From an uncultured Pelagibacteraceae bacterium (lineage in GTDB: Bacteria; Pseudomonadota; Alphaproteobacteria; Pelagibacterales; Pelagibacteraceae), in contig CACJHW010000002.1 of NCBI GenBank assembly GCA_902593285.1, positions 186,001 to 250,000 of the forward strand: a DNA stretch of 64,000 bases, read 5' to 3'. Each line of letters starts with the position of its first letter. The stretch's first letter is position 1. Positions 1 to 64,000 of the stretch are shown piece by piece. Made by a program: the position numbers and the translations under genes. The notes beneath the pieces are model-generated. The model worked only from the letters and a program-made list of their open reading frames with translations, was not told the DNA's origin and did no database searches.

Positions 1-53
1 GAATTTATTATTTTAATATCCATGATATTAGGATAAAATATAGTTTTAATTAA

Positions 54-1676
54 ATGAAAGTAATTAGCAAACTAGAAAACATCAAAACGCAGAACGAGAC
101 AGAAGACTATAAAAATAAATTTCATGTTACTCTTATTAGAATACCTATAGTCTCTGCTGCTGGAAGTTTATCATTCTCCTCAATAGTTCCACCAATTACT
201 TTAGCAATTTTGTCGGCTAATCTTAGAGCTGCAAATATTGCTGTAACAAATATTGATGGTGTAGGAGAAAATTTGAATAATATTGCTCCTGTTCCGAGAA
301 ATCCAAAGTTTAATTATCAAGGGCTTTCAACAGATGAAATTATTAAGAGAATTCCTTTTAGTACTAATTTAATTGCAGTTTCATGTATGTTTTCAAATGA
401 ATGGCCTTTTACCAGAGATGTTATTAAATTAATCAAAAAGGCTCGACCAGAAGTTCCAATAATTGCAGGAGGTGAACATGTTTCTGCACTTCCAGAATAT
501 TCTTTGAAAGATTGTCCCGAACTAGAATTTATTGCAATTGGGGAAGGTGATGAAACAATTACAGAGATAGCCAATGCCTATAAATTAAAAACTCCCATAG
601 AAAAAATTGATGGTATTGCGTATATTAAAAATAACGAGTTAATTAAAACTTCAAAAAGAAAACGTCTTCGTACTATAGATATGCTGCCTTGGCCAGCATG
701 GGATTTAGTTCCACTAGAAAATTATTTTGAATTAAGATCTTCTCATGGTCCATATAGGGGCAGAACAATGCCAATAATTGCCAGTAGAGGATGTCCATAT
801 GATTGTTCTTTTTGTTCTAACGCAGATATGTATGGAAGGAGTTATTTTACAAGAGATGTAAAATGTATAGTTGATGAAATAGAATTTTATATAGAGAAAT
901 ACAATATCAAATGTATAGATTTTTTTGATTTAACAATATTTATTAATCGTAAATGGACCATAGATTTTTGTAAAGAATTGATAAAAAGGAATATTAAAAT
1001 TGTGTGGCAGGTTTCAGGAGGAACAAGGACAGAGCCAATTGATGAAGAGGTAATAAGTTATCTCAAAAAAGCTGGATGTGAATATTTGTGCTTTGCTCCA
1101 GAGACAGGATCAAAGGAAGTTTTAAAAATGATAAGAAAAAGATGTGATTTAGATCGTATGGTTTATTTATTTAAAATTGCAAAAAAATATAAATTAGACA
1201 CTAGGGCCAATTTAATAATTGGCTTTCCAAATGAAACACGAAAACAAATTTTAGAAACTATTTTTTTTCAAATTAAATTAGCATTTTTAGGTGTTTTAGA
1301 CGCACCAGTTTTTATATTTAGCCCGTACCCGGGCACAGATGATTTTAGACTATTGCAAAAAAAAGGAGTTATAGCAAAAGATGCTGATTTAAAAGATGAA
1401 TTTTTCGAAGGTCTAGGTGTAGAAGGAAAGAAAAAAAAGGAACGCGTTTGTGAAGCAGTTGGTAATTCTGAATTAAAATTCTATCAATTTTTTGGCATGA
1501 TAATGTTTTATGGAATTTATTATATAAAGCATCCACTTTTTTTATTTAAGTTTGTGAAAAATTTATTTGTAGGTAATATTTCTCATTCAGTATTTGAGCA
1601 TAGAATTATACAAGCTTTAAGAAATTTCTTTATGAAATCAGGTATAAAAAAATTGAATATTAAAGAAAATAAATAG
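54..1676 (+). CDS. B12-binding domain radical SAM protein, substrate unknown
   Basis: A 540-residue protein with the layout of cobalamin-dependent radical SAM enzymes. An N-terminal Rossmann-like B12-binding region covers roughly residues 25-185 (IIAGGEHVSALPEYS and IGEGDETITE are typical of the fold). A radical SAM core follows, with the cluster motif RGCPYDCSFCS (CxxxCxxC) near residue 248. The C-terminus is basic with a hydrophobic stretch (FFGMIMFYGIYYI) that may touch the membrane. Such enzymes often methylate or rearrange lipids, cofactors or antibiotics; nothing nearby names the substrate. It stands alone, followed by a 150-bp gap and a tRNA. The ATG at 54 is the first in frame and leaves room for a full B12 domain. 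Family call is strong, reaction unknown. Confidence 0.85.
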   Translation: MKVISKLENIKTQNETEDYKNKFHVTLIRIPIVSAAGSLSFSSIVPPITLAILSANLRAANIAVTNIDGVGENLNNIAPVPRNPKFNYQGLSTDEIIKRIPFSTNLIAVSCMFSNEWPFTRDVIKLIKKARPEVPIIAGGEHVSALPEYSLKDCPELEFIAIGEGDETITEIANAYKLKTPIEKIDGIAYIKNNELIKTSKRKRLRTIDMLPWPAWDLVPLENYFELRSSHGPYRGRTMPIIASRGCPYDCSFCSNADMYGRSYFTRDVKCIVDEIEFYIEKYNIKCIDFFDLTIFINRKWTIDFCKELIKRNIKIVWQVSGGTRTEPIDEEVISYLKKAGCEYLCFAPETGSKEVLKMIRKRCDLDRMVYLFKIAKKYKLDTRANLIIGFPNETRKQILETIFFQIKLAFLGVLDAPVFIFSPYPGTDDFRLLQKKGVIAKDADLKDEFFEGLGVEGKKKKERVCEAVGNSELKFYQFFGMIMFYGIYYIKHPLFLFKFVKNLFVGNISHSVFEHRIIQALRNFFMKSGIKKLNIKENK

Positions 1677-1828
1677 AATAGACCATATTGTTATTGAATA
1701 AATAATCAATTTTAACTAAGCATTGCAAATAAGGATAGAATTAGAGAATTTAAAAATATAAAAAAATTAATTTATTTTTGTTCACTTGTAAGACATCAAA
1801 AAGTATTGTATTCACTTATAAATTTAAT

Positions 1829-1905
1829 GGGCCTGTAGCTCAGTTGGTTAGAGCAGTACACTCATAATGTATTGGTCCCAGGTTCGAGTCCTGGCGGGCC
1901 CACCA
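1829..1905 (+). tRNA. tRNA with CAU anticodon, probably tRNA-Ile2 (lysidine-modified), otherwise tRNA-Met
   Basis: A 77-nt cloverleaf. The acceptor stem GGGCCTG pairs with CGGGCCC. The D-arm is GCTCAGTTGGTTAGAGC, the anticodon loop CTCATAA gives CAU, the T-arm is built around GGTTCGAGTCC, the discriminator is A, and CCA is encoded. The 5' half GGGCCTGTAGCTCAG matches what I recall of alphaproteobacterial tRNA-Ile(GAU), and the first pair is G-C, so this is not an initiator. I therefore favour Ile2, whose C34 is changed to lysidine by TilS, over elongator Met. Covariance scoring would decide. Confidence 0.93.
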
Positions 1906-2032
1906 AATTTAATAAAATCAATCTTTAGAAATTACTATTTTTTAAAACTTAGTAAAAAAACACCACAAAAATTTTTTCGTTGTAGTCCACAAATAGAATC
2001 CAATCTTTTTAAATAATGCACATGTGAATCAA

Positions 2033-2623
2033 TTATTTATTGGAGAATTCCTCTAATGTTTTAAATAGGGCATTAATATCTCCATTGTTTGAATTTAAAA
2101 TTGAAGAGAACTCTTCTTTTTGAGTTCTTGCCAGACTTAGACCTTCAATTATTAGATCTCTTACCAAGGGATTATTTGGATCTTTAGTATAAATTCTCCA
2201 ATCAATTTTTACTTCAGGTCTATTTGAAGTGCCTATTAATAAGCTATTAACAATTGTATAATTTTCACTTAAAACTTTTTTACTATATACCTCAATTTCT
2301 GGATTTGTGTATTCAGCCAATCTACTAGAGAAACTTTTTAAAAAGTAAGATTCAAATAATTCTGAATACTTGATTTTTTGATTTTTATCTAAATTTTTTC
2401 TTGCTGATCCTAGCGAATAAAAACCAACACCTCTTATATCAACGGTTTCTTTAGCAATTAATTTTAGTTCATTAATTTTTTCCTCTTTAGAAATATCTTT
2501 TGATAAAATATTTGATGCTCTATTTACTGTAGATTGAACGAAAACATCTGGTTCTATTGAATAGGAATTTGAAAAAGTTAACGTATAACAAACTAAAACT
2601 AATAAAAATTTTTTAAATCTCAT
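2033..2623 (-). CDS. MlaC/Ttg2D-like periplasmic phospholipid-binding protein
   Basis: A 196-residue exported protein of the MlaC (ABC toluene tolerance auxiliary, Ttg2D) type. The ORF track starts 13 codons upstream inside the preceding mlaA-like gene. The internal ATG at 2623 gives a clean signal peptide (MRFKKFLLVLVCYTLTFSNS), so I use it. The body has family features: DIRGVGFYSLG, then YSELFESYFLKSFSSRLAEY, and a C-terminal VRDLIIEGLSLARTQKEEF. MlaC shuttles phospholipids between the outer-membrane MlaA complex and the inner-membrane MlaFEDB importer. It lies 14 bp downstream of the mlaA-like gene and is surely co-transcribed with it. No mlaD, E, F or B homologue is in this window. The protein could instead serve a hopanoid or sterol pathway, as some relatives do. 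Confidence 0.82.
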   Translation of the reverse strand: MRFKKFLLVLVCYTLTFSNSYSIEPDVFVQSTVNRASNILSKDISKEEKINELKLIAKETVDIRGVGFYSLGSARKNLDKNQKIKYSELFESYFLKSFSSRLAEYTNPEIEVYSKKVLSENYTIVNSLLIGTSNRPEVKIDWRIYTKDPNNPLVRDLIIEGLSLARTQKEEFSSILNSNNGDINALFKTLEEFSNK

Positions 2624-2637
2624 TAAAATAGTTTGAA

Positions 2638-3426
2638 TTACTGAGTTTCTATTTCTTCCCAATCACTATCATCTTGGGTTTCGATAATTTTATTAGTATT
2701 TAGTATTTTCTGTTGTCTATCTTGTAAATATAAACTTTTTACTGAAGCATAAAAATCAATTGAATTCTTTTCTAAATTTTCTATAGCATCATAATTTTTT
2801 GCCCTAAAATCTATGCCAGATGTAACTCTTGATGCATAATAATCAAAGTCAGTAAAATGCTGAGTGTCATTTGCAACCGTAACATTATACCAAGCGTCTC
2901 CACCAATTAGGTTTATAGCAGATGCGGTAGCATCTCTAACTGTACTTGGTCCTAAAACAGGTAAAACTAAATAGCACCCAGGTCCAACACCCATTGTTGC
3001 TAAAGATTGACCATAATCCTCTTTCTCATATTCAGGAAATCCCAAATGTTGGGCTACATCAATGAAACCTAAAATACCAACTGTTGTGTTTATAATAAAT
3101 CTACCCGAATTAACTCCTGCCTTTCTTAACTCTCCTTGCAAAATATTATTAGGAATTGTTACTAAAGTAGATAAATTATCTAGAGAGTTACTCACCCCAG
3201 TCTTAACTGGAGAAGGCAAGACTCTATAGGCGCTCGCAACAGGTTGAAATAGTATTCCGTCCAAAGCTTGGTTAAAAGAAAAAGTTACTCGATTCAAAGG
3301 TTCAAAGCAGTCTTTAATTTCAGTTGGCTGATTTTTTTTTATAATTAATTCACCGTCTGATCCAGCATTTGCGCTTAATGCTGAAAACAAAATTATAGTT
3401 GTAATTAATATCAATTTTCTAAACAT
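2638..3426 (-). CDS. MlaA/VacJ family outer-membrane lipid asymmetry protein
   Basis: A 262-residue MlaA (VacJ) family protein. The signature DCFEPLNRVTFSFNQALD sits near residues 38-55, followed by RVLPSPVKTGVSNSLDNL and the GILGFIDVAQHLG and YGQSLATMGVGPG blocks of the family. MlaA forms a donut in the outer membrane that extracts misplaced phospholipids from the outer leaflet. The N-terminus is a signal peptide ending ALSANA-GSDGE, which looks like a signal peptidase I site. No lipobox cysteine is visible, whereas classical VacJ is a lipoprotein. It is transcribed divergently from the amidase gene across about 100 bp and leads a two-gene unit with the MlaC-like gene. Confidence 0.88.
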   Translation of the reverse strand: MFRKLILITTIILFSALSANAGSDGELIIKKNQPTEIKDCFEPLNRVTFSFNQALDGILFQPVASAYRVLPSPVKTGVSNSLDNLSTLVTIPNNILQGELRKAGVNSGRFIINTTVGILGFIDVAQHLGFPEYEKEDYGQSLATMGVGPGCYLVLPVLGPSTVRDATASAINLIGGDAWYNVTVANDTQHFTDFDYYASRVTSGIDFRAKNYDAIENLEKNSIDFYASVKSLYLQDRQQKILNTNKIIETQDDSDWEEIETQ

Positions 3427-3525
3427 TTTGATCTGTATAATATATAAATTTTGAAAGTAAATTAAGAATTATTTTATAAAAATGACAATAAAATGTCTGC
3501 AAAGTAGCCAAATTTAATTGATAAA

Positions 3526-4269
3526 ATGAGTATAAATACAACTCTGAATTACTCACCCAATTTTGATCCAAAAAAAAGAAAATTTAGTCAAATTAAATTT
3601 ATTATTTTCCATTACACAGGAATGAAGAATGAAAAAGATGCAATTAACCGTTTAACAGAAATTAGTTCAAAGGTCAGTAGTCATTATTTTATAAAAAATA
3701 ATGGGGAAATTATAACTTTAGTTCCCGAATCATATATTAGCTGGCATGCAGGAATTTCGACTTGGCAAAATTATAAATCAATTAATAAATACTCAATTGG
3801 TATAGAAATAAGTAATCCAGGTCATAATTATAATTATAAAAAATTTTCAAAAAAACAAATTCATTCAATATTAAAATTGACTAAATATTTAATTAAAAAA
3901 TATAAAATTAAAATTAAATTTATTTTAGGACATTCTGATATTGCACCTTATAGAAAAAAAGATCCTGGTGAAAAATTTCCTTGGAAATATTTATCAAAAC
4001 AAAAAGTTGGTTTGTGGCATAATTTAAATGAAAAAAAACTTTTCAAATTGAGAGAAAAAAAAATATATGAATACGACAAAATTAATTTTCTTAAAAATGT
4101 ATATAAAATTGGTTACTCGAGAGTATTAAATAAAAACAAAAACAAAAATAAAAATATCAAATTGCTCACAAAAGCTTTCCAGAGAAGATTTAGACAAGAT
4201 TTAGTTAATGGAATAATTGATGAAGAGTGTTTATTAATAAGTCAAAAACTTGCTAAAAATCTAAAATAA
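3526..4269 (+). CDS. N-acetylmuramoyl-L-alanine amidase, AmpD/Amidase_2 type
   Basis: A 247-residue zinc amidase of the Amidase_2 (AmpD/PGRP) fold. Likely zinc ligands are the His in FHYTG near residue 29, the His in GHSDIAPYRKKDPGEKFPW near residue 145, and the Asp of KKDPGE. SSHYFIKNNGEI and SIGIEISNPGH are family blocks. There is no signal peptide, so it probably acts in the cytosol on recycled anhydro-muropeptides like AmpD. The C-terminal 60 residues (AFQRRFRQD...) resemble a peptidoglycan-binding_1 segment, which fits AmiD-like relatives. Base composition is extremely A-rich around KNKNKNKNKN near residue 205. It ends 40 bp before rnpB. Confidence 0.88.
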   Translation: MSINTTLNYSPNFDPKKRKFSQIKFIIFHYTGMKNEKDAINRLTEISSKVSSHYFIKNNGEIITLVPESYISWHAGISTWQNYKSINKYSIGIEISNPGHNYNYKKFSKKQIHSILKLTKYLIKKYKIKIKFILGHSDIAPYRKKDPGEKFPWKYLSKQKVGLWHNLNEKKLFKLREKKIYEYDKINFLKNVYKIGYSRVLNKNKNKNKNIKLLTKAFQRRFRQDLVNGIIDEECLLISQKLAKNLK

Positions 4270-4309
4270 TATTCCTTGAAAATTTATTTTTAAGTAATAA
4301 ATTAATTCC

Positions 4310-4664
4310 GCCAGATAAATGACTTATCGCTTTAAGTTTGCTTAAAGAGGAAAGTCCGGGCTCTACAAGGACACAGTGCCAGGTAATGCCTGGCGGGGGA
4401 AACCCTAGGGATAGTGCCACAGAAAATAAACCGCCATAACATGGCAAGGGTGAAAAGGTGTGGTAAGAGCACACCGGTTCTATTGGTAACAATGAACGCT
4501 GGAAAACCCCACTGGGAGCAAGACTAAGTAGAGATGACATTGTTTAATAACTAAAAGCCGTCCTTGGCTAGTCATCAGGGTTAGTTGCTTGAGCTTAAGA
4601 GTGATCTTGAGCCTAGATAAATGATAAGTTTAAACGACAGAACCCGGCTTATAGTTTATCTGGC
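4310..4664 (+). ncRNA. rnpB: RNase P RNA, bacterial type A
   Basis: Recognised from its conserved core: GAGGAAAGTCCGGGCT near the 5' end, GGTGAAAAGGTGTGGTAAGAGCACACCG in the middle, and ACAGAACCCGGCTTA near the 3' end. The ends pair (GCCAGATAAA at 4310 with TTTATCTGGC ending at 4664), forming helix P1. This RNA is the catalytic part of RNase P, which trims tRNA 5' leaders. The ORF on the - strand at 4253-4540 is only a shadow of this RNA. Boundaries come from the P1 pairing and could be off by a few bases. Confidence 0.96.
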
Positions 4665-4766
4665 AAACTTATTCACACTATAAAATTTTACATTAATCAA
4701 ATGTTCTTATTTAGATTGAATATTGAGTCTCTTATGTTTTTTTTTAATTTTTAATAGAAAGCAAAT

Positions 4767-4782
4767 CCTCTTAGAAAAGAGG
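4767..4782 (+). other. Small hairpin between rnpB and mraZ
   Basis: CCTCTT-AGAA-AAGAGG folds into a 6-bp stem about 100 bp after rnpB. It is not followed by a clean T-run, so it is a weak terminator candidate at best. The rest of 4665-4847 shows no gene or structure that I can support. Confidence 0.25.
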
Positions 4783-4847
4783 TCTCTAATAAATTTTAGT
4801 ATTAAAAAAACCTCTATCTATAGGCAGAATTTAACTAAATTCAGAGT

Positions 4848-4876
4848 TTGACTATCATTTCAAATACCCATATATT
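4848..4876 (+). promoter_or_regulatory. Sigma70-type promoter of the dcw cluster
   Basis: TTGACT at 4848-4853 and TATATT at 4871-4876 each match the sigma70 consensus at five of six positions, with exactly 17 bp between them. The predicted start is near 4883, about 36 bp before the mraZ ATG. It is the best promoter I can see upstream of the whole mraZ-ligA run. A second TATATT ten bases downstream (4881-4886) belongs to the repeat described in the next entry. Confidence 0.7.
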
Positions 4877-4890
4877 CCCATATATTCCCA
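4867..4890 (-). promoter_or_regulatory. Three MraZ boxes (TGGG repeats, 10-bp period)
   Basis: The + strand reads CCCA at 4867, 4877 and 4887, which is TGGG three times on the - strand with a strict 10-bp period and the spacer AATATA conserved. MraZ of E. coli is known to bind TGGGN repeats separated by 5 nt, the same period, just upstream of mraZ. Here the boxes overlap the -10 element and the predicted start site, which suits autorepression of the cluster by MraZ. The orientation and the assignment are by pattern only. Confidence 0.72.
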
Positions 4891-4918
4891 ATTATGGAAT
4901 TAATAAAATTAAAATTAT

Positions 4919-5386
4919 ATGTTTTTATCTACTTACGAAAACAAATTAGACAAAAAGGGGAGAGTGTCTGTGCCTGCTAGTTTCAGGTCATATGTATCAA
5001 ATTTAGGATACAATGGTGTTATTTGTTATCCATCTTTTAATAACCCCTCAATAGAAGCATGTTCTCAAGATAGAATTGAAAAAATTTCTTCAGCAATTGA
5101 CACTTTAAATCCTTTTGAGGAAAAAAGAGATTACTTTGCTACATCAATATTAGCCGAAAGTACTAATTTACAATTCGATAGTGAAGGTAGAATTTCACTT
5201 TCATCAAAATTATTAAAACATGCAAAAATAAAAAATAGCATGTTATTTGTTGGTCAAGGTCAAACATTCCAAATATGGGAACCAGCAGCATTTGAAAAAT
5301 TTAAGACATCAGCAAGAAAAAAAGCAAATATAAATCGAGCAAGTCTTAAATGGGAAAAACACTTAAACAACAATGAGGGGAAATAA
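4919..5386 (+). CDS. mraZ: Transcriptional regulator MraZ
   Basis: A 155-residue double-repeat AbrB/SpoVT-like DNA-binding protein. The N-terminal [20 protein letters not shown] and the second repeat near residue 80 ([17 protein letters not shown]) carry the family's DxxGRxxxP-type loops. MraZ proteins form rings and bind TGGG repeats at the start of the division and wall cluster; three such repeats lie 29 bp upstream of this ATG. In most bacteria mraZ is followed by rsmH (mraW), but here ftsZ comes next with a one-base gap. Length is normal for the family. Confidence 0.96.
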
Positions 5387-5387
5387 G

Positions 5388-6872
5388 ATGACAATTAACT
5401 TTAAAGCACCAGAAATTAAAGAGTTACAGCCACGACTATTAGTATTGGGAGTTGGTGGAGCAGGCGGAAATGCAATCAATGAAATGATAGAAAATAATCT
5501 ACAAGGGGTAGAATTTATTGCTGTAAATACTGATGCTCAAGACTTAAAGCTAAGTAAAGCAAAAACAAGAATTCAAATTGGTTTAAATTTAACAAAAGGT
5601 TTAGGAGCAGGAGCAAAACTTGACATTGGTCAGGCTGCTGCTGATGAATCTTTAAATGAAATTGTAAATACACTTCAAGGTGCAAATATGGTTTTTATTG
5701 CAGCTGGTATGGGTGGTGGAACGGGCACTGGTGCTGCACATGTCATCGCGAGAGCTGCTAAAGAATTAAATATCTTAACTGTGGGTGTTGTGACTCTTCC
5801 ATTTTTATATGAAGGCCCCTCTAGAATGAGAAGAGCACAACAAGGTTTGGAAGAACTAAGAAAACATGTTGATACCATAATTGTTATTCCTAACCAAAAC
5901 CTATTTAAAATAGCTAATGAACAGACAACTTTTGAAGAGTCATTTAACTTATCAAATAATGTTTTAATGCATGGTGTTCAAAGTATCACTGATTTGATGG
6001 TTAGACCCGGATTAATCAATTTAGATTTTGCTGATGTTGAAACTGTTATGGCAGCAATGGGTAAAGCCATGATGGGAACTGGTGAAGCGGAAGGAGAAGG
6101 TAGAGCTCTTAAAGCAGCAGAGATGGCAATCAGTAATCCATTAATAGATGATTATACTTTAAAAGGTGCAAAGGGTTTATTAGTAAATATTACTGGTGGT
6201 AAAGATCTTAAACTTTTTGAAGTTGATGAAGCTGTAAATAAAGTAAGAGCAGAAGTTGATCCTGAAGCAGAATTAATTATTGGTGCGATTACTGACACAG
6301 AACTTGATGGAAAAATGAGAGTTTCAATTGTTGCAACTTCTTTAGACGGTCAGCAGCCTGAGTCTAAATCAGTTGTGAATATGGTTCACAGAATCCAAAA
6401 CCGTAATCCAGGTTACTCTGATTTTTCAAACATAGGATCATCTCAATCATTCAATTTTTCAAATACAATAACAACAAACCCAATTACACATGGCGCCAAT
6501 GCTTTAAAACTTGAAAATGAGATTATCCAAGAGCAACATGCTGAAAGTTCTCATAATCAAATTATGAATGAAGAGGTTGTTCAAAATACTAGCATGGATA
6601 CTGAAAGTATAGTTGAAGACAATTCAGTTAATGAAATGGAAAAATCTTTTGCACAAGAGGCTTTGGAAACTAATCATGAAGAAACCCAAGAGAATAATAT
6701 TGATGAAAAGGTTTCTAATGATCTTAAAGAATTCGGAGTTGATTCTGATGCGCCAGATTTATTTAGTTCAGAAACCGAAACCTCAAGTTCAGATGAACTT
6801 TTATCTTCTGACAATGAGGAAGAAGAAGATGATCTTGAGATACCAGCATTCTTAAGAAGACAAAAAAATTAA
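5388..6872 (+). CDS. ftsZ: Cell division protein FtsZ
   Basis: FtsZ, the tubulin-like GTPase that forms the division ring (494 residues). The start is the ATG at 5388, preceded by GAGGGG at good distance, rather than the track's 5373, which lies inside mraZ. The opening [15 protein letters not shown] is typical of alphaproteobacterial FtsZ. The nucleotide motifs are [18 protein letters not shown] (tubulin signature, near residue 105) and NVDFAD-like NLDFAD. A long acidic linker (about residues 340-480) ends in the conserved C-terminal peptide [11 protein letters not shown], which normally docks FtsA and other tethers. The position is odd: ftsZ normally follows ftsQ-ftsA, but here it is the second gene of the cluster. 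Confidence 0.97.
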
Positions 6873-6890
6873 TGGTCTTCCAAGAGATAA

Positions 6891-7901
6891 ATGGACGCCA
6901 CCATAGTACCGAAAATGCAAAAGCATTATCCGGTACTGCTAAAAGAAATTATTAGCGTTATTTCCCCTCAACATGGTGGCACATTTATTGATTGTACTTT
7001 CGGTCAAGGCGGTTATTCCAAAAAAATTTTAGATTTTAAAAATACAAAAGTTGTAGCTTTAGATAGAGATTTAGAGAGTGCAAAAATTGCTAATCAATTT
7101 AAAGAAAATTTCGATGATAGATTTATATTTAAAAATATTAAATTTAGTCAGTTAAGTAATTTAAAACTCAAAAACGAAAACATAAGAGGAGTAATTTTTG
7201 ATCTTGGTTATTCCTACACTCAAATAAAAGACCCTCAAAAAGGATTATCATTCAATAATAGTGGTAAATTAAATATGCAGTTAGGATTAAATAATTATTC
7301 AGCAGAAGATGTAATCAATAAACTCGATGAAAAAGAATTAGAAAGGATTTTTAAATTTTTTGGAGATGAAAAAGAAGCAAAATTTATTGCGCGAAATATC
7401 ATAAAAGAAAGATCTAAAAATCAAATTGATACTAAATCTTTAGTAGAAATTATTGACAAATCAAAAAAAAGGAAAAATTTCAAAGTTCATAATGCAACCA
7501 AGGTGTTTCAGGCACTTAGAATATTCGTAAATAAAGAAATAAGCGAATTAATTTATGGACTTATAAACGCCACTAAAGTTTTAAGAAAAGGGGGGGTTTT
7601 AGGGGTAGTTACATTTCATTCTTTAGAGGATAAAATAGTAAAGTATTTTTTTAAAAGTCTTTCTGAAAATAAAAGTATTTCACGATATAGTCCTGTTGTA
7701 AAACAAGCAGATACATTATTTAATTTGATTCAAAAAAAACCAATAACTCCTTCGGATGAAGAGTTAAGAGAAAATCCACCATCTAGATCTGCTAAATTTA
7801 GATACGCAATAAAAAAAACTGATTTTTATAATTTTGATACTGATATAAAGGAGCAATTTAGAAATTATATTGAAATTGAAAACTATGGAGACAAACTGTG
7901 A
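6891..7901 (+). CDS. rsmH: 16S rRNA (cytosine-1402-N4)-methyltransferase RsmH (MraW)
   Basis: An S-adenosylmethionine-dependent methyltransferase of 336 residues that modifies C1402 of 16S rRNA in the ribosomal P site. Seen: [10 protein letters not shown] near the start, the SAM-binding [39 protein letters not shown] and [15 protein letters not shown], in the family order. The ATG at 6891 is kept; an in-frame ATG at 6915 (MQKHYPVLL) would also give a normal protein. It sits 18 bp after ftsZ, and its stop overlaps the GTG of the ftsL-like gene (GTGA). Confidence 0.96.
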
Positions 7902-8203
7902 AAAAGTTTGCTTTAGCAATAGTGATTTTTTTTTTAGTCTTATCAACTGCAATAATAAAAAATACAACTAAAAAGATTGAAGATGAAATATTTACTGCAA
8001 AAGAGAATATTAGAGTTTTAAGGTCTGAATTTGAAAATGTATCCTTGGAGTATGATTATTTAAGTTCTTCAGAAAGATTACTTGAATATCAATCTCAGTA
8101 TTTTGAGAATGATTTAATTCAAAAGAATATAGACGACATAAAAATCTACAATATTTCAAAAGATATTAATAAAATTCAAAACTTTAAAATAATTAAAGAG
8201 TAA
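7898..8203 (+). CDS. ftsL: FtsL-like division protein
   Basis: A 101-residue bitopic protein: a short basic N-terminus, one membrane helix (about residues 3-20, [17 protein letters not shown]), then a coiled-coil-like segment rich in E, K and L. This is the plan of FtsL, which partners FtsB and FtsQ to activate the FtsW-FtsI septal synthase. Sequence identity in the family is always low, so the name rests on topology plus position between rsmH and ftsI. It starts with GTG overlapping the rsmH stop, and its TAA shares a base with the ftsI ATG. Confidence 0.82.
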
Positions 8204-9891
8204 TGACTGATAAATCAAAATTAACCATAGAAGATTATAAAAGTGATTTTATATTTAAGAAAAAAGAGAATGGATTAAATATTCAATTTAATCGTGTAGC
8301 TTTTATTTTCTTTGTTTTTTTTATTATCTATTTAATTTATGCAATACACCTAGTTCATTTAGGTTCACGAAAGAATAAATTAGAAAAAATAAATAATCTT
8401 CCTATATCTAAAAATCGGCTTTATCGAGCAGACATCATGGATGTTAATGGAAATTATTTAGCAAAGACAGTTAAATCGATTGATATTGGTTTAAAAACTT
8501 CAGATATAATCAATGAAAAAAAATTACTTCTAAGTTTAAATATTATTTTTCCTGATAAAAATTTTAATGAAATTAAAAAAAAAATAAAAACTAAGAAATT
8601 TTTTTATTTAGAGAAGAAAATTTCTGAGGAAAATTATGAAAAAATAATGAAACTAGGGGATAAATCTTTAGTCCCAGAAGAAAGAGTTTTAAGAATGTAT
8701 CCGCAAAAAAATCTTTTTAGTCATGTTTTGGGTCAGATAGATGATGACAATAACGGTATTTCGGGATTGGAAAAATCATTGAACGAGGAACTTAGAGAAT
8801 CAAAAAAACCCATTAGACTCACTCTAGATAAGGATATTCAGTTTTTAATAAGAAAAGAATTAATTAAATATCAGGAAATTTTTAAAAGCAAAGGTAGTGC
8901 AGCCATTTTAATGGATGTTAATAATGGCAATATTTTATCATTAGTTTCTTTGCCAGATTTTAATCCAAATGAAAGACAAAATATTACAGATGTAAATTAT
9001 ATTAACAGGGTAACTAAAGGAACATATGAACTCGGTTCTGTATTTAAAGCATTTACTTTTGCTAGCGCCTTAAATGAAAAGGTAATTAAACCAGACACTG
9101 AATTTTTAGATTTACCCAAATCAATTAAATGTGACAAATACAGAATAAGTGAGTACGACAATGAAATACCATCAGATTTAACTGCAGAGCAAATTTTAGT
9201 TAGATCCGGAAATATAGGATCAGTAAGAATTGCTCAAAAAGTTGGTTCAGAAAAATTTAAATTATTTTTAGAAAAAGTTGGTGTGTTAAGTGATATTGAT
9301 TTTGATATTGAAGAAGTTGCTCCTCAAAAAAATTATGATTTTGGAAAATGTAGATTAGCCACAGCTTCTTTTGGACATGGAATAGCAACTACAATTCTTC
9401 AATTAGCAAAAGGTTATTCTGTTTTATCAAATGGTGGTTATGAAATTAAGCCAACATTAATTTATAAAGAAAATAATTTTAATAAAAAAAATAAAAGAAT
9501 ACTAAACAAAGGTATTTCAGAACAAGTTGTTAGCGCTTTAAGAAAAATTGTAAATACTGAGGAAGGTACAGCTAAATTTGCAAATGTTCAAAATTATGAA
9601 ATTGGTGGAAAAACAGGAACTGCTGATCAACCTGAGGGGGGATCATATTCTGAGGCAAAAATAAATACTTTTGCTTCGATTTTCCCAACATCAAATCCAC
9701 AATTTGTTTTTGTTGTAATGTTAGATACTCCAAAAAAATCTAATGATTATTATTATAAGTATAGACATCGAAAAGGAGGGTGGAAGGGTACACTTTATAA
9801 TACTGCTGGCTGGACCTCAGTAGAGGTAGCTGGAAAAGTTATAGATAAAATTGGGCCTATTTTAGCCACAAAATATATAGAGGTTAATTAA
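8203..9891 (+). CDS. ftsI: Septal peptidoglycan transpeptidase FtsI (PBP3)
   Basis: A class B penicillin-binding protein of 562 residues. One N-terminal membrane helix lies at about residues 31-50 (VAFIFFVFFIIYLIY). The PBP dimerisation region follows (RLYRADIMDVNGNYLA, GLEKSLNEELR). The transpeptidase domain holds the three active-site boxes: SVFK near residue 278, SGN near residue 333 and KTGTAD near residue 468. It crosslinks septal peptidoglycan together with FtsW. It begins on the last base of the ftsL-like gene, and the murE/F gene starts two bases after its stop. Confidence 0.97.
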   Translation: MTDKSKLTIEDYKSDFIFKKKENGLNIQFNRVAFIFFVFFIIYLIYAIHLVHLGSRKNKLEKINNLPISKNRLYRADIMDVNGNYLAKTVKSIDIGLKTSDIINEKKLLLSLNIIFPDKNFNEIKKKIKTKKFFYLEKKISEENYEKIMKLGDKSLVPEERVLRMYPQKNLFSHVLGQIDDDNNGISGLEKSLNEELRESKKPIRLTLDKDIQFLIRKELIKYQEIFKSKGSAAILMDVNNGNILSLVSLPDFNPNERQNITDVNYINRVTKGTYELGSVFKAFTFASALNEKVIKPDTEFLDLPKSIKCDKYRISEYDNEIPSDLTAEQILVRSGNIGSVRIAQKVGSEKFKLFLEKVGVLSDIDFDIEEVAPQKNYDFGKCRLATASFGHGIATTILQLAKGYSVLSNGGYEIKPTLIYKENNFNKKNKRILNKGISEQVVSALRKIVNTEEGTAKFANVQNYEIGGKTGTADQPEGGSYSEAKINTFASIFPTSNPQFVFVVMLDTPKKSNDYYYKYRHRKGGWKGTLYNTAGWTSVEVAGKVIDKIGPILATKYIEVN

Positions 9892-9893
9892 TT

Positions 9894-12737
9894 ATGCTTC
9901 TAGGAAACTACTTTGATAACATAAATAAAAATTATAGAAAATTTTCTTTTTCAGGAATTTCATTTGATACGAAGAGTATTAAAAAAAATAATATTTTTTT
10001 TGCAATCAAAGGAAATACTATTGATGGTAATAAATTTATTCCCAAAGCAATAAAAAAAGGATCTAAAATTATTGTAACTGAAAAAAAAGTAAATTTACTC
10101 CAAAATGGAATTTTATATATTCACGCAAAGAATATAAGAAAATTATTAGCTGAAACAGCTTTTAAAATTTATAATAAAAAACCAAAAAATTTAATCGCAG
10201 TTACAGGTACAAATGGAAAATCGTCAGTTTCTGATTTTTACTATCAAATATTAAAATTAAATAATAAAAAAGCTGCTTCAATTGGCACATTAGGTGTTAA
10301 ATCAAAAAGAATTAATTTGAATTTATCTAATACCACAATAGATCCAATTAAATTGGCTAAAATTTTGACTAAGTTAAAAGCCCAAAAAGTAGAAAATGTT
10401 ATTATGGAAGCCTCAAGTCATGGTTTAAAACAAAATAGATTAGATGGTTTGAAGTTTAATTCGGCTATATTTACTAATCTATCCCAGGATCATCTTGATT
10501 ATCATAAAAATTTAAAAAATTATTTAAAAGCAAAACTTTATTTATTTGAAAACTTAATTCAAAAAAAAGGCAATGTAATTACAGATCAATTAATACCAGA
10601 GTTTAAAAACATAAAAAAAATTACAATTAATAAGAAATTAAAATTGCATACACTAAATGATAAGAAAAATAATCTAGAGCTTTTATCTCATAACTTTAAA
10701 GGAGAGGGGCAAGTTTTCAGAATTAAATTAAATAGTTTAATACTGGATCTGAATTTAAATTTAATAGGAAAAGTACAATTAAAAAATGTTTTAATGGCAA
10801 TAATTGCAGCAAAATATAGCGGTGTTAGTTTAAATAAAATTTTAAATACAATTCCAAAATTGAAATCAGTTGAAGGAAGATTTGAAAAAATAGGTAAAAT
10901 TAAAAATCAATCAAAAGTAATTCTCGATTATGCTCATACGCCTGATGCTTTAAAAACGTGTCTTTTAAATCTTAGAGAACAATTTCCTACTAAAGCAATC
11001 TCAGTGCTATTCGGTTGTGGTGGAAATAGAGATCAAAATAAAAGATCAAAAATGGGGAAAATAGCTAGTGATTTTGCAGATAGTATCATTCTTACAAATG
11101 ATAACCCTAGATTTGAAAATCCTCAAAAAATAAGAAGAGATATAAAAAAAGGGATCAAAAAAAAAAAAATTACCGAAACTTCTAATAGAGCAATAGCAAT
11201 AAATCAAGCTATTCATAATTTGAATTCAGGTGATATTTTATTAGTCGCTGGAAAAGGCCATGAGAAAACACAAGATATTGGAAATAAGAAAATTTTTTTT
11301 TCTGATAGAAAAGTAATTTTAAATGCTATTAAGAATAAAAATAATAATTTATCAAATAATTTAAAATTAAATGTGGTTAAAGAGGCAGTTAAAAATAAAA
11401 AATTATCTCTCTCCACATCTTTAAAAACGGCAAGAATTAATTCTCAAGAAGTTATTAAAAATGATATTTTTTTTGCTATTAGAGGAAAAAAAAATGATGG
11501 TAATAAATATGTTGCACAATCATTCAAGAGAAAAGCATCGTTAGCTGTAGTAAACAAAATTCAAAATAAATTAAATAAAAGTCGTCAGATTAAAGTTAAA
11601 GATACTTTAAAATTCTTAACAGATGTTTCAAAAACTTTTAGAAAAAGTATTGATACAAATATTATAGCTATCACAGGTAGTTGTGGCAAAACTACACTTA
11701 AAGAATTATTGGGCAATGTATTAAGTAAAATTACGAAAGTAAGTATTTCTCCAAAATCTTATAATAATAAATTTGGGGTACCTTTGAGTCTTTTTAATTT
11801 AAAACAAAATGATGAATTTGGAATTTTAGAAGTTGGAATGGATAAAAAAGGTGAAATTGATTATTTATCAAATATTATAGAACCAGATGTTGGAGTAATA
11901 ACAAATATAAATTATGCACACGCTAAAAATTTTAAAAATATTAAACAAATTGCTTTAGCAAAATCTGAAATTATTAACAACATTAAACCTAACGGGTATG
12001 TTGTGTTGAATGCAGATGATAGTTTTTTTCAATTACATAAAAAAATTGCCAAAAAAAAGAAAATTAAAGTTATTTCTTTTGGTATTAAAAGTCAGAAAGC
12101 AGATATTAAATTAATTAATATAAAGATTTTTGGAAAAAAATTTAAACTTAATATTAAGTTAAATAATAAAAAAAAGCATTTCATATTATCAAACGATTTT
12201 CAAAACAATATATACAATACACTTGCCGCTTTAGCAGTTATCAGTATTTATAAAAATATATTTAAATTAAATGAAAATATTTTTCTCAATTTCAAAATTC
12301 CTGAGGGAAGAGGGGATTATTCTGTATTAAAAATTAATAATAAAAAAATTAATTTAATTGATCAAAGTTATAATTCGAATCCTCTATCATTAAAATCAGC
12401 AATAAAAAATTTCGACAAAATAAACTCCAAGAAATCAAATAAATATTTACTAATTGGCGACATGTTAGAGCTAGGTAGTCATTCTAAAAAACTTCACAAA
12501 TCTATTGCCCCAATAATAAATCAAACCAAGATAGATAAGGTATTTGTAAAAGGAAAATTGGCTTCAATAATATTTGAAAATATCTCAAAAGCTAAAAAAG
12601 GCAGGATTTTATTTAACAAATCTCAAATTATTGAATTGATTAGAAAAGATTTAAACAATAATGATTATTTAATGATTAAAGCCTCACTTGCGACAGGTTT
12701 CAACGACATAGTGAAAGATCTGAAAGGGTTACATTAA
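9894..12737 (+). CDS. murE/murF: Bifunctional MurE-MurF ligase fusion
   Basis: One uninterrupted 947-codon ORF joins two Mur ligases. Residues about 1-480 are MurE: TGTNGKSSVSDF P-loop near 103, EASSHGLKQNRLDG, LSQDHLDYH, LDYAHTPDAL, and DNPRFENP, whose DNPR points to meso-diaminopimelate as the added amino acid. Residues about 490-947 are MurF: FFAIRGKKNDGNKY, P-loop TGSCGKTTLKELLG near 594, YNNKFGVPLSL, DQSYNSNPLS and GDMLELG. The fused enzyme would add DAP and then D-Ala-D-Ala to UDP-MurNAc-dipeptide in the cytosol. A lysine- and asparagine-rich linker joins the halves. The stop is immediately followed by the mraY ATG. Confidence 0.95.
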   Translation: MLLGNYFDNINKNYRKFSFSGISFDTKSIKKNNIFFAIKGNTIDGNKFIPKAIKKGSKIIVTEKKVNLLQNGILYIHAKNIRKLLAETAFKIYNKKPKNLIAVTGTNGKSSVSDFYYQILKLNNKKAASIGTLGVKSKRINLNLSNTTIDPIKLAKILTKLKAQKVENVIMEASSHGLKQNRLDGLKFNSAIFTNLSQDHLDYHKNLKNYLKAKLYLFENLIQKKGNVITDQLIPEFKNIKKITINKKLKLHTLNDKKNNLELLSHNFKGEGQVFRIKLNSLILDLNLNLIGKVQLKNVLMAIIAAKYSGVSLNKILNTIPKLKSVEGRFEKIGKIKNQSKVILDYAHTPDALKTCLLNLREQFPTKAISVLFGCGGNRDQNKRSKMGKIASDFADSIILTNDNPRFENPQKIRRDIKKGIKKKKITETSNRAIAINQAIHNLNSGDILLVAGKGHEKTQDIGNKKIFFSDRKVILNAIKNKNNNLSNNLKLNVVKEAVKNKKLSLSTSLKTARINSQEVIKNDIFFAIRGKKNDGNKYVAQSFKRKASLAVVNKIQNKLNKSRQIKVKDTLKFLTDVSKTFRKSIDTNIIAITGSCGKTTLKELLGNVLSKITKVSISPKSYNNKFGVPLSLFNLKQNDEFGILEVGMDKKGEIDYLSNIIEPDVGVITNINYAHAKNFKNIKQIALAKSEIINNIKPNGYVVLNADDSFFQLHKKIAKKKKIKVISFGIKSQKADIKLINIKIFGKKFKLNIKLNNKKKHFILSNDFQNNIYNTLAALAVISIYKNIFKLNENIFLNFKIPEGRGDYSVLKINNKKINLIDQSYNSNPLSLKSAIKNFDKINSKKSNKYLLIGDMLELGSHSKKLHKSIAPIINQTKIDKVFVKGKLASIIFENISKAKKGRILFNKSQIIELIRKDLNNNDYLMIKASLATGFNDIVKDLKGLH

Positions 12738-13823
12738 ATGCTTTATCAATTTTTATTAAATTTTGTTGATACTTTTAGTTTTTTAAACGTATTTAAATAT
12801 TTAACTTTTAGAACAGGTTTATCTTTTTTTACCTCATTGGTTATTGTGCTGGTTATTGGAGGTCCTTTTATTAAATTTTTTTCAAAACAAAAAATTTTAA
12901 ATCCAATCCGGGACGATGGACCTGAAGATCATATAGTTAAAAAAATTGGTACACCAACAATGGGAGGTTTAATAATTTTATTCGGCTTATTGGTATCAGT
13001 AATATTTTGGGCAGATTTATCAAATATTAATATTTTATTTTGTATCTATATAGCAATTACTTTTGGTTTATTGGGAGCATATGATGACTTTAAGAAGATT
13101 AAATATAGCAACTCATCAGGGATTTCATCAAAGTTTAAAATAACTTCACAAATAATTTTAGCAATTATTGGTGTAAGTTTTTTTGTTTATTTTAATGATT
13201 ATCAAGATTTAAATAATTTATACTTTCCATTCTTTAAAAATTTAATCATAAACCTTGGATGGTTTTTTATACCATTTGCAATATTCGTAATTATTGGTTC
13301 GTCAAATGCTGTAAACCTTACGGATGGATTAGATGGTCTAGCAACAGTGCCTGTAATATTAGTTGCAGCATGTTTTGCTTTTATAAGTTATGTTACTGGA
13401 AATATCGTATTTTCAAATTATTTACAAATACCCTACATAGAAGGAACTGGTGAAGTATCAATTTTTTGTGGTGCAATTATTGGCTCTTGTTTAGGTTTCT
13501 TATGGTTTAATGCTCCACCTGCTAAAATTTTTATGGGCGACACAGGCTCTTTATCTCTTGGAGGATCTTTAGGTGCAGTAGGAATTATCACAAAGCATGA
13601 AATTGTTTTAGCTATTACCGGAGGTCTTTTTGTACTAGAGGCAGTTTCAGTAATGGTACAGGTAATCTCTTTTAAACTTACAGGAAAAAGAATTTTTAAA
13701 ATGGCACCTATTCATCATCATTTTGAGAAAAAAGGATGGCCAGAGTCTACAGTTGTGATTAGGTTTTGGATTATCTCTATCATTTTAGCAATGATTGGTT
13801 TAGCTACTTTAAAATTAAGATAA
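12738..13823 (+). CDS. mraY: Phospho-N-acetylmuramoyl-pentapeptide transferase MraY
   Basis: An integral membrane enzyme (361 residues, about ten hydrophobic helices) that moves phospho-MurNAc-pentapeptide onto undecaprenyl phosphate to form lipid I. Family motifs seen: IRDDGPEDHIVKKIGTPTMGG near residue 56, GAYDDFKKIK (the DD pair), SNAVNLTDGLDGLA, MGDTGSLSLGG and the MraY-specific APIHHHFEKKGWPE. It starts directly after the murE/F stop, and its TAA overlaps the murD ATG (TAATG). Confidence 0.97.
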   Translation: MLYQFLLNFVDTFSFLNVFKYLTFRTGLSFFTSLVIVLVIGGPFIKFFSKQKILNPIRDDGPEDHIVKKIGTPTMGGLIILFGLLVSVIFWADLSNINILFCIYIAITFGLLGAYDDFKKIKYSNSSGISSKFKITSQIILAIIGVSFFVYFNDYQDLNNLYFPFFKNLIINLGWFFIPFAIFVIIGSSNAVNLTDGLDGLATVPVILVAACFAFISYVTGNIVFSNYLQIPYIEGTGEVSIFCGAIIGSCLGFLWFNAPPAKIFMGDTGSLSLGGSLGAVGIITKHEIVLAITGGLFVLEAVSVMVQVISFKLTGKRIFKMAPIHHHFEKKGWPESTVVIRFWIISIILAMIGLATLKLR

Positions 13824-15121
13824 TGAAAATATTTAATAATATTTTTTTAAGAAAAAAAATATTAATTTATGGTTTAGGAAAGAGTGGCATTTCATCTTAT
13901 AAGTTTTTAAAAAACAAGTCTGATGTATATTTGTTTGATGATAATCAAAAAATTAAATTAAAACATAAAAAAAAAATTGTTAGACTAGAGCAAATTCAAA
14001 AAATAAAATTTGATAGAATTATTATTAGTCCTGGAATTGATATTTCAAATTGTAAATTATCAAGATTTTTAAAGAAAAATCATAAAAAAATTCATACCGA
14101 CCTTGATGTGTTGTTTTCATTTTATAACAATGAAAGTATTACGATTACGGGAACTAACGGTAAATCTACAACTGCAAAAATTTTACATGATGCATTAATC
14201 GATCAAAAAAGAGACTCAAGACTTATTGGAAATATTGGTAATCCAGCATTATCAGAAAAAAATATTACAAAAAAAACAATCTTTGTAATAGAGGCTTCTT
14301 CTTATCAGCTAGATTACAGTAGTGTATTTAGATCAAAATATGCGTTAATTTTAAACATAACCGCAGACCACATTGAGAGACATAAAAGTTTGAAGAATTA
14401 TGTAAATGCAAAATTTAAATTATTAAAATCTCAAATAAGAGGATCTTTTGCATACGTAAAAAAAGAGGATGAACTTATAACTAAAAAATTAAATAAAAAT
14501 AAATATAGTTCAAAAATCTATAGAGTACAGACCTCAAGTATAGATAAAAAGTTTAATAAAATTACTAATAAATATTTTATATCTGATGGCAATAAAGAAA
14601 ATTTATCATTTATATTAAAAATTGCTCCAAGATTAAAACTTAATTACAAAAAATTAATTAAGACTATTAACAAATTTAAAGGCCTAGATTTCAGACAACA
14701 AATTATATTTGATAAAAAAAATCTTACAATAATTAATGACTCTAAATCTACAAGCTTTGCTTCCTCGGAAAATATATTAAAAAATTTAAATGATGCATAT
14801 TGGATCTTGGGAGGAATTCCCAAAAAGGGAGATAAATTTAAACTTTCAAAAATAAAGTGTAAAAATATCAAAGCTTATATTTTTGGATCACATCATGGAA
14901 AATTTTTAAAAATTTTAAAAAATAGATTAAAAATTAAAAATTTTAAAAATTTACAAGAAACTCTTAAAGTTATTTTTTCAGAAATTAATATTCAACAATC
15001 TAAAAAAAATATTATTTTTTTCAGTCCAGCTGGAGCATCATTTGATAGTTTCAAAAATTTTGAAGAAAGAGGTTATTATTTTAATCAAATAATTAAAAAG
15101 TATATAAATGCAAAGCAATAG
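13823..15121 (+). CDS. murD: UDP-N-acetylmuramoylalanine--D-glutamate ligase MurD
   Basis: A cytosolic Mur ligase of 432 residues adding D-glutamate to UDP-MurNAc-L-Ala. The track's ORF begins inside mraY; the ATG at 13823 shares a base with the mraY stop and begins MKIFNNIFLRKKILIYGLG, so I take it as the start. Visible motifs: GLGKSGISSYKFL (UDP-binding Rossmann fold), TGTNGKSTTAKIL P-loop near residue 110, NITADHIERH, and NDSKSTSFASS. The last 14 bp overlap ftsW. Confidence 0.95.
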   Translation: MKIFNNIFLRKKILIYGLGKSGISSYKFLKNKSDVYLFDDNQKIKLKHKKKIVRLEQIQKIKFDRIIISPGIDISNCKLSRFLKKNHKKIHTDLDVLFSFYNNESITITGTNGKSTTAKILHDALIDQKRDSRLIGNIGNPALSEKNITKKTIFVIEASSYQLDYSSVFRSKYALILNITADHIERHKSLKNYVNAKFKLLKSQIRGSFAYVKKEDELITKKLNKNKYSSKIYRVQTSSIDKKFNKITNKYFISDGNKENLSFILKIAPRLKLNYKKLIKTINKFKGLDFRQQIIFDKKNLTIINDSKSTSFASSENILKNLNDAYWILGGIPKKGDKFKLSKIKCKNIKAYIFGSHHGKFLKILKNRLKIKNFKNLQETLKVIFSEINIQQSKKNIIFFSPAGASFDSFKNFEERGYYFNQIIKKYINAKQ

Positions 15122-16229
15122 TATTGTTTACAAATTTTATTATCAATGGTGGAAAAACATCGATAAACCTATTTTTCTACTAATAAGTTTATTATTTGTT
15201 ATTGGATTATTTTTTTCTTTAGTTTCAACTTCTCTAATTGCTTCTGATAAGTTAGATACCAACAGTTATTTCTTCTTTTTTAAACATTTGATTTATGTGT
15301 TAATTGGAATATCTCTTATTTTTATATTTTCCTCATTAAATTCAGATCAATTATATAAATACTCTATTTTTCTTTTTTTTATTTCACTTATTTCTTTATT
15401 TTTAGTGCCATTCGTTGGTGTTGAGGTTAAAGGTTCTAAAAGATGGATAGACTTATTTTTCTTACCAAGATTTCAGCCTATAGAAGTTTTAAAACCATTT
15501 TTGATAATAATTTTAGCAACCATTTTTTGTGATATTAAATCAAATATTTTATTTAAGTATTTGTTATCTATTATTTTAATATCAGTTATTTCTTTACTTT
15601 TAATAGCCCAACCTGATATTGGCCAAACTTTATTAGTAGTATTTTGTTGGGCAGCTCTTATTTTCACATCAGGAATTAATATATATATTCTTTTAGCAAT
15701 ATTTGTTGCTGGTGCATCTTTGCTTGCTTATCTTATTATTTTTTTTCCTAAGTTTAATTACATCCAAGGACGAATTTTTTCTTTTTTTAATAGAGAAACA
15801 GGTACTCATAATTTTCAATCTGATAAAGCAATAGAGTCAATTACAAGTGGAGGTTTTTTTGGAAAAGGTATAGGTGAAGGAGTCCTTAAAAATAGAGTTC
15901 CAGAAGCCCATACTGATTACATTATTTCAGTAATTTCTGAGGAGTTTGGTGTTGTTGCCATAATGTTAATATTATTATTGTTTTTAATTTTAATTTATAT
16001 GGTTTTCAAAAAAATAAGTTTTGAGACAAATGATAAAGCTAAACTTATTTTAATCGGATCTATTAGTTTAATATTAATGCAGGCCACAATTCATATTGGA
16101 GTTAATATAAGATTATTTCCAACCACTGGAATGACATTACCTTTTTTAAGTTATGGTGGTTCATCAATAATAAGTACATCAATATTAGCTGGTATAATTT
16201 TAAATTTAACAAAAAGAAAAATAACTTAA
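15108..16229 (+). CDS. ftsW: SEDS-family peptidoglycan glycosyltransferase FtsW
   Basis: A polytopic membrane protein of 373 residues with about ten helices, of the SEDS family (FtsW/RodA). Seen: the family segments VEVKGSKRWIDL, FQPIEVLKPF, AQPDIGQTLLV, a long periplasmic loop with GGFFGKGIGEGVLKNRVPEAHTDYI near residues 245-270, and GMTLPFLSYGGSSI near the end. It polymerises lipid II at the septum with FtsI. Position between murD and murG separates it from RodA. The start lies 14 bp inside murD in another frame. Confidence 0.95.
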   Translation: MQSNSIVYKFYYQWWKNIDKPIFLLISLLFVIGLFFSLVSTSLIASDKLDTNSYFFFFKHLIYVLIGISLIFIFSSLNSDQLYKYSIFLFFISLISLFLVPFVGVEVKGSKRWIDLFFLPRFQPIEVLKPFLIIILATIFCDIKSNILFKYLLSIILISVISLLLIAQPDIGQTLLVVFCWAALIFTSGINIYILLAIFVAGASLLAYLIIFFPKFNYIQGRIFSFFNRETGTHNFQSDKAIESITSGGFFGKGIGEGVLKNRVPEAHTDYIISVISEEFGVVAIMLILLLFLILIYMVFKKISFETNDKAKLILIGSISLILMQATIHIGVNIRLFPTTGMTLPFLSYGGSSIISTSILAGIILNLTKRKIT

Positions 16230-16232
16230 TAA

Positions 16233-17297
16233 ATGAAAACAAAAATCTTAATTTCCACAGGTGGATCTGGAGGTCACGTAACACCAGCAATTACAATTTA
16301 CAATCATTTAAAGAATACACATGAAACCTTGATTTCTACTGATAAAAGAGGTCTTGCATATTTAGATAAGAATTATAAAGCATTTGTAATCAACACTCCA
16401 AAATTAAATAATTATTTTTTACTTCCTTTTTCATTTTTAAAAATATTATTTCTAACTCTTAAATCTTTTTTTCTTTTAAAAAAAAATAATATTTCAATTT
16501 TAATTTCTACAGGTGGCTATATGTCTTTACCACTATGTTTAGCAGCAAAAATATTGAGAATTAATATTTTTTTAATTGAACCAAATATGGTCCTTGGAAG
16601 AGCAAATAAATTTTTTTTAAATTTTTCTAGAAAACTAATATGTTATTCAAAGAATTTAATTAATTTACCATCTGGATTTAATCACAAATTAACTACTATT
16701 AAACCTCTCATAAGAAAAGAATATTATGAAACCAGTGGGTATCAAAAAAATGATAATTTATTCACAATTATAATAATAGGGGGTAGTCAAGGTGCAAAAA
16801 TCTTTGACGAGCTCTTAAATAAATCTTTTGTGAGTATTGCAAAAAAGATATCTATAAAAATTATTCATCAAACAAGTGAGAAAAATATCAATTTTTTAAA
16901 AAATTTTTACTCTCAAAATGATATTGAAAGTAGTGTTTTCAGTTTTGATCACAATCTTAATGAAGTTTTAAAACAGGGAGATTTATGTATAACAAGAGCA
17001 GGTGCCTCAAGTTTAGCTGAACTATCTATATTGAATATTCCATTTGTAGCAATACCACTTCCGTCATCAAAAGATAATCATCAGTATGAAAATGCTAAAT
17101 ACTACAAGGAACAGGATTGTTGTTGGATAATTGATCAAAAGAATTTTGATGACCAAAAATTTGAGAGATTTTTACTGGAATTGATAAATAAAAGTCAGGA
17201 TTACAAGACAAAAAAAAATAAATTACAGAAATTAAATTATCAAAATACATGGAATAATGTTAATCAAAAAATATTAAAAATTATTAATGAAAATTAA
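16233..17297 (+). CDS. murG: UDP-N-acetylglucosamine transferase MurG
   Basis: A GT-B glycosyltransferase (354 residues) at the inner face of the membrane that turns lipid I into lipid II. Seen: STGGSGGHVTPA at residue 8, STGGYMSLPLCLAA, EPNMVLGRANK, GGSQGAKIFDE, TRAGASSLAEL and IPLPSSKDNHQYENAK, all standard MurG blocks. It starts three bases after the ftsW stop and overlaps murC by 11 bp. Confidence 0.96.
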   Translation: MKTKILISTGGSGGHVTPAITIYNHLKNTHETLISTDKRGLAYLDKNYKAFVINTPKLNNYFLLPFSFLKILFLTLKSFFLLKKNNISILISTGGYMSLPLCLAAKILRINIFLIEPNMVLGRANKFFLNFSRKLICYSKNLINLPSGFNHKLTTIKPLIRKEYYETSGYQKNDNLFTIIIIGGSQGAKIFDELLNKSFVSIAKKISIKIIHQTSEKNINFLKNFYSQNDIESSVFSFDHNLNEVLKQGDLCITRAGASSLAELSILNIPFVAIPLPSSKDNHQYENAKYYKEQDCCWIIDQKNFDDQKFERFLLELINKSQDYKTKKNKLQKLNYQNTWNNVNQKILKIINEN

Positions 17298-18684
17298 ATT
17301 AGCAAAAACAGAACTGATACATTTCGTTGGAATAGGTGGAATAGGTATGAGTGGCTTAGCACTAATAATGAAAGGTAAAGGTTTTAAAGTTCAAGGAAGC
17401 GATATAGCAAATAATAAAAATATTGAAAGATTAAGAAAAGAAAAAATAAAAGTTTTCATTGGACATAAGAAACAAAATATAAAAAAGGGAACTATCCTAG
17501 TTATATCTTCAGCTATTAAAAAAAATAATCCCGAGCTTGCTGCGGCAAAAATAAAGCAATTACCAATTTATAAAAGAGGCGAAATGCTCGCTAATATTGT
17601 TTCTTTAACAAAAAATATTGTAGTAGTTGGGTCACATGGTAAAACCACAACGACGTCTTTGATAGCTTCTATATTTCAAGAAACAAAAATTGATCCTACA
17701 ATAATCAATGGTGGAGTCATTAACTCAATAAATAATTCTGCAAAGCTTGGAAAAAGTGATTGGTCTATATTAGAGGCAGACGAGTCTGATGGAAGTTTTG
17801 TTTTTATACCTCCTACATATTCAATCATCACTAATATAGATCGAGAGCATATGGATTATTATGGCACTATGGACAAACTAAATAAATATTTTGAAAATTT
17901 TGTAAATAAGGTTCCTTCATTTGGAAAATCATTTATTTGTTTGGATGATAAAAATAACAAAAATTTAATTAAAAATATTAAAAATAAAAACTTTTATACA
18001 TATGGCTTAGATACAAAATCAAATTTTTGTATTAAAAATATAAAACAATTAAAAGAGTATTCTGAGTTTGACTTAAATATAAAATTACCTAACAAAAAAA
18101 ATCAATTAATTAAAAAATTTAAAATTCCTTTATTAGGAACACATAATATTAAAAATTCTGTAGCTGCAGCAGCACTAGCGTTAACAGTGGGTCTTCCAAT
18201 CAAAAACATTAAAAAAGGACTTAAAAATTTTAAAGGAGTTCAAAGAAGATTTAATAAAATTTTCAATTTTAATAATGTAGATTTTTATGATGATTATGCC
18301 CACCATCCTACAGAAATTAAAGAAGTACTGGATGGTGTAAAAAAAGTTTATAAAGATTATGAGAAGATATGTATTTTTCAACCACATAGAATATCAAGAC
18401 TAAAAGATTTAAAAAAAGAATTTACTTTTGCTTTTATAAATGCAGATAAAGTAATTTTGTTTCCAATTTATACCGCTGGAGAAAAATTAAAGCTTGGATT
18501 TAGTTATATAAATTTTGCGAGAGAGATTATTAAAAACTCTAGAGTTCAGCTATTTTTAGTAGATGATAAATTTCAATTAGCAAAATTTATTAAAGCAAAC
18601 ATACATGGAAAAAAAATAGTTATAGGAATGGGCGCAGGAACTATTTCAAGTTGGATGCGAGAATTACCTAAATTGTTATCATGA
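17287..18684 (+). CDS. murC: UDP-N-acetylmuramate--L-alanine ligase MurC
   Basis: The first Mur ligase (465 residues), adding L-alanine to UDP-MurNAc. Seen: HFVGIGGIGMSGLALIM at residue 12, the P-loop GSHGKTTTTSLIAS near residue 115, EADESDGSF, TNIDREHMDYYG, and the catalytic-domain DDYAHHPTEI and FQPHRISR. It begins 11 bp inside murG, and its last four bases overlap the murB ATG (ATGA). Confidence 0.97.
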   Translation: MKIKLAKTELIHFVGIGGIGMSGLALIMKGKGFKVQGSDIANNKNIERLRKEKIKVFIGHKKQNIKKGTILVISSAIKKNNPELAAAKIKQLPIYKRGEMLANIVSLTKNIVVVGSHGKTTTTSLIASIFQETKIDPTIINGGVINSINNSAKLGKSDWSILEADESDGSFVFIPPTYSIITNIDREHMDYYGTMDKLNKYFENFVNKVPSFGKSFICLDDKNNKNLIKNIKNKNFYTYGLDTKSNFCIKNIKQLKEYSEFDLNIKLPNKKNQLIKKFKIPLLGTHNIKNSVAAAALALTVGLPIKNIKKGLKNFKGVQRRFNKIFNFNNVDFYDDYAHHPTEIKEVLDGVKKVYKDYEKICIFQPHRISRLKDLKKEFTFAFINADKVILFPIYTAGEKLKLGFSYINFAREIIKNSRVQLFLVDDKFQLAKFIKANIHGKKIVIGMGAGTISSWMRELPKLLS

Positions 18685-19586
18685 AAATTGATTTTAAAGA
18701 GTTAATTCCTGAATTTAATAATAATTTAAAATTAGATTATGATCTTAAAAAAAAAAATTGGTTTAACATAGGAGGTAAAACTAAAGCTTTTTATAAAGCA
18801 GATAATTTAAAAGAATTAATTAAATTTCTCAAAAAAATACAAAATCACGAAAAGATATTTGTGTTAGGGGCAGGTTCAAATACATTAATTTCTGATAAAC
18901 AATTTAATGGTGTTGTAATTAAGCTTTCAAAAAATTTTAATAATATTTCTTTGCTTAATAATGAAATCATAATAGCAGGAAGTGCAGTTACTGATAAATC
19001 ATTATCTGATTTTGCAATGGAGAACAGTTTAGGAGGTTTTGAGTTTTTATCTTGTATACCTGGAACTGTTGGAGGTGGAATCAAAATGAATGCAGGTTGT
19101 TTTGAAAGGGAGTTTAAAGATATTTTGGTTTCTATTCAGGCCATAGATAAATTTGGACAAGTTATAACTATTCCGACAAAGGAAATAAATTTCAAATATA
19201 GAGACAGTAGTTTGTCAGATGAGCTTATTTTTTTAAGTGCTTCTTTCAAAGGGTTTAAAAAAAATAAAGATTTAATTCAGAACGAAATGAAGATAATGAA
19301 AGAAAAAAAAGAAAAAGCTCAACCAACTAGAATCAAAACTAGTGGAAGCACATTTAAAAACCCTATAAATCAATCAGATAAGAAAGTTTGGCAATTAATT
19401 AAAGAGTCTGTACCACTTGAAAAATCATTTGGCGATGCTTCAATTTCTGAAAAACACTGTAATTTTTTTGTAAACAAAGGTAATGCTAAGTTTGAAGATA
19501 TGAAAAAATTAATAAATTTTGTATCCGATAGTGTCTTTAAAAAAACAGGTATTAAATTAGAAACAGAAATAAAAATTTTAGAATAA
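18681..19586 (+). CDS. murB: UDP-N-acetylenolpyruvoylglucosamine reductase MurB
   Basis: An FAD enzyme (301 residues) that reduces UDP-GlcNAc-enolpyruvate to UDP-MurNAc. Seen: NWFNIGGKTKAFYKADN near residue 25, FVLGAGSNTLISD, the FAD loop CIPGTVGGGIKMNAGC, YRDSSL, and the catalytic block KTSGSTFKNP. The closing ETEIKIL carries the active-site glutamate region of type II MurB. It starts on the murC stop (ATGA), and ddl follows after one base. Confidence 0.96.
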   Translation: MKIDFKELIPEFNNNLKLDYDLKKKNWFNIGGKTKAFYKADNLKELIKFLKKIQNHEKIFVLGAGSNTLISDKQFNGVVIKLSKNFNNISLLNNEIIIAGSAVTDKSLSDFAMENSLGGFEFLSCIPGTVGGGIKMNAGCFEREFKDILVSIQAIDKFGQVITIPTKEINFKYRDSSLSDELIFLSASFKGFKKNKDLIQNEMKIMKEKKEKAQPTRIKTSGSTFKNPINQSDKKVWQLIKESVPLEKSFGDASISEKHCNFFVNKGNAKFEDMKKLINFVSDSVFKKTGIKLETEIKILE

Positions 19587-19587
19587 A

Positions 19588-20502
19588 TTGAAAAAAAAAG
19601 TACTTATACTATCAGGTGGAATTTCTAAAGAGAGATTAATTAGTCTTGATACAGGAAGTCAAGTTTTTAAAGAATTAAAAAAAAATGGTTATAGAGTAAA
19701 AATTTCTGAACCGGATAATAATTTAGAAAAAAATATAAAGATATTTAAGCCAAATGTGATCTTTAATGCTTTACATGGTCAATTTGGGGAGGATGGATAT
19801 ATTCAAACTATATTAGATAAATTTAAAATTCCATATACTCATTCAGGTGTAATAGCATCTTCAATAGCTATGGATAAAGAAATTTCAAAAAAATTATTTA
19901 TTAAAAATAAAATTAAAACCCCAAAATTTTTTACATATTCTTATGACATTGCAAAATCTAATTTATTAAAGAAAATCAACAAAGACTTAAGATTTCCAGT
20001 TGTAATTAAACCTTTGAATGAAGGCTCGAGTGTAAATGTCTATATAAGTAGTAAAAAGACTTTAAATAAAATTCTTTACAAACTGAAAGTTTATAAAAAA
20101 GTATTAATTGAGGAATTTATTGGAGGAAGAGAAATACAAGTTGCGATTATGGGTGATAAAAAATTAGGAGCAATTGAACTGAAACCCAAAAGAAAATTTT
20201 ATGATTACCAAGCAAAATATGACTCAAAATCTAAAACACAACACATTATCCCTGTAGATTTATCTAAATCTAAGTTTAATAAGGTAATGGATATAGCTTA
20301 TAAAGCTCATAAAATTATTGGCTGCAGAGGAGTAACCAGGTCAGATTTTAAATTTTTCAATGGAAATTTTTATTTACTAGAACTTAATACACAGCCAGGA
20401 ATGACTAAATTATCATTAGTGCCAGAAATAGCATTATACAAAGGTATAAGCTTTTTAAAATTAATTGAATGGATGTTGAAAGATGCATCAAAGAAAAAAT
20501 AA
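19588..20502 (+). CDS. ddl: D-alanine--D-alanine ligase
   Basis: An ATP-grasp ligase (304 residues) making D-Ala-D-Ala for MurF. Seen: GGISKERLISLDTG near the start, NALHGQFGEDGYIQ, IKPLNEGSSVNVY (ATP loop), EEFIGGREIQVAIMG, and the metal-binding LLELNTQPGMTKLS near residue 270. The start codon is TTG at 19588, one base after the murB stop; no in-frame ATG would keep the conserved N-terminal LSGG. The end overlaps the ftsQ gene by 20 bp. Confidence 0.95.
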   Translation: MKKKVLILSGGISKERLISLDTGSQVFKELKKNGYRVKISEPDNNLEKNIKIFKPNVIFNALHGQFGEDGYIQTILDKFKIPYTHSGVIASSIAMDKEISKKLFIKNKIKTPKFFTYSYDIAKSNLLKKINKDLRFPVVIKPLNEGSSVNVYISSKKTLNKILYKLKVYKKVLIEEFIGGREIQVAIMGDKKLGAIELKPKRKFYDYQAKYDSKSKTQHIIPVDLSKSKFNKVMDIAYKAHKIIGCRGVTRSDFKFFNGNFYLLELNTQPGMTKLSLVPEIALYKGISFLKLIEWMLKDASKKK

Positions 20503-21154
20503 AAAAATTCTAATTTATTTCTTTTTATTAATAATTTTTTCGTCAATTGGTAACGACAAAATTAATAATTTTAAATTTAAAAAAATAGAAAATATAAATA
20601 TTTTTGGATTAGATGAAAAAAATAATCAAATTCTTTTGAATAAATTGAAAGATTTGAATTTAGGAAATATTTTTTTTATTAATAAAAAAAAAATTGAAAA
20701 ATTGATTAATTCAAACTCTTTAATTGAGAGCTATATAGTATTTAAAGAATATCCATCCACTTTAAATATTAGAATTGATAAAACGAAATTTTTTGCAAAA
20801 ATAAATGATAATGGTAAAAATTATCTCATTGGATCAAATGGTAAATTAACCCTAATTGACTCTGGTTACAATCAATTACCTTATATTTTTGGTAAACCTA
20901 ACGTTCAAGAATTTTTAAAATTTAAAAAAATTATTGATAGGTCTAAATTTTCATATAATGAAATAAAAAATATATATTTTTTTTCATCAAAAAGATGGGA
21001 CTTAAAGTTTCATGACAATATTTTATTAAAATTACCAAATAGTTTAACACAAGAAACTTTGGATAATTTGTATGATTTTTTAGAAAATTATAATGGAAAA
21101 AACTTTAATATTGTTGATGCAAGATTGGAAAATAAGATTGTTTTAGATGAATAA
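20483..21154 (+). CDS. ftsQ: Division protein FtsQ, POTRA domain
   Basis: A 223-residue bitopic membrane protein: basic start, one helix at about residues 8-20 (ILIYFFLLIIFSS), then a POTRA-like domain (IENINIFGLDEKNNQILLNKL; IVFKEYPSTLNIRID) and a beta region with YLIGSNGKLTLID. FtsQ recruits FtsL/FtsB and links late division proteins to the ring. It is short for the family, lacking the long cytosolic tail of many alphaproteobacterial FtsQs. It overlaps ddl by 20 bp and the following gene by 8 bp. Confidence 0.9.
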   Translation: MHQRKNKKILIYFFLLIIFSSIGNDKINNFKFKKIENINIFGLDEKNNQILLNKLKDLNLGNIFFINKKKIEKLINSNSLIESYIVFKEYPSTLNIRIDKTKFFAKINDNGKNYLIGSNGKLTLIDSGYNQLPYIFGKPNVQEFLKFKKIIDRSKFSYNEIKNIYFFSSKRWDLKFHDNILLKLPNSLTQETLDNLYDFLENYNGKNFNIVDARLENKIVLDE

Positions 21155-21848
21155 AGAGAATGAATTACAATGTTACTTAAGTGTTTCTCCAAATAAATAT
21201 GGAATATATTTGTTTGATACAAAAAATTTAACAAATTTATATAAAGAGGAAATTATCTTGAATAATGATACGAACTATCAAAATCATGATAAATTAAAAA
21301 AATTTCTTGATGATAATATATTTAAAATTGAAAAATTAAGCGGAAAATTTATAGAAAGTATATATCTTGTACTTGAAGATAAAAAAATTTTTAATCTAGA
21401 AATTGGAATTAAAAAAAAAAATTACAATATTTCAGTCACAAAAGAATATTTAGAAAATTCACTTGTTGAAGTTAAAGATTTATTTAGAGAGAGTTATCAT
21501 AACCAAGAAATTCTTCATATGATGATAAATAAATATTTTATGAATGGTGAGCCTTATTCATTATTTGTAGAAAATTTAAAAACTGACAATTTTGGTTTGG
21601 AAATTAATTTTAAATCAATTTCAAGAAATACTATTTATGATTTAAATAAAATTTTAGAAAATTATCAAATTAAAATAACAAAATTTCTAGACGGAAGTTA
21701 TGTTAAAGCTAATTTTTCAAAGGATATAGAGTTAGCAGAAATGTCTTATAAAATTTTGAGTGGCTATAATCAAAATGAAGTTATTTTTGTTCCAAAAAAT
21801 ACTAGAAAATTAGCTTTTTTTGAAAAATTTTTTCAACTATTTAGTTAA
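21147..21848 (+). CDS. Truncated FtsA-like protein without ATPase and FtsZ-binding subdomains
   Basis: A 233-residue protein in the exact ftsA slot (after ftsQ, before lpxC). Compared by eye with FtsA, residues about 8-75 follow subdomain 1A, but the actin phosphate-1 loop (DIGT type) is replaced by LSVSPNKYG. Then IESIYLVLEDKKI and VTKEYLENSLVEV match the run into 1C. EILHMMINKYFMNGEP with NFGLEINFKSISRN matches the SHS2 subdomain 1C (E. coli: VLHVIPQEYAIDYQE). The 2A/2B region, with its DxGGGT and GG motifs and the FtsZ-binding face, is absent. The last residues, LAFFEKFFQLFS, form an amphipathic helix like the FtsA membrane anchor. It probably keeps membrane and divisome contacts but cannot bind ATP in the actin way. 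No broken remainder of ftsA lies downstream. Confidence 0.68.
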   Translation: MNKENELQCYLSVSPNKYGIYLFDTKNLTNLYKEEIILNNDTNYQNHDKLKKFLDDNIFKIEKLSGKFIESIYLVLEDKKIFNLEIGIKKKNYNISVTKEYLENSLVEVKDLFRESYHNQEILHMMINKYFMNGEPYSLFVENLKTDNFGLEINFKSISRNTIYDLNKILENYQIKITKFLDGSYVKANFSKDIELAEMSYKILSGYNQNEVIFVPKNTRKLAFFEKFFQLFS

Positions 21849-21912
21849 AACTGTTTTTTTCAGTAATATTAGGTGTTTTCATAATTTTTGAAAATCAAGT
21901 TAAAACTTAATT

Positions 21913-22833
21913 GTGTCTTATTTAACTCAAAAAACCATTAAAGAAAATGTTTCCTTTAGTGGAATAGCTCTTCATACTGGTATAAATGTAAATCTATGCA
22001 TCAAACCTGCTGAGATTAATCATGGTATAGTTTTTAAAAGAATTGATTTAAAACAGAATAATTTGGTTTATCCAAATTTCATGAATGTAACCAACACATC
22101 ACTAAACACTACTATTGAAAATGAGTTTGGAGCAAAAGTTTCAACTATTGAACATTTAATGGGAGCTTTGTTTGGTTTGGGAATAGATAATGCTTTAATT
22201 GAAATTGATAATGAGGAAGTTCCAATACTTGATGGATCTGCTATCGAGTTTATAAGAAAAATAAAGTCAGTGGGATTAAATATTAGCAACGCACCCATAA
22301 AAATTATTAAAATAAATAAAGAAGTTAATTATTCCGATGGTAGTAGATATATTTCCATAAAACCTTCTACATTGAGTTTAGATATTGATTTTGAACTTAA
22401 ATATCAAAATGAAATTATAGGAAATCAGAGAAATAAAGTAAAAGTATATGAGGATGACTTAACTGATATTTATAATTCAAGAACTTATTGTTTGTATGAG
22501 GATATTGAAATGATAAAAAAAAATGGATTAGCAAAGGGTGGAAGTTTAGATAATGCAGTGGTTGTTAAGGGTAAAGATATTTTAAATCCAGAAGGATTAA
22601 GAAATAAGAAAGAATTTGTGAATCATAAAATATTAGATTGCATTGGAGATCTGTATACATGTGGATACAGATTAGTAGCGAGCATCAAGTGTTCACAAGG
22701 CGGTCATTATCTAACTAATCAATTATTAAGAAATATTTTTAAGCATAAAGAAAATTTTTCAATTTTAGAAATTAAAGAAAAAAATCTTCCCCAAACGCTC
22801 ATAAATAAAAGTCTTCTAAAAGAAATTGCTTAG
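21913..22833 (+). CDS. lpxC: UDP-3-O-acyl-N-acetylglucosamine deacetylase LpxC
   Basis: The zinc deacetylase (306 residues) that commits precursors to lipid A. Seen: TIKENVSFSGIALHTG at the start, the first zinc histidine in STIEHLMGALFGLGIDN near residue 81, then NHKILDCIGDLY near residue 239 with the other His and the Asp, and the catalytic His in QGGHYLTNQLL. The start is GTG at 21913. A 64-bp gap separates it from the ftsA-like gene, one of the larger gaps in this cluster. Its presence implies an LPS-bearing outer membrane. Confidence 0.96.
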   Translation: MSYLTQKTIKENVSFSGIALHTGINVNLCIKPAEINHGIVFKRIDLKQNNLVYPNFMNVTNTSLNTTIENEFGAKVSTIEHLMGALFGLGIDNALIEIDNEEVPILDGSAIEFIRKIKSVGLNISNAPIKIIKINKEVNYSDGSRYISIKPSTLSLDIDFELKYQNEIIGNQRNKVKVYEDDLTDIYNSRTYCLYEDIEMIKKNGLAKGGSLDNAVVVKGKDILNPEGLRNKKEFVNHKILDCIGDLYTCGYRLVASIKCSQGGHYLTNQLLRNIFKHKENFSILEIKEKNLPQTLINKSLLKEIA

Positions 22834-22879
22834 TTAAAGATAGCTTTAAAATATTGCTTCAATTAAGTATAAACTAATT

Positions 22880-23719
22880 ATGAAAATTTTAAGGTTTTTT
22901 ATAATCATACTTGTAAGTTCATATTTAATTTCGTGTTCGAAAAATAATACAAAGGTATCTGAAATAAATGAAAAAAGTTTAGATCTTCAGGTATTAGAGG
23001 CATACAAAGAAGGGAAAGAGTCTTTAGAATTAGGTGATGTACTTTATGCAGCAAAAAAATTTAATGAAGCTGAAATTTTATATCCTCAGTCTGAGTGGGC
23101 ACCTAGATCCGCTTTAATGGCAGCATACTCATACTATCTCCAAGATTATTATATAGATGCAGAAGCAGAATTGCTAAGATTTCTAAAAATTTATCCAAAA
23201 AGTAAAAATCAAGATTATGCAAATTATTTGTTAGCAATTACTTATTTTGAACAAATAGTAGATGAAAAAAAGGATTTACAATCAATTATTAATGCAAAAA
23301 AATATTTTGAAATAGTTATTAATAATTATCCAAGTACAAATTATGCCCTAGATTCAGAATTTAAACTTGATCTAATAAATGACATTTTAGCCTCAAAAGA
23401 AATGTATGTTGGTAGATATTATTTTGAAAGAAAAAAATGGATTGCCGCTATAAATAGATTTAAAAAAATAATCGATGATTATGATACTACAATTTATGTC
23501 GAGGAGGCTCTTCATAGACTTGTTGAAGTTCATTATACGATAGGACTTGAGGACGAAGCTCAAAAATATGCTCAAGTTCTAGGTTATAATTATGAGTCCT
23601 CACAATGGTATGAAAACTCATATAGTGTTTTTAATAAAAAATATAAAAAAAAGAGAGAAGGTAAGAAAAAACAGTTCTTTTTGAAAAAAGTAAAATCTCT
23701 TTTTGATCAAGATGAATAA
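22880..23719 (+). CDS. bamD: Outer-membrane assembly lipoprotein BamD
   Basis: A 279-residue lipoprotein with lipobox LISC at Cys19, followed by TPR-like helical repeats (AAKKFNEAEILYPQSEWAPR; DAEAELLRFLKIYPKSKNQDYANYLLA; AKKYFEIVINNYPSTNYALD). BamD is the essential partner of BamA in beta-barrel insertion. The position lpxC-bamD-(recN)-ligA is common in alphaproteobacteria; recN is missing here. The stop overlaps the ligA start by 8 bp. The C-terminus is lysine-rich. Confidence 0.94.
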   Translation: MKILRFFIIILVSSYLISCSKNNTKVSEINEKSLDLQVLEAYKEGKESLELGDVLYAAKKFNEAEILYPQSEWAPRSALMAAYSYYLQDYYIDAEAELLRFLKIYPKSKNQDYANYLLAITYFEQIVDEKKDLQSIINAKKYFEIVINNYPSTNYALDSEFKLDLINDILASKEMYVGRYYFERKKWIAAINRFKKIIDDYDTTIYVEEALHRLVEVHYTIGLEDEAQKYAQVLGYNYESSQWYENSYSVFNKKYKKKREGKKKQFFLKKVKSLFDQDE

Positions 23720-25742
23720 AAGTAAAATACGAGAACTCTACAATCAAAAGATAAAATTAATTAAAAAATTTAATAAATTTTATTATGATAAAAATAAATC
23801 AATTATATCTGACGGTAAATATGATGAATTAAAAAAAGAGATAATTTTTTTAGAAAGTAAATATAATTTTTTAAAATCTAAAAGTTCTCCATCTGAAAAT
23901 GTAGGATATAAACCCTCTAAAAATTTTAAAAAATTACCTCATAAAGCTCCAATGCTCTCTCTCGCGAATGCATTTACCGAGGAGGATCTAATAAATTTTG
24001 AAAAGAAAATATTTAATTTCTTATCTTTAGAGCATGATCATCAAATTCTTTATAGCGCTGAACCAAAAATAGATGGAATATCAGCATCAATTACCTATAA
24101 AAATTCTCAGCTTTTTAAAGGTTTGTCCAGAGGAGACGGCAAAGAAGGGGAGGACATTACTATGAATTTGGCTACGATTAATGATATTCCAAAAAAAATA
24201 TTATCAAAAGATTTTCCTGAGGAAATAGATATTAGAGGGGAAGTTTTTATCACAAATAGTGATTTTGTAAATTTGAGAGAAAAATTTGCAAATCCAAGAA
24301 ATGCAGCATCAGGATCTTTAAGACAAAAAAACCCTAACGATACAAAGAAAATACCCTTAAAGTTTATTGCTTACGCTTATGGCTTTGAAAAAGGTTTGAA
24401 AATTGAAAAACAATCTGATTTTTTAAAAAAACTTAGCGAGTGGGGATTTAAAACAAATCCTCTTAACAAATCAATTAGTGGAATTAAAAATTTGTTTAAA
24501 AACTATAATGAAATAGAAAAAAAAAGAGCTAATTTAGATTTTGATATAGATGGAATAGTTTACAAAGTTAATGATTTTGCAACACAAAAAAGATTAGGAA
24601 ATGTTGCTAATGCTCCTAGGTGGGCCATTGCTCACAAATTTTCATCTAATAAAGCTATTTCTAAAATTTTAGAGATAGAGATTCAAGTGGGAAGAACTGG
24701 CGCCCTAACGCCAGTTGCAAAGATAAAGCCAATTAATATTGGTGGAGTTGTAGTTTCAAATGCAACATTGCATAATGAAGATGAAATCAATAGAAAAGAT
24801 ATCAGAGTAGGTGATACAGCTGTTATAGAGAGAGCAGGAGATGTCATCCCGCACATACTTTCTATAGATACAAAAAAAAGATTAAAAAATTCCAAAAAAT
24901 TTATTTTTCCAGAAAATTGTCCTTCCTGCGGATCAAAAACAATCAAAGAATTTAACAAGATAACAAAAAAAGTTGATGCAGTTAGGAGATGTTCTAGCGA
25001 AGATTATTATTGTGATAAAATATCGATTGAAAAATTAAAACATTTTGTTTCAAAAGAGGCTTTTAATATAGACGGTTTTGGAAAAAAAATAGTGGAAAAT
25101 TTTTGGAAACTAAAATTTATAAAATATCCTCAGGATATATTTAAATTAGATTATTCAAAAATTGAGAAACTAGATGGCTGGGGTCAATTATCCGTTAAAA
25201 ATTTAATATATTCAATTAATCAAAAAAAAAATATTTCTTTAGAAAGATTAATTTACTCGTTAGGAATTAGACATATAGGATTAGAGAATGCAAAACTGTT
25301 GTCAAAACATTTTACATCATTTTCAAAATTTAAAAATTTATCTGTGCAAAGTGATTACGAAGATTTGTTAAACATTGATGGTATTGGTGAAACACAAGTA
25401 AATTCTATTAAAAGTTTTTTTTCAAATAAAACTAACATAAGAGTTTTAAATGAATTAGAAAAAGTTTTAGTAGTTAAAAATGCTATTCAAAATTCTGATG
25501 ATGGTTTATTAAAAAATAAAACCTTTTTAGTTACTGGAAAATTAAATGGTATTAGTAGAGCAGAATTAAAATCCTTGATTGAAGAAAATTCGGGCAAAAT
25601 AGTTAGCGGTGTCTCTAAGAAATTAAATTATTTAATAATTGGAGACAAGCCAACCAAAAAGAAAATAGAAAATGCTAAACAGTTAAGAATAAATGTTATA
25701 GATCAAGCTGAATTTATGAGAATGCTAAATAAAACTAGCTAA
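23712..25742 (+). CDS. ligA: NAD-dependent DNA ligase LigA
   Basis: DNA ligase of 676 residues. The domains are in order: Ia, then the adenylation domain with the nucleophile lysine in EPKIDGISASITY near residue 118, the OB fold (GRTGALTPVAKIKP), a four-cysteine zinc finger (CPSC...RRC...YYC near residues 405-437), helix-hairpin-helix repeats (LLNIDGIGETQVNSI) and a C-terminal BRCT domain (FLVTGKLNGISRAELKSLIE). I use the ATG at 23712, which overlaps the end of bamD; the track begins three codons upstream at a TTG. Its 3' end overlaps pepP on the other strand by 18 bp. Confidence 0.97.
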   Translation: MNKSKIRELYNQKIKLIKKFNKFYYDKNKSIISDGKYDELKKEIIFLESKYNFLKSKSSPSENVGYKPSKNFKKLPHKAPMLSLANAFTEEDLINFEKKIFNFLSLEHDHQILYSAEPKIDGISASITYKNSQLFKGLSRGDGKEGEDITMNLATINDIPKKILSKDFPEEIDIRGEVFITNSDFVNLREKFANPRNAASGSLRQKNPNDTKKIPLKFIAYAYGFEKGLKIEKQSDFLKKLSEWGFKTNPLNKSISGIKNLFKNYNEIEKKRANLDFDIDGIVYKVNDFATQKRLGNVANAPRWAIAHKFSSNKAISKILEIEIQVGRTGALTPVAKIKPINIGGVVVSNATLHNEDEINRKDIRVGDTAVIERAGDVIPHILSIDTKKRLKNSKKFIFPENCPSCGSKTIKEFNKITKKVDAVRRCSSEDYYCDKISIEKLKHFVSKEAFNIDGFGKKIVENFWKLKFIKYPQDIFKLDYSKIEKLDGWGQLSVKNLIYSINQKKNISLERLIYSLGIRHIGLENAKLLSKHFTSFSKFKNLSVQSDYEDLLNIDGIGETQVNSIKSFFSNKTNIRVLNELEKVLVVKNAIQNSDDGLLKNKTFLVTGKLNGISRAELKSLIEENSGKIVSGVSKKLNYLIIGDKPTKKKIENAKQLRINVIDQAEFMRMLNKTS

Positions 25743-27419
25743 CCATTTTTTCTCATTTGGATTTAAATATTTTGATATCTTTGAATAAACTTCTAAATGA
25801 TATTTAAATAGATAGTTTTTTTCATTAACTGTTAATAAATTAAAATTGATTAAATCTTTTTCTATTGGTGCCATAGTAAAATTTTGGAATGATAATTTTT
25901 TATTTACCTTTTTTACATAAACTAAATTTTCAATCCTAATTCCATATTCATTAGTTTTATAATAACCAGGTTCATTACTTAATATCATGCCTTCTCTTAT
26001 TTTTACTGCGTTTATTTTTGTAATTGATTGAGGTCCTTCATGAACATTAAGAAAAAAACCAACACCATGTCCAGTACCATGTGCATAATCTAAGTTACTT
26101 TCATTTAAAAATTTTCTCGCTCTTTTATCAATTTTTTTACCAATATCATCTTTACTTATGTTAGTTGTAGCTACAGCAATATGACCTTTTAAAACTTTAG
26201 TGAAAATATTTTTAATTTTTTGTTTTTGTTTTGAAAAACAAATTGTTCTTGTAACGTCGGTCGTACCATATTTATATTGCCCACCAGAGTCGCAAAGCAA
26301 AATATCTTTTTTATTAATAGTTCTGCAATTTCCTTTTTTAGCACGGTAATGTACAATAGCACCATTTTTACCTGAACCTGCAATTGTATCAAAACTAGGA
26401 TAAAGAAAGTTCTTATTTAATTTTCTAAAATTTTCTAATTTCTTAGCAGCCTCAACTTCAGTAATTTTTTTTTTATTAATTTTTTTTATCCAGAATAAAA
26501 ATTTTGTTAATGCCACCCCATCAGAGATATGAGCATTTGTCATATTCTTAATTTCAGTTTTATTTTTAATTGCCTTTAAAAGATAAGTAGGATCTTCTCT
26601 ATTTATAATTTTGAATTTTGATTTAATTAAATTTTCATAAAATATTGAACAAGATTTATCATCTACAATAAAGTTTTTTCCTTTAAGATGTAGTATTTTA
26701 CTTGGTAAATAATTTACATCTAAAAATTCTTCTTTCTTAATAATTTTATTTTTTAATAATTGCTTACACTTTTTAAGATTACTTATAAGTAGTATTTTTT
26801 TTGATTTACTTACTATCAATCTCGAATTGGGAATTGGACTGTTGGGGCCATCTCCACCCCTTATATTTAAAGTCCACGCAACATTTTCTGGTGCACTAAT
26901 AAAAATATAATCACATTTATTTTTTTTTAAGTATTTAGTTATTTTATTTAATTTAGAATTTATACTTTCACCAACAATATTTTTGTCTAACGAAAAAAAT
27001 GGGATTGAAGAATGTTCCCTCTGTTTTTTGATATCATCAATGAGATTTTTTTCGACATATTTGATATTATTGTGTTTTAAAAAATAATTTTTAATTTGAG
27101 TATTTGTAAATAACTTTGGATCTATTCCAAGTGTAAGATTTTTAAACAAACTACAATTTATTAGTTTTTCAAATCCATAAATTTTAAAATTTTTTCCACT
27201 CTCGATTTTACTTTGAATTGTATATCTTCCATCAGTAAACAAATAATTTTTCTTTTTAAGAATTATGGCTAAACCAGCGGATCCACTAAAGTTTGAGATT
27301 ACTTCTAATCGATTTAATTTTGAATATTCTGTAAAATAATCGTCATTTTTTGGAATTACATATCCATCAATTTTATATTTCTTAAATTTACTTCTTAATT
27401 CTTTTATGTAATTTTTCAT
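25725..27419 (-). CDS. pepP: Xaa-Pro aminopeptidase (peptidase M24B)
   Basis: A 564-residue aminopeptidase P of the large, three-domain type: two creatinase-like N-terminal domains and a pita-bread catalytic domain. Metal ligands are visible in LLCDSGGQYKYGTTDVTRT (two Asp), AHGTGHGVGFFLNVHEGP (His) and GMILSNEPGYY with GIRIENLVYV (two Glu). It removes N-terminal residues before proline. It forms a two-gene unit with uvrD, whose stop overlaps its ATG by four bases, and converges on ligA with an 18-bp overlap of coding ends. Confidence 0.94.
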   Translation of the reverse strand: MKNYIKELRSKFKKYKIDGYVIPKNDDYFTEYSKLNRLEVISNFSGSAGLAIILKKKNYLFTDGRYTIQSKIESGKNFKIYGFEKLINCSLFKNLTLGIDPKLFTNTQIKNYFLKHNNIKYVEKNLIDDIKKQREHSSIPFFSLDKNIVGESINSKLNKITKYLKKNKCDYIFISAPENVAWTLNIRGGDGPNSPIPNSRLIVSKSKKILLISNLKKCKQLLKNKIIKKEEFLDVNYLPSKILHLKGKNFIVDDKSCSIFYENLIKSKFKIINREDPTYLLKAIKNKTEIKNMTNAHISDGVALTKFLFWIKKINKKKITEVEAAKKLENFRKLNKNFLYPSFDTIAGSGKNGAIVHYRAKKGNCRTINKKDILLCDSGGQYKYGTTDVTRTICFSKQKQKIKNIFTKVLKGHIAVATTNISKDDIGKKIDKRARKFLNESNLDYAHGTGHGVGFFLNVHEGPQSITKINAVKIREGMILSNEPGYYKTNEYGIRIENLVYVKKVNKKLSFQNFTMAPIEKDLINFNLLTVNEKNYLFKYHLEVYSKISKYLNPNEKKWLASFI

Positions 27420-29452
27420 TTAATTCTCTTTTGATATCTTATCCAGCCGGGACTTCTTGTACCTTCCTCAATTTCAAAATCTTGATTAAACTCAAAATCT
27501 TCCTCATCATTTGTTTCTTCATCAAAAAAAGAATTTTTTTCAACGTTTTTTTCAGGTAATTCATCTATAAACCTTGAGGCCATACTGTCTATCCAGTCTC
27601 CTTGATAAAACCTATTCATAGAAAAAGATATTATAGCTTTTTTCTTCGCTCTAGTAATTCCTACATAAGCCAAGCGTCTTTCTTCCTCTAGTCCATTTTG
27701 TCCTTTTTCTTCAATAGATTTTTGATGTGGAAATAAACCTTCTTCCCAGCCTGGTAAGAAAACAACATCAAATTCCAAACCTTTTGCAGCGTGCATTGTC
27801 ATCATGTTAATTTTTTCGCCATCCCATTCTTGATCTACTGAGGTTGCTAAAGACACATGTTCTAAAAAACTCTCTAAATTATCAAATTCTTTCATAGCGC
27901 TTAATAACTCTTTAATATTTTCTAATCTATTTTCGTTATCAATATCTTTTTTATTTTTCAACATTGCTGAATATCCAGACTCATCTAGAACAATTTGTAA
28001 TAATTTGATGTGATTTGATTTTTTTATTATCAAATCATTTCTCCACTTAGATAAAGAATTTATAAATAAATTTAAACCAATTTTAGCTTTTGGTTTTATT
28101 AAATTATTTTCAAGCATTTTGATTGATGCTCTTTCTAAATTTAAATTATTTTGTTTTGCAAATTCATGAATATTTTTTAAAGTAGTATCACCGATTGATC
28201 TTTTTGGGTTATTTACAATTCTTTCAAAAGCAAGATCATCTTTATCTTGGTAAATTAATCTAAGATAAGCTACACAGTCTTTTATTTCAGCTCTTTCATA
28301 AAATTTTGTTCCACCTAAAATCCTATAAGGCATTCCAATTTTAAGGAAACGTTCTTCAAACTCACGAGTTTGAAAAATAGCTCTTACAAGGATCGCGATG
28401 TTATTATAAGAAAAATCTTTTTTGATATTTTTTTCTATTTCATCTGAAATTCCAACTGCTTCATCTTTTCCATTTTTAAAGCAGTTTAATTTAACCAAAT
28501 CACCCTCATCCATATTAGTAATTAATGTTTTACCAACTCTATTTTGATTATTAGAAATAAGATTTGAGGCTACAGATAAAATATTCTGAGATGATCTATA
28601 ATTTTGTTCTAATCTTATTACTTTAGTATTTTCATAAACTTGATCAAATTCTAAAAAATTTTTTATTTCTGCACCTCTCCAACTGTAAATCGATTGATCA
28701 TCATCTCCAACACAGCAAATATTTTTGTTTTTTTCTGATAGAAGATTAAGCCATTTACTTTGTATAAAATTTGTATCTTGATATTCATCTACAAGAATAT
28801 ATTTAAAATTTTTTGAATATATTTCTCTAATATCAGAGTTGAATTCTAAAATTTTTACAGTGTGTAAGATAAGGTCACCAAAGTCACAAGAGTTTAGATC
28901 AATCAATTTTTGTTGATAAATTTTATAAAGTGGAAGAATTGTTCTTTCGTAAAGATCTTTTTTGTCTATTACTACTTCATTAGGATAAAATCCTTTATTT
29001 TTCCAACGATCAATTATTGCTAATATAAATCTTGGAGATAATTGTTTGATGTCAATATTTTCAGCTTTACAAATGTTCTTGATAAGTCTTATCTGATCAT
29101 CAGTATCCACAATAGTAAAATTAGAATTAAGATTTGCAGCAGATGCATGTTTTCTTAATAATTTTGCACAAATTGAATGAAAAGTGCCAAGCCAAGAAAG
29201 CCCAACAGCTGCAGAGCCAAGTATTTTGCTAACTCTGTTTTGCATTTCTTTAGCAGCTTTATTAGTAAACGTGACTGCTAAGATTTGATTTGGGAATGCT
29301 TTTTTTTCTTTAATAATATTGGCAATTCTAGAGGTTAAAACTTTTGTTTTGCCAGATCCAGCTCCAGCAACGATTAAAAGAGGACCATCTAGATGCAGAA
29401 CAGCTTCTTTTTGTGCATCATTTAAATTTTTTAAATAATCTTTGTTTATCAT
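27416..29452 (-). CDS. uvrD: ATP-dependent DNA helicase UvrD/PcrA
   Basis: A superfamily 1A helicase of 678 residues: Walker A GAGSGKTKVLTSRI near residue 30, AVTFTNKAAKEM, motif II VDEYQDTNFIQ, motif III GDDDQSIYSWRGAE, motif IV RLEQNYRSS, motif V TMHAAKGLEFDVVFLPG and motif VI EEERRLAYVGITRAK. It unwinds DNA in mismatch and nucleotide excision repair. An acidic stretch near the C-terminus (EETNDEEDFEFNQDFEIEE) is probably unstructured. It is divergent from the AsmA-like gene across 34 bp. Confidence 0.95.
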   Translation of the reverse strand: MINKDYLKNLNDAQKEAVLHLDGPLLIVAGAGSGKTKVLTSRIANIIKEKKAFPNQILAVTFTNKAAKEMQNRVSKILGSAAVGLSWLGTFHSICAKLLRKHASAANLNSNFTIVDTDDQIRLIKNICKAENIDIKQLSPRFILAIIDRWKNKGFYPNEVVIDKKDLYERTILPLYKIYQQKLIDLNSCDFGDLILHTVKILEFNSDIREIYSKNFKYILVDEYQDTNFIQSKWLNLLSEKNKNICCVGDDDQSIYSWRGAEIKNFLEFDQVYENTKVIRLEQNYRSSQNILSVASNLISNNQNRVGKTLITNMDEGDLVKLNCFKNGKDEAVGISDEIEKNIKKDFSYNNIAILVRAIFQTREFEERFLKIGMPYRILGGTKFYERAEIKDCVAYLRLIYQDKDDLAFERIVNNPKRSIGDTTLKNIHEFAKQNNLNLERASIKMLENNLIKPKAKIGLNLFINSLSKWRNDLIIKKSNHIKLLQIVLDESGYSAMLKNKKDIDNENRLENIKELLSAMKEFDNLESFLEHVSLATSVDQEWDGEKINMMTMHAAKGLEFDVVFLPGWEEGLFPHQKSIEEKGQNGLEEERRLAYVGITRAKKKAIISFSMNRFYQGDWIDSMASRFIDELPEKNVEKNSFFDEETNDEEDFEFNQDFEIEEGTRSPGWIRYQKRIK

Positions 29453-29486
29453 TTAAAATAATACTTTATAAGCTTTCCTGATTGAC

Positions 29487-30977
29487 ATGAGCAAAAAAAA
29501 TTTTTTTGTAAAATATATAAAAACCATTAATTATTTTATTAATAATCTTTTAGAGAAAAATTTAAACAAGTTAAATTTTAAAAATCTTACCTATTTATTT
29601 AAAAATAATAAAATAATTTTAACATTTGTCGCACTTTTTGTTATTTTAATATCTTATTTATTATTACCAACTTTTTATAATCAAAGTGATATCGTTAAAG
29701 AGTTAAAAAATGGGCTACAAAGTAAATTTGACTTAAATTTTAAATTTTCTCAAAATATAAAATATAATTTTTTTCCAAGACCTCATTTCACAACCATAGA
29801 TACAACAATTCTTGATAATGAAGAGGAAATTTTAAAAATTAGTAAATTAAAAATTTTCATCTCGTATGACAATCTTTTCTCATCACAAAATATTAAGATA
29901 AAGGATATAATTTTAGAAAATGGTAATTTTAACATTAATGTAGAAAATTATAATTTCTTTCTAGAGCTATTAAATAAAAGTTTCATGAACGGAAGTTTGA
30001 TAATTAAGGATAGCAATATTTTTTTTAAACATAATGATGGTGAAGTTTTATTTATAAACAAAATTTTTAAAATGAAATATTATTATGAGCCAAAAGAACT
30101 AAAAAATATTCTATATTCAGAAAACGAAATATTTAACATACCTTACTCAATAGAGTCTTTTTTTAGTCAAGATAAAAATAAAATTTTTTCTGTGTTTAAT
30201 TTTAATTTAATGAAACTTAAAATTGAAAATGAATTAATTTTTGAAAATGAAAGAAAAAGAGGCAACTCTTTGCTTACTTTAAATAAAGAAAAAATAATTT
30301 TAGATTATCAAATTGAAAAAAATTCTTTCAATTTTAATATTTTTGATAAAGCAGATCAACCAAAGACTAATTTTAAAGGAAAATTTAATTTCAAACCTTT
30401 TTTTTCAAATATTGAGGGTAATTTGGATGAAATAAATTTAAATTATCTACTTGGTTCTAATGCGATAATTGCAGAACTTTTGAAAACTGAAATATTTAAT
30501 AATAAAAATATAGATTTTAATTTAAATATAAAGGCTGATAAAGTTTATGATAATTCAAACTTTAGAAAAATTGATTTAAGTTCAAAAATTCAAGAGGGAT
30601 TAATTGATACAGATAATACAAAATTTGAGTGGAGAGATATTGCAGCTTTTGAATTACTGGAAAGTTTAATTTTCGTTAAAAATGGAGAATTAATTTTGGA
30701 TGGAAAACTTCAGATTAATGTCAAAGATTATAACAAGATATATAAATTTCTTTTAACACCAAAAAATTATAGAAATGAAATTAAACAAGTTGATTTCAAT
30801 TTTACTTATAATTTTGATCAAAATATAGCTGAATTAAAAGATGTTAAAATTGATAACAAAATTAACAAGAATGTTAACAGCATTTTAAATAATGTAATTT
30901 TCAATAAGGAGGATTTGCAAAATAAAATTTATTTTAAAAATCTATTAAATGAAGCAATTAAAAGTTACGCAGGATAG
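29487..30977 (+). CDS. AsmA-like inner-membrane protein
   Basis: A 496-residue protein with one N-terminal membrane helix (about residues 49-68, [19 protein letters not shown]) and a long beta-rich periplasmic body. AsmA-type features include the N-terminal [24 protein letters not shown] and the repeated [19 protein letters not shown] pattern. AsmA-like proteins form groove-shaped bridges that carry phospholipids toward the outer membrane. It is extremely rich in Asn, Lys, Ile and Phe. Its last 13 bp overlap fumC on the other strand. Family confidence is moderate because these proteins diverge quickly. Confidence 0.72.
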
Positions 30978-32353
30978 ATCATTTTTTTAGGATCAACTAT
31001 CTTATTGTAATCTTTTTCGTTTATTAATCCTGTTTTTAAAGTCTCATATTTTAAAGTAGTGTTATTTTTTAGTGCTGTTTTTGCAATTTTTGCGGCATTA
31101 TCGTATCCAATATGTGGAGCTAGCGCAGTAACAAGCATTAATGAATTATCAAGATGCTCCTGTATTTTCTTTTTATTAGCTTTTATTCCTTTAACACAAT
31201 AAAGAGCAAAATTTTTTGTACTATCTGCAATTAAATCAATTGATTGCAAAATATTATGAGCAATTAAGGGTTTAAAAACATTTAGTTCAAAATGGCCATG
31301 AGATCCAGCCATAGTTATACCATTATGGTTTCCAATAACTTTTACACAAACCATTGTTACAGCTTCACATTGAGTTGGGTTTACTTTACCAGGCATTATA
31401 GATGAGCCAGGTTCATTTTCAGGTAAAATTAATTCTCCATATCCTGCTCTTGGACCAGATCCCAAAAATCGAATATCATTTGATATTTTCATTAATGCCA
31501 CAGCACATGTATTCAACGCACCAGAAAAATTAACAATTGCATCATGAGCAGCAAGTTCAGCAAATTTATTTGGAGCTGGTTTAAATTTTATTTTTGTAAA
31601 TTTAGCAATTTCTTTAACAATTTTTTTGTCGAAATTTTTTTTTGAATTTATTCCAGTGCCTACAGCTGTACCACCTTGTGCAAGAAATAAAATTTCTTTT
31701 AAAGCATACTCTATTCTTTCGATACTTTTTTTTACTTGAAAATGATATCCTGAAAATTCCTGTCCAAGAGATAATGGGGTTGCATCTTGCAGATGAGTTC
31801 TTCCAATTTTTACAATATTTTTAAATTGATTAGATTTTCTTTTTAACTCTTTCTCCAATATCTTTAAACCAGGTAGCATTTTACTTAATGTCTCTTTAGC
31901 TATTGAAATATGCATTGCAGTTGGAAAAACATCATTTGTAGATTGAGATTTGTTTACGTGATCATTTGGATGAACAGGCTTTTTGGATCCCTTTTTTCCA
32001 CCCAAAATTTCTATAGCTCTGTTAGCAATAACCTCATTTACATTCATATTTGTTTGCGTTCCCGAACCTGTCTGCCAAACTTTTAAAGGAAAGTTTTCAT
32101 CTAATTTGCCTTTAATCACCTCATCTGAAGCTTTGATTATTGCTTTAGAAATTCTTCCATCAATTAACTTATCTTGTGCATGAACTATTGCTGCTGCTCT
32201 CTTAATAATTGCAATTGATTTTATTATTGAAATATTGACTAAAATTTTACCAATATTAAAAAATTTATTAGATCTTTGAGTTGAAGCACCCCAATATTTA
32301 TCATTTGGGACATTTATACTTCCAATACTATCGAATTCTTTTCTTAATTTCAT
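30965..32353 (-). CDS. fumC: Fumarate hydratase, class II
   Basis: Fumarase C (462 residues), converting fumarate and malate in the TCA cycle. Seen: [18 protein letters not shown] near residue 99, [37 protein letters not shown], and the superfamily signature [16 protein letters not shown] near residue 318 with the active-site serine loop. It needs no iron-sulfur cluster. It stands alone, divergent from the MazG-like gene. Confidence 0.96.
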
Positions 32354-32420
32354 TGATTAATTTCTAAGTAACAAATAATTGTTATCATACAATAATTTTT
32401 AAAAAACATACAGGAGCATT

Positions 32421-32792
32421 ATGTCGAATTTTAGCAAAGTGGGCACTTTCATGAAAACTTTTGGTCAGGAGGTTAAAACTAAACCTTCATTTAGTACTGA
32501 TAAAATAAATAAATTAAGGTTAGACCTAATTAAAGAGGAACTAGAAGAGCTTACAGAAGCGATGAATAACAAGGATTTATTAGAAGTAGCTGATGCGCTA
32601 ACAGATATATTATATGTTACTTATGGAGCAGGACATGCATTTGGAATTGATCTAGATAAATGTTTCGATGAAGTCCAAAATTCAAACATGAGCAAGTTAG
32701 ACGAAAATGGTAAACCTATTTACAATGACTCTGGAAAAGTCATGAAAGGTCCAAACTATTTTAAACCTGATCTTTCTAAATTCGTAAATTAG
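32421..32792 (+). CDS. MazG-like all-alpha NTP pyrophosphohydrolase
   Basis: A 123-residue protein of the all-alpha NTP-PPase (MazG/HisE/dUTPase-2) superfamily. The metal-binding pattern is visible as LIKEELEELTEAM near residue 36 and DLLEVADALTDILYVTYGAG near residue 53 (EExxE...ExxD). Members clear non-canonical nucleotides. The C-terminal NMSKLDENGKPIYNDSGKVMKGPNY is typical of a phage and bacterial subgroup. An AGGAG sequence (CAGGAGCATTATG) sits just before the ATG. Its last four bases overlap nadC on the other strand. Confidence 0.8.
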   Translation: MSNFSKVGTFMKTFGQEVKTKPSFSTDKINKLRLDLIKEELEELTEAMNNKDLLEVADALTDILYVTYGAGHAFGIDLDKCFDEVQNSNMSKLDENGKPIYNDSGKVMKGPNYFKPDLSKFVN

Positions 32793-33622
32793 ATTTCTAA
32801 CTTAAAGTCAACACCAGGAGCGCTATGTGTAATACTGCCAACAGAAATTCTATTAACTCCAGTAGATGCAATAGCTTTAACAGTTTTTAAACTAACATTT
32901 CCAGAGGCTTCAGTTTCATAAAGTTTTTTAACTATTTTAACACTTTCTCTTAAATTTTTTAAATTCATGTTGTCGAGCAGAACAGTATTAAATCTTAGAC
33001 CTAAAATTGATTTAAGTTGTTTGATTGTATCAACCTCTACCGTAATTTTTTTTCCTTTTTTATTTTTAATAGCTTTTAATACGATACTCTTTAAATCTGA
33101 ACTCGCGATATGGTTATCTTTAATTAGATACTCATCACTTAAATTAAATCTATGATTTGTACCTCCTCCTAATTTAACAGCATATTTTTGGATAACTCTT
33201 AAATTTGGAATTGTTTTTCTTGTACAACAAATTTTAGTTTTTTTACCAGCTAATCTAACAAATTCATTTGTTTTAGTTGCTATTCCAGAAATATGAGACA
33301 AAAAATTTAAAGCAACCCTCTCTGCAATTAAAATATTTTTTACTTTTCCTTTAATTAAAGCAACTAAAGAACCTTTTTTTACTCCTGTACCATCTTCTTT
33401 CTTAACAATAAATTTTATTTTATTATCAATTAACGAAAATGCTTCTTTTGCAAACAACAGTCCTCCAACAATTGCTTTTTGATTTGAAATTAATTTAACA
33501 GTAACAATATTGTCTTTATTAATTAAACTTGAAGTAATATCTCCTGAAGGATAAAGATCTTCATTCAATGCTAGCTTAACCGTACTTTTAATAAATTCTT
33601 TGCTTAATTTAATTTTTGACAC
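32789..33622 (-). CDS. nadC: Nicotinate-nucleotide pyrophosphorylase (quinolinate phosphoribosyltransferase)
   Basis: NadC, 277 residues, joins quinolinate and PRPP to nicotinate mononucleotide in de novo NAD synthesis. Seen: NEDLYPSGDITSSLI at residue 17, AERVALNFLSHISGIATKT, CCTRKTIPNLRVIQKYAVKLGG, RFNLSDEYLIKDNHI, VEVDTIKQL, LLDNMNL and ASGNVSLKTV, as in the family. It follows nadA with a 4-bp gap, so the two are co-transcribed. nadB is not in the window. Confidence 0.95.
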   Translation of the reverse strand: MSKIKLSKEFIKSTVKLALNEDLYPSGDITSSLINKDNIVTVKLISNQKAIVGGLLFAKEAFSLIDNKIKFIVKKEDGTGVKKGSLVALIKGKVKNILIAERVALNFLSHISGIATKTNEFVRLAGKKTKICCTRKTIPNLRVIQKYAVKLGGGTNHRFNLSDEYLIKDNHIASSDLKSIVLKAIKNKKGKKITVEVDTIKQLKSILGLRFNTVLLDNMNLKNLRESVKIVKKLYETEASGNVSLKTVKAIASTGVNRISVGSITHSAPGVDFKLEI

Positions 33623-33626
33623 CTAA

Positions 33627-34616
33627 TTATCTGCCAATAGCTGCCATTCTCTCTACAGATATTCTGGCTTTATCAATTGTTTCTTTGTCCATGATAATTT
33701 CACCCGTTTCATTTTCTAAACAATCTAATATTTTTGGTAGTGTAATTTTTTTCATATGAGGACACATATTACATGGTTTAACAAAGTCTACATTTGGATT
33801 TTCTATTTGAATATTGTCACTCATTGAACACTCTGTAACCATCATAACTTTTTTTGGTTGATTATCTTTTACATATTTAATCATTCCAGAAGTAGATCCA
33901 GCAAAATCACTGGCTTCAATTACATCAGGAGGACATTCTGGGTGTGCAATAATTTTTATTCCTGGATTATTTTTTCTTATATCTTCTATTTCTTTTTTAT
34001 TAAATTGGTCATGGACAATACAAATTCCTTTCCAGGATATAATTTCTACATCAGTCTGAGATGCAACATATTTTGCAAGATAATCATCAGGTAAAAATAT
34101 CACTTTTTTTACACCAAGTGATTTAACAATTTTGACTGCATTTGCTGATGTGCAACAAACATCAGTTTCAGCTTTTACTTCAGCAGAAGTATTTACATAA
34201 GATACAACAGGTACTCCTGGATATTTTTCTTTTAATAATCTCACATCTTTACCAGTAATTGAGGATGATAAAGAACACCCGGCATCCATATCAGGAAGAA
34301 TAACTTTTTTATCAGGGCTCATTAATTTTGCAGTCTCAGCCATAAAGTGTACTCCAGCCATTAAAATAATATCAGCTGAAGTTTTTGAAGCTTCAATTGC
34401 TAATGCAAGAGAGTCTGCAGAAAAATCTGCAACACCATGATAAATTTCTGGTGTTTGATAATTGTGAGCTAGGATTACAGCATTTTTTTCTTTTTTTAAT
34501 TTATTAATTTTATGAATATACGGAGCATGCACTGACCATTCAATTTCAGGAATAACCTTAGAAATTTTTTGATAAATAGGATCTGTCGCTTTACGCACTT
34601 CTTGTGTAAATTCCAT
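33627..34616 (-). CDS. nadA: Quinolinate synthase NadA
   Basis: A [4Fe-4S] enzyme (329 residues from the ATG) condensing iminoaspartate and DHAP to quinolinate. Cluster cysteines are visible in [26 protein letters not shown] and [15 protein letters not shown]. Other family blocks are [23 protein letters not shown] and [22 protein letters not shown]. The track begins five codons earlier at a TTG (34631); I prefer the ATG at 34616, though neither has a clear Shine-Dalgarno. A tRNA-Leu gene lies 56 bp upstream on the other strand. Confidence 0.94.
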
Positions 34617-34671
34617 GAGGTTTTTTACCAATTTGAAACATACTTGTCATTCATTTATTATAGGACATATT

Positions 34672-34757
34672 GCGGTCGTGCTGAAATTGGTAGACAGGCA
34701 CGGTTGAGGGCCGTGTGGACCTAGTCCATGAGAGTTCGAGTCTCTCCGACCGCACCA
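34672..34757 (+). tRNA. tRNA-Leu (GAG anticodon)
   Basis: An 86-nt class II tRNA with a long variable arm. Acceptor GCGGTCG pairs with CGACCGC, the anticodon stem is CACGG/CCGTG around loop TTGAGGG (anticodon GAG), the T-arm contains GTTCGAGTC, and CCA is encoded. It reads CUC/CUU leucine codons. Confidence 0.95.
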
Positions 34758-34783
34758 AAGTGAATTTTATATAGGAGTTTTTG

Positions 34784-34945
34784 ATGGATAAATTACTTTC
34801 AGTAATATTTATGGTCGGGGTTTTGCTTTTAGTTCTACCAAATTTTTTAAAATCAAATTCTCATTTAAAGCAATTTCTTAAAAATCTAAGTATTTGGATT
34901 ATTGTAGTTTTTATAATTTTAATGATTATATATTTATTTAAATAA
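34784..34945 (+). CDS. Small two-helix membrane protein, unknown function
   Basis: A 53-codon ORF missing from the track. It starts ATG at 34784, seven bases after an AGGAG Shine-Dalgarno, and ends TAA at 34945. The product has two hydrophobic helices (LLSVIFMVGVLLLVLP and IWIIVVFIILMIIYLF) split by a short polar loop, LKSNSHLKQFLKN. It sits 26 bp after tRNA-Leu and ends five bases before ygfZ on the other strand. The C-terminal half faintly recalls the membrane segment before alphaproteobacterial TIGR02281-type aspartic proteases, but no protease follows. Function unknown. Confidence 0.6.
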   Translation: MDKLLSVIFMVGVLLLVLPNFLKSNSHLKQFLKNLSIWIIVVFIILMIIYLFK

Positions 34946-34950
34946 GAAAA

Positions 34951-35841
34951 TTAGTTTTTTATCCAATCAGGTTTATTGACATTTATTGAAGCTTCTTTAG
35001 TTTTTAAATTCGCATTTTCATCGAAGTTTTCGTTTAAGTATTTAATTAATGCAAATGGGTAGTCGCTATCAATCAAAACCTTACCTATTTCAATTTCATT
35101 ATTAAAAATACTTTCGCCTTCGTGTATTTTTCCATTAATTACATTTATTGGAAATAATCTTTTTGAAAGCTTGTTCTTTAATTTAATTCTTGCTGTATTT
35201 TCTTGGCCAACATAACAGCCTTTTTTGAAATCAATTCCATTTAATTCCTCAAAATTACATTCAATACCAAACAATTTGTCTTTCAATTTGTTTAAATCTT
35301 TTGGAACTATTCCAAGGCTATGACTTAATGAATAATATTCTTTCAAGTTGGCATCATGAAGATCTAGTTTTTTTAAAGATAAATAAAGTTTTTCTAAATT
35401 AATAATTAATCTAGCACCCAAATCCTTATTTCTTGGATCTAAAAAAATTGGATCTTCTCTATATTTAATTGTGCATCCAGGTTGATCTTTTGCAGTATCA
35501 AAAGTTAAGAATTTTTCATGGGAAAATGCTGCTACAACAAATTCATTACTTAAATTTAGAATTTCAACTTTTGATCTTAGCTTATATAGGGATAATTGTT
35601 TGAATAACTCTTCTGCCTGAGGTTTTTCACAATCTAAGAGATATCCAGACTTATGTTTTACAATTATAAATTCATATAAAAATTTACCTTGGGGTGTAAG
35701 TAATGAACTAAAACAACTATTTACATCATTTACTTTGTTTATATCGTTACTAATAAGATTTTGAAGAAACTCTTTTGCATCTTCTCCGTTAATATAAAGA
35801 ATTGCTCTGTCATCTAAAATGTAAACGTTTTTGATATTCAT
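34951..35841 (-). CDS. ygfZ: YgfZ/GcvT-domain folate-binding protein
   Basis: A 296-residue YgfZ family protein that supports iron-sulfur enzymes, probably through tetrahydrofolate. The signature KGCYVGQE is seen in GIDFKKGCYVGQENTAR near residue 207. The N-terminus (ILDDRAILYINGEDAKEFLQ) and ISNDINKVND match the GcvT-like fold. It stands alone in the cluster, divergent from the dihydroorotase gene by 43 bp. Confidence 0.92.
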   Translation of the reverse strand: MNIKNVYILDDRAILYINGEDAKEFLQNLISNDINKVNDVNSCFSSLLTPQGKFLYEFIIVKHKSGYLLDCEKPQAEELFKQLSLYKLRSKVEILNLSNEFVVAAFSHEKFLTFDTAKDQPGCTIKYREDPIFLDPRNKDLGARLIINLEKLYLSLKKLDLHDANLKEYYSLSHSLGIVPKDLNKLKDKLFGIECNFEELNGIDFKKGCYVGQENTARIKLKNKLSKRLFPINVINGKIHEGESIFNNEIEIGKVLIDSDYPFALIKYLNENFDENANLKTKEASINVNKPDWIKN

Positions 35842-35884
35842 AATTGATTAATTATAGAATGTAATATAATAACAATTTCTCAAA

Positions 35885-37192
35885 ATGTTAGATCTTATAA
35901 TTAAAAATGGACAATGTTACATTGATGGTGAGTTAAAAGATGTTGATGTTGCTATAAAAGATGGAAAAATTCAACAGATTGGACAAATTTCAGAAGAAAC
36001 AAAAGAGACAATTGATGTAGAAGGCCATACAGTTTTACCTGGTTGCATAGATACCCAAACCCATTTTAGAGAACCGGGTTCAACAGATACTGAAGATCTT
36101 CATTCAGGTAGTAGAGCGGCAATAGCAGGAGGAATCACAAGTGTATTTGAAATGCCTAATACTAATCCACCAACCTCAAATATGAAAGAGTTTCAAAGAA
36201 AACTAGATTTAGCTAAAAACAGAATGTATTCCAATTATGCTTTTTATTTTGGAGCAACAGCTGACAATGCGGATGATTTAGCAAGTCTAGAGGGTTTAGA
36301 AGGTTGTTGTGGTATTAAACTTTTTGCAGGATCTTCAACTGGTAATTTATTAGTTGCTGAAGAAGACGATATAGATAAGGTTTTTCAAAATGCTTCAAAA
36401 GTAGTAGCAGTTCATTCTGAAGATGAAGCAATTTTAAAAGTAAATAAGAAATTAATAAAAGAGGGTGATGTTCATACCCATCCAGTATGGAGAAGTGCAG
36501 AATGTGCAATAGCATCTACTAGAAGAATTGTTAGAATTGCGGAAAAGCATAATAAAAAAGCTCATGTACTTCATATTACAACAAAAGAAGAAATTGATTT
36601 TCTGTCACAACATAAAGGAAATATTACATTTGAGATTACTCCCCAGCATTTAACTCTTTATGCTCCGGATTGTTACGACAAGCTTGGAACTTATGCTCAG
36701 ATGAACCCACCATTAAGAGATAAATCTCATTACGATAGATTATGGTACGGGGTCAGGAATAACTTTAATGATACAATCGGTTCAGATCACGCACCTCATT
36801 TAAAAGAAAATAAAGATAAGGTGTATCCAAATACTCCATCAGGAATGCCAGGGGTTCAAACTTTAATACCAGTAATGTTAAATCATATTAATGATGGAAA
36901 ATTATCTCTTAATCAATTGATGAATTTTGTTTGTGAAAATCCAGTGAAAATCTTTGGAATAAAAAACAAAGGATTTATTAAAGTAGATTATGATGCAGAC
37001 TTTACTATTGTAGATATGAATAAAACAATTGAAATTAAGAATGAAAATATTGAGAGCAAATGTAAATGGTCACCTTTTAATGGATTTAAATTTAAGGGAA
37101 CACCTACCCATACGATTATTGCAGGAAAAATAAAAATGCAGGATGGAAAAATTTTAGGAGATCCTGATGGAACACCTTTGCAGTTTAGCTAA
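35885..37192 (+). CDS. Dihydroorotase-like amidohydrolase with a QxH variant metal motif
   Basis: A 435-residue cyclic amidohydrolase closest to class I dihydroorotase. Seen: the family block LPGCIDTQTHFREPGSTDTED near residue 53, SVFEMPNTNPPT, KLFAGSSTGNL (a candidate for the carbamylated-lysine region), VHSEDEAI, HVLHITTKEEI and GSDHAPHLKENKDK with the catalytic Asp. The first metal pair is normally HxH, but here reads QTH. I recall the same DTQ variant in other alphaproteobacterial dihydroorotases, so it may be a lineage form rather than a defect. It could act in pyrimidine synthesis or on another cyclic amide. It converges on the SMR gene with an 8-bp overlap. Confidence 0.85.
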   Translation: MLDLIIKNGQCYIDGELKDVDVAIKDGKIQQIGQISEETKETIDVEGHTVLPGCIDTQTHFREPGSTDTEDLHSGSRAAIAGGITSVFEMPNTNPPTSNMKEFQRKLDLAKNRMYSNYAFYFGATADNADDLASLEGLEGCCGIKLFAGSSTGNLLVAEEDDIDKVFQNASKVVAVHSEDEAILKVNKKLIKEGDVHTHPVWRSAECAIASTRRIVRIAEKHNKKAHVLHITTKEEIDFLSQHKGNITFEITPQHLTLYAPDCYDKLGTYAQMNPPLRDKSHYDRLWYGVRNNFNDTIGSDHAPHLKENKDKVYPNTPSGMPGVQTLIPVMLNHINDGKLSLNQLMNFVCENPVKIFGIKNKGFIKVDYDADFTIVDMNKTIEIKNENIESKCKWSPFNGFKFKGTPTHTIIAGKIKMQDGKILGDPDGTPLQFS

Positions 37193-37517
37193 GCTTTCCA
37201 GTAAAACTATTTACTAAAATTACACCAATAACAATTAAAAATAATCCCAATATTGCTTGCCATGCTAAAGTTTGTTTAAAAAAAATATAACCAAGAATTG
37301 CTATTGTAAAAATTCCAAGACCACTCCATGTTGCGTACACTATTGCTATAGGAAGTTTATTAACTACAAAAGTTAACAGATAAAAAGCTGTGAGATAAAA
37401 AGCAGATAGAGCAACTGTTGGTATAAGTTTTGTAAAGTTTTGTGAGACAGGAAGCAACATTGTTCCAGCAACTTCACAAAATATTGCAGCGATTAAAAAA
37501 ATATAAGTTTTAACCAT
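37185..37517 (-). CDS. Small multidrug resistance (SMR) family transporter
   Basis: A 110-residue protein with four membrane helices. The hallmark glutamate is Glu15 in AAIFCEVAGTMLLP of helix 1, and the family pattern IAIVYATWSGLGIF is in helix 3. SMR proteins exchange protons for cationic compounds (EmrE) or guanidinium (Gdx); I cannot tell which here. Its start overlaps the end of prpE by 8 bp, so they are co-transcribed. Confidence 0.9.
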   Translation of the reverse strand: MVKTYIFLIAAIFCEVAGTMLLPVSQNFTKLIPTVALSAFYLTAFYLLTFVVNKLPIAIVYATWSGLGIFTIAILGYIFFKQTLAWQAILGLFLIVIGVILVNSFTGKLS

Positions 37518-39411
37518 TATTTAAGATTTTGTGATTAATTAAATCTTCTGTGATTTCAGTTAGAATTGCTGGATCATCAATTGTAGGTGGCACCTTATAA
37601 TCTACACCATCAGCAATTTTTCTAATTGTTCCTCTTAAAATTTTTCCTGATCTTGTTTTTGGTAATCTTTTTATAACAATCACAACTTTAAATGCAGCAA
37701 CAGGACCAATTTTGTCTCTTACCATCTGAACACATTCTTTTGATATTGTGTCATTATCTTTATCAACACCAGATTTTAATACTACCAGTCCAATAGGTAA
37801 TTGACCTTTTAATTTATCAGCTATTCCAAGCACCGCACATTCAGCAACAGATTGATTTTCCGACAATACTTCTTCGATGGCGCCAGTAGATAATCTATGA
37901 CCCGCTACATTAATGATGTCATCAGTTCTAGACATAATCCAAATATAACCATCATCATCAATATGACCTGCATCATATGTTTGGTAATATCCCTTATAAT
38001 TTGACATATAGTTTTCTTTATATCTTTGATCTGCATTCCAAAGAGTTGGGAATGTTCCTGGAGGCAAAGGTAATTTTACAACAATATCTCCCATTTCGTT
38101 TGGTTTAGCCAAAGATTGATCTGGTTTAATTATTTTGACATCATAACCAGGGACAGCTTTGCAGGCTGAACCATATTTTGTTTCCATCATTTCAATACCA
38201 GTACAATTTGAGCTAATTGCCCAACTAGTCTCAGTTTGCCACCAATGATCAATAACTGGAACTTTAAGCAAATTCTCAGCCCACTTTATAGTATCTGGAT
38301 CAGCTCTCTCTCCAGCAAGAAATAAGCTTTCAAAACTGCTGAGATCATATTTTGAGAAAAATTTACCCTCAGGATCTTCTTTCTTGATTGCTCTGAAAGC
38401 TGTCGGAGCTGTAAAAAGAGATTTTACTTTATAATCTGAAATGATTTTCCAGAAAGCTCCAGCGTCTGGTGTCCCAACTGGCTTTCCCTCAAACAAAACA
38501 GTTGTGCATCCCTTAAATAAAGGGGCGTAGACAATATATGAGTGTCCAACAATCCATCCAATATCACTTGCAGACCACCAAATATCATCAGCATCAATAT
38601 TGTAAATATTTTTCATAGTCCACTTGAGAGCAACAATGTGACCACCAATGTCTCTAACTATACCTTTGGGAGTTCCGGTTGTGCCTGATGTATATAAAAT
38701 ATATGCAAACTCATTAGAGTTCATCTCAACACAGTCTGCATCTTTAGCACTAGAGACAACTTCCTCCCAACTAACCTCATTTGGAGCATTTAATTTAACT
38801 TCATGACCAGGTCTTTGGAATAAAATCATCTTTTCAATTTTGTGATCCGCTATTTTTATCGCTTCATCAACAAGCGGTTTGTATTCAACAGTTCTTCCTG
38901 GCTCAAAACCACATGATGCAGTCACTAATAATTTTGCTTTACTGTCATCTATTCTGCTTGCTAGTTCATTTGATGCAAACCCACCAAAAACTACCGAGTG
39001 AATTGCACCAATTCTTGCACAAGCTAGCATTGCAACTACTGCTTCAGGTATCATTGGCATGTAAATAATCACTCGATCACCTTTATTTGTACCTTGAGCT
39101 TTCAATGCTCCTGCAAATTTAGAGACCTTTGACCTTAATTCTTCATAAGTGAACTTACTTTTGTTACCAGTGATGGGACTATCGTAGATTAATGCTGTTT
39201 TTTGGCCTCTTCCTTGATCAATATGGATGTCTAAAGCGTTATAGCAGGTGTTTGTGACCCCATCTTCGAACCATTTATAGAAAGGTGGGTTGGATTTATT
39301 TAAAATTTTTGTTGGTTTTTTAAACCAAAAGATATCTTCCGAGGCTTCTTGCCAAAATTTTTCAGGATTTTTTATAGATTTTTGGTAAATTTGATTAAAC
39401 TTAGATGACAT
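37510..39411 (-). CDS. prpE: Propionyl-CoA synthetase (AMP-forming acyl-CoA ligase)
   Basis: A 633-residue acyl-adenylate enzyme. The N-terminal block PFYKWFEDGVTNTCYNALDI is typical of PrpE rather than Acs. The core motif YILYTSGTTGTPKGIVRD lies near residue 237. WWQTETSW, RTDDIINVAGHRLSTGAIEE and the C-terminal catalytic lysine in PKTRSGKILRGTIRK complete the fold. It activates propionate, and often acetate or acrylate, to the CoA thioester. In SAR11-like cells this could feed on DMSP or propionate breakdown; that role is inference. It leads a unit with the SMR gene and is divergent from proteorhodopsin. Confidence 0.92.
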   Translation of the reverse strand: MSSKFNQIYQKSIKNPEKFWQEASEDIFWFKKPTKILNKSNPPFYKWFEDGVTNTCYNALDIHIDQGRGQKTALIYDSPITGNKSKFTYEELRSKVSKFAGALKAQGTNKGDRVIIYMPMIPEAVVAMLACARIGAIHSVVFGGFASNELASRIDDSKAKLLVTASCGFEPGRTVEYKPLVDEAIKIADHKIEKMILFQRPGHEVKLNAPNEVSWEEVVSSAKDADCVEMNSNEFAYILYTSGTTGTPKGIVRDIGGHIVALKWTMKNIYNIDADDIWWSASDIGWIVGHSYIVYAPLFKGCTTVLFEGKPVGTPDAGAFWKIISDYKVKSLFTAPTAFRAIKKEDPEGKFFSKYDLSSFESLFLAGERADPDTIKWAENLLKVPVIDHWWQTETSWAISSNCTGIEMMETKYGSACKAVPGYDVKIIKPDQSLAKPNEMGDIVVKLPLPPGTFPTLWNADQRYKENYMSNYKGYYQTYDAGHIDDDGYIWIMSRTDDIINVAGHRLSTGAIEEVLSENQSVAECAVLGIADKLKGQLPIGLVVLKSGVDKDNDTISKECVQMVRDKIGPVAAFKVVIVIKRLPKTRSGKILRGTIRKIADGVDYKVPPTIDDPAILTEITEDLINHKILNNG

Positions 39412-39521
39412 AAAAATTTGATTCGAATTCCTTAATTTTTTTGGTTTTTAACTTATAAATTGTATTTAATTTTAAAAATTAAGTAAAATCAATGCTTATT
39501 AGTGACAATTAAGTCTTCATA

Positions 39522-39600
39522 AAACTAATTTAATTTGCTATTAACCGCGTCATTGGCTTAGGAAACTAAGTCTAGTTTATATAAACTAAAATAAAAACTA
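39522..39600 (+). promoter_or_regulatory. Cluster of AAACTA/TAGTTT motifs upstream of proteorhodopsin
   Basis: AAACTA occurs at 39522, 39563, 39583 and 39595, and inverted as TAGTTT at 39573. The last inverted copy and its neighbour make a perfect 16-bp palindrome TAGTTTATATAAACTA (39573-39588). Three copies (39563, 39573, 39583) are spaced exactly 10 bp, one helical turn. TTGGCT at 39553 and a TTTATA/TATAAA region about 17-21 bp downstream could be the promoter. The arrangement looks like an operator for the proteorhodopsin gene, but AT-rich sequence makes chance matches easier. Confidence 0.45.
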
Positions 39601-39618
39601 ACGAAGAGGGAGTTTTTT

Positions 39619-40392
39619 ATGAAAAAACTTAAACTGTTTGCTTTAGCAGCTATGGCCTTGATAGGTTTTTCAGGTATAGCTATTGCAGCAGACGCAACGA
39701 TGTTGAGCCAAGATGACTTCGTAGGAATTTCATTCTGGGTTATCTCTATGGGAATGTTAGCAGCTACTGCTTTCTTTTTCATGGAAGCGGGCAATGTCGC
39801 ATCAGGCTGGAGAACATCAGTTATTGTTGCTGGTCTAGTAACTGGTATTGCATTCATACACTACATGTACATGAGAGAAGTATGGGTTGCTACTGGAGAC
39901 TCGCCAACTGTTTACAGATACATTGACTGGTTAATCACTGTGCCATTACAGATGGTAGAATTCTATTTAATTCTAGCAGCTATTGGTAAAGCAAACTCTG
40001 GAATGTTCTGGAGATTGTTAATTGGTTCATTAGTAATGCTAATCGGTGGATACTTAGGTGAAGCAGGATACATTAATGCTACACTAGGTTTCATCATCGG
40101 AATGGCAGGTTGGGTATACATTCTTTATGAAGTATTCTCAGGTGAAGCTGGTAAAGCTGCACAGAAGAGCGGTAACAAAGCTCTTGTAACTGCATTCGGA
40201 GCAATGAGAATGATCGTTACAGTAGGTTGGGCAATTTACCCATTAGGTTATGTATTTGGTTACCTAACAGGTGGTGTAGATGCTGACTCACTAAACGTAG
40301 TTTACAACTTAGCTGACTTCATTAACAAAATTGCATTTGGTCTAGTAATCTGGGCTGCTGCAACTAGTTCAAGCGGAAGAAGAGCTAAGTAA
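39619..40392 (+). CDS. Proteorhodopsin, blue-tuned (Gln at spectral site)
   Basis: A 257-residue light-driven proton pump with an N-terminal signal peptide (ending near GIAIAADA) and seven membrane helices. Key residues: proton acceptor Asp103 and donor Glu114 in YIDWLITVPLQMVEFYL, His81 in AFIHYMYMREVW, and the retinal Schiff-base Lys237 in LADFINKIAFG. The spectral tuning site (105 in the reference numbering) is Gln111, the blue-absorbing form. A strong AGAGGGAG Shine-Dalgarno precedes the ATG, and a perfect terminator follows. Codons end in C (TTC, TAC, AAC, GAC) far more than in neighbours, which suggests very high expression. No retinal-synthesis gene is adjacent. Confidence 0.98.
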   Translation: MKKLKLFALAAMALIGFSGIAIAADATMLSQDDFVGISFWVISMGMLAATAFFFMEAGNVASGWRTSVIVAGLVTGIAFIHYMYMREVWVATGDSPTVYRYIDWLITVPLQMVEFYLILAAIGKANSGMFWRLLIGSLVMLIGGYLGEAGYINATLGFIIGMAGWVYILYEVFSGEAGKAAQKSGNKALVTAFGAMRMIVTVGWAIYPLGYVFGYLTGGVDADSLNVVYNLADFINKIAFGLVIWAAATSSSGRRAK

Positions 40393-40410
40393 TTAGCTAA
40401 AATTTAAATT

Positions 40411-40448
40411 AAGGGCAGGTACAATTTTTGTACTTGCCCTTTTTTTTT
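40411..40448 (+). terminator. Rho-independent terminator of proteorhodopsin
   Basis: GGGCAGGTACAA and TTGTACTTGCCC form a 12-bp stem (one G-T pair) around a TTT loop, followed by at least eight T. It is the strongest intrinsic terminator in the window and makes proteorhodopsin a single-gene transcript. Confidence 0.93.
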
Positions 40449-40493
40449 ACCTTTATTAAAATTATGTATAATAACTATACATAATTTTTATCT

Positions 40494-41495
40494 ATGGATG
40501 TGAAATTAGAAAAATGGCACAAGTGCCAAATTGATAAAGAAGTTCTGAAGGAGCTTTCAAAGAAATCTGATTTAAAAGGATTTCAACACGTATTAGTTTT
40601 TTTTGGACTATTATTAGTAACTGGAATTTTTGCTTATCAAACTTGGGGCACATGGTGGTCAGTGTTTTGGTTTTTAGTTTATGGAAATATTTATTCTTTC
40701 TCTAATCCATTATGGCATGAGACAGGTCACAAAACTGCTTTTCAAACTAAATTTTTAAACGAATTTTTTTATTATATCTCCTCTTACATGGCTAACTTTG
40801 AACCGACTAGATGGAGATACACCCACTTTGTTCATCATGGAAATACTTATTCAACTGAAAATCCTTTTGATCATGAAATTGAATATGGAAATGATTTAAA
40901 AGAAACACCAAAAAGATTAATCATAAACATAATTCCTTTTTTAGATTTAGTGTTTTTTAAAAAACATATTTCATTTGAAATAATTCAACATGCACTTGGA
41001 ATTAAAACAAAAGTTATGCAAGATAGCATTCCAGAAAATGCACAAGGAAAAGCAATTTTTATTTCAAGAATTTATGTTGCTATTTGGCTTTCAATTATTT
41101 TATGGTCTATACTAGTTTCTTCTTGGATGCCTTTATTATATTTTGTGTTACCACAATTTTATGGAAAAACTTTACACAAACTTGTTGCATTCACTCAACA
41201 TGCGGGACTTGCCAGAAACATTAAAGATCATAGAGTTACATCACGTGAAATGTATTTAAATCCAATACTAAGTTTTTTATATTGGAAAATGGAATATCAT
41301 TTAACTCATCATATGTTTCCAACAGTTCCATCATATAATCTTGATAAATTACACCATCATATAAAAGATCAATTGCCGAAGCCAAATGATGGATTAATAG
41401 ACGCATATAAAGAGATTATCCCTGCTTTAATGCAACAAAAAGAAGATGAAAGCTATTTTATAAAAAAAGAGCTACCTGGACCTCAAAATATTTAA
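40494..41495 (+). CDS. Membrane fatty acid desaturase-type di-iron enzyme
   Basis: A 333-residue integral membrane protein with the three histidine boxes of the desaturase/hydroxylase superfamily: HETGHK near residue 77, HFVHH near residue 107, and HLTHH near residue 265. Membrane helices flank them. The fourth conserved region FTQHAGLARNIKDHR is also present. Such enzymes insert double bonds or hydroxyls into acyl chains or related lipids using O2 and electrons from a ferredoxin. The ferredoxin and its reductase follow, 62 bp downstream. The substrate is not evident: membrane lipid, alkyl or carotenoid-like compounds are all possible. No Shine-Dalgarno is visible. Confidence 0.86.
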   Translation: MDVKLEKWHKCQIDKEVLKELSKKSDLKGFQHVLVFFGLLLVTGIFAYQTWGTWWSVFWFLVYGNIYSFSNPLWHETGHKTAFQTKFLNEFFYYISSYMANFEPTRWRYTHFVHHGNTYSTENPFDHEIEYGNDLKETPKRLIINIIPFLDLVFFKKHISFEIIQHALGIKTKVMQDSIPENAQGKAIFISRIYVAIWLSIILWSILVSSWMPLLYFVLPQFYGKTLHKLVAFTQHAGLARNIKDHRVTSREMYLNPILSFLYWKMEYHLTHHMFPTVPSYNLDKLHHHIKDQLPKPNDGLIDAYKEIIPALMQQKEDESYFIKKELPGPQNI

Positions 41496-41556
41496 AAATA
41501 TACTAAGTATGATTTTACTTACTTGTTCTATTTAGATAAGAAACTATATATAACGC

Positions 41557-41877
41557 ATGGCAAAAATTACCTACCATACTTACGATAATAAAACTCACTC
41601 AATTGATGTTCAAAACGGTTTAACTGTAATGGAAGGTGCTATTCAAAACGATATTCCAGGAATTGATGCAGATTGTGGAGGAGGAATGGCATGCGCTACG
41701 TGCCACGTTTATGTCAAAGAAGATTGGTTAGACAAACTCCCAAATAAAGAAGACGGTGAAGAAGATATGCTTGATATGGCGTTTGAGCCAAAAAATAATA
41801 GTAGGTTGAGTTGTCAATTAATAGTTTCAGACGAACTAGATGGTTTAGAAGTAAATATCCCGTCAAAGCAAGGTTAA
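41557..41877 (+). CDS. Adrenodoxin-type 2Fe-2S ferredoxin
   Basis: A 106-residue ferredoxin with cluster ligands Cys40, Cys46, Cys49 and Cys86 ([24 protein letters not shown]), the adrenodoxin/FdxB spacing. It carries single electrons in the cytosol. It lies between a membrane di-iron desaturase and an NADPH-ferredoxin reductase, with the reductase ATG right after its stop, so it is probably the dedicated carrier between them. Confidence 0.94.
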
Positions 41878-42894
41878 ATGAATAAAACAGATGTATTAAT
41901 TATTGGAGCAGGGCCCACAGGATTATTTTGTGCTCATCAACTTGGAATTATAGGTTTGAGCTGTGAGATAGTGGACAATCTTGATAAAGCAGGTGGTCAA
42001 TGTATCGAGCTTTACCCAGATAAACCAATTTATGACATCCCAGCTGTACCTGAATGCACTGGGGAAGAGCTAACTAATAATCTTTTGCAACAAATTAAAC
42101 CTTTCAATGTCAAATTTCATTTAAATGAAAGAGTAGAAGAACTTAAAAAAGTTGAAAATCGATGGAATGTTAAAACTTCAGGTGGGGTAGAATTTGATGT
42201 TGCAGCAATTGTTATAGCAGGTGGTGTTGGATCTTTTGAACCTAGAAAGTTTCCAGTAAAAGAATGTGAAAAATTTGAAGGAGATTCTTTATTTTATTCA
42301 ATAAAGGATAAATCAATATTTAAAGACAAAACCATTTCAATTTTTGGAGGAGGGGATTCCGCTTTAGATTGGGCTATTGAGCTATCAAACACTTCTAGTG
42401 TAAATTTAATTCATAGAAGAGATGGTTTTAGTGGAGCAGAGTCCAGTGTTCAAAAAGTAAAAGAGCTTAATGATCAAGGAAATTTAAATTTATTTACAAA
42501 ATACCAAATGGATTCGGTAAGTGGAGATAAACAAATTGAAACTATTAAAATAAAACATGATGAAGGTGAAATTAAAGAAATTAAATCTGATTATGTATTA
42601 GGTTTCTTTGGTTTAATTATGCAACTTGGCCCTATTTTAGATTGGGGATTAAATATTGATAAAAAAACTGTTCAGGTAAATACTGAAAACTTTGAAACCA
42701 ATGTACAAGGGATATTTGCAATTGGAGATATTTGTTCTTATCCAGGAAAATTAAAATTAATTCTTTCAGGATTCCATGAAGGTGCCTTAGCTGCAAGAGG
42801 TTGTTTTAAATACGCAAAACCAGATGAGAAATTAAGATTTGAATTCACTACAACATCTAAGGCCGCACAAGAAAGACTTGGAATTAAAAAATGA
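41878..42894 (+). CDS. Thioredoxin-reductase-like ferredoxin--NADP reductase
   Basis: A 338-residue flavoprotein of the TrxR-like FNR type. FAD-binding IIGAGPTGLFCAHQLG is at residue 7, QCIELYPDKPIYDIP is typical of this subgroup, NADPH-binding SIFGGGDSALDWAIEL is near residue 157, and the C-terminal FAD block is GIFAIGDICSYPGK. No CxxC redox pair is seen, which argues against thioredoxin reductase. It would reduce the preceding ferredoxin from NADPH. Four bases overlap the following GST gene. Confidence 0.92.
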   Translation: MNKTDVLIIGAGPTGLFCAHQLGIIGLSCEIVDNLDKAGGQCIELYPDKPIYDIPAVPECTGEELTNNLLQQIKPFNVKFHLNERVEELKKVENRWNVKTSGGVEFDVAAIVIAGGVGSFEPRKFPVKECEKFEGDSLFYSIKDKSIFKDKTISIFGGGDSALDWAIELSNTSSVNLIHRRDGFSGAESSVQKVKELNDQGNLNLFTKYQMDSVSGDKQIETIKIKHDEGEIKEIKSDYVLGFFGLIMQLGPILDWGLNIDKKTVQVNTENFETNVQGIFAIGDICSYPGKLKLILSGFHEGALAARGCFKYAKPDEKLRFEFTTTSKAAQERLGIKK

Positions 42895-43517
42895 TAGAAC
42901 TTTTTTCTGCTAATACTCCTAATGGATGGAAAATTAGTATTATGCTTGAAGAAATTGGTTATGACTATAAAGTAACCAAAGTTGATCTTGGTAAAGATGA
43001 ACAATTCAAGCCAGAATTTATAAAGCTAAGCCCATTTGGAAAAATTCCTGTGATCATTGATCATGAAAACAATAAAAGCCTATTCGAGTCTGGTGCGATC
43101 TTAATGTATTTAGGTGATAAAAGTGGAAAACTTTACAATGAAAAATATAGACTTGTAATTAATCAATGGTTAATGGCTCAGATGGGCACTGTAGGTCCTA
43201 TGATTGGTCAACACCATCAGTTTCATCACTATAATCCTGGAAAAAGTGAGTTTGGTGAGGAACGATATTTTAAAATTACCAAAAGAATTTATGGAGAATT
43301 AGATGCTAGATTAAAGGAGTCCAAATTTCTCGCAGGTCACGACTATACAATTGCAGATATTGCAACGTGGCCATGGATAGCAAGACATGAATGGCATGAT
43401 ATTGGTTTAAAAAATTATAAAAATTTATCTAGATGGTATTTAGAAATAGCTGACAGAGAAGCTGTTATTAAAGGTTATGCTTTTATGGATAAGGAAGCCA
43501 AAATTCCTAAACCTTAA
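42891..43517 (+). CDS. Glutathione S-transferase family protein (YfcG/YghU-like)
   Basis: A 208-residue GST. The N-terminal thioredoxin fold contains TPNGWKISIMLEEIGYDYKV, FGKIPVIID and ESGAILMYLGDK. The C-terminal helical domain contains YTIADIATWPWIARHEW. The Asn-Gly-Trp-Lys start resembles the nucleophilic-Asn/Thr YfcG group with disulfide reductase activity. It overlaps the reductase gene (ATGA), so it may deal with oxidised lipids or peroxides from the upstream unit; that is inference. Confidence 0.9.
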   Translation: MIELFSANTPNGWKISIMLEEIGYDYKVTKVDLGKDEQFKPEFIKLSPFGKIPVIIDHENNKSLFESGAILMYLGDKSGKLYNEKYRLVINQWLMAQMGTVGPMIGQHHQFHHYNPGKSEFGEERYFKITKRIYGELDARLKESKFLAGHDYTIADIATWPWIARHEWHDIGLKNYKNLSRWYLEIADREAVIKGYAFMDKEAKIPKP

Positions 43518-43521
43518 AGAT

Positions 43522-43617
43522 TTATCCAAATAACCTATAAAGAGTGCTAAGAATTCCATAACCTGAAAATTCAATAGCTACAATAACAATAATTATTAAA
43601 ATTAATTTTTTATTCAT
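43522..43617 (-). CDS. Tiny single-helix membrane ORF (31 codons)
   Basis: ATG at 43617 to TAA at 43522. The product is about half membrane helix (KKLILIIIVIVAIEF) followed by a short glycine-containing tail, YGILSTLYRLFG. Its ATG overlaps the TGA of the preceding 38-codon ORF (ATGA), and both follow dksA in the same direction, so translation could be coupled. It is too short to name, and could be spurious in AT-rich DNA. Confidence 0.42.
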   Translation of the reverse strand: MNKKLILIIIVIVAIEFSGYGILSTLYRLFG

Positions 43618-43730
43618 TTCAGAAATAAATATATCAATAAGACAATCCAGAAAAAAGGATAGTAAAAATAAATATATTTCTTAGCAAATAGAAACGAGAT
43701 TGAATTTTTTTTAGATGATTTCTTTTTCAT
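43614..43730 (-). CDS. Tiny basic single-helix membrane ORF (38 codons)
   Basis: ATG at 43730, two bases after the dksA stop, to TGA at 43614. The product begins with a very basic stretch (MKKKSSKKNS) and continues into an aromatic membrane helix (YIYFYYPFFWIVLLIYLFL). The positive-inside start and tight spacing to dksA suggest a real gene. It overlaps the next tiny ORF by four bases. Confidence 0.48.
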   Translation of the reverse strand: MKKKSSKKNSISFLFAKKYIYFYYPFFWIVLLIYLFLK

Positions 43731-43732
43731 TT

Positions 43733-44248
43733 TTAGTCATCTGCATGAACTTTTTCTTCTTTTTCATGCTTTTCTTGTGCCGCAATAGTGTATTTAGCAA
43801 CAGGTCTTGCCATCAATCTTTTTAATCCAATTGGCTCTGCTGTATCTAGACAATAACCATAAGTATCTTCTCTAATTCTTCTTAACGCTTTATCAATTTC
43901 TGAAATTAATTTAATCTGTCTGTTAATTGCTTTCATCTCTACATTGCTATCAATATAGGAGTTTGCTTGATCAACAATATCTGCAGAAATATTATTGTCA
44001 TCCATACCACCATTATATAGAGCATCATTATTAGCTTTGATTAGTTCTTTTTTCCATTCAGTTAGTTTCATTCTGAAAAATACTTTATGTTTTTCACACA
44101 TATATTTTTCAGTATCTTTTGGAACATAAGTTTTTGAAATTTTTACAGGACCTTTGGGCGCAACTTTAGCTGTAGTTGGTTTTGCTTTACTTACAACTTT
44201 AGTTTTTGGTTTTGATACTTTTTTCTTTACTTTAGCAGTCTTTGGCAT
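43733..44248 (-). CDS. dksA: DksA-like RNA polymerase-binding regulator with a lysine-rich tail
   Basis: A 171-residue DksA/TraR-type protein. The coiled-coil region lies at about residues 55-130 and contains the DDNNISADIVDQANSY part with acidic tip residues. The zinc-finger region is reduced to YGYCLDTAEPIGLKRLMARP with a single Cys, as I recall for other alphaproteobacterial DksAs. DksA works with ppGpp on rRNA and biosynthetic promoters. The first 45 residues are a Lys/Pro/Ala/Val-rich tail (KVKKKVSKPKTKVVSKAKPT) like histone H1 tails, probably disordered and nucleic-acid binding. It heads a unit with two tiny ORFs. Confidence 0.9.
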   Translation of the reverse strand: MPKTAKVKKKVSKPKTKVVSKAKPTTAKVAPKGPVKISKTYVPKDTEKYMCEKHKVFFRMKLTEWKKELIKANNDALYNGGMDDNNISADIVDQANSYIDSNVEMKAINRQIKLISEIDKALRRIREDTYGYCLDTAEPIGLKRLMARPVAKYTIAAQEKHEKEEKVHADD

Positions 44249-44326
44249 AGCGTAATTTTAATCGCTCGCAGTATATTCAGCAAATTAAGGGTGTCAAGCA
44301 AGCTTAATTGATATAAATATTTATAA

Positions 44327-45649
44327 ATGACCATTAATAACAAAAATATTGATAATGTTTTTTATATTTTTGTAACAGCTCATCTAATTTTTTGGACTTT
44401 GATTCCATCTCTTACAAATCATAATTTACCATTGGATACCATCGAAGCTTTAGCTTGGGGGAGTAATTTAGACTGGGGATTTAATAAACATCCACCGATG
44501 AGTGCTTTTGTTCCAGAAGTTTTTTATCAAATTTTTGGACCACAAGATTGGGTTTATTATTTATTAAGTCAAATTTTTGTAATTATATCTTTTTATTACG
44601 TTTTTAAATTTTCAAATGAAATATTTAACAATAAATTATTAGGTTTAATTTCTGTATTATTAATTGAAGCAATTTACTTTTATAACTTTACCACACCAGA
44701 ATTTAACGTAAATGTTTGTCAGTTACCCTTCTGGTCTTTAACAGTTTATTATTCATGGAAAATTTATAGCGGTAAAGAAATAAAGTTTATAGATTGTTTT
44801 TTGGTAGGTCTGTTCGCTGCTTTTGGGTTTCTATCAAAATATTTATTTATTTATTTGTTAGCGTCCATTGATCTTTTATTAGTTTATTTAATTTTTTTCA
44901 AAAAGGAGAGAAAGTTTGATTTTAAATATTTAATTACTGTTGAAGTTTTCTTAGTAGTTTTAGTGCCACATTTTATTTGGCTATATAATAATGATTTTAT
45001 TACTATTTCATATGGATTAGCTAGAACTGGCTTAGAACAATCTATTTTATTAGATCACATTAAATATCCATTAATCTTTTTGCTAAAACAATTAGGAATA
45101 TTAATTCCATTTTTTATTTTAATTTGGTTATTAGTAAAAAAAATTAGCTTTAAAATTAACCTTAAAGATAAAAATTTACTTTTTTTAATAGCTATTAATA
45201 TTTTGCCAATTATTTTAATGCTTTTAACATCGTTTATTACCGGTTCAAAAATTAGAACCATGTGGATGACACCCTTTTATTTATTTTTTGGTTCTTTATT
45301 TGTTTATTTATTCCAAGCACAAATTAATTTAAAAAAACTAAAAGCATTTGTGATTGGATTTATTTTCTTTTTCTTTTTATCACCAGTGCTTTACGCTTAT
45401 GTTTCAATCTCAAATGACGACAAAAGAACTGATTATATGGGCAAAGAAATTGCAGTGAAAACTCAATATGCATGGGACCAACAATTTAATTCAGCAATTA
45501 ATGTAGTTTTAGGTGACGAATGGAATGCTGGAAACTTATCTTATCATTTAAAATCAAGACCAGTTTGGGTAGGCTTTGTTGAAAGAGAAAAACTTGATCA
45601 TTTGAAAGACTATATGTGTCTTGATAGTGTCTGTGTAGGTTCAAGATAG
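44327..45649 (+). CDS. GT39/ArnT-like membrane glycosyltransferase
   Basis: A 440-residue polytopic protein (about ten helices) of the dolichyl-phosphate-mannose--protein mannosyltransferase (PMT/GT39, GT-C) superfamily. The luminal acid pair region NLPLDTIEALAWGSNLDWGF and FNKHPPMSAFVPE near residue 57 are typical. Such enzymes move sugars from polyprenyl phosphate to lipid A or other envelope acceptors. The GT2 gene starts immediately after its stop and is likely the polyprenyl-phosphate sugar synthase for it. Confidence 0.85.
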   Translation: MTINNKNIDNVFYIFVTAHLIFWTLIPSLTNHNLPLDTIEALAWGSNLDWGFNKHPPMSAFVPEVFYQIFGPQDWVYYLLSQIFVIISFYYVFKFSNEIFNNKLLGLISVLLIEAIYFYNFTTPEFNVNVCQLPFWSLTVYYSWKIYSGKEIKFIDCFLVGLFAAFGFLSKYLFIYLLASIDLLLVYLIFFKKERKFDFKYLITVEVFLVVLVPHFIWLYNNDFITISYGLARTGLEQSILLDHIKYPLIFLLKQLGILIPFFILIWLLVKKISFKINLKDKNLLFLIAINILPIILMLLTSFITGSKIRTMWMTPFYLFFGSLFVYLFQAQINLKKLKAFVIGFIFFFFLSPVLYAYVSISNDDKRTDYMGKEIAVKTQYAWDQQFNSAINVVLGDEWNAGNLSYHLKSRPVWVGFVEREKLDHLKDYMCLDSVCVGSR

Positions 45650-46519
45650 ATGAAATACGTAGTTTTAATTCCAATTTATAACGACAGAGAGTCTTTAAAA
45701 TTACTTATTGAAAACATTAATCATGAAATAAAGGATTTAAATCATGAAATATCAATAGTTGTTATAAATGATGCTTCTTATCAACAGATAGTTGATACCT
45801 ACCAAAATATAGAAAATATCAATTCAATTGAGATAGTTAATATGAAAGAGAACAGAGGTCATGCAAGATGTATTGCATCAGGCTTAAAATATATCTTTGA
45901 GAAAAAAGAATTTGATTTTGTAATTCCCATGGATGGTGATGGCGAAGATAGACCCGAAGAAATCAAAAATTTCATTGAACTTACTGAACAATCTGCTGAA
46001 AAATCTTTAGTAGGTGAGAGAGTAAAAAGATCTGAAGGTTTAATTTTTAAAACTTGTTATCAATTTCATAAATTTTTGACTTTAGCGTTTACGGGACAAT
46101 CAATTAAATTTGGGAACTTTACTTGTTTATCTAAATCAACTGTAAAGAAACTGTTAGATGAAAAAGCTTCATGGAACAGTTTTTCTGGATCTTTAAAAAA
46201 AATAGAGAAAGATTTATTAAGCATTCCCTCAATTCGAGGTAGAAGATATTTTGGTCCATCTAAAATGAGTTTTTTTAATTTGTTAAAACATTCACTTTCA
46301 ATAATTAGTGTTTTTAGAAAAACAGTTTTAATTAGATCGGCTTTATTTATTATTTTTTATATTTTGCTAATTAAAAGTTATGCTTCAATAATAACTTCAA
46401 TACCTTTAGTTTTGTTATTAATAATGATTTATTCAATTTCTAGTTTAGCTTTAAGAGAAAATATTGAAGAATTTAATAATTCCTTAACAAACATTCACGA
46501 TATTGATAAAATAAAATAA
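45650..46519 (+). CDS. GT2 family glycosyltransferase (polyprenyl-phosphate sugar synthase-like)
   Basis: A 289-residue GT-A glycosyltransferase: LIPIYNDRESLKLLIENI start, NDASYQQIVD, the metal-binding FVIPMDGDGEDRPEEI near residue 103, and a C-terminal pair of membrane helices (about residues 225-265). This is the layout of DPM1/ArnC-like enzymes that load a sugar onto a polyprenyl phosphate. It directly abuts the GT39 gene, and the two probably form a donor-plus-transferase pair for envelope decoration. Confidence 0.87.
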   Translation: MKYVVLIPIYNDRESLKLLIENINHEIKDLNHEISIVVINDASYQQIVDTYQNIENINSIEIVNMKENRGHARCIASGLKYIFEKKEFDFVIPMDGDGEDRPEEIKNFIELTEQSAEKSLVGERVKRSEGLIFKTCYQFHKFLTLAFTGQSIKFGNFTCLSKSTVKKLLDEKASWNSFSGSLKKIEKDLLSIPSIRGRRYFGPSKMSFFNLLKHSLSIISVFRKTVLIRSALFIIFYILLIKSYASIITSIPLVLLLIMIYSISSLALRENIEEFNNSLTNIHDIDKIK

Positions 46520-46521
46520 AT

Positions 46522-47955
46522 ATGAAAAACTTTTTTAGAAAAGTTGCATATGGAATTGGAACTAATGAAGACATTCCATCAGATCCTTTAAAATGGGCGC
46601 TTGATCAAGTCAATGATATTCCAGAATTATCTTGGCAAGGCAAAATTTATACTGAAAAAGAACTTAGGGGTCATTATAGAGATTGGGTTTATACTGATAG
46701 AAAAAAATTAAGAAAAAAATATAAAGATAATAAAACGCTTTATAAAACTCACAAAGATATTTTGAGGCGGAATACAGGTCAAAAATTTTGGGAGTCTCTA
46801 GAAATTTCTATCAGGCACAACGAGGCCATTAATAGTCAACATCCTGTGCTTGCAAAACTTTGGATGTTTTGGGGAAATTTTTTTGCAATTAGTGAAAAAG
46901 ACTTTTTAGCAAATTATTCAACTGGTCCCTATCATAGAGAAATTATTAGACCAAACTTAAATCAAACATTTGAAAAAATGGTTTATGACGTGACTACTTC
47001 TTGGGCTATGATACATCATTTAGACAATAGCGAAAGTGCTGGCCCTAAAAGTGTTACTGCTAGTCAGGATTGGAGACGAAAAAAGAAAAGACCTGCAACA
47101 ATAAACGAAAACCACGCAAGAGAGCTTTTAGAGCTTCATACAGTTTCGCCAAAAGCAGGATACACTCAAGAAGATGTAATACAACTTGCATATATAATGA
47201 CTGGTTGGCAGCAAAGATGGAGTAAATCAAAATTAGAAACCGGAAATGTTTGGTTTAATTCTGAATACCATCAGCCTGGTAAAAAAAATGTTCTAGGAAA
47301 AGAATACAAAAGAGGAAAAAAATCATTAGCTGTAGTTATAAAAGATTTAGTAAATCATCCTAATTGTAGAGATTTTGTTGCTGAAAGACTTTGTAGATAT
47401 TTAATAACGGATGAACCTACAAAAGAAATGAAGCAACCAATTATAGATGCTTTTAAAAGGTCTGATGGAAATCTTACAGAGATACATAAAGCAGCTATAA
47501 AAGTTGCATTTGATTACAATGATAAATATAGAAAATTTCAAACTCCTGAAAATTGGTTTATTCAAGTTGCAAAATTAGGGGATTTACAATGGCCTCCATC
47601 GCCTGAATTAATGGCATCTTACGAATTAGGAACACAACCTACTAGAAAACAAAGATCGCCTGAAAGATTATTAAGAAATATTGGACATCACCCTTACAGA
47701 GCCAAACAACCAAATGGTTGGTCTGATCATTCTGACGATTGGATTTCACCTGAACTAATAATAAGAAGACTTGTTTATGCTAAGTTAAGTCATTCTTTTT
47801 CAAAAATGCAAAATAATAATGAAGGATATTATCAAAATATAGTTGAAAAAAATTTTGATAATCCTGATAAAATAATGAAATATTTAAATCAAAAAAATAG
47901 AATTGTTGAAAAACAGACTCTACTATTTAATCATCCGGAGTTCTTAAGATCATGA
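46522..47955 (+). CDS. DUF1800 family protein
   Basis: A 477-residue DUF1800 protein. The family signature is seen as ENHARELLELHTVSPKAGYTQEDV near residue 192, with the later VAERLCRYLITDEP and RNIGHHPYRAKQPNGW blocks. Biochemical function is unknown for the family. There is no signal peptide at its start (MKNFFRKVAYGIGTNEDIP), yet its invariable partner DUF1501, overlapping by four bases, has a twin-arginine signal. The pair may be exported together. Confidence 0.9.
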   Translation: MKNFFRKVAYGIGTNEDIPSDPLKWALDQVNDIPELSWQGKIYTEKELRGHYRDWVYTDRKKLRKKYKDNKTLYKTHKDILRRNTGQKFWESLEISIRHNEAINSQHPVLAKLWMFWGNFFAISEKDFLANYSTGPYHREIIRPNLNQTFEKMVYDVTTSWAMIHHLDNSESAGPKSVTASQDWRRKKKRPATINENHARELLELHTVSPKAGYTQEDVIQLAYIMTGWQQRWSKSKLETGNVWFNSEYHQPGKKNVLGKEYKRGKKSLAVVIKDLVNHPNCRDFVAERLCRYLITDEPTKEMKQPIIDAFKRSDGNLTEIHKAAIKVAFDYNDKYRKFQTPENWFIQVAKLGDLQWPPSPELMASYELGTQPTRKQRSPERLLRNIGHHPYRAKQPNGWSDHSDDWISPELIIRRLVYAKLSHSFSKMQNNNEGYYQNIVEKNFDNPDKIMKYLNQKNRIVEKQTLLFNHPEFLRS

Positions 47956-49103
47956 AGATAACTAGAAGAGATTTTTTAAAAACTACAGCCCTTACTTCAT
48001 TATATTTTGCTGGTTTTGGTGGAACAGCTTATTCAAATACTGGAACAAAGAAAAACTTAGTTATCATAATGCTTCGTGGCGGAATGGATGGTCTGTGTGC
48101 TATTCCTATTAAAGGTGATAAAAATTTTGAAAAATTAAGAAGTAAAATAAATCTTGATAGGACTTTAGAACTCACATCAGATTTCGATTTACATCCAGCG
48201 CTAAAAACATTCAAAAATCTTTGGGATGAAAACTTAAGTGCTGTAGTTCATGCAACAAATATTCCTTATACAGGTAGATCACATTTTGATGGACAAAACT
48301 TAATGGAGTCAGGTGGTAAAATTCCATACCAAGAAAAAACTGGCTGGCTTGGAAGAGGAATGAAAATTGCTGGGCTAACTGGAAATGGATTAGCTTTAGC
48401 ATTACCCATGCCTTTACTAATCAGAGGTGTTCCAATGAATAACAATTATTTTCCAGTGGGTCATAAATTGCCATATCCATCAACTCTTAAGATGATCCAA
48501 GAAGTGTATAAAGAGTATGATGAAAAATTATTAAGTGAAAATTTAGAAATCATTCAAACAAGAGAATTAAGCAATACATCAACTGATAGCAGTTGGGTAC
48601 TTGCCTCAAATGCTGCTAATGAATTATCAAAAGCTGATGGACCAAGAGTAGCAGTATTTGAAGTTGATGGCTTTGATACCCATGCAGCTCAAGGTGCTAC
48701 CAATGGAGCTCATGCAGATTGTCTTTCAGATTACGATAACATTGTTAAATCTCTTAAATCTTCAATGAGCAAAGAGGCTTTTGATAACACTTTAATTTTA
48801 ACATTAACTGAGTTTGGAAGAACTATTAAACAGAACAGTAGTAATGGAACAGAGCATGGTTACGGTTCAGCTATCTTAATGGCAGGAGGACTTGTTAAAA
48901 AAGCACAAGTTCATACGGATTGGCCAGGATTAAAGAGAAAAGAATTATTTGAAGGAAGAGACTTAAATTCAACAATAGATTCAAGAGCAATTTATGCATC
49001 TGCTATGTCTACAGTCTTTGATGTAGATTTCAAAAAAATCACTAAAGAAGTTTTCTGGGGTGAAAATTTACCAAATTTCTCTGATAAGCTATTTAAAGCT
49101 TAA
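47952..49103 (+). CDS. DUF1501 family protein with twin-arginine signal
   Basis: A 383-residue DUF1501 protein of the alkaline-phosphatase-like (sulfatase) fold. The Tat signal TRRDFLKTTALTSLYFAGFG is at residues 4-23. Family blocks are LVIIMLRGGMDGLCAIPI, DFDLHPALKTFKNLW, HATNIPYTGRSHFDGQNLME and TLTEFGRTIKQNSSNGTEHG with a candidate metal site. It is always linked to DUF1800, here overlapping it by four bases. Function unknown; folded export through Tat suggests a metal-loaded enzyme. Confidence 0.91.
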   Translation: MKITRRDFLKTTALTSLYFAGFGGTAYSNTGTKKNLVIIMLRGGMDGLCAIPIKGDKNFEKLRSKINLDRTLELTSDFDLHPALKTFKNLWDENLSAVVHATNIPYTGRSHFDGQNLMESGGKIPYQEKTGWLGRGMKIAGLTGNGLALALPMPLLIRGVPMNNNYFPVGHKLPYPSTLKMIQEVYKEYDEKLLSENLEIIQTRELSNTSTDSSWVLASNAANELSKADGPRVAVFEVDGFDTHAAQGATNGAHADCLSDYDNIVKSLKSSMSKEAFDNTLILTLTEFGRTIKQNSSNGTEHGYGSAILMAGGLVKKAQVHTDWPGLKRKELFEGRDLNSTIDSRAIYASAMSTVFDVDFKKITKEVFWGENLPNFSDKLFKA

Positions 49104-49133
49104 CATTAATCAGATAAGTTATTCTTAATTTTT

Positions 49134-50717
49134 ATGAGTAAAATTAAGAACATACTTTTTATAATGGCTGATCAATTGAGGTGGGATTACTTATCTTGCT
49201 ATGGTCATCCTCATTTAAAAACTCCACATATTGATAGTTTAGCAAAAAAAGGAGTTCAATTTGACTCAGCATTTGTGCAATCGCCAGTTTGTGGCCCTTC
49301 AAGAGCATCTTATTACACTGGTAGAACAGTTTTTAGTCATGGCTCTACATGGAACCAGGTTCCACTTCCAATTGGGGAATTAACTATTGGAGACTATTTA
49401 AGACAATCCGGAATAAGAACCGGTGTAGTTGGAAAAACACACATGAGACCAGATTTAGATGGAATGAACAGACTTGGTATTACAAAAGACACTGAAATAG
49501 GATTGATTGTTAGCGAACCTGGATTTGAACCTTATGAAAGAGACGATGGACTTCATCCAAACAATCAAATTAAAAATTCAAAAAAAACTTTATCTTATAA
49601 TGAATGGTTAAATAAACTTGGATATGATGGACCCAATCCATGGAATGATTGGGCAAATTCTGCTGAGGGAGAAAATGGTGAAATATTAAGTGGTTGGAGA
49701 TTAAGAAATTCTAACAAGCCCGCAAGAATTCCAGAAGAGCATTCTGAAACAGCTTTTATGACTAATCGAGCAATGGAATTTATAGAAGAAAGTAAAGATA
49801 AACCATGGTTTTTACATTTATCTTATATCAAACCACATTGGCCTTATATGGCACCAGCCCCTTACCACAATATGTATTCTGCTAATGAATTCTATCCAGT
49901 TCACAGAAATGATGCTGAAAGAAATAATGATCACCCAGTTTATAAAGCATTTATGGAAAATAGTATTTCCAAAACTTTTTCAAAAGACGAAGTAAGAAAT
50001 ACAGTTCTTACTGGATATATGGGGTTGATAAAGCAAATTGATGACAATTTAGGAAGATTATTTAAATTTTTAGAAAGCTCAGGTCATATGGATGATACGA
50101 TGATTGTATTTACTTCAGATCATGGAGACTACCAAGGCGATCATTGGTTAGGAGAAAAAGAATTATTTCATGAGCAGTCAGTTAGAGTTCCAATGATTAT
50201 TTATGATCCAAGTGAATATGCGAATAAAACTAGAGGCATAAAAGAACAAAGATTTATTGAAGCAATAGATTTGCTACCAACTTTTTTGGATGCAGTAGAA
50301 AGTCCAGCAAGTAAACATAGGTTGGAAGGTAATTCATTAATTCCATTATTAAAAGGAGAAGAAACAAAAAATTGGAAAGAATTTGTTTTTAGTGAAATAG
50401 ATTATGCATTTAATGAAGCAAGAAAAATACTGAATATAGGAGCATCAGATGCAAGGGCTTTTATGATAAGGAATAGCGATTGGAAGTATATTTATTATAA
50501 AGGATTTGAACCACAATTGTTTGACTTAAAAAACGATCCTGACGAATTTAATGATTTAGGAAAATCAGAAAAACATTCAAAGATTAGAGAAAAAATGAAA
50601 GAATTACTTTTAAAGAGAATTATAGATAGAAAAAATAGAGTTGCAGTTACGGATGAGTTTGTAACTAAAGAAAGAGATTATACCAAAGATGATGGTATTA
50701 TGATTGGTGTTTGGTAA
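49134..50717 (+). CDS. Sulfatase / phosphonate monoester hydrolase family enzyme
   Basis: A 527-residue alkaline-phosphatase-superfamily hydrolase. It has the N-terminal metal site IMADQLRWDYLSCYGHPH and the formylglycine motif CGPSRASYYTGR near residue 58; the Cys of C-x-P-x-R would be oxidised to formylglycine. IKPHWPYMAPAPYH and the second metal site FTSDHGDYQGDHWLGEKELFHE follow. No signal peptide is seen, so it acts in the cytosol on imported sulfate or phosphonate esters. It ends directly against the TRAP permease gene on the other strand and may belong to the catabolic block around it. Its maturation needs a formylglycine-generating enzyme, which is not in the window. Confidence 0.9.
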   Translation: MSKIKNILFIMADQLRWDYLSCYGHPHLKTPHIDSLAKKGVQFDSAFVQSPVCGPSRASYYTGRTVFSHGSTWNQVPLPIGELTIGDYLRQSGIRTGVVGKTHMRPDLDGMNRLGITKDTEIGLIVSEPGFEPYERDDGLHPNNQIKNSKKTLSYNEWLNKLGYDGPNPWNDWANSAEGENGEILSGWRLRNSNKPARIPEEHSETAFMTNRAMEFIEESKDKPWFLHLSYIKPHWPYMAPAPYHNMYSANEFYPVHRNDAERNNDHPVYKAFMENSISKTFSKDEVRNTVLTGYMGLIKQIDDNLGRLFKFLESSGHMDDTMIVFTSDHGDYQGDHWLGEKELFHEQSVRVPMIIYDPSEYANKTRGIKEQRFIEAIDLLPTFLDAVESPASKHRLEGNSLIPLLKGEETKNWKEFVFSEIDYAFNEARKILNIGASDARAFMIRNSDWKYIYYKGFEPQLFDLKNDPDEFNDLGKSEKHSKIREKMKELLLKRIIDRKNRVAVTDEFVTKERDYTKDDGIMIGVW

Positions 50718-52031
50718 TCAGGAAGATGCCATTAAACTTGGCAAATATAAACATATCGCAGGAAAAGCAATAATAAGAGCAACTCTAATTACATCGGTTA
50801 GTAAAAAAGGAATTGTTCCAAACCAAATAGTTTGTAGAGGTGTATTTTGCATCACACCTTTAATTACAAATAAATTCATTCCAACAGGTGGCGAGACTAA
50901 CCCAAACTCAACGACTATAACAGCAAATATCCCAAACCAAACAGGATCTATACCCGCATCAACTATCACTGGAAAAAAAACTGGAATTGTTAAAAATAAC
51001 ATTGCTAAAGAGTCCATAACAGTTCCAAGGACTAGATAGATTACACAGATAACTAATATAATTCCTAATGGTGTTAGTTCTAAATAATTTATAAAATCAA
51101 CAACAGCAAAAGGTAGTTGCGTAACAGTTATTAAGTAATTGAATATACTTGCTCCAATGACAATTAAATATAAAGAACCAACAGTTTTAATTGTTGTCCA
51201 CAAGGCTTCTTTTAATAAGTTTAAAGTCAGTTGCCCTCGAGCAAAAATAAATATCAAAACTAAGATAACTCCAACAGCTGCACTTTCTGTAGCTGTAAAG
51301 AAACCCAAGTAAAGACCACCCATAATAATTGCAAAAATTAAAAAAATTGGAAATACTTTTGAAATTGCTGAAATTCTCTCGTTTAAAGGCATCTTTTTTC
51401 CATAACCTCCCTGTGAGGGATAGATTATGAGATAAACTCTAATCGCAATCATATATAAAATTACTGCTATTAAACCTGGAATTAATGCTGCAAAGAAAAG
51501 TTCTTGAACTGATTGCTCTGTTAAATATGCATAAATGACTAAAATAACACTTGGTGGGATTATAATTCCAAGAGTTCCTCCAGATGCAATCGAACCGCTT
51601 ATTAAAGCATCACTATAACCATGTCTTTTCATTTCTGGTCCCGCCATTTGAGACATAGTTGCTGCAGTTGCAATAGAAGATCCACAAATCATTCCAAAAC
51701 CAGCACAAGCTCCAACAGTTGACATTGCCAAACCGCCTTTGTAATGACCAACAACTGCATAAGCAGCATCATATAAATTTCTTGATAAATTTGCACTATT
51801 AGCAAGGTTCCCCATTAAAACAAAAAGTGGAAGCACTGATAAAGTATACTTGGATACTGCATCAAAGGGTGCTGTGCCTAAAACAAAAATTGCAGGATCA
51901 AAACCTGATATTAATGCAAATCCAGTGAACCCAACAAGCAACATTGCAATACCAATTGGGATATTTAAAACCATAAGTACCAAGACAGCAGCAAATGCTA
52001 TACCGCCATTAATAATTGGACCCATTTCCAT
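50718..52031 (-). CDS. dctM: TRAP transporter large permease (DctM type)
   Basis: The 437-residue, about twelve-helix transport subunit of a tripartite ATP-independent periplasmic transporter. Seen: FDAVSKYTLSVLPLFVLMGNLA, GAVGACAGFGMICGSS-like STVGACAGFGMICGSSIATAATM, GSIASGGTLGIIIPPSV and FFTATESAAVG, all DctM blocks. It uses the sodium or proton gradient to import organic acids. It follows the DctQ gene with a one-base overlap; the matching DctP gene is on the other strand 1.5 kb away. Confidence 0.95.
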   Translation of the reverse strand: MEMGPIINGGIAFAAVLVLMVLNIPIGIAMLLVGFTGFALISGFDPAIFVLGTAPFDAVSKYTLSVLPLFVLMGNLANSANLSRNLYDAAYAVVGHYKGGLAMSTVGACAGFGMICGSSIATAATMSQMAGPEMKRHGYSDALISGSIASGGTLGIIIPPSVILVIYAYLTEQSVQELFFAALIPGLIAVILYMIAIRVYLIIYPSQGGYGKKMPLNERISAISKVFPIFLIFAIIMGGLYLGFFTATESAAVGVILVLIFIFARGQLTLNLLKEALWTTIKTVGSLYLIVIGASIFNYLITVTQLPFAVVDFINYLELTPLGIILVICVIYLVLGTVMDSLAMLFLTIPVFFPVIVDAGIDPVWFGIFAVIVVEFGLVSPPVGMNLFVIKGVMQNTPLQTIWFGTIPFLLTDVIRVALIIAFPAICLYLPSLMASS

Positions 52032-52510
52032 TAAAATTCCTCTGTTTTAGAATTTGTTAGAGACAATTCTTTAATAAACCAAAATATAATAGCTAATACA
52101 CTTAACCACATACCAAAAGCACAAATAAAATAAAATGGATAAAAATATAATTCTAAATCAATCGTAACTCTTTCATTAGACATAAATTTTAAAGATGTTT
52201 TCGTAGTTGCATAAGCCATTAGAGACATAATAATTATCATCAATATAAATTTAAAAATTATTAACCAAGTCTTAAACACTCCTAAATTTAAATTGTTAAT
52301 AAAATCAGCTGATACATTTGCGTTTAAAAAAAAAGCTCTAGGCATTGCTAAGAATGCAACTAAAGCCATTCCAATTTCAACTAATTCAATTGTTCCTGTT
52401 ACAGGTGAATTTAAAAATCTTCGACCAAATACGTCACAAAATGTTAAAATAGATAAAAATAAAAGTATCAAACCAGAGGCAATTGCAGAGTAATCAAATA
52501 TTTTATTCAT
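52031..52510 (-). CDS. dctQ: TRAP transporter small permease (DctQ type)
   Basis: A 159-residue protein with four membrane helices, the DctQ subunit. FCDVFGRRFLNSPVTGTIELVEI near residue 25 is the family signature. It pairs with DctM in the next gene. It is divergent from the FAH-family gene over 72 bp. Confidence 0.93.
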   Translation of the reverse strand: MNKIFDYSAIASGLILLFLSILTFCDVFGRRFLNSPVTGTIELVEIGMALVAFLAMPRAFFLNANVSADFINNLNLGVFKTWLIIFKFILMIIIMSLMAYATTKTSLKFMSNERVTIDLELYFYPFYFICAFGMWLSVLAIIFWFIKELSLTNSKTEEF

Positions 52511-52582
52511 ATTTTAAAAATCTATCTTCAAATATAATAAACATTAGCATATAAGGTTGGTTTAAAACAGAAAGTAATATTT

Positions 52583-53434
52583 ATGAAATTTATTTCTTAC
52601 ACACATAATGGTGAACATAAATTCGGTATTTTAAATAATGATTTAATTACAGATCTTACAGGAAAAATATCAGGCGCAACTTCTTTAAAAGATCTAATTT
52701 TAAAAAAAGGTATTTCGGAAGCAAAAAAATATGCTAGTGCGAATCCTGGTAATTTGAGTATAAATGATATTGAATATTTACCACTAATACCAAATCCTGG
52801 AAAAATTATTTGTGTAGGTTTAAATTATAGTGAGCATGTTAAGGAAACCAATCGAACTGTAGAGGAAAATCCTGTAATTTTTCATCGTTTTCCTGAAAGT
52901 CAAACAGCACATTTACAATCAATACAAAGGCCAATCGCTTCTGATAATTTAGACTTTGAAGGAGAGATGGCTGTAATTATGGGAGAAGCTGGCAAACATA
53001 TAAAACCTGAAGATGCTTTAAAACATATAGTTGGTTATTCTTGTTACAATGAAAGTACAATTAGAGATTGGCAAAGACATACTAGACAATTTGGAATGGG
53101 AAAAAATTTTGAAAAAACAGGTAGTTTTGGACCACACATGGTTCTTGCAGAAGATATTAAAGATTATAAAGAACTTACTCTTGAAACAAGATTAAATGGT
53201 CAAGTTATGCAAAACGCTAAACTGAGCCAACTAATTTTTGATATACCTATTCTCATCTCCTACGTTTCAAAAGCTATGGCTTGGAGAGCAGGAGATGTCT
53301 TGGTTACTGGAACGCCGGGTGGCGTTGGTTTTAAAAGAAACCCTCCAATTTTTATGAAACCAGGTGATAAAGTTGAGGTAGAAGTGACGCAAATTGGTGT
53401 TTTATCTAACACAATTAAAGATGAAATAATCTAA
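52583..53434 (+). CDS. Fumarylacetoacetate hydrolase (FAH) family enzyme
   Basis: A 283-residue FAH-superfamily enzyme: IICVGLNYSEHVKETN near residue 74, the metal-binding DFEGEMAVIMGEAG near residue 128, GYSCYNESTIRDWQRHTRQF, GKNFEKTGSFGPHMV and RAGDVLVTGTPGGVGFKRNPP. Members hydrolyse, hydrate or decarboxylate beta-diketo acids and 2-oxo acids such as meta-cleavage products. It lies between the TRAP permease genes and DctP and close to an extradiol dioxygenase, so a role on the ring-cleavage product is likely. Exact reaction unknown. Confidence 0.9.
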   Translation: MKFISYTHNGEHKFGILNNDLITDLTGKISGATSLKDLILKKGISEAKKYASANPGNLSINDIEYLPLIPNPGKIICVGLNYSEHVKETNRTVEENPVIFHRFPESQTAHLQSIQRPIASDNLDFEGEMAVIMGEAGKHIKPEDALKHIVGYSCYNESTIRDWQRHTRQFGMGKNFEKTGSFGPHMVLAEDIKDYKELTLETRLNGQVMQNAKLSQLIFDIPILISYVSKAMAWRAGDVLVTGTPGGVGFKRNPPIFMKPGDKVEVEVTQIGVLSNTIKDEII

Positions 53435-53451
53435 ATTTCAAGTTACTATTT

Positions 53452-53457
53452 TATAAT
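53452..53457 (+). promoter_or_regulatory. -10-like TATAAT before the TRAP binding-protein gene
   Basis: A perfect TATAAT lies 29 bp before the dctP ATG, with no convincing -35 hexamer. The ATG has a strong GAGGGG Shine-Dalgarno. It would give dctP its own high-level transcription, as is common for binding proteins. Confidence 0.35.
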
Positions 53458-53485
53458 AATTTTAATCAACTAAGAGGGGTGTTTT

Positions 53486-54499
53486 ATGAAAAAGAAACTT
53501 ATTGGATTAGTAATTGGATTATTTTCATTAAGTATAGTTAGTGCATCCTCTGCTACAGAACTTAAATTAGCAACTTTTGAACCACCAAAAGCATTTATTG
53601 CAAGTAAAATTCTTGCTGGTTGGGCAAAAAAAGTTAACCAATGTTCAGCTGGGGAATTAAATGTAAAAATGTATGCAGGTGGAGTATTAGGAAGCCCTCC
53701 TAAACAGTACGACATCGTAACTTCAGGAGTTGCAGATATTTCTTGGGCTGTTTTAGGATATATCGGAGGCCAGTTTCCTTTAAGCTCAGTAATTGAATTA
53801 CCGTTTCTTACAAGAACTTCTAAAGCTGGAACTACAGCTTTAAATACTCTTTTTAATGAAGGGTATTTAGATAAAGAGATGGCAGGAATTAAAGTAATTG
53901 GACTTCACTCTAATCCTGGATATCAAATACACATGAAAGAAAAAAAAGTAGTTAGACCTGCTGATTTTAAAGGTATGAAAATGAGAGTGCCTAGTAAAAT
54001 TGCTGGAACTATTTTAAAAACTTTAGGTGCAACAGGTGTTAAAGTTCCTGCTCCAGGAACTTCTGAAGCGCTAAGCAAAGGGGTTGTTGATGGTACGCCA
54101 TTTCCATATACCGCAGTTGGATCTTTCAGATTGTTTGATGTAACAAAATATCATACTGAAGTTAATATCACTAATGCAACATTTGGTTTAATTATGAACG
54201 AAGATAAGTTCAATAGTTTATCATCAGGTGCACAGGCGTGTATAAATAAATTTAGTGGACATGCTTTTGGTGATTGGGCTTCAGGTTTAATCGATAATCA
54301 AAATGCGATGATGAAAAATGAAATCTCAAAAAGAGATGGTCATGAAATCATTATAGCATCAGATGATGTGATTGCTGAATATAAACAAATATTAGCACCC
54401 ATCGAGTCTGATTGGTTAAAAGAAATGAGTGGCAAAGGTCTAGATGGTGATGCTGTTCTTAAAAGAGCAAGAGAAATCATTACTGCAGTAGAAGGCTAA
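53486..54499 (+). CDS. dctP: TRAP transporter substrate-binding protein (DctP type)
   Basis: A 337-residue periplasmic binding protein with a cleavable signal (MKKKLIGLVIGLFSLSIVSASSA). DctP family features: LKLATFEPPKAFIASKILAGW, KMYAGGVLGSPPKQYDIVTSGVADISW, and the conserved arginine in FKGMKMRVPSK near residue 172, which salt-bridges a substrate carboxylate. The family thus points to a carboxylic acid ligand; the context suggests an aromatic acid. Strong Shine-Dalgarno GAGGGG. A terminator-like hairpin follows. Confidence 0.95.
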   Translation: MKKKLIGLVIGLFSLSIVSASSATELKLATFEPPKAFIASKILAGWAKKVNQCSAGELNVKMYAGGVLGSPPKQYDIVTSGVADISWAVLGYIGGQFPLSSVIELPFLTRTSKAGTTALNTLFNEGYLDKEMAGIKVIGLHSNPGYQIHMKEKKVVRPADFKGMKMRVPSKIAGTILKTLGATGVKVPAPGTSEALSKGVVDGTPFPYTAVGSFRLFDVTKYHTEVNITNATFGLIMNEDKFNSLSSGAQACINKFSGHAFGDWASGLIDNQNAMMKNEISKRDGHEIIIASDDVIAEYKQILAPIESDWLKEMSGKGLDGDAVLKRAREIITAVEG

Positions 54500-54518
54500 A
54501 AATAACGCACAGTGTTTA

Positions 54519-54548
54519 TGAGCCCACATTTATGTGGGCTCATTTAAT
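54519..54548 (+). terminator. Hairpin terminator after dctP
   Basis: TGAGCCCACAT and ATGTGGGCTCA form an 11-bp perfect stem with a TT loop, followed by TTTAATTT. The T-tract is interrupted, so termination may be partial and leave some read-through into the dioxygenase gene. Confidence 0.75.
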
Positions 54549-54562
54549 TTAAGGAATTCTAA

Positions 54563-55537
54563 ATGGCTATAAAAGCTCTAAGTTACATTGGAGTAAACTC
54601 AGACAAATTTGAAGACTGGTCAGATTACAGTCAAAAAAATTTAGGAATGCAACAAGTTGATAGGGGAAAAGATGTTTTATCTTTTCGAATGGATGATCAA
54701 AAACAGCGTCTGACTATAACTGGTGACAAAGGTGATAACCTTGGATTTTTGGGTTGGGAAGTGGAAAAAAAAGAAGACTTATCATTTTTTGCATCAAAAC
54801 TAGAAAAAAATAAAATAGAAGTTCATCAAGGAAAATCTTCATTTGCTGACATGAGATTTGTCGAGGACTTAATATATTTTGATGATCCACAAGGAAATAG
54901 AATTGAATTAGTTTATAATCCAATGAGTGATACTGATCCATTTAAACCAGGTCGTCCAATTTCAGGATTTAAAACTGGCGCATTAGGAATGGGTCATGCC
55001 GTAGTACATGTTAAAAAAATTGACGATTTAATTCCATTTTATACAGAGATTTTAGGTTTTAAAATTAGTGACTACAGTCACACACCTATTTCTCTATGTT
55101 TTTTTCATGTTAACGGAAGACATCATAGTTTAGCGTTATTTGGATCAGGAAGAACAGGCTTTCATCATTTTATGGTTGAATACAATAGCCTTGATGATGT
55201 TGGTCAAGGATATGACTTGTTACAGTATGAGGATAATAAAATTGCTTACACTTTAGGCAGACATACGAACGATTATATGACTTCATTTTATTCAATAACA
55301 CCATCTGGTTTTTTTATTGAAAATGGTTGGGGTGGAAGAATTATTGATCCAAAAACGTGGAAACCTATTGAAACTTTTGAAGGACCAAGTTTTTGGGGGC
55401 ATGAAAGATTATATTTGCCAGATGAAGAGAGAATGAAATTTAGAAATAAAAGATTAGAAACCGCTTCTGAAGGAAAACAAGCGCCACTTTTTATTGATTG
55501 CCCTTGGTTATATTCAAATACTATACACAAAAAATAA
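54563..55537 (+). CDS. Two-domain extradiol ring-cleavage dioxygenase (VOC family)
   Basis: A 324-residue type I extradiol dioxygenase of the BphC layout, two VOC domains. In the C-terminal domain the iron ligands are visible: His145 in GMGHAVVHV, His201/202 in GFHHFMVEYN, and Glu253 in SGFFIENGWGG. Catalytic residues match as well: His188 in GRHHSLALF, His234 in GRHTNDY and Tyr243 in SFYSITPSG. It should open a catechol-like ring next to the diol (meta-cleavage). It is followed 19 bp on by a flavin hydroxylase that could make its substrate. Confidence 0.92.
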   Translation: MAIKALSYIGVNSDKFEDWSDYSQKNLGMQQVDRGKDVLSFRMDDQKQRLTITGDKGDNLGFLGWEVEKKEDLSFFASKLEKNKIEVHQGKSSFADMRFVEDLIYFDDPQGNRIELVYNPMSDTDPFKPGRPISGFKTGALGMGHAVVHVKKIDDLIPFYTEILGFKISDYSHTPISLCFFHVNGRHHSLALFGSGRTGFHHFMVEYNSLDDVGQGYDLLQYEDNKIAYTLGRHTNDYMTSFYSITPSGFFIENGWGGRIIDPKTWKPIETFEGPSFWGHERLYLPDEERMKFRNKRLETASEGKQAPLFIDCPWLYSNTIHKK

Positions 55538-55556
55538 CAGGATTATTATTTTGTAA

Positions 55557-57014
55557 ATGAAAAAGTATGATGTTGTAATTGTAGGTTTAGGTCCAACAGG
55601 AGGAACTTTAGCCAATCTTTTAGCCTTACATGGTTTTTCAATTTTAGTTTTAGAGAAGGAAAAAAGTTTTTATCCATTACCAAGAGCAGTACATTTTGAT
55701 GACGAAATTATGAGAGTGTTTGAAACAATTGGTATAACTAATACTTTTTTAAAGCATACAATAATTAATAAAGGAACAAAGTTTGTTGATAAAAAAAATA
55801 GAGTAATTTTAGATTGGCCAAGACCAAGAGAAATCACAGAGAATGGATGGTATCCTAGTTATAGATTTAACCAACCTGATTTAGAAAGAGAACTTAGAAA
55901 GAAACTAAAATCTTACAAAAAGGCTGAAATTAAACAAAGTTCTAGCGTCAAAAAAATAAAGAATAACAAAAATGATGTTCATATCACTTTTGAAGACATT
56001 AATTCCAAAAAAATATTTGAAATAAAATCAAAATATTTAATTGGTTGTGATGGAGCTAATTCAACAACTAGATCGCAAATGAAAACAAAAATGAATAATC
56101 TTGGCTTTACCCAAAAATGGGCAGTCATAGATTTGATATTAAATAAAGATAAGAAAAATTTACCTGACAGAACTATCCAATATTCAAATCCTTCAAGACC
56201 AGCTACATATTGTAGAAATGTAGGCAAGAGAAGAAGATGGGAGTTTGCAATTAAAAAAACTGAAAAAATAGAAAAAATTCTTTCTGATAAATACATTTGG
56301 AATTTTTTAAAGCCTTGGCTTAAGAAAAAAGACGCTCGAATGGAAAGAAAAACAATCTATACATTCCAATCTGCATTAGCTAAAAAATGGAAAAAAGGCA
56401 GAATTTTTTTAGCTGGAGATGCTGCTCATTTGATGCCACCATTTATGGGTCAAGGAATGTGTGCTGGTATAAGAGATGTTTCAAATCTTGCATGGAAGAT
56501 TTCATATTGTTTAAAAAAAAAACATGATGATAAGCTTTTAAATACCTACCAATCTGAGAGATCTACAAATGTTAAAGAGTATATAGAAACTACAATGCGT
56601 ATGGGAGAATTTGTAAATGCAGTAGGAAAATCTCCAATAACTAATAATATTTCTGAAGATAGCAAAGGTAGAAAAAGTATGAAATCAATAAAACCTAAGC
56701 TTGGACGTGGTTTAGGAAAGCCAAAAGATAAATTTAGAGGGAAAATTTTTCCACAATTTAAAAATAACGGAAAAAATTTAGATATAAAATTTTCAAAAAA
56801 ACCAATTTTAGTTCTTTCAGACAAATTCAAACAATCATTATCAAATAAAATTAACTTTTATAGAAATAAAAGTAATACTAATCTTTCAAGATATTTAGAA
56901 AATGCAAATTGTGAAGGTCTAATTGTGAGACCTGATAGATTTATTCTTGCATCAATTAAAAACTTAAAAGATGTTAAATTAATAACAAAAAGAAATTTAA
57001 AATTATTAATTTAA
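55557..57014 (+). CDS. FAD-dependent aromatic hydroxylase (MhpA-like)
   Basis: A 485-residue class A flavoprotein monooxygenase: FAD-binding VIVGLGPTGGTLANLLALHG at residue 6, LPRAVHFDDEIMRVFETIG (typical of MhpA-type hydroxylases), the DG-like IGCDGANSTTRSQM near residue 162, and GRIFLAGDAAHLMPPFMGQG near residue 281. The C-terminal thioredoxin-like domain of MhpA is short and divergent here. It would hydroxylate a phenolic acid to a catechol for the upstream dioxygenase. Its end overlaps the BKACE gene on the other strand by 9 bp. Confidence 0.9.
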   Translation: MKKYDVVIVGLGPTGGTLANLLALHGFSILVLEKEKSFYPLPRAVHFDDEIMRVFETIGITNTFLKHTIINKGTKFVDKKNRVILDWPRPREITENGWYPSYRFNQPDLERELRKKLKSYKKAEIKQSSSVKKIKNNKNDVHITFEDINSKKIFEIKSKYLIGCDGANSTTRSQMKTKMNNLGFTQKWAVIDLILNKDKKNLPDRTIQYSNPSRPATYCRNVGKRRRWEFAIKKTEKIEKILSDKYIWNFLKPWLKKKDARMERKTIYTFQSALAKKWKKGRIFLAGDAAHLMPPFMGQGMCAGIRDVSNLAWKISYCLKKKHDDKLLNTYQSERSTNVKEYIETTMRMGEFVNAVGKSPITNNISEDSKGRKSMKSIKPKLGRGLGKPKDKFRGKIFPQFKNNGKNLDIKFSKKPILVLSDKFKQSLSNKINFYRNKSNTNLSRYLENANCEGLIVRPDRFILASIKNLKDVKLITKRNLKLLI

Positions 57015-57791
57015 ATTTAAAAGTTCTTTAACAGCCTTAACTTTTGTGTGATTATTTGGAGCTATTTCGCCATTTGGCATTAGCATTGAATTTTCAAATC
57101 CAATTCTAATTTTTCCATCTAAACTTATGGCTTTTTTTAAACAATCAATCTCTTCTTTGCCAAAAGCACAAACAGCCCAATCTGCATTCAAATTGTTATT
57201 ATTTAGTTTATCTAAAAATAATGGAATTTTATTTGGATCACTTATTTTTCCAGAGTAGTGACCAATAACAAATAAACACCATGTTCCATCTTTAGAAATT
57301 TTTCCTTTATTCAATACATCGGAAAGTAAATCTAAATCTTCTGGCTCATAACATATGTGTTGAATTTTTGTCCCATTTTCGGTTAGAGATTGATATAATT
57401 TAATATCTTCTTCAGTTGGATTCCTTGAAGGTATCATCTCTCTTATTCCAATAGAAATACCTGGAGGTGTTACCTCATATGCAAGTTTTCTCATTTCACT
57501 TGGCGAGTACCTCCCTACAGCTTCTGTAGTTACTTGAAGATGCATGTTAGGGACACTTAATTGTAAATCACTTAAAGCTTTTAAACACATTTCTGAACTT
57601 AATATATGATCACCTTTTTCATCCCTTAGATGAAAATGTATTCCTTCTGCCCCTTCATCAAAACATAATTTTGCTGTTTCTACTACCTCATCAATAGTTA
57701 CAGGAACCTCAATATGATCTTTTTTTTTAGGTCTTGCTCCATTAGGAGCTATCATAATTTTAGGTAATTTTTCTGGCTGATAAAAACCCAT
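57006..57791 (-). CDS. BKACE family (beta-keto acid cleavage enzyme, DUF849)
   Basis: A 261-residue zinc-dependent TIM-barrel enzyme of the BKACE family, which transfers the acetyl part of a beta-keto acid to acetyl-CoA. Seen: IMIAPNGARPKKKDH at residue 11, the metal and acid site GAEGIHFHLRDEKGDH near residue 49, and IRIGFENSMLMPNGEIAPNNHTK near the C-terminus. It is slightly short for the family. The substrate may be a beta-keto acid from the nearby ring-cleavage route, or lysine-derived 3-keto-5-aminohexanoate; I cannot decide. Divergent from ureD across 67 bp. Confidence 0.86.
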   Translation of the reverse strand: MGFYQPEKLPKIMIAPNGARPKKKDHIEVPVTIDEVVETAKLCFDEGAEGIHFHLRDEKGDHILSSEMCLKALSDLQLSVPNMHLQVTTEAVGRYSPSEMRKLAYEVTPPGISIGIREMIPSRNPTEEDIKLYQSLTENGTKIQHICYEPEDLDLLSDVLNKGKISKDGTWCLFVIGHYSGKISDPNKIPLFLDKLNNNNLNADWAVCAFGKEEIDCLKKAISLDGKIRIGFENSMLMPNGEIAPNNHTKVKAVKELLNLN

Positions 57792-57858
57792 AGATTTATA
57801 TTAGTTTAACTTAGCTATATTGTAAAAAGATTTCTAGTTTTTGTGCTAGGATAACAGG

Positions 57859-58668
57859 ATGAATATAAGTCAAAAAAAACTAGAAAAATCCAAAGGCAGA
57901 TTAGAAATAAAAATAAAAGATCAAAATTTACAAAAACTTTATCAACAAGGATCTTTAAAAGCTTTGATGCCAGATTTTCATGAAAATTTAAAACAATTAA
58001 TGCTTATAAATACTGCTGGTGGAATTACTAGTGGAGATGAATATAATTACGATATAGAAATTAATAAATCAAATCTTTGTATTTCAACCCAGGCGGCAGA
58101 AAAAATTTACAGTGGGTTTGGCAATCCTGCTAATTTAGAAATTAATTTAAATTTATCAAACAATTCAAGTTTATTTTGGTTACCTAAAGAATTAATTTTA
58201 TTCAACAATTGTAATTTAAAAAGAAAAATAAATTTTAATTTATCTAAAGATTCAAATTTACTTCTTTGTGAAAATATTATTTTTGGACGTACTTCAATGA
58301 AAGAGACATTTGAAAAAGGATATTTTTCAGATTTTTGGAATATTAATATTGATAATAAATTAATTCATACTGAAGCCATAAATACAGATTTATTCGAGAA
58401 AAAATATTTGAATAGCTTTTCAACTTTAAATAACAATTCTGCAGTTGCGACAATTATTATTGTAGGAAATAAGTTTTTGAATAATCTTGATAATCTATCT
58501 GAAACTTTAACTAACAATGAAAATACAACTTCAAATTATTCTCAATGGGATAATAAATTGATCATAAGATTTTTATCTAAAGATAGTTATAATCTTAAAT
58601 TTGCAATTGATAAAATTTTATCATATTTTTTTGAAGGTTCAAAAATACCAAAAATATGGAATATATAA
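57859..58668 (+). CDS. ureD: Urease accessory protein UreD
   Basis: A 269-residue UreD/UreH family chaperone that binds apo-urease and with UreF and UreG loads nickel. Seen: LMLINTAGGITSGDEYNYDIEI near residue 47, ISTQAAEKIYSG, LFWLPKELILFNNC and LCENIIFGRTSMKE, matching the family. It opens the urease operon; the ureA ATG follows its stop directly. Confidence 0.93.
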   Translation: MNISQKKLEKSKGRLEIKIKDQNLQKLYQQGSLKALMPDFHENLKQLMLINTAGGITSGDEYNYDIEINKSNLCISTQAAEKIYSGFGNPANLEINLNLSNNSSLFWLPKELILFNNCNLKRKINFNLSKDSNLLLCENIIFGRTSMKETFEKGYFSDFWNINIDNKLIHTEAINTDLFEKKYLNSFSTLNNNSAVATIIIVGNKFLNNLDNLSETLTNNENTTSNYSQWDNKLIIRFLSKDSYNLKFAIDKILSYFFEGSKIPKIWNI

Positions 58669-58971
58669 ATGAAACTTACCCCCAGAGAAAAAGATAAACT
58701 TTTAATAAGTCTAGCAGCAATTGTTGCTAAAAATAGATTGTCAAAAGGTATAAAATTAAATTATCCAGAGGCTATAGCTTTAATAACTGATTTTGTTGTC
58801 GAGGGAGCTAGAGAGGGAAAAAGTGTTGCAGAACTGATGGAGGCAGGAGCTCATGTCATTAAAAAAAAGGATTGTATGGAAGGTATTCCAGACATGGTGA
58901 AGGAAGTTCAAGTAGAAGCTACTTTTCCAGATGGAACTAAATTAGTAACTGTGCACAAACCTATAAGGTAA
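58669..58971 (+). CDS. ureA: Urease gamma subunit
   Basis: A 100-residue subunit: [20 protein letters not shown] start, [40 protein letters not shown] and the closing [13 protein letters not shown], all diagnostic. It forms the urease apoenzyme with UreB and UreC. Confidence 0.97.
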
Positions 58972-58979
58972 TAATTATT

Positions 58980-59285
58980 ATGAAGCCAGGCGAAGTAATT
59001 ACAAAAAAAGAGGAAATTAATCTAAATAAAGACTCCAAAATTACTAAAATTAAAATTTCTAATTCTGGAGATAGACCTGTGCAAGTTGGAAGCCACTATC
59101 ATTTTTTTGAAACAAATGAGTATTTAGTATTTGATAGGCAATTATCATATGGAAAGAGATTAAATATACCTTCAGGAACCGCTGTAAGATTTGAGCCAGG
59201 TCAATCTAAAGATGTTGAGCTTATAGAAATAAATGGATCAAAAAAAATATACGGGTTCAATAAGAAAGTTATGGGGAAATTATAA
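58980..59285 (+). CDS. ureB: Urease beta subunit
   Basis: A 101-residue subunit: [20 protein letters not shown] start, [20 protein letters not shown] and [20 protein letters not shown] are diagnostic. Its last base is the first base of the ureC ATG (TAATG), so translation is coupled. Confidence 0.97.
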
Positions 59286-60991
59286 TGGCTAAAATTTCTA
59301 GAGCAGCTTATGCAGATATGTATGGGCCAACCACAGGAGATAAAGTAAGGCTTGCAGATACTGAATTATTTATCGAAGTTGAAAACGATCTAACCACATA
59401 TGGTGAAGAAGTAAAGTTTGGTGGTGGAAAGGTAATAAGAGACGGGATGGGTCAATCTCAAATTAGCAGAGAAAAAGGAGCTGCTGATACAGTTATAACT
59501 AATGCTTTAATAGTTGATGTAAATGGAATTTATAAAGCTGATGTTGGTTTAAAAGATGGAAAAATATTTGAAATCGGTAAAGCTGGTAATCCGGACACTC
59601 AATCTAAAGTAAATATTATTATTGGCCCAGGAACAGAGATAATTGCTGGAGAAGGAAAAATTTTAACAGCTGGAGGATTTGATAGTCATATTCATTATAT
59701 ATGTCCTCAACAAATTGATGACGCTTTGCACTCGGGTATTACAACAATGTTAGGAGGAGGTACTGGGCCTGCTCATGGAACACTTGCAACAACATGTACA
59801 CCTGGTCCATGGCATATACAAAGAATGATTCAATCTGCTGATGGTTTTTCTATGAATTTAGCTTTTGCAGGAAAAGGAAATTCTTCATTGCCAGAAGGTC
59901 TTGAGGAACAAATTCTAGCTGGAGCTTCAGCTCTTAAATTACATGAGGATTGGGGAACCACTCCTGGAGCAATTGATAATTGTTTGAATATTGCTGATAA
60001 AAATGATGTTCAAGTAATGATTCACACAGACACTTTAAATGAAAGTGGGTTTGTAGAAAATACTATCAAAGCAATTAATAAAAGAACTATTCACGCTTTT
60101 CACACAGAGGGCGCTGGTGGAGGACACGCACCAGATATAATCAAAGTTTGTGGAGAAGAGTATGTTATTCCTTCTTCAACAAATCCAACCAGACCATATA
60201 CGGTTAATACAATAGAAGAACATTTAGATATGCTAATGGTTTGTCACCATCTTGATAAATCTATTCCAGAGGATGTAGCATTTGCTGAAAGTAGAATAAG
60301 AAGAGAAACAATTGCAGCAGAAGATATTCTGCATGATATGGGAGCCTTTTCAATTATTGCATCAGATAGTCAGGCAATGGGAAGAGTTGGAGAAGTTATA
60401 ATTAGAACTTGGCAAACTGCACATAAAATGAAAGTTCAAAGAGGAAGTTTACCAGAGGAAAAAGGGGATAATGACAACTTTAGAGTTAAAAGATATTTAG
60501 CAAAATACACAATTAATCCTGCAATTGCTCATGGGATTTCAAAATATATTGGTAGTATTGAAAAAAATAAACGTGCAGATTTAGTTTTATGGGACCCAGC
60601 ATTCTTTGGTGCAAAGCCAGAGATGATTTTAATAGGTGGTAGTATAGCTTGTGCACAAATGGGAGACCCAAATGCATCAATTCCAACTCCGCAACCAGTG
60701 TACACCAGACCAATGTTTTCATCATTTGGAACTTCTTTAGAAAAATCTTCGGTAATTTTCACAAGTAAATTAGCTCTTGAAAAAAATTCTTTAAAAGATG
60801 CAAGCATAAGAAAAGATTTACTACCTGTTGAAAATACAAGATCCATTTCAAAAAAAGATATGATTTTAAATAATAAGTGTCCAAAGATTGAGGTTAACCC
60901 CGAGACATATGAAGTAAAAGCTGATGGTCAAATTATTACCTGTGAACCAGCTAAAGAACTTCCTTTGGCACAAAGATATTTTATGTTTTAG
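59285..60991 (+). CDS. ureC: Urease alpha (catalytic) subunit
   Basis: The 568-residue catalytic subunit holding the two nickel ions. Seen: [20 protein letters not shown] at the start, [14 protein letters not shown] (first nickel histidines, near residue 134), [15 protein letters not shown] (carbamylated lysine, near residue 219), [22 protein letters not shown], the flap MVCHHLDKS with its catalytic histidine near residue 320, and [13 protein letters not shown]. All catalytic residues appear intact. It hydrolyses urea to ammonia and carbamate. Confidence 0.98.
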
Positions 60992-60994
60992 CTT

Positions 60995-61438
60995 ATGGAT
61001 AATTGTTTTTTAATAGTAAATAAAATAGCCAAAAATAAAGCAAAAGATCATATTTCTTTGTCTTATGATGAGCGTTTTTTAAGAAGAAAAAAACTTGTTT
61101 CAGATAATGGTTTTGAATTTTTAGTCAATTTACCAGAGACAAAATCACTTTCAGAAAATCAAGCATTTAGACTTCAAAGTGGAAATTTGATTTTAATCAA
61201 AAATAAAAAAGAAAGTTTATTAGAAATAAAAGGAAAAAATTTAATGCAATTAATTTGGCATATTGGAAATAGACATATGCCATGCCAAATAGAAAAAGAT
61301 AAAATTTTTATTCAGTATGATGAAGTAATAAAAAAAATGATAATAAAATTAGGTGGAAAGGTTAAGAAAGTTTTAAGACCTTTTAAACCAGAGGGAGGAG
61401 CATATGGAATTGGTAGAACCCATAGCCATAAACACTAA
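60995..61438 (+). CDS. ureE: Urease accessory protein UreE
   Basis: A 147-residue nickel metallochaperone. The N-terminal domain has LSYDERFLRRKKLVSDNGFEF, and the central nickel-site region is IWHIGNRHMPCQIEKD. The C-terminus is short, [10 protein letters not shown], with three histidines rather than the long His tail of some homologues. It delivers nickel to UreG and urease. The ureF start lies inside its last 35 bp. Confidence 0.94.
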   Translation: MDNCFLIVNKIAKNKAKDHISLSYDERFLRRKKLVSDNGFEFLVNLPETKSLSENQAFRLQSGNLILIKNKKESLLEIKGKNLMQLIWHIGNRHMPCQIEKDKIFIQYDEVIKKMIIKLGGKVKKVLRPFKPEGGAYGIGRTHSHKH

Positions 61439-62084
61439 AATAAAAAGTAAAAAAGATTTAAAAGAAGCTTTACAAATTCTTCAAACTTGGTTTTCACCTT
61501 TATTTCCTATTGGAAGTTTTTCATATTCTCATGGTTTAGAGGCAATGATTAATGATAATTTTATTAAGTCAAAAGAAGATATTCTGGATTATTTAAAATG
61601 TATCTTAAAATATGGAACAGGTAAAAATGATATTATTTTAATGAAACATACTTATCAAGGAGAAGAGTTAAATGAACTGGCCTTATCTCTTTGTCCATCC
61701 AAAGAAAGAAAAATTGAGTCTATTGAAATGGGTAATGCTTTTAGAAAAGTGTTAGCTGATAGTTGGGATTTTAATATTAAAGAAAACACTGCTTATCCAA
61801 TCGCAATTGCTAAAGCAGCTAAACATTTTGATATACCGCTTAACTTAACAATAGTATCTTATCTACAATCCTTTGTATCAAATCTAATAAATGTTTGCAT
61901 TAAACATATACCAATCGGACAAAAAATCGGACAGGACTGTATAATTAAAACTTACGAATTAATAAGAGAAATAGAAAAAGAAAGTCAAAATTTAAATTTA
62001 GAAGACTTAGGTGGAATTTGTTTTAATAGTGATATCTACAGTATCAAGCATGAAAATCTGAAAACACGAATTTATAAAACATGA
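61404..62084 (+). CDS. ureF: Urease accessory protein UreF
   Basis: A 226-residue helical accessory protein: [24 protein letters not shown] near residue 26 is diagnostic, with [14 protein letters not shown] and [16 protein letters not shown] after it. It activates UreG on the UreD-urease complex. The ATG at 61404 is 35 bp inside ureE in another frame, but the sequence GAGGGAGGAG just upstream is a very strong Shine-Dalgarno, so I keep this start. It overlaps ureG by 4 bp. Confidence 0.94.
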
Positions 62085-62692
62085 AAAATATAAATGGACC
62101 ATTAAAAGTTGGAATAGGCGGACCCGTTGGTGCAGGGAAGACAAGTTTAACAGCTGAATTGTGTAAATTTTTATCAAAGAAAATTTCTATGGCTGTAATA
62201 TCAAACGATATTTATACAAAAGAGGATGCAGAATTTTTAATGAAAGTTCAAGCTTTACCTCTTGAAAGAATCAAAGGAGTTGAAACAGGAGGCTGTCCAC
62301 ATACAGCAATTCGTGAAGATGCTTCAATTAATATGCTTGCTGTAGAAAATATGAAAAAAAAATTTCCTGATCTTGATTTGATTTTAATCGAGTCTGGTGG
62401 AGATAATTTAGCAGCAACTTTTAGTCCTGAATTAGTTGATCTATCTATTTATGTTATTGACGTTGGTATGGGTGGAGATATTCCTAGAAAGGGCGGTCCT
62501 GCTATCCAAAAGTCAGATTTGTTAATTATTAACAAGACAGATTTAGCTCCTCATGTGGATGTTAATCTCGAAACCATGAAAGAAGATGTAAAAAAGGCTC
62601 GAAATGGCCTACCTTATGTTTTTTGTCAGATGAAAAAGCAAATTGGCGTTGAAGATGTTGCTAAATTTTTATTTTCATCAGGTGGACTATAG
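62081..62692 (+). CDS. ureG: Urease accessory GTPase UreG
   Basis: A 203-residue SIMIBI GTPase: P-loop [17 protein letters not shown] at residue 12, [32 protein letters not shown] (nickel-binding CPH), [17 protein letters not shown] and the specificity NKTDLAPHV. It couples GTP hydrolysis to nickel insertion. It closes the operon; a weak inverted repeat follows. Confidence 0.96.
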
Positions 62693-62711
62693 AGCTTTTT
62701 ATTAAGCTCTA
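62692..62711. terminator. Weak inverted repeat between ureG and the umuC-like gene
   Basis: AGAGCTT and AAGCTCT pair around a TTTAT spacer across the point where the two genes converge, partly inside the umuC stop. The stem is short and AT-rich with no good T-run; it may serve both strands weakly. Confidence 0.35.
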
Positions 62712-63979
62712 ATCGTTGGTAAACAATAAAAATCAGCTGTATCTATTTTAGAAGAATATTGCCTTCTCATATTCCATTTTTTATGAACTCCTGCACTAGC
62801 AACACTCAAGGTAGATCTTCCGTATCGATGATTAGTGTTATCAATTGATCGCATCAAGCTATTAATTTTTTCATCTTTTTCAGATGTAAATAAATTTGTT
62901 TTATCACTAGCATTCGACAATCCTGTTAGCATCACACCTGCTTTTTGATAACGATAACCATTTTTAAAAATACTTTCTAATATTGAAACTGCAGTTTTAA
63001 CTGTTTCGATACTGTTATTTGTTGCAATCGGAAAATCGACTGTCTTTGCATTTGAATAATAACCAAAGTTTCTTTGGAAAGGACTGGTTCTAACAAATAC
63101 TGTAATTGCTTTTGCAACTAAAGACTCTGATCTGATTTTTTCAGATGCATTTAAACAATAATTAGCAACTGCTTCTTTTAATTCTTGAAATGTTTCAATT
63201 CTTTTTCCAAATGATCTTGAAACCACACAACTCTTTCGTTTAGTTGTAGTTGTCTCTAACCCAATACAGGAAATTCCTCTAAGCTCCATTGCAGTTCTTG
63301 AACTTAAAACATTAGAAGATTTTTTGATCCAGGTATTAGACTTATTTTTTAATTGCTTAGCATTATAAATTCCATGTTTTTGATAAAACTTAGTTAGTTG
63401 CCTTCCAACACCCCAGATATCATTGATTTCGACTTTTTCTAAAATAGGATCTAAATTTTCTATTCCAATTAAACTTGTCACTCCTGATTGTTTTTTCTTT
63501 GCAATGTGATTTGCAACTTTACTTAAGGTTTTTGTATTTGCTATTCCAATACTTGTTGGAATACCAGTCCATTGTAAAACTGTTTCTCTAATTTCTTTTC
63601 CAACTTTTTCTACTTCACTATCAGGAAAATTTGATAAATCTAAAAATGCTTCGTCAATGGAGTAAACTTCTATTTCTGAATTAAATCTTTTAAGAGTTCG
63701 CATTACTCTTCTAGATAAATCTCCATATAAAGAATAATTCGATGAAAAAACTTCAACTTTATTTTTAAGAATAATATCTTTTGCTTTAAAGTAGGGTTCA
63801 CCCATTTTAATTCCTAAAGCTTTTGCTTCATTTGATCTTGAAATAATACAGCCATCATTGTTAGATAGAACGACAACAGGCTTTCTTCTTATTTTTGGAT
63901 TGAATAATCTTTCACACGAGACGTAAAAAGAATTACAATCAATTAATGCTATTTTTTTAGTACGTTGAATGGATGACAT
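62702..63979 (-). CDS. umuC: Y-family DNA polymerase (UmuC-like)
   Basis: A 425-residue translesion polymerase. Seen: [18 protein letters not shown] near residue 11 with the first metal acid, [34 protein letters not shown] with the catalytic acids near residue 103, and [19 protein letters not shown]. The C-terminal DUF4113-like segment with [19 protein letters not shown] is typical of UmuC rather than DinB. I use the ATG at 63979, nine bases after a GGGGGG Shine-Dalgarno, not the track's TTG at 63988. UmuD would be expected upstream, which is beyond the window. Confidence 0.93.
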
Positions 63980-64000
63980 AAGTAACAACCCCCCAAATAA

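Follow-up and report, generated by a model that had tools for sequence, protein, structure and literature searches.

The mraZ promoter of an uncultured SAR11 bacterium (Pelagibacteraceae) carries three TGGG-type boxes in inverted orientation, interlaced with the elements of the core promoter. As far as sequence can establish it, this array is a genuine operator, intact and under strong conservation, which belongs to a known type of circuit in a variant layout. The best reading, and a likely one, is that MraZ represses its own synthesis by occluding the core promoter, with ftsZ inside the loop. The window analyzed here is a stretch of 64,000 nucleotides, and the features of the locus are collected in Table 1.

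Table 1. Features of the mraZ-ftsZ locus, in window coordinates.
Feature	Position	Strand	Basis or remark
RNase P RNA gene (rnpB)	4311-4667	+	Rfam RF00010, 293 bits; upstream boundary of the region
-35 element TTGACT	4848-4853	+	sequence read; TTGAC conserved across the genus
candidate MraZ box 1	4867-4870	-	CCCA on +, TGGG on -
-10 element TATATT	4871-4876	+	sequence read; T1, A2 and T6 invariant
candidate MraZ box 2	4877-4880	-	CCCA on +, TGGG on -
predicted transcription start	4883	+	7 nt past the -10, in linker 2; inferred from promoter spacing
candidate MraZ box 3	4887-4890	-	CCCA on +, TGGG on -
mraZ, 155 aa	4919-5386	+	Pfam MraZ, E=1e-21
ftsZ	5388-6872	+	Pfam Tubulin and FtsZ_C
mraW (rsmH)	6891-7901	+	Pfam Methyltransf_5; displaced to third gene

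The original prediction placed a near-consensus promoter (TTGACT-17-TATATT) at 4848-4890, overlapping three TGGG repeats of strict 10-bp period on the minus strand, and the sequence agrees in every detail. The two hexamers are separated by a spacer of 17 nt, the CCCA boxes begin at exactly 10-bp intervals (4867, 4877 and 4887), and the 6 bp that separate box 1 from box 2 are precisely the -10 hexamer. With a transcription start near 4883, the boxes would span roughly -16 to +8. The hexamers and their spacing are thus present, but the match as such does not go beyond chance: 5 promoter-like sites were found where 4.8 were expected from shuffles of 4600-5400. Promoter hexamers alone are therefore no better than chance, and promoter strength was discarded as a line of evidence. 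A second TATATT (4881-4886) is less constrained than the first and has no -35 at the usual spacing except a weak TTCAAA.

The prediction had also singled out conservation of the repeats in close relatives as the point to be checked. Loci were drawn from GTDB genomes together with samples at every level from genus through family, order and class to phylum, and identical upstreams were removed before the genus-level regions were counted. All 12 box bases are present in 124 of the 124 distinct genus-level upstream regions (one of which, L110, is a sister-genus locus), while only about 0.08% of shuffled upstreams reach even 11 of 12. TTGAC is conserved in 122 of 123 genus loci and, with few exceptions, stands 19 nt 5' of box 1. 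The first, second and sixth bases of the -10 (T, A and T) are invariant in 124/124 and the middle three vary, so that linker 1 always reads TAnnnT; linker 2 varies differently. As a sequence pattern, TAnnnT with free middle positions is the signature of a -10 element. Mean information is 2.0 bits in the boxes (a value partly inflated because the loci were anchored on the best triple, the fair figure being the count at 12/12), 1.95 bits in TTGAC and 2.0 bits in the T/A/T of the -10, as against 0.52 in the spacer, 0.58 in the upstream region and 0.88 in the leader. A chance repeat in AT-rich DNA might be suspected from the failure of the promoter hexamers to outdo shuffles, but complete conservation across the genus beside variable flanks, together with the uniqueness of the triple in the genome (see below), led to the rejection of this idea, whose probability is vanishingly small.

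The array extends beyond the genus. At least 11 of 12 box bases are found at 22/22 loci of the same family outside the genus and at 15/15 loci of a second Pelagibacterales family. The loci of that second family (L224-L243) have four or five in-phase boxes and no TTGAC; instead, TAGACA or TTTACTT recurs directly 5' of the first box, implying that the promoter there differs. One part of the genus (L014, L021, L045 and similar loci) has a further TGGG, of reverse direction, past box 3 and some 24 nt ahead of the mraZ start; its distance from box 3 is often, though not always, 10 nt. It could be an inverted half-site, the fourth of the array, or belong to the leader.

The triple box occurs at one site in the 1.04-Mb genome, even with one mismatch allowed, whereas a reversed control pattern has 2 matches at one mismatch. 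Exactly one triple site is found in 48 of 61 genus genomes and two sites in none, with 0 matches to the reversed control across all 61; most of the 13 genomes that have no site are incomplete, the three highest completeness values among them being 86, 87 and 90%. A wider MraZ regulon in this genome was considered and rejected, since the triple is unique and the 3 exact two-box sites elsewhere do not exceed the reversed control.

The motif also goes with the gene. In a sample of 40 alphaproteobacterial genomes outside Pelagibacterales, the two-box motif CCCATGNTATCCCA is present in 20 of the 23 with mraZ and 1 of the 17 lacking it (Fisher p=3e-7, shared ancestry uncorrected). The match in the mraZ-less genome (G268) was dismissed as chance, as no mraZ follows it and no third box stands in phase. 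An MraZ operator can be recognized by at least three TGGG-type cores at a 10-bp period, by position in the promoter region of mraZ and by co-occurrence with mraZ, and the array has all three properties. The mraZ product likewise has the marks of its family: two stretches match the MraZ domain (Pfam PF02381), both DxxGR motifs are present (DKKGR and DSEGR), and the structural relatives in the PDB are 9qlr, 9qlg, 9sx6 and 1n0e. The TIGR00242 cut-off was reached in none of the 142 alphaproteobacterial genomes searched. In the literature searched, we found no paper describing MraZ sites in Alphaproteobacteria or SAR11, and a paper on the R. sphaeroides dcw leader does not mention them. No report of direct MraZ binding in any alphaproteobacterium was found there either, and one might ask whether the CCCA array instead serves some other regulator or is a structural part of the promoter. 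This is very improbable, because the motif is missing from 16 of the 17 mraZ-less genomes, the array lies upstream of mraZ, and its core and period are common to the E. coli site.

The array is inverted in Alphaproteobacteria relative to E. coli and the other Proteobacteria sampled, whose boxes are for the most part downstream of the -10. Among 87 distinct loci of the class, 79 have CCCA, 1 has TGGG and 7 are unclear; in 30 loci sampled from the phylum outside this class, the corresponding numbers are 0, 24 and 6, and the coding strand of E. coli itself reads TGGG. With the first T of TTGAC as the reference point, the array occupies 19-43 in the SAR11 genus and 38-62 in E. coli. In other alphaproteobacteria, it mostly begins between -14 and 7 and ends at 30-41, while outside the class it mostly ends at 52-63. 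The SAR11 array is thus inverted and about 19 bp further upstream by the E. coli standard; E. coli-like orientation was not treated as defining, because the whole class differs in the same way. The 10-bp period that had been predicted to equal that of E. coli MraZ sites does so, and the TGGG core is the same, but the inverted orientation and the more upstream position had been missed. The notion of a circuit surviving in a streamlined genome needs a similar adjustment, as the architecture is not a survivor in SAR11 only: it is shared across the Alphaproteobacteria as a class. No description of the inverted array, or of the SAR11 mraZ-ftsZ order, was found in the literature; subscription papers lie mostly outside that search, and priority is uncertain.

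The inversion constrains the mechanism. Opposite orientations across two large groups favor steric blocking and argue against any mechanism in which MraZ must touch polymerase in one set way. This bears on the possibility that MraZ binds the boxes yet acts as an activator of the operon: overexpression of MraZ raised FtsZ in the mycoplasma M. gallisepticum, where the protein has been called an activator (PMC8475190, PMC7761207), a result that also counts against autorepression. Activation at the SAR11 promoter nevertheless seems unlikely, as an oligomer on boxes that lie over the -10 and the predicted start should keep polymerase out, and as the MraZ of M. genitalium represses (PMC8475190).

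The prediction that ftsZ follows mraZ was correct, and the arrangement is fixed: ftsZ is directly 3' of mraZ in every Pelagibacterales locus long enough for the test. Its start codon is 1 nt past the mraZ stop. Outside Pelagibacterales, mraW is next after mraZ in 85 of 87 testable class loci, in 30/30 phylum loci and in E. coli. One of the two class exceptions (L171) has neither gene next. In the other (L192, genome G257), which belongs to the class and is placed outside Pelagibacterales, ftsZ comes immediately behind mraZ, so the rearrangement may predate Pelagibacterales or have arisen twice. The assembly, 79% complete, yielded a single FtsZ, and no further ftsZ is present in the window between the ftsA position and lpxC. 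A consensus scan, which can overlook weak promoters, found no plus-strand promoter-like site from the boxes to the ftsZ start. No terminator-like site was found on the plus strand from rnpB to mraZ, and polymerase from upstream could thus read into mraZ.

Two other genes of the cluster deserve a brief description. A 947-aa ORF at 9894-12737 (+) contains two sets of Mur ligase domains and is an apparent MurE-MurF fusion. The ftsA position, between ftsQ and lpxC, is occupied by a 233-aa protein (21147-21848, +) with no Pfam match. Relatives have proteins of 369-394 aa with a DFGSS-type motif at this position, and both of those tested match Pfam FtsA; the genus forms seen were 13 short and 7 long. 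In a profile comparison (99.9%), residues 5-190 of the short form align to the long form over its N-terminal half, and the second half is missing save for a C-terminal helix of the FFEKFFQLFS type. The short protein looks like FtsA minus much of the ATP-binding fold, with the membrane anchor retained.

Characterized MraZ relatives form rings. If MraZ has its operator in the three inverted TGGG boxes, an MraZ oligomer would occupy the whole set from a single face of the helix and cover approximately -16 to +8, including the -10. RNA polymerase would thereby be excluded from the only recognizable promoter of the mraZ-ftsZ-mraW-... operon, and MraZ would limit its own synthesis. FtsZ would be made from the same repressed transcript, its supply being set by negative feedback; ftsZ is placed in the loop because it is the next gene, 1 nt away, with no promoter-like site between. 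One feedback loop thus probably sets the amount of FtsZ in SAR11. The loop may be weak, however, since loss of mraZ in E. coli is without apparent phenotype in the account given in PMC8475190, which cites Eraso 2014, and autorepression is also open to the objections that weak promoters may escape the scan and that upstream polymerase might enter mraZ.

A related possibility is that MraZ binds and represses with negligible effect on FtsZ, owing to post-transcriptional control or unseen promoters. The lack of an apparent phenotype in E. coli, just mentioned, would fit, and post-transcriptional control of ftsZ was suggested by the authors of the B. cenocepacia study (PMC7761207). This is nonetheless rather doubtful, considering that every testable Pelagibacterales locus has ftsZ next to mraZ and codirectional with it, that ftsZ has no nearby promoter-like site and that the assembly yielded no second FtsZ. 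Returning to autorepression with ftsZ in the loop, a broader evolutionary proposal can be made, with about an even chance of being right: Alphaproteobacteria would have inverted the operator and interlaced it with the core promoter, and Pelagibacterales would have moved ftsZ behind mraZ, making MraZ a single-site FtsZ homeostat.

The role of MraZ is unsettled, as the protein acts as a repressor in both E. coli and M. genitalium and has been described as an activator in another mycoplasma, while E. coli can lose it with no apparent phenotype. SAR11 bacteria, which are among the most abundant in the ocean, have one strong invariant site per genome with ftsZ as the next gene, and so the purpose of MraZ becomes testable in a minimal setting.

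The known systems show how far the layout varies. The E. coli Pmra sequence was checked in NC_000913, and the results of Eraso et al. (2014) are given here as represented in citing papers. According to one of these, E. coli MraZ binds TGGG-type repeats and represses the genes from mraZ to murC (PMC7761207). Pmra resembles the SAR11 promoter in having three TGGG cores at a 10-bp period, in the mraZ promoter region at the head of the dcw operon, and the two MraZ proteins have the same motifs. However, the E. coli boxes start 38 nt past the TTGAC start and lie downstream of the -10, whereas those of SAR11 start 19 nt past it and enclose the -10, and mraZ is followed by mraW rather than ftsZ. In B. 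cenocepacia, MraZ binds a PmraBc fragment with 10-bp repeats that overlap the start, and a single promoter serves the operon; these repeats lie past the -10, where E. coli also has them, and have a GTG core, unlike SAR11 (PMC7761207). M. genitalium shares with SAR11 a reduced genome, one chromosomal MraZ motif at the mraZ promoter and ftsZ under MraZ repression, loss of mraZ raising mraW and ftsZ RNA and protein (PMC8475190), but its box is AAAGTG[T/G] and ftsZ is fourth in a mraZ-mraW-MG_223-ftsZ cluster. The closest parallel in layout is provided by the other Alphaproteobacteria (87 loci), with inverted CCCA boxes at a 10-bp period over the -35/-10 region. They usually have 4-5 boxes as opposed to three in the SAR11 genus, and their conserved linker, TGNTAT, has the position of an extended -10 that continues into the following box (TATCCC), unlike the SAR11 genus, in which the full TAnnnT -10 lies within the linker.
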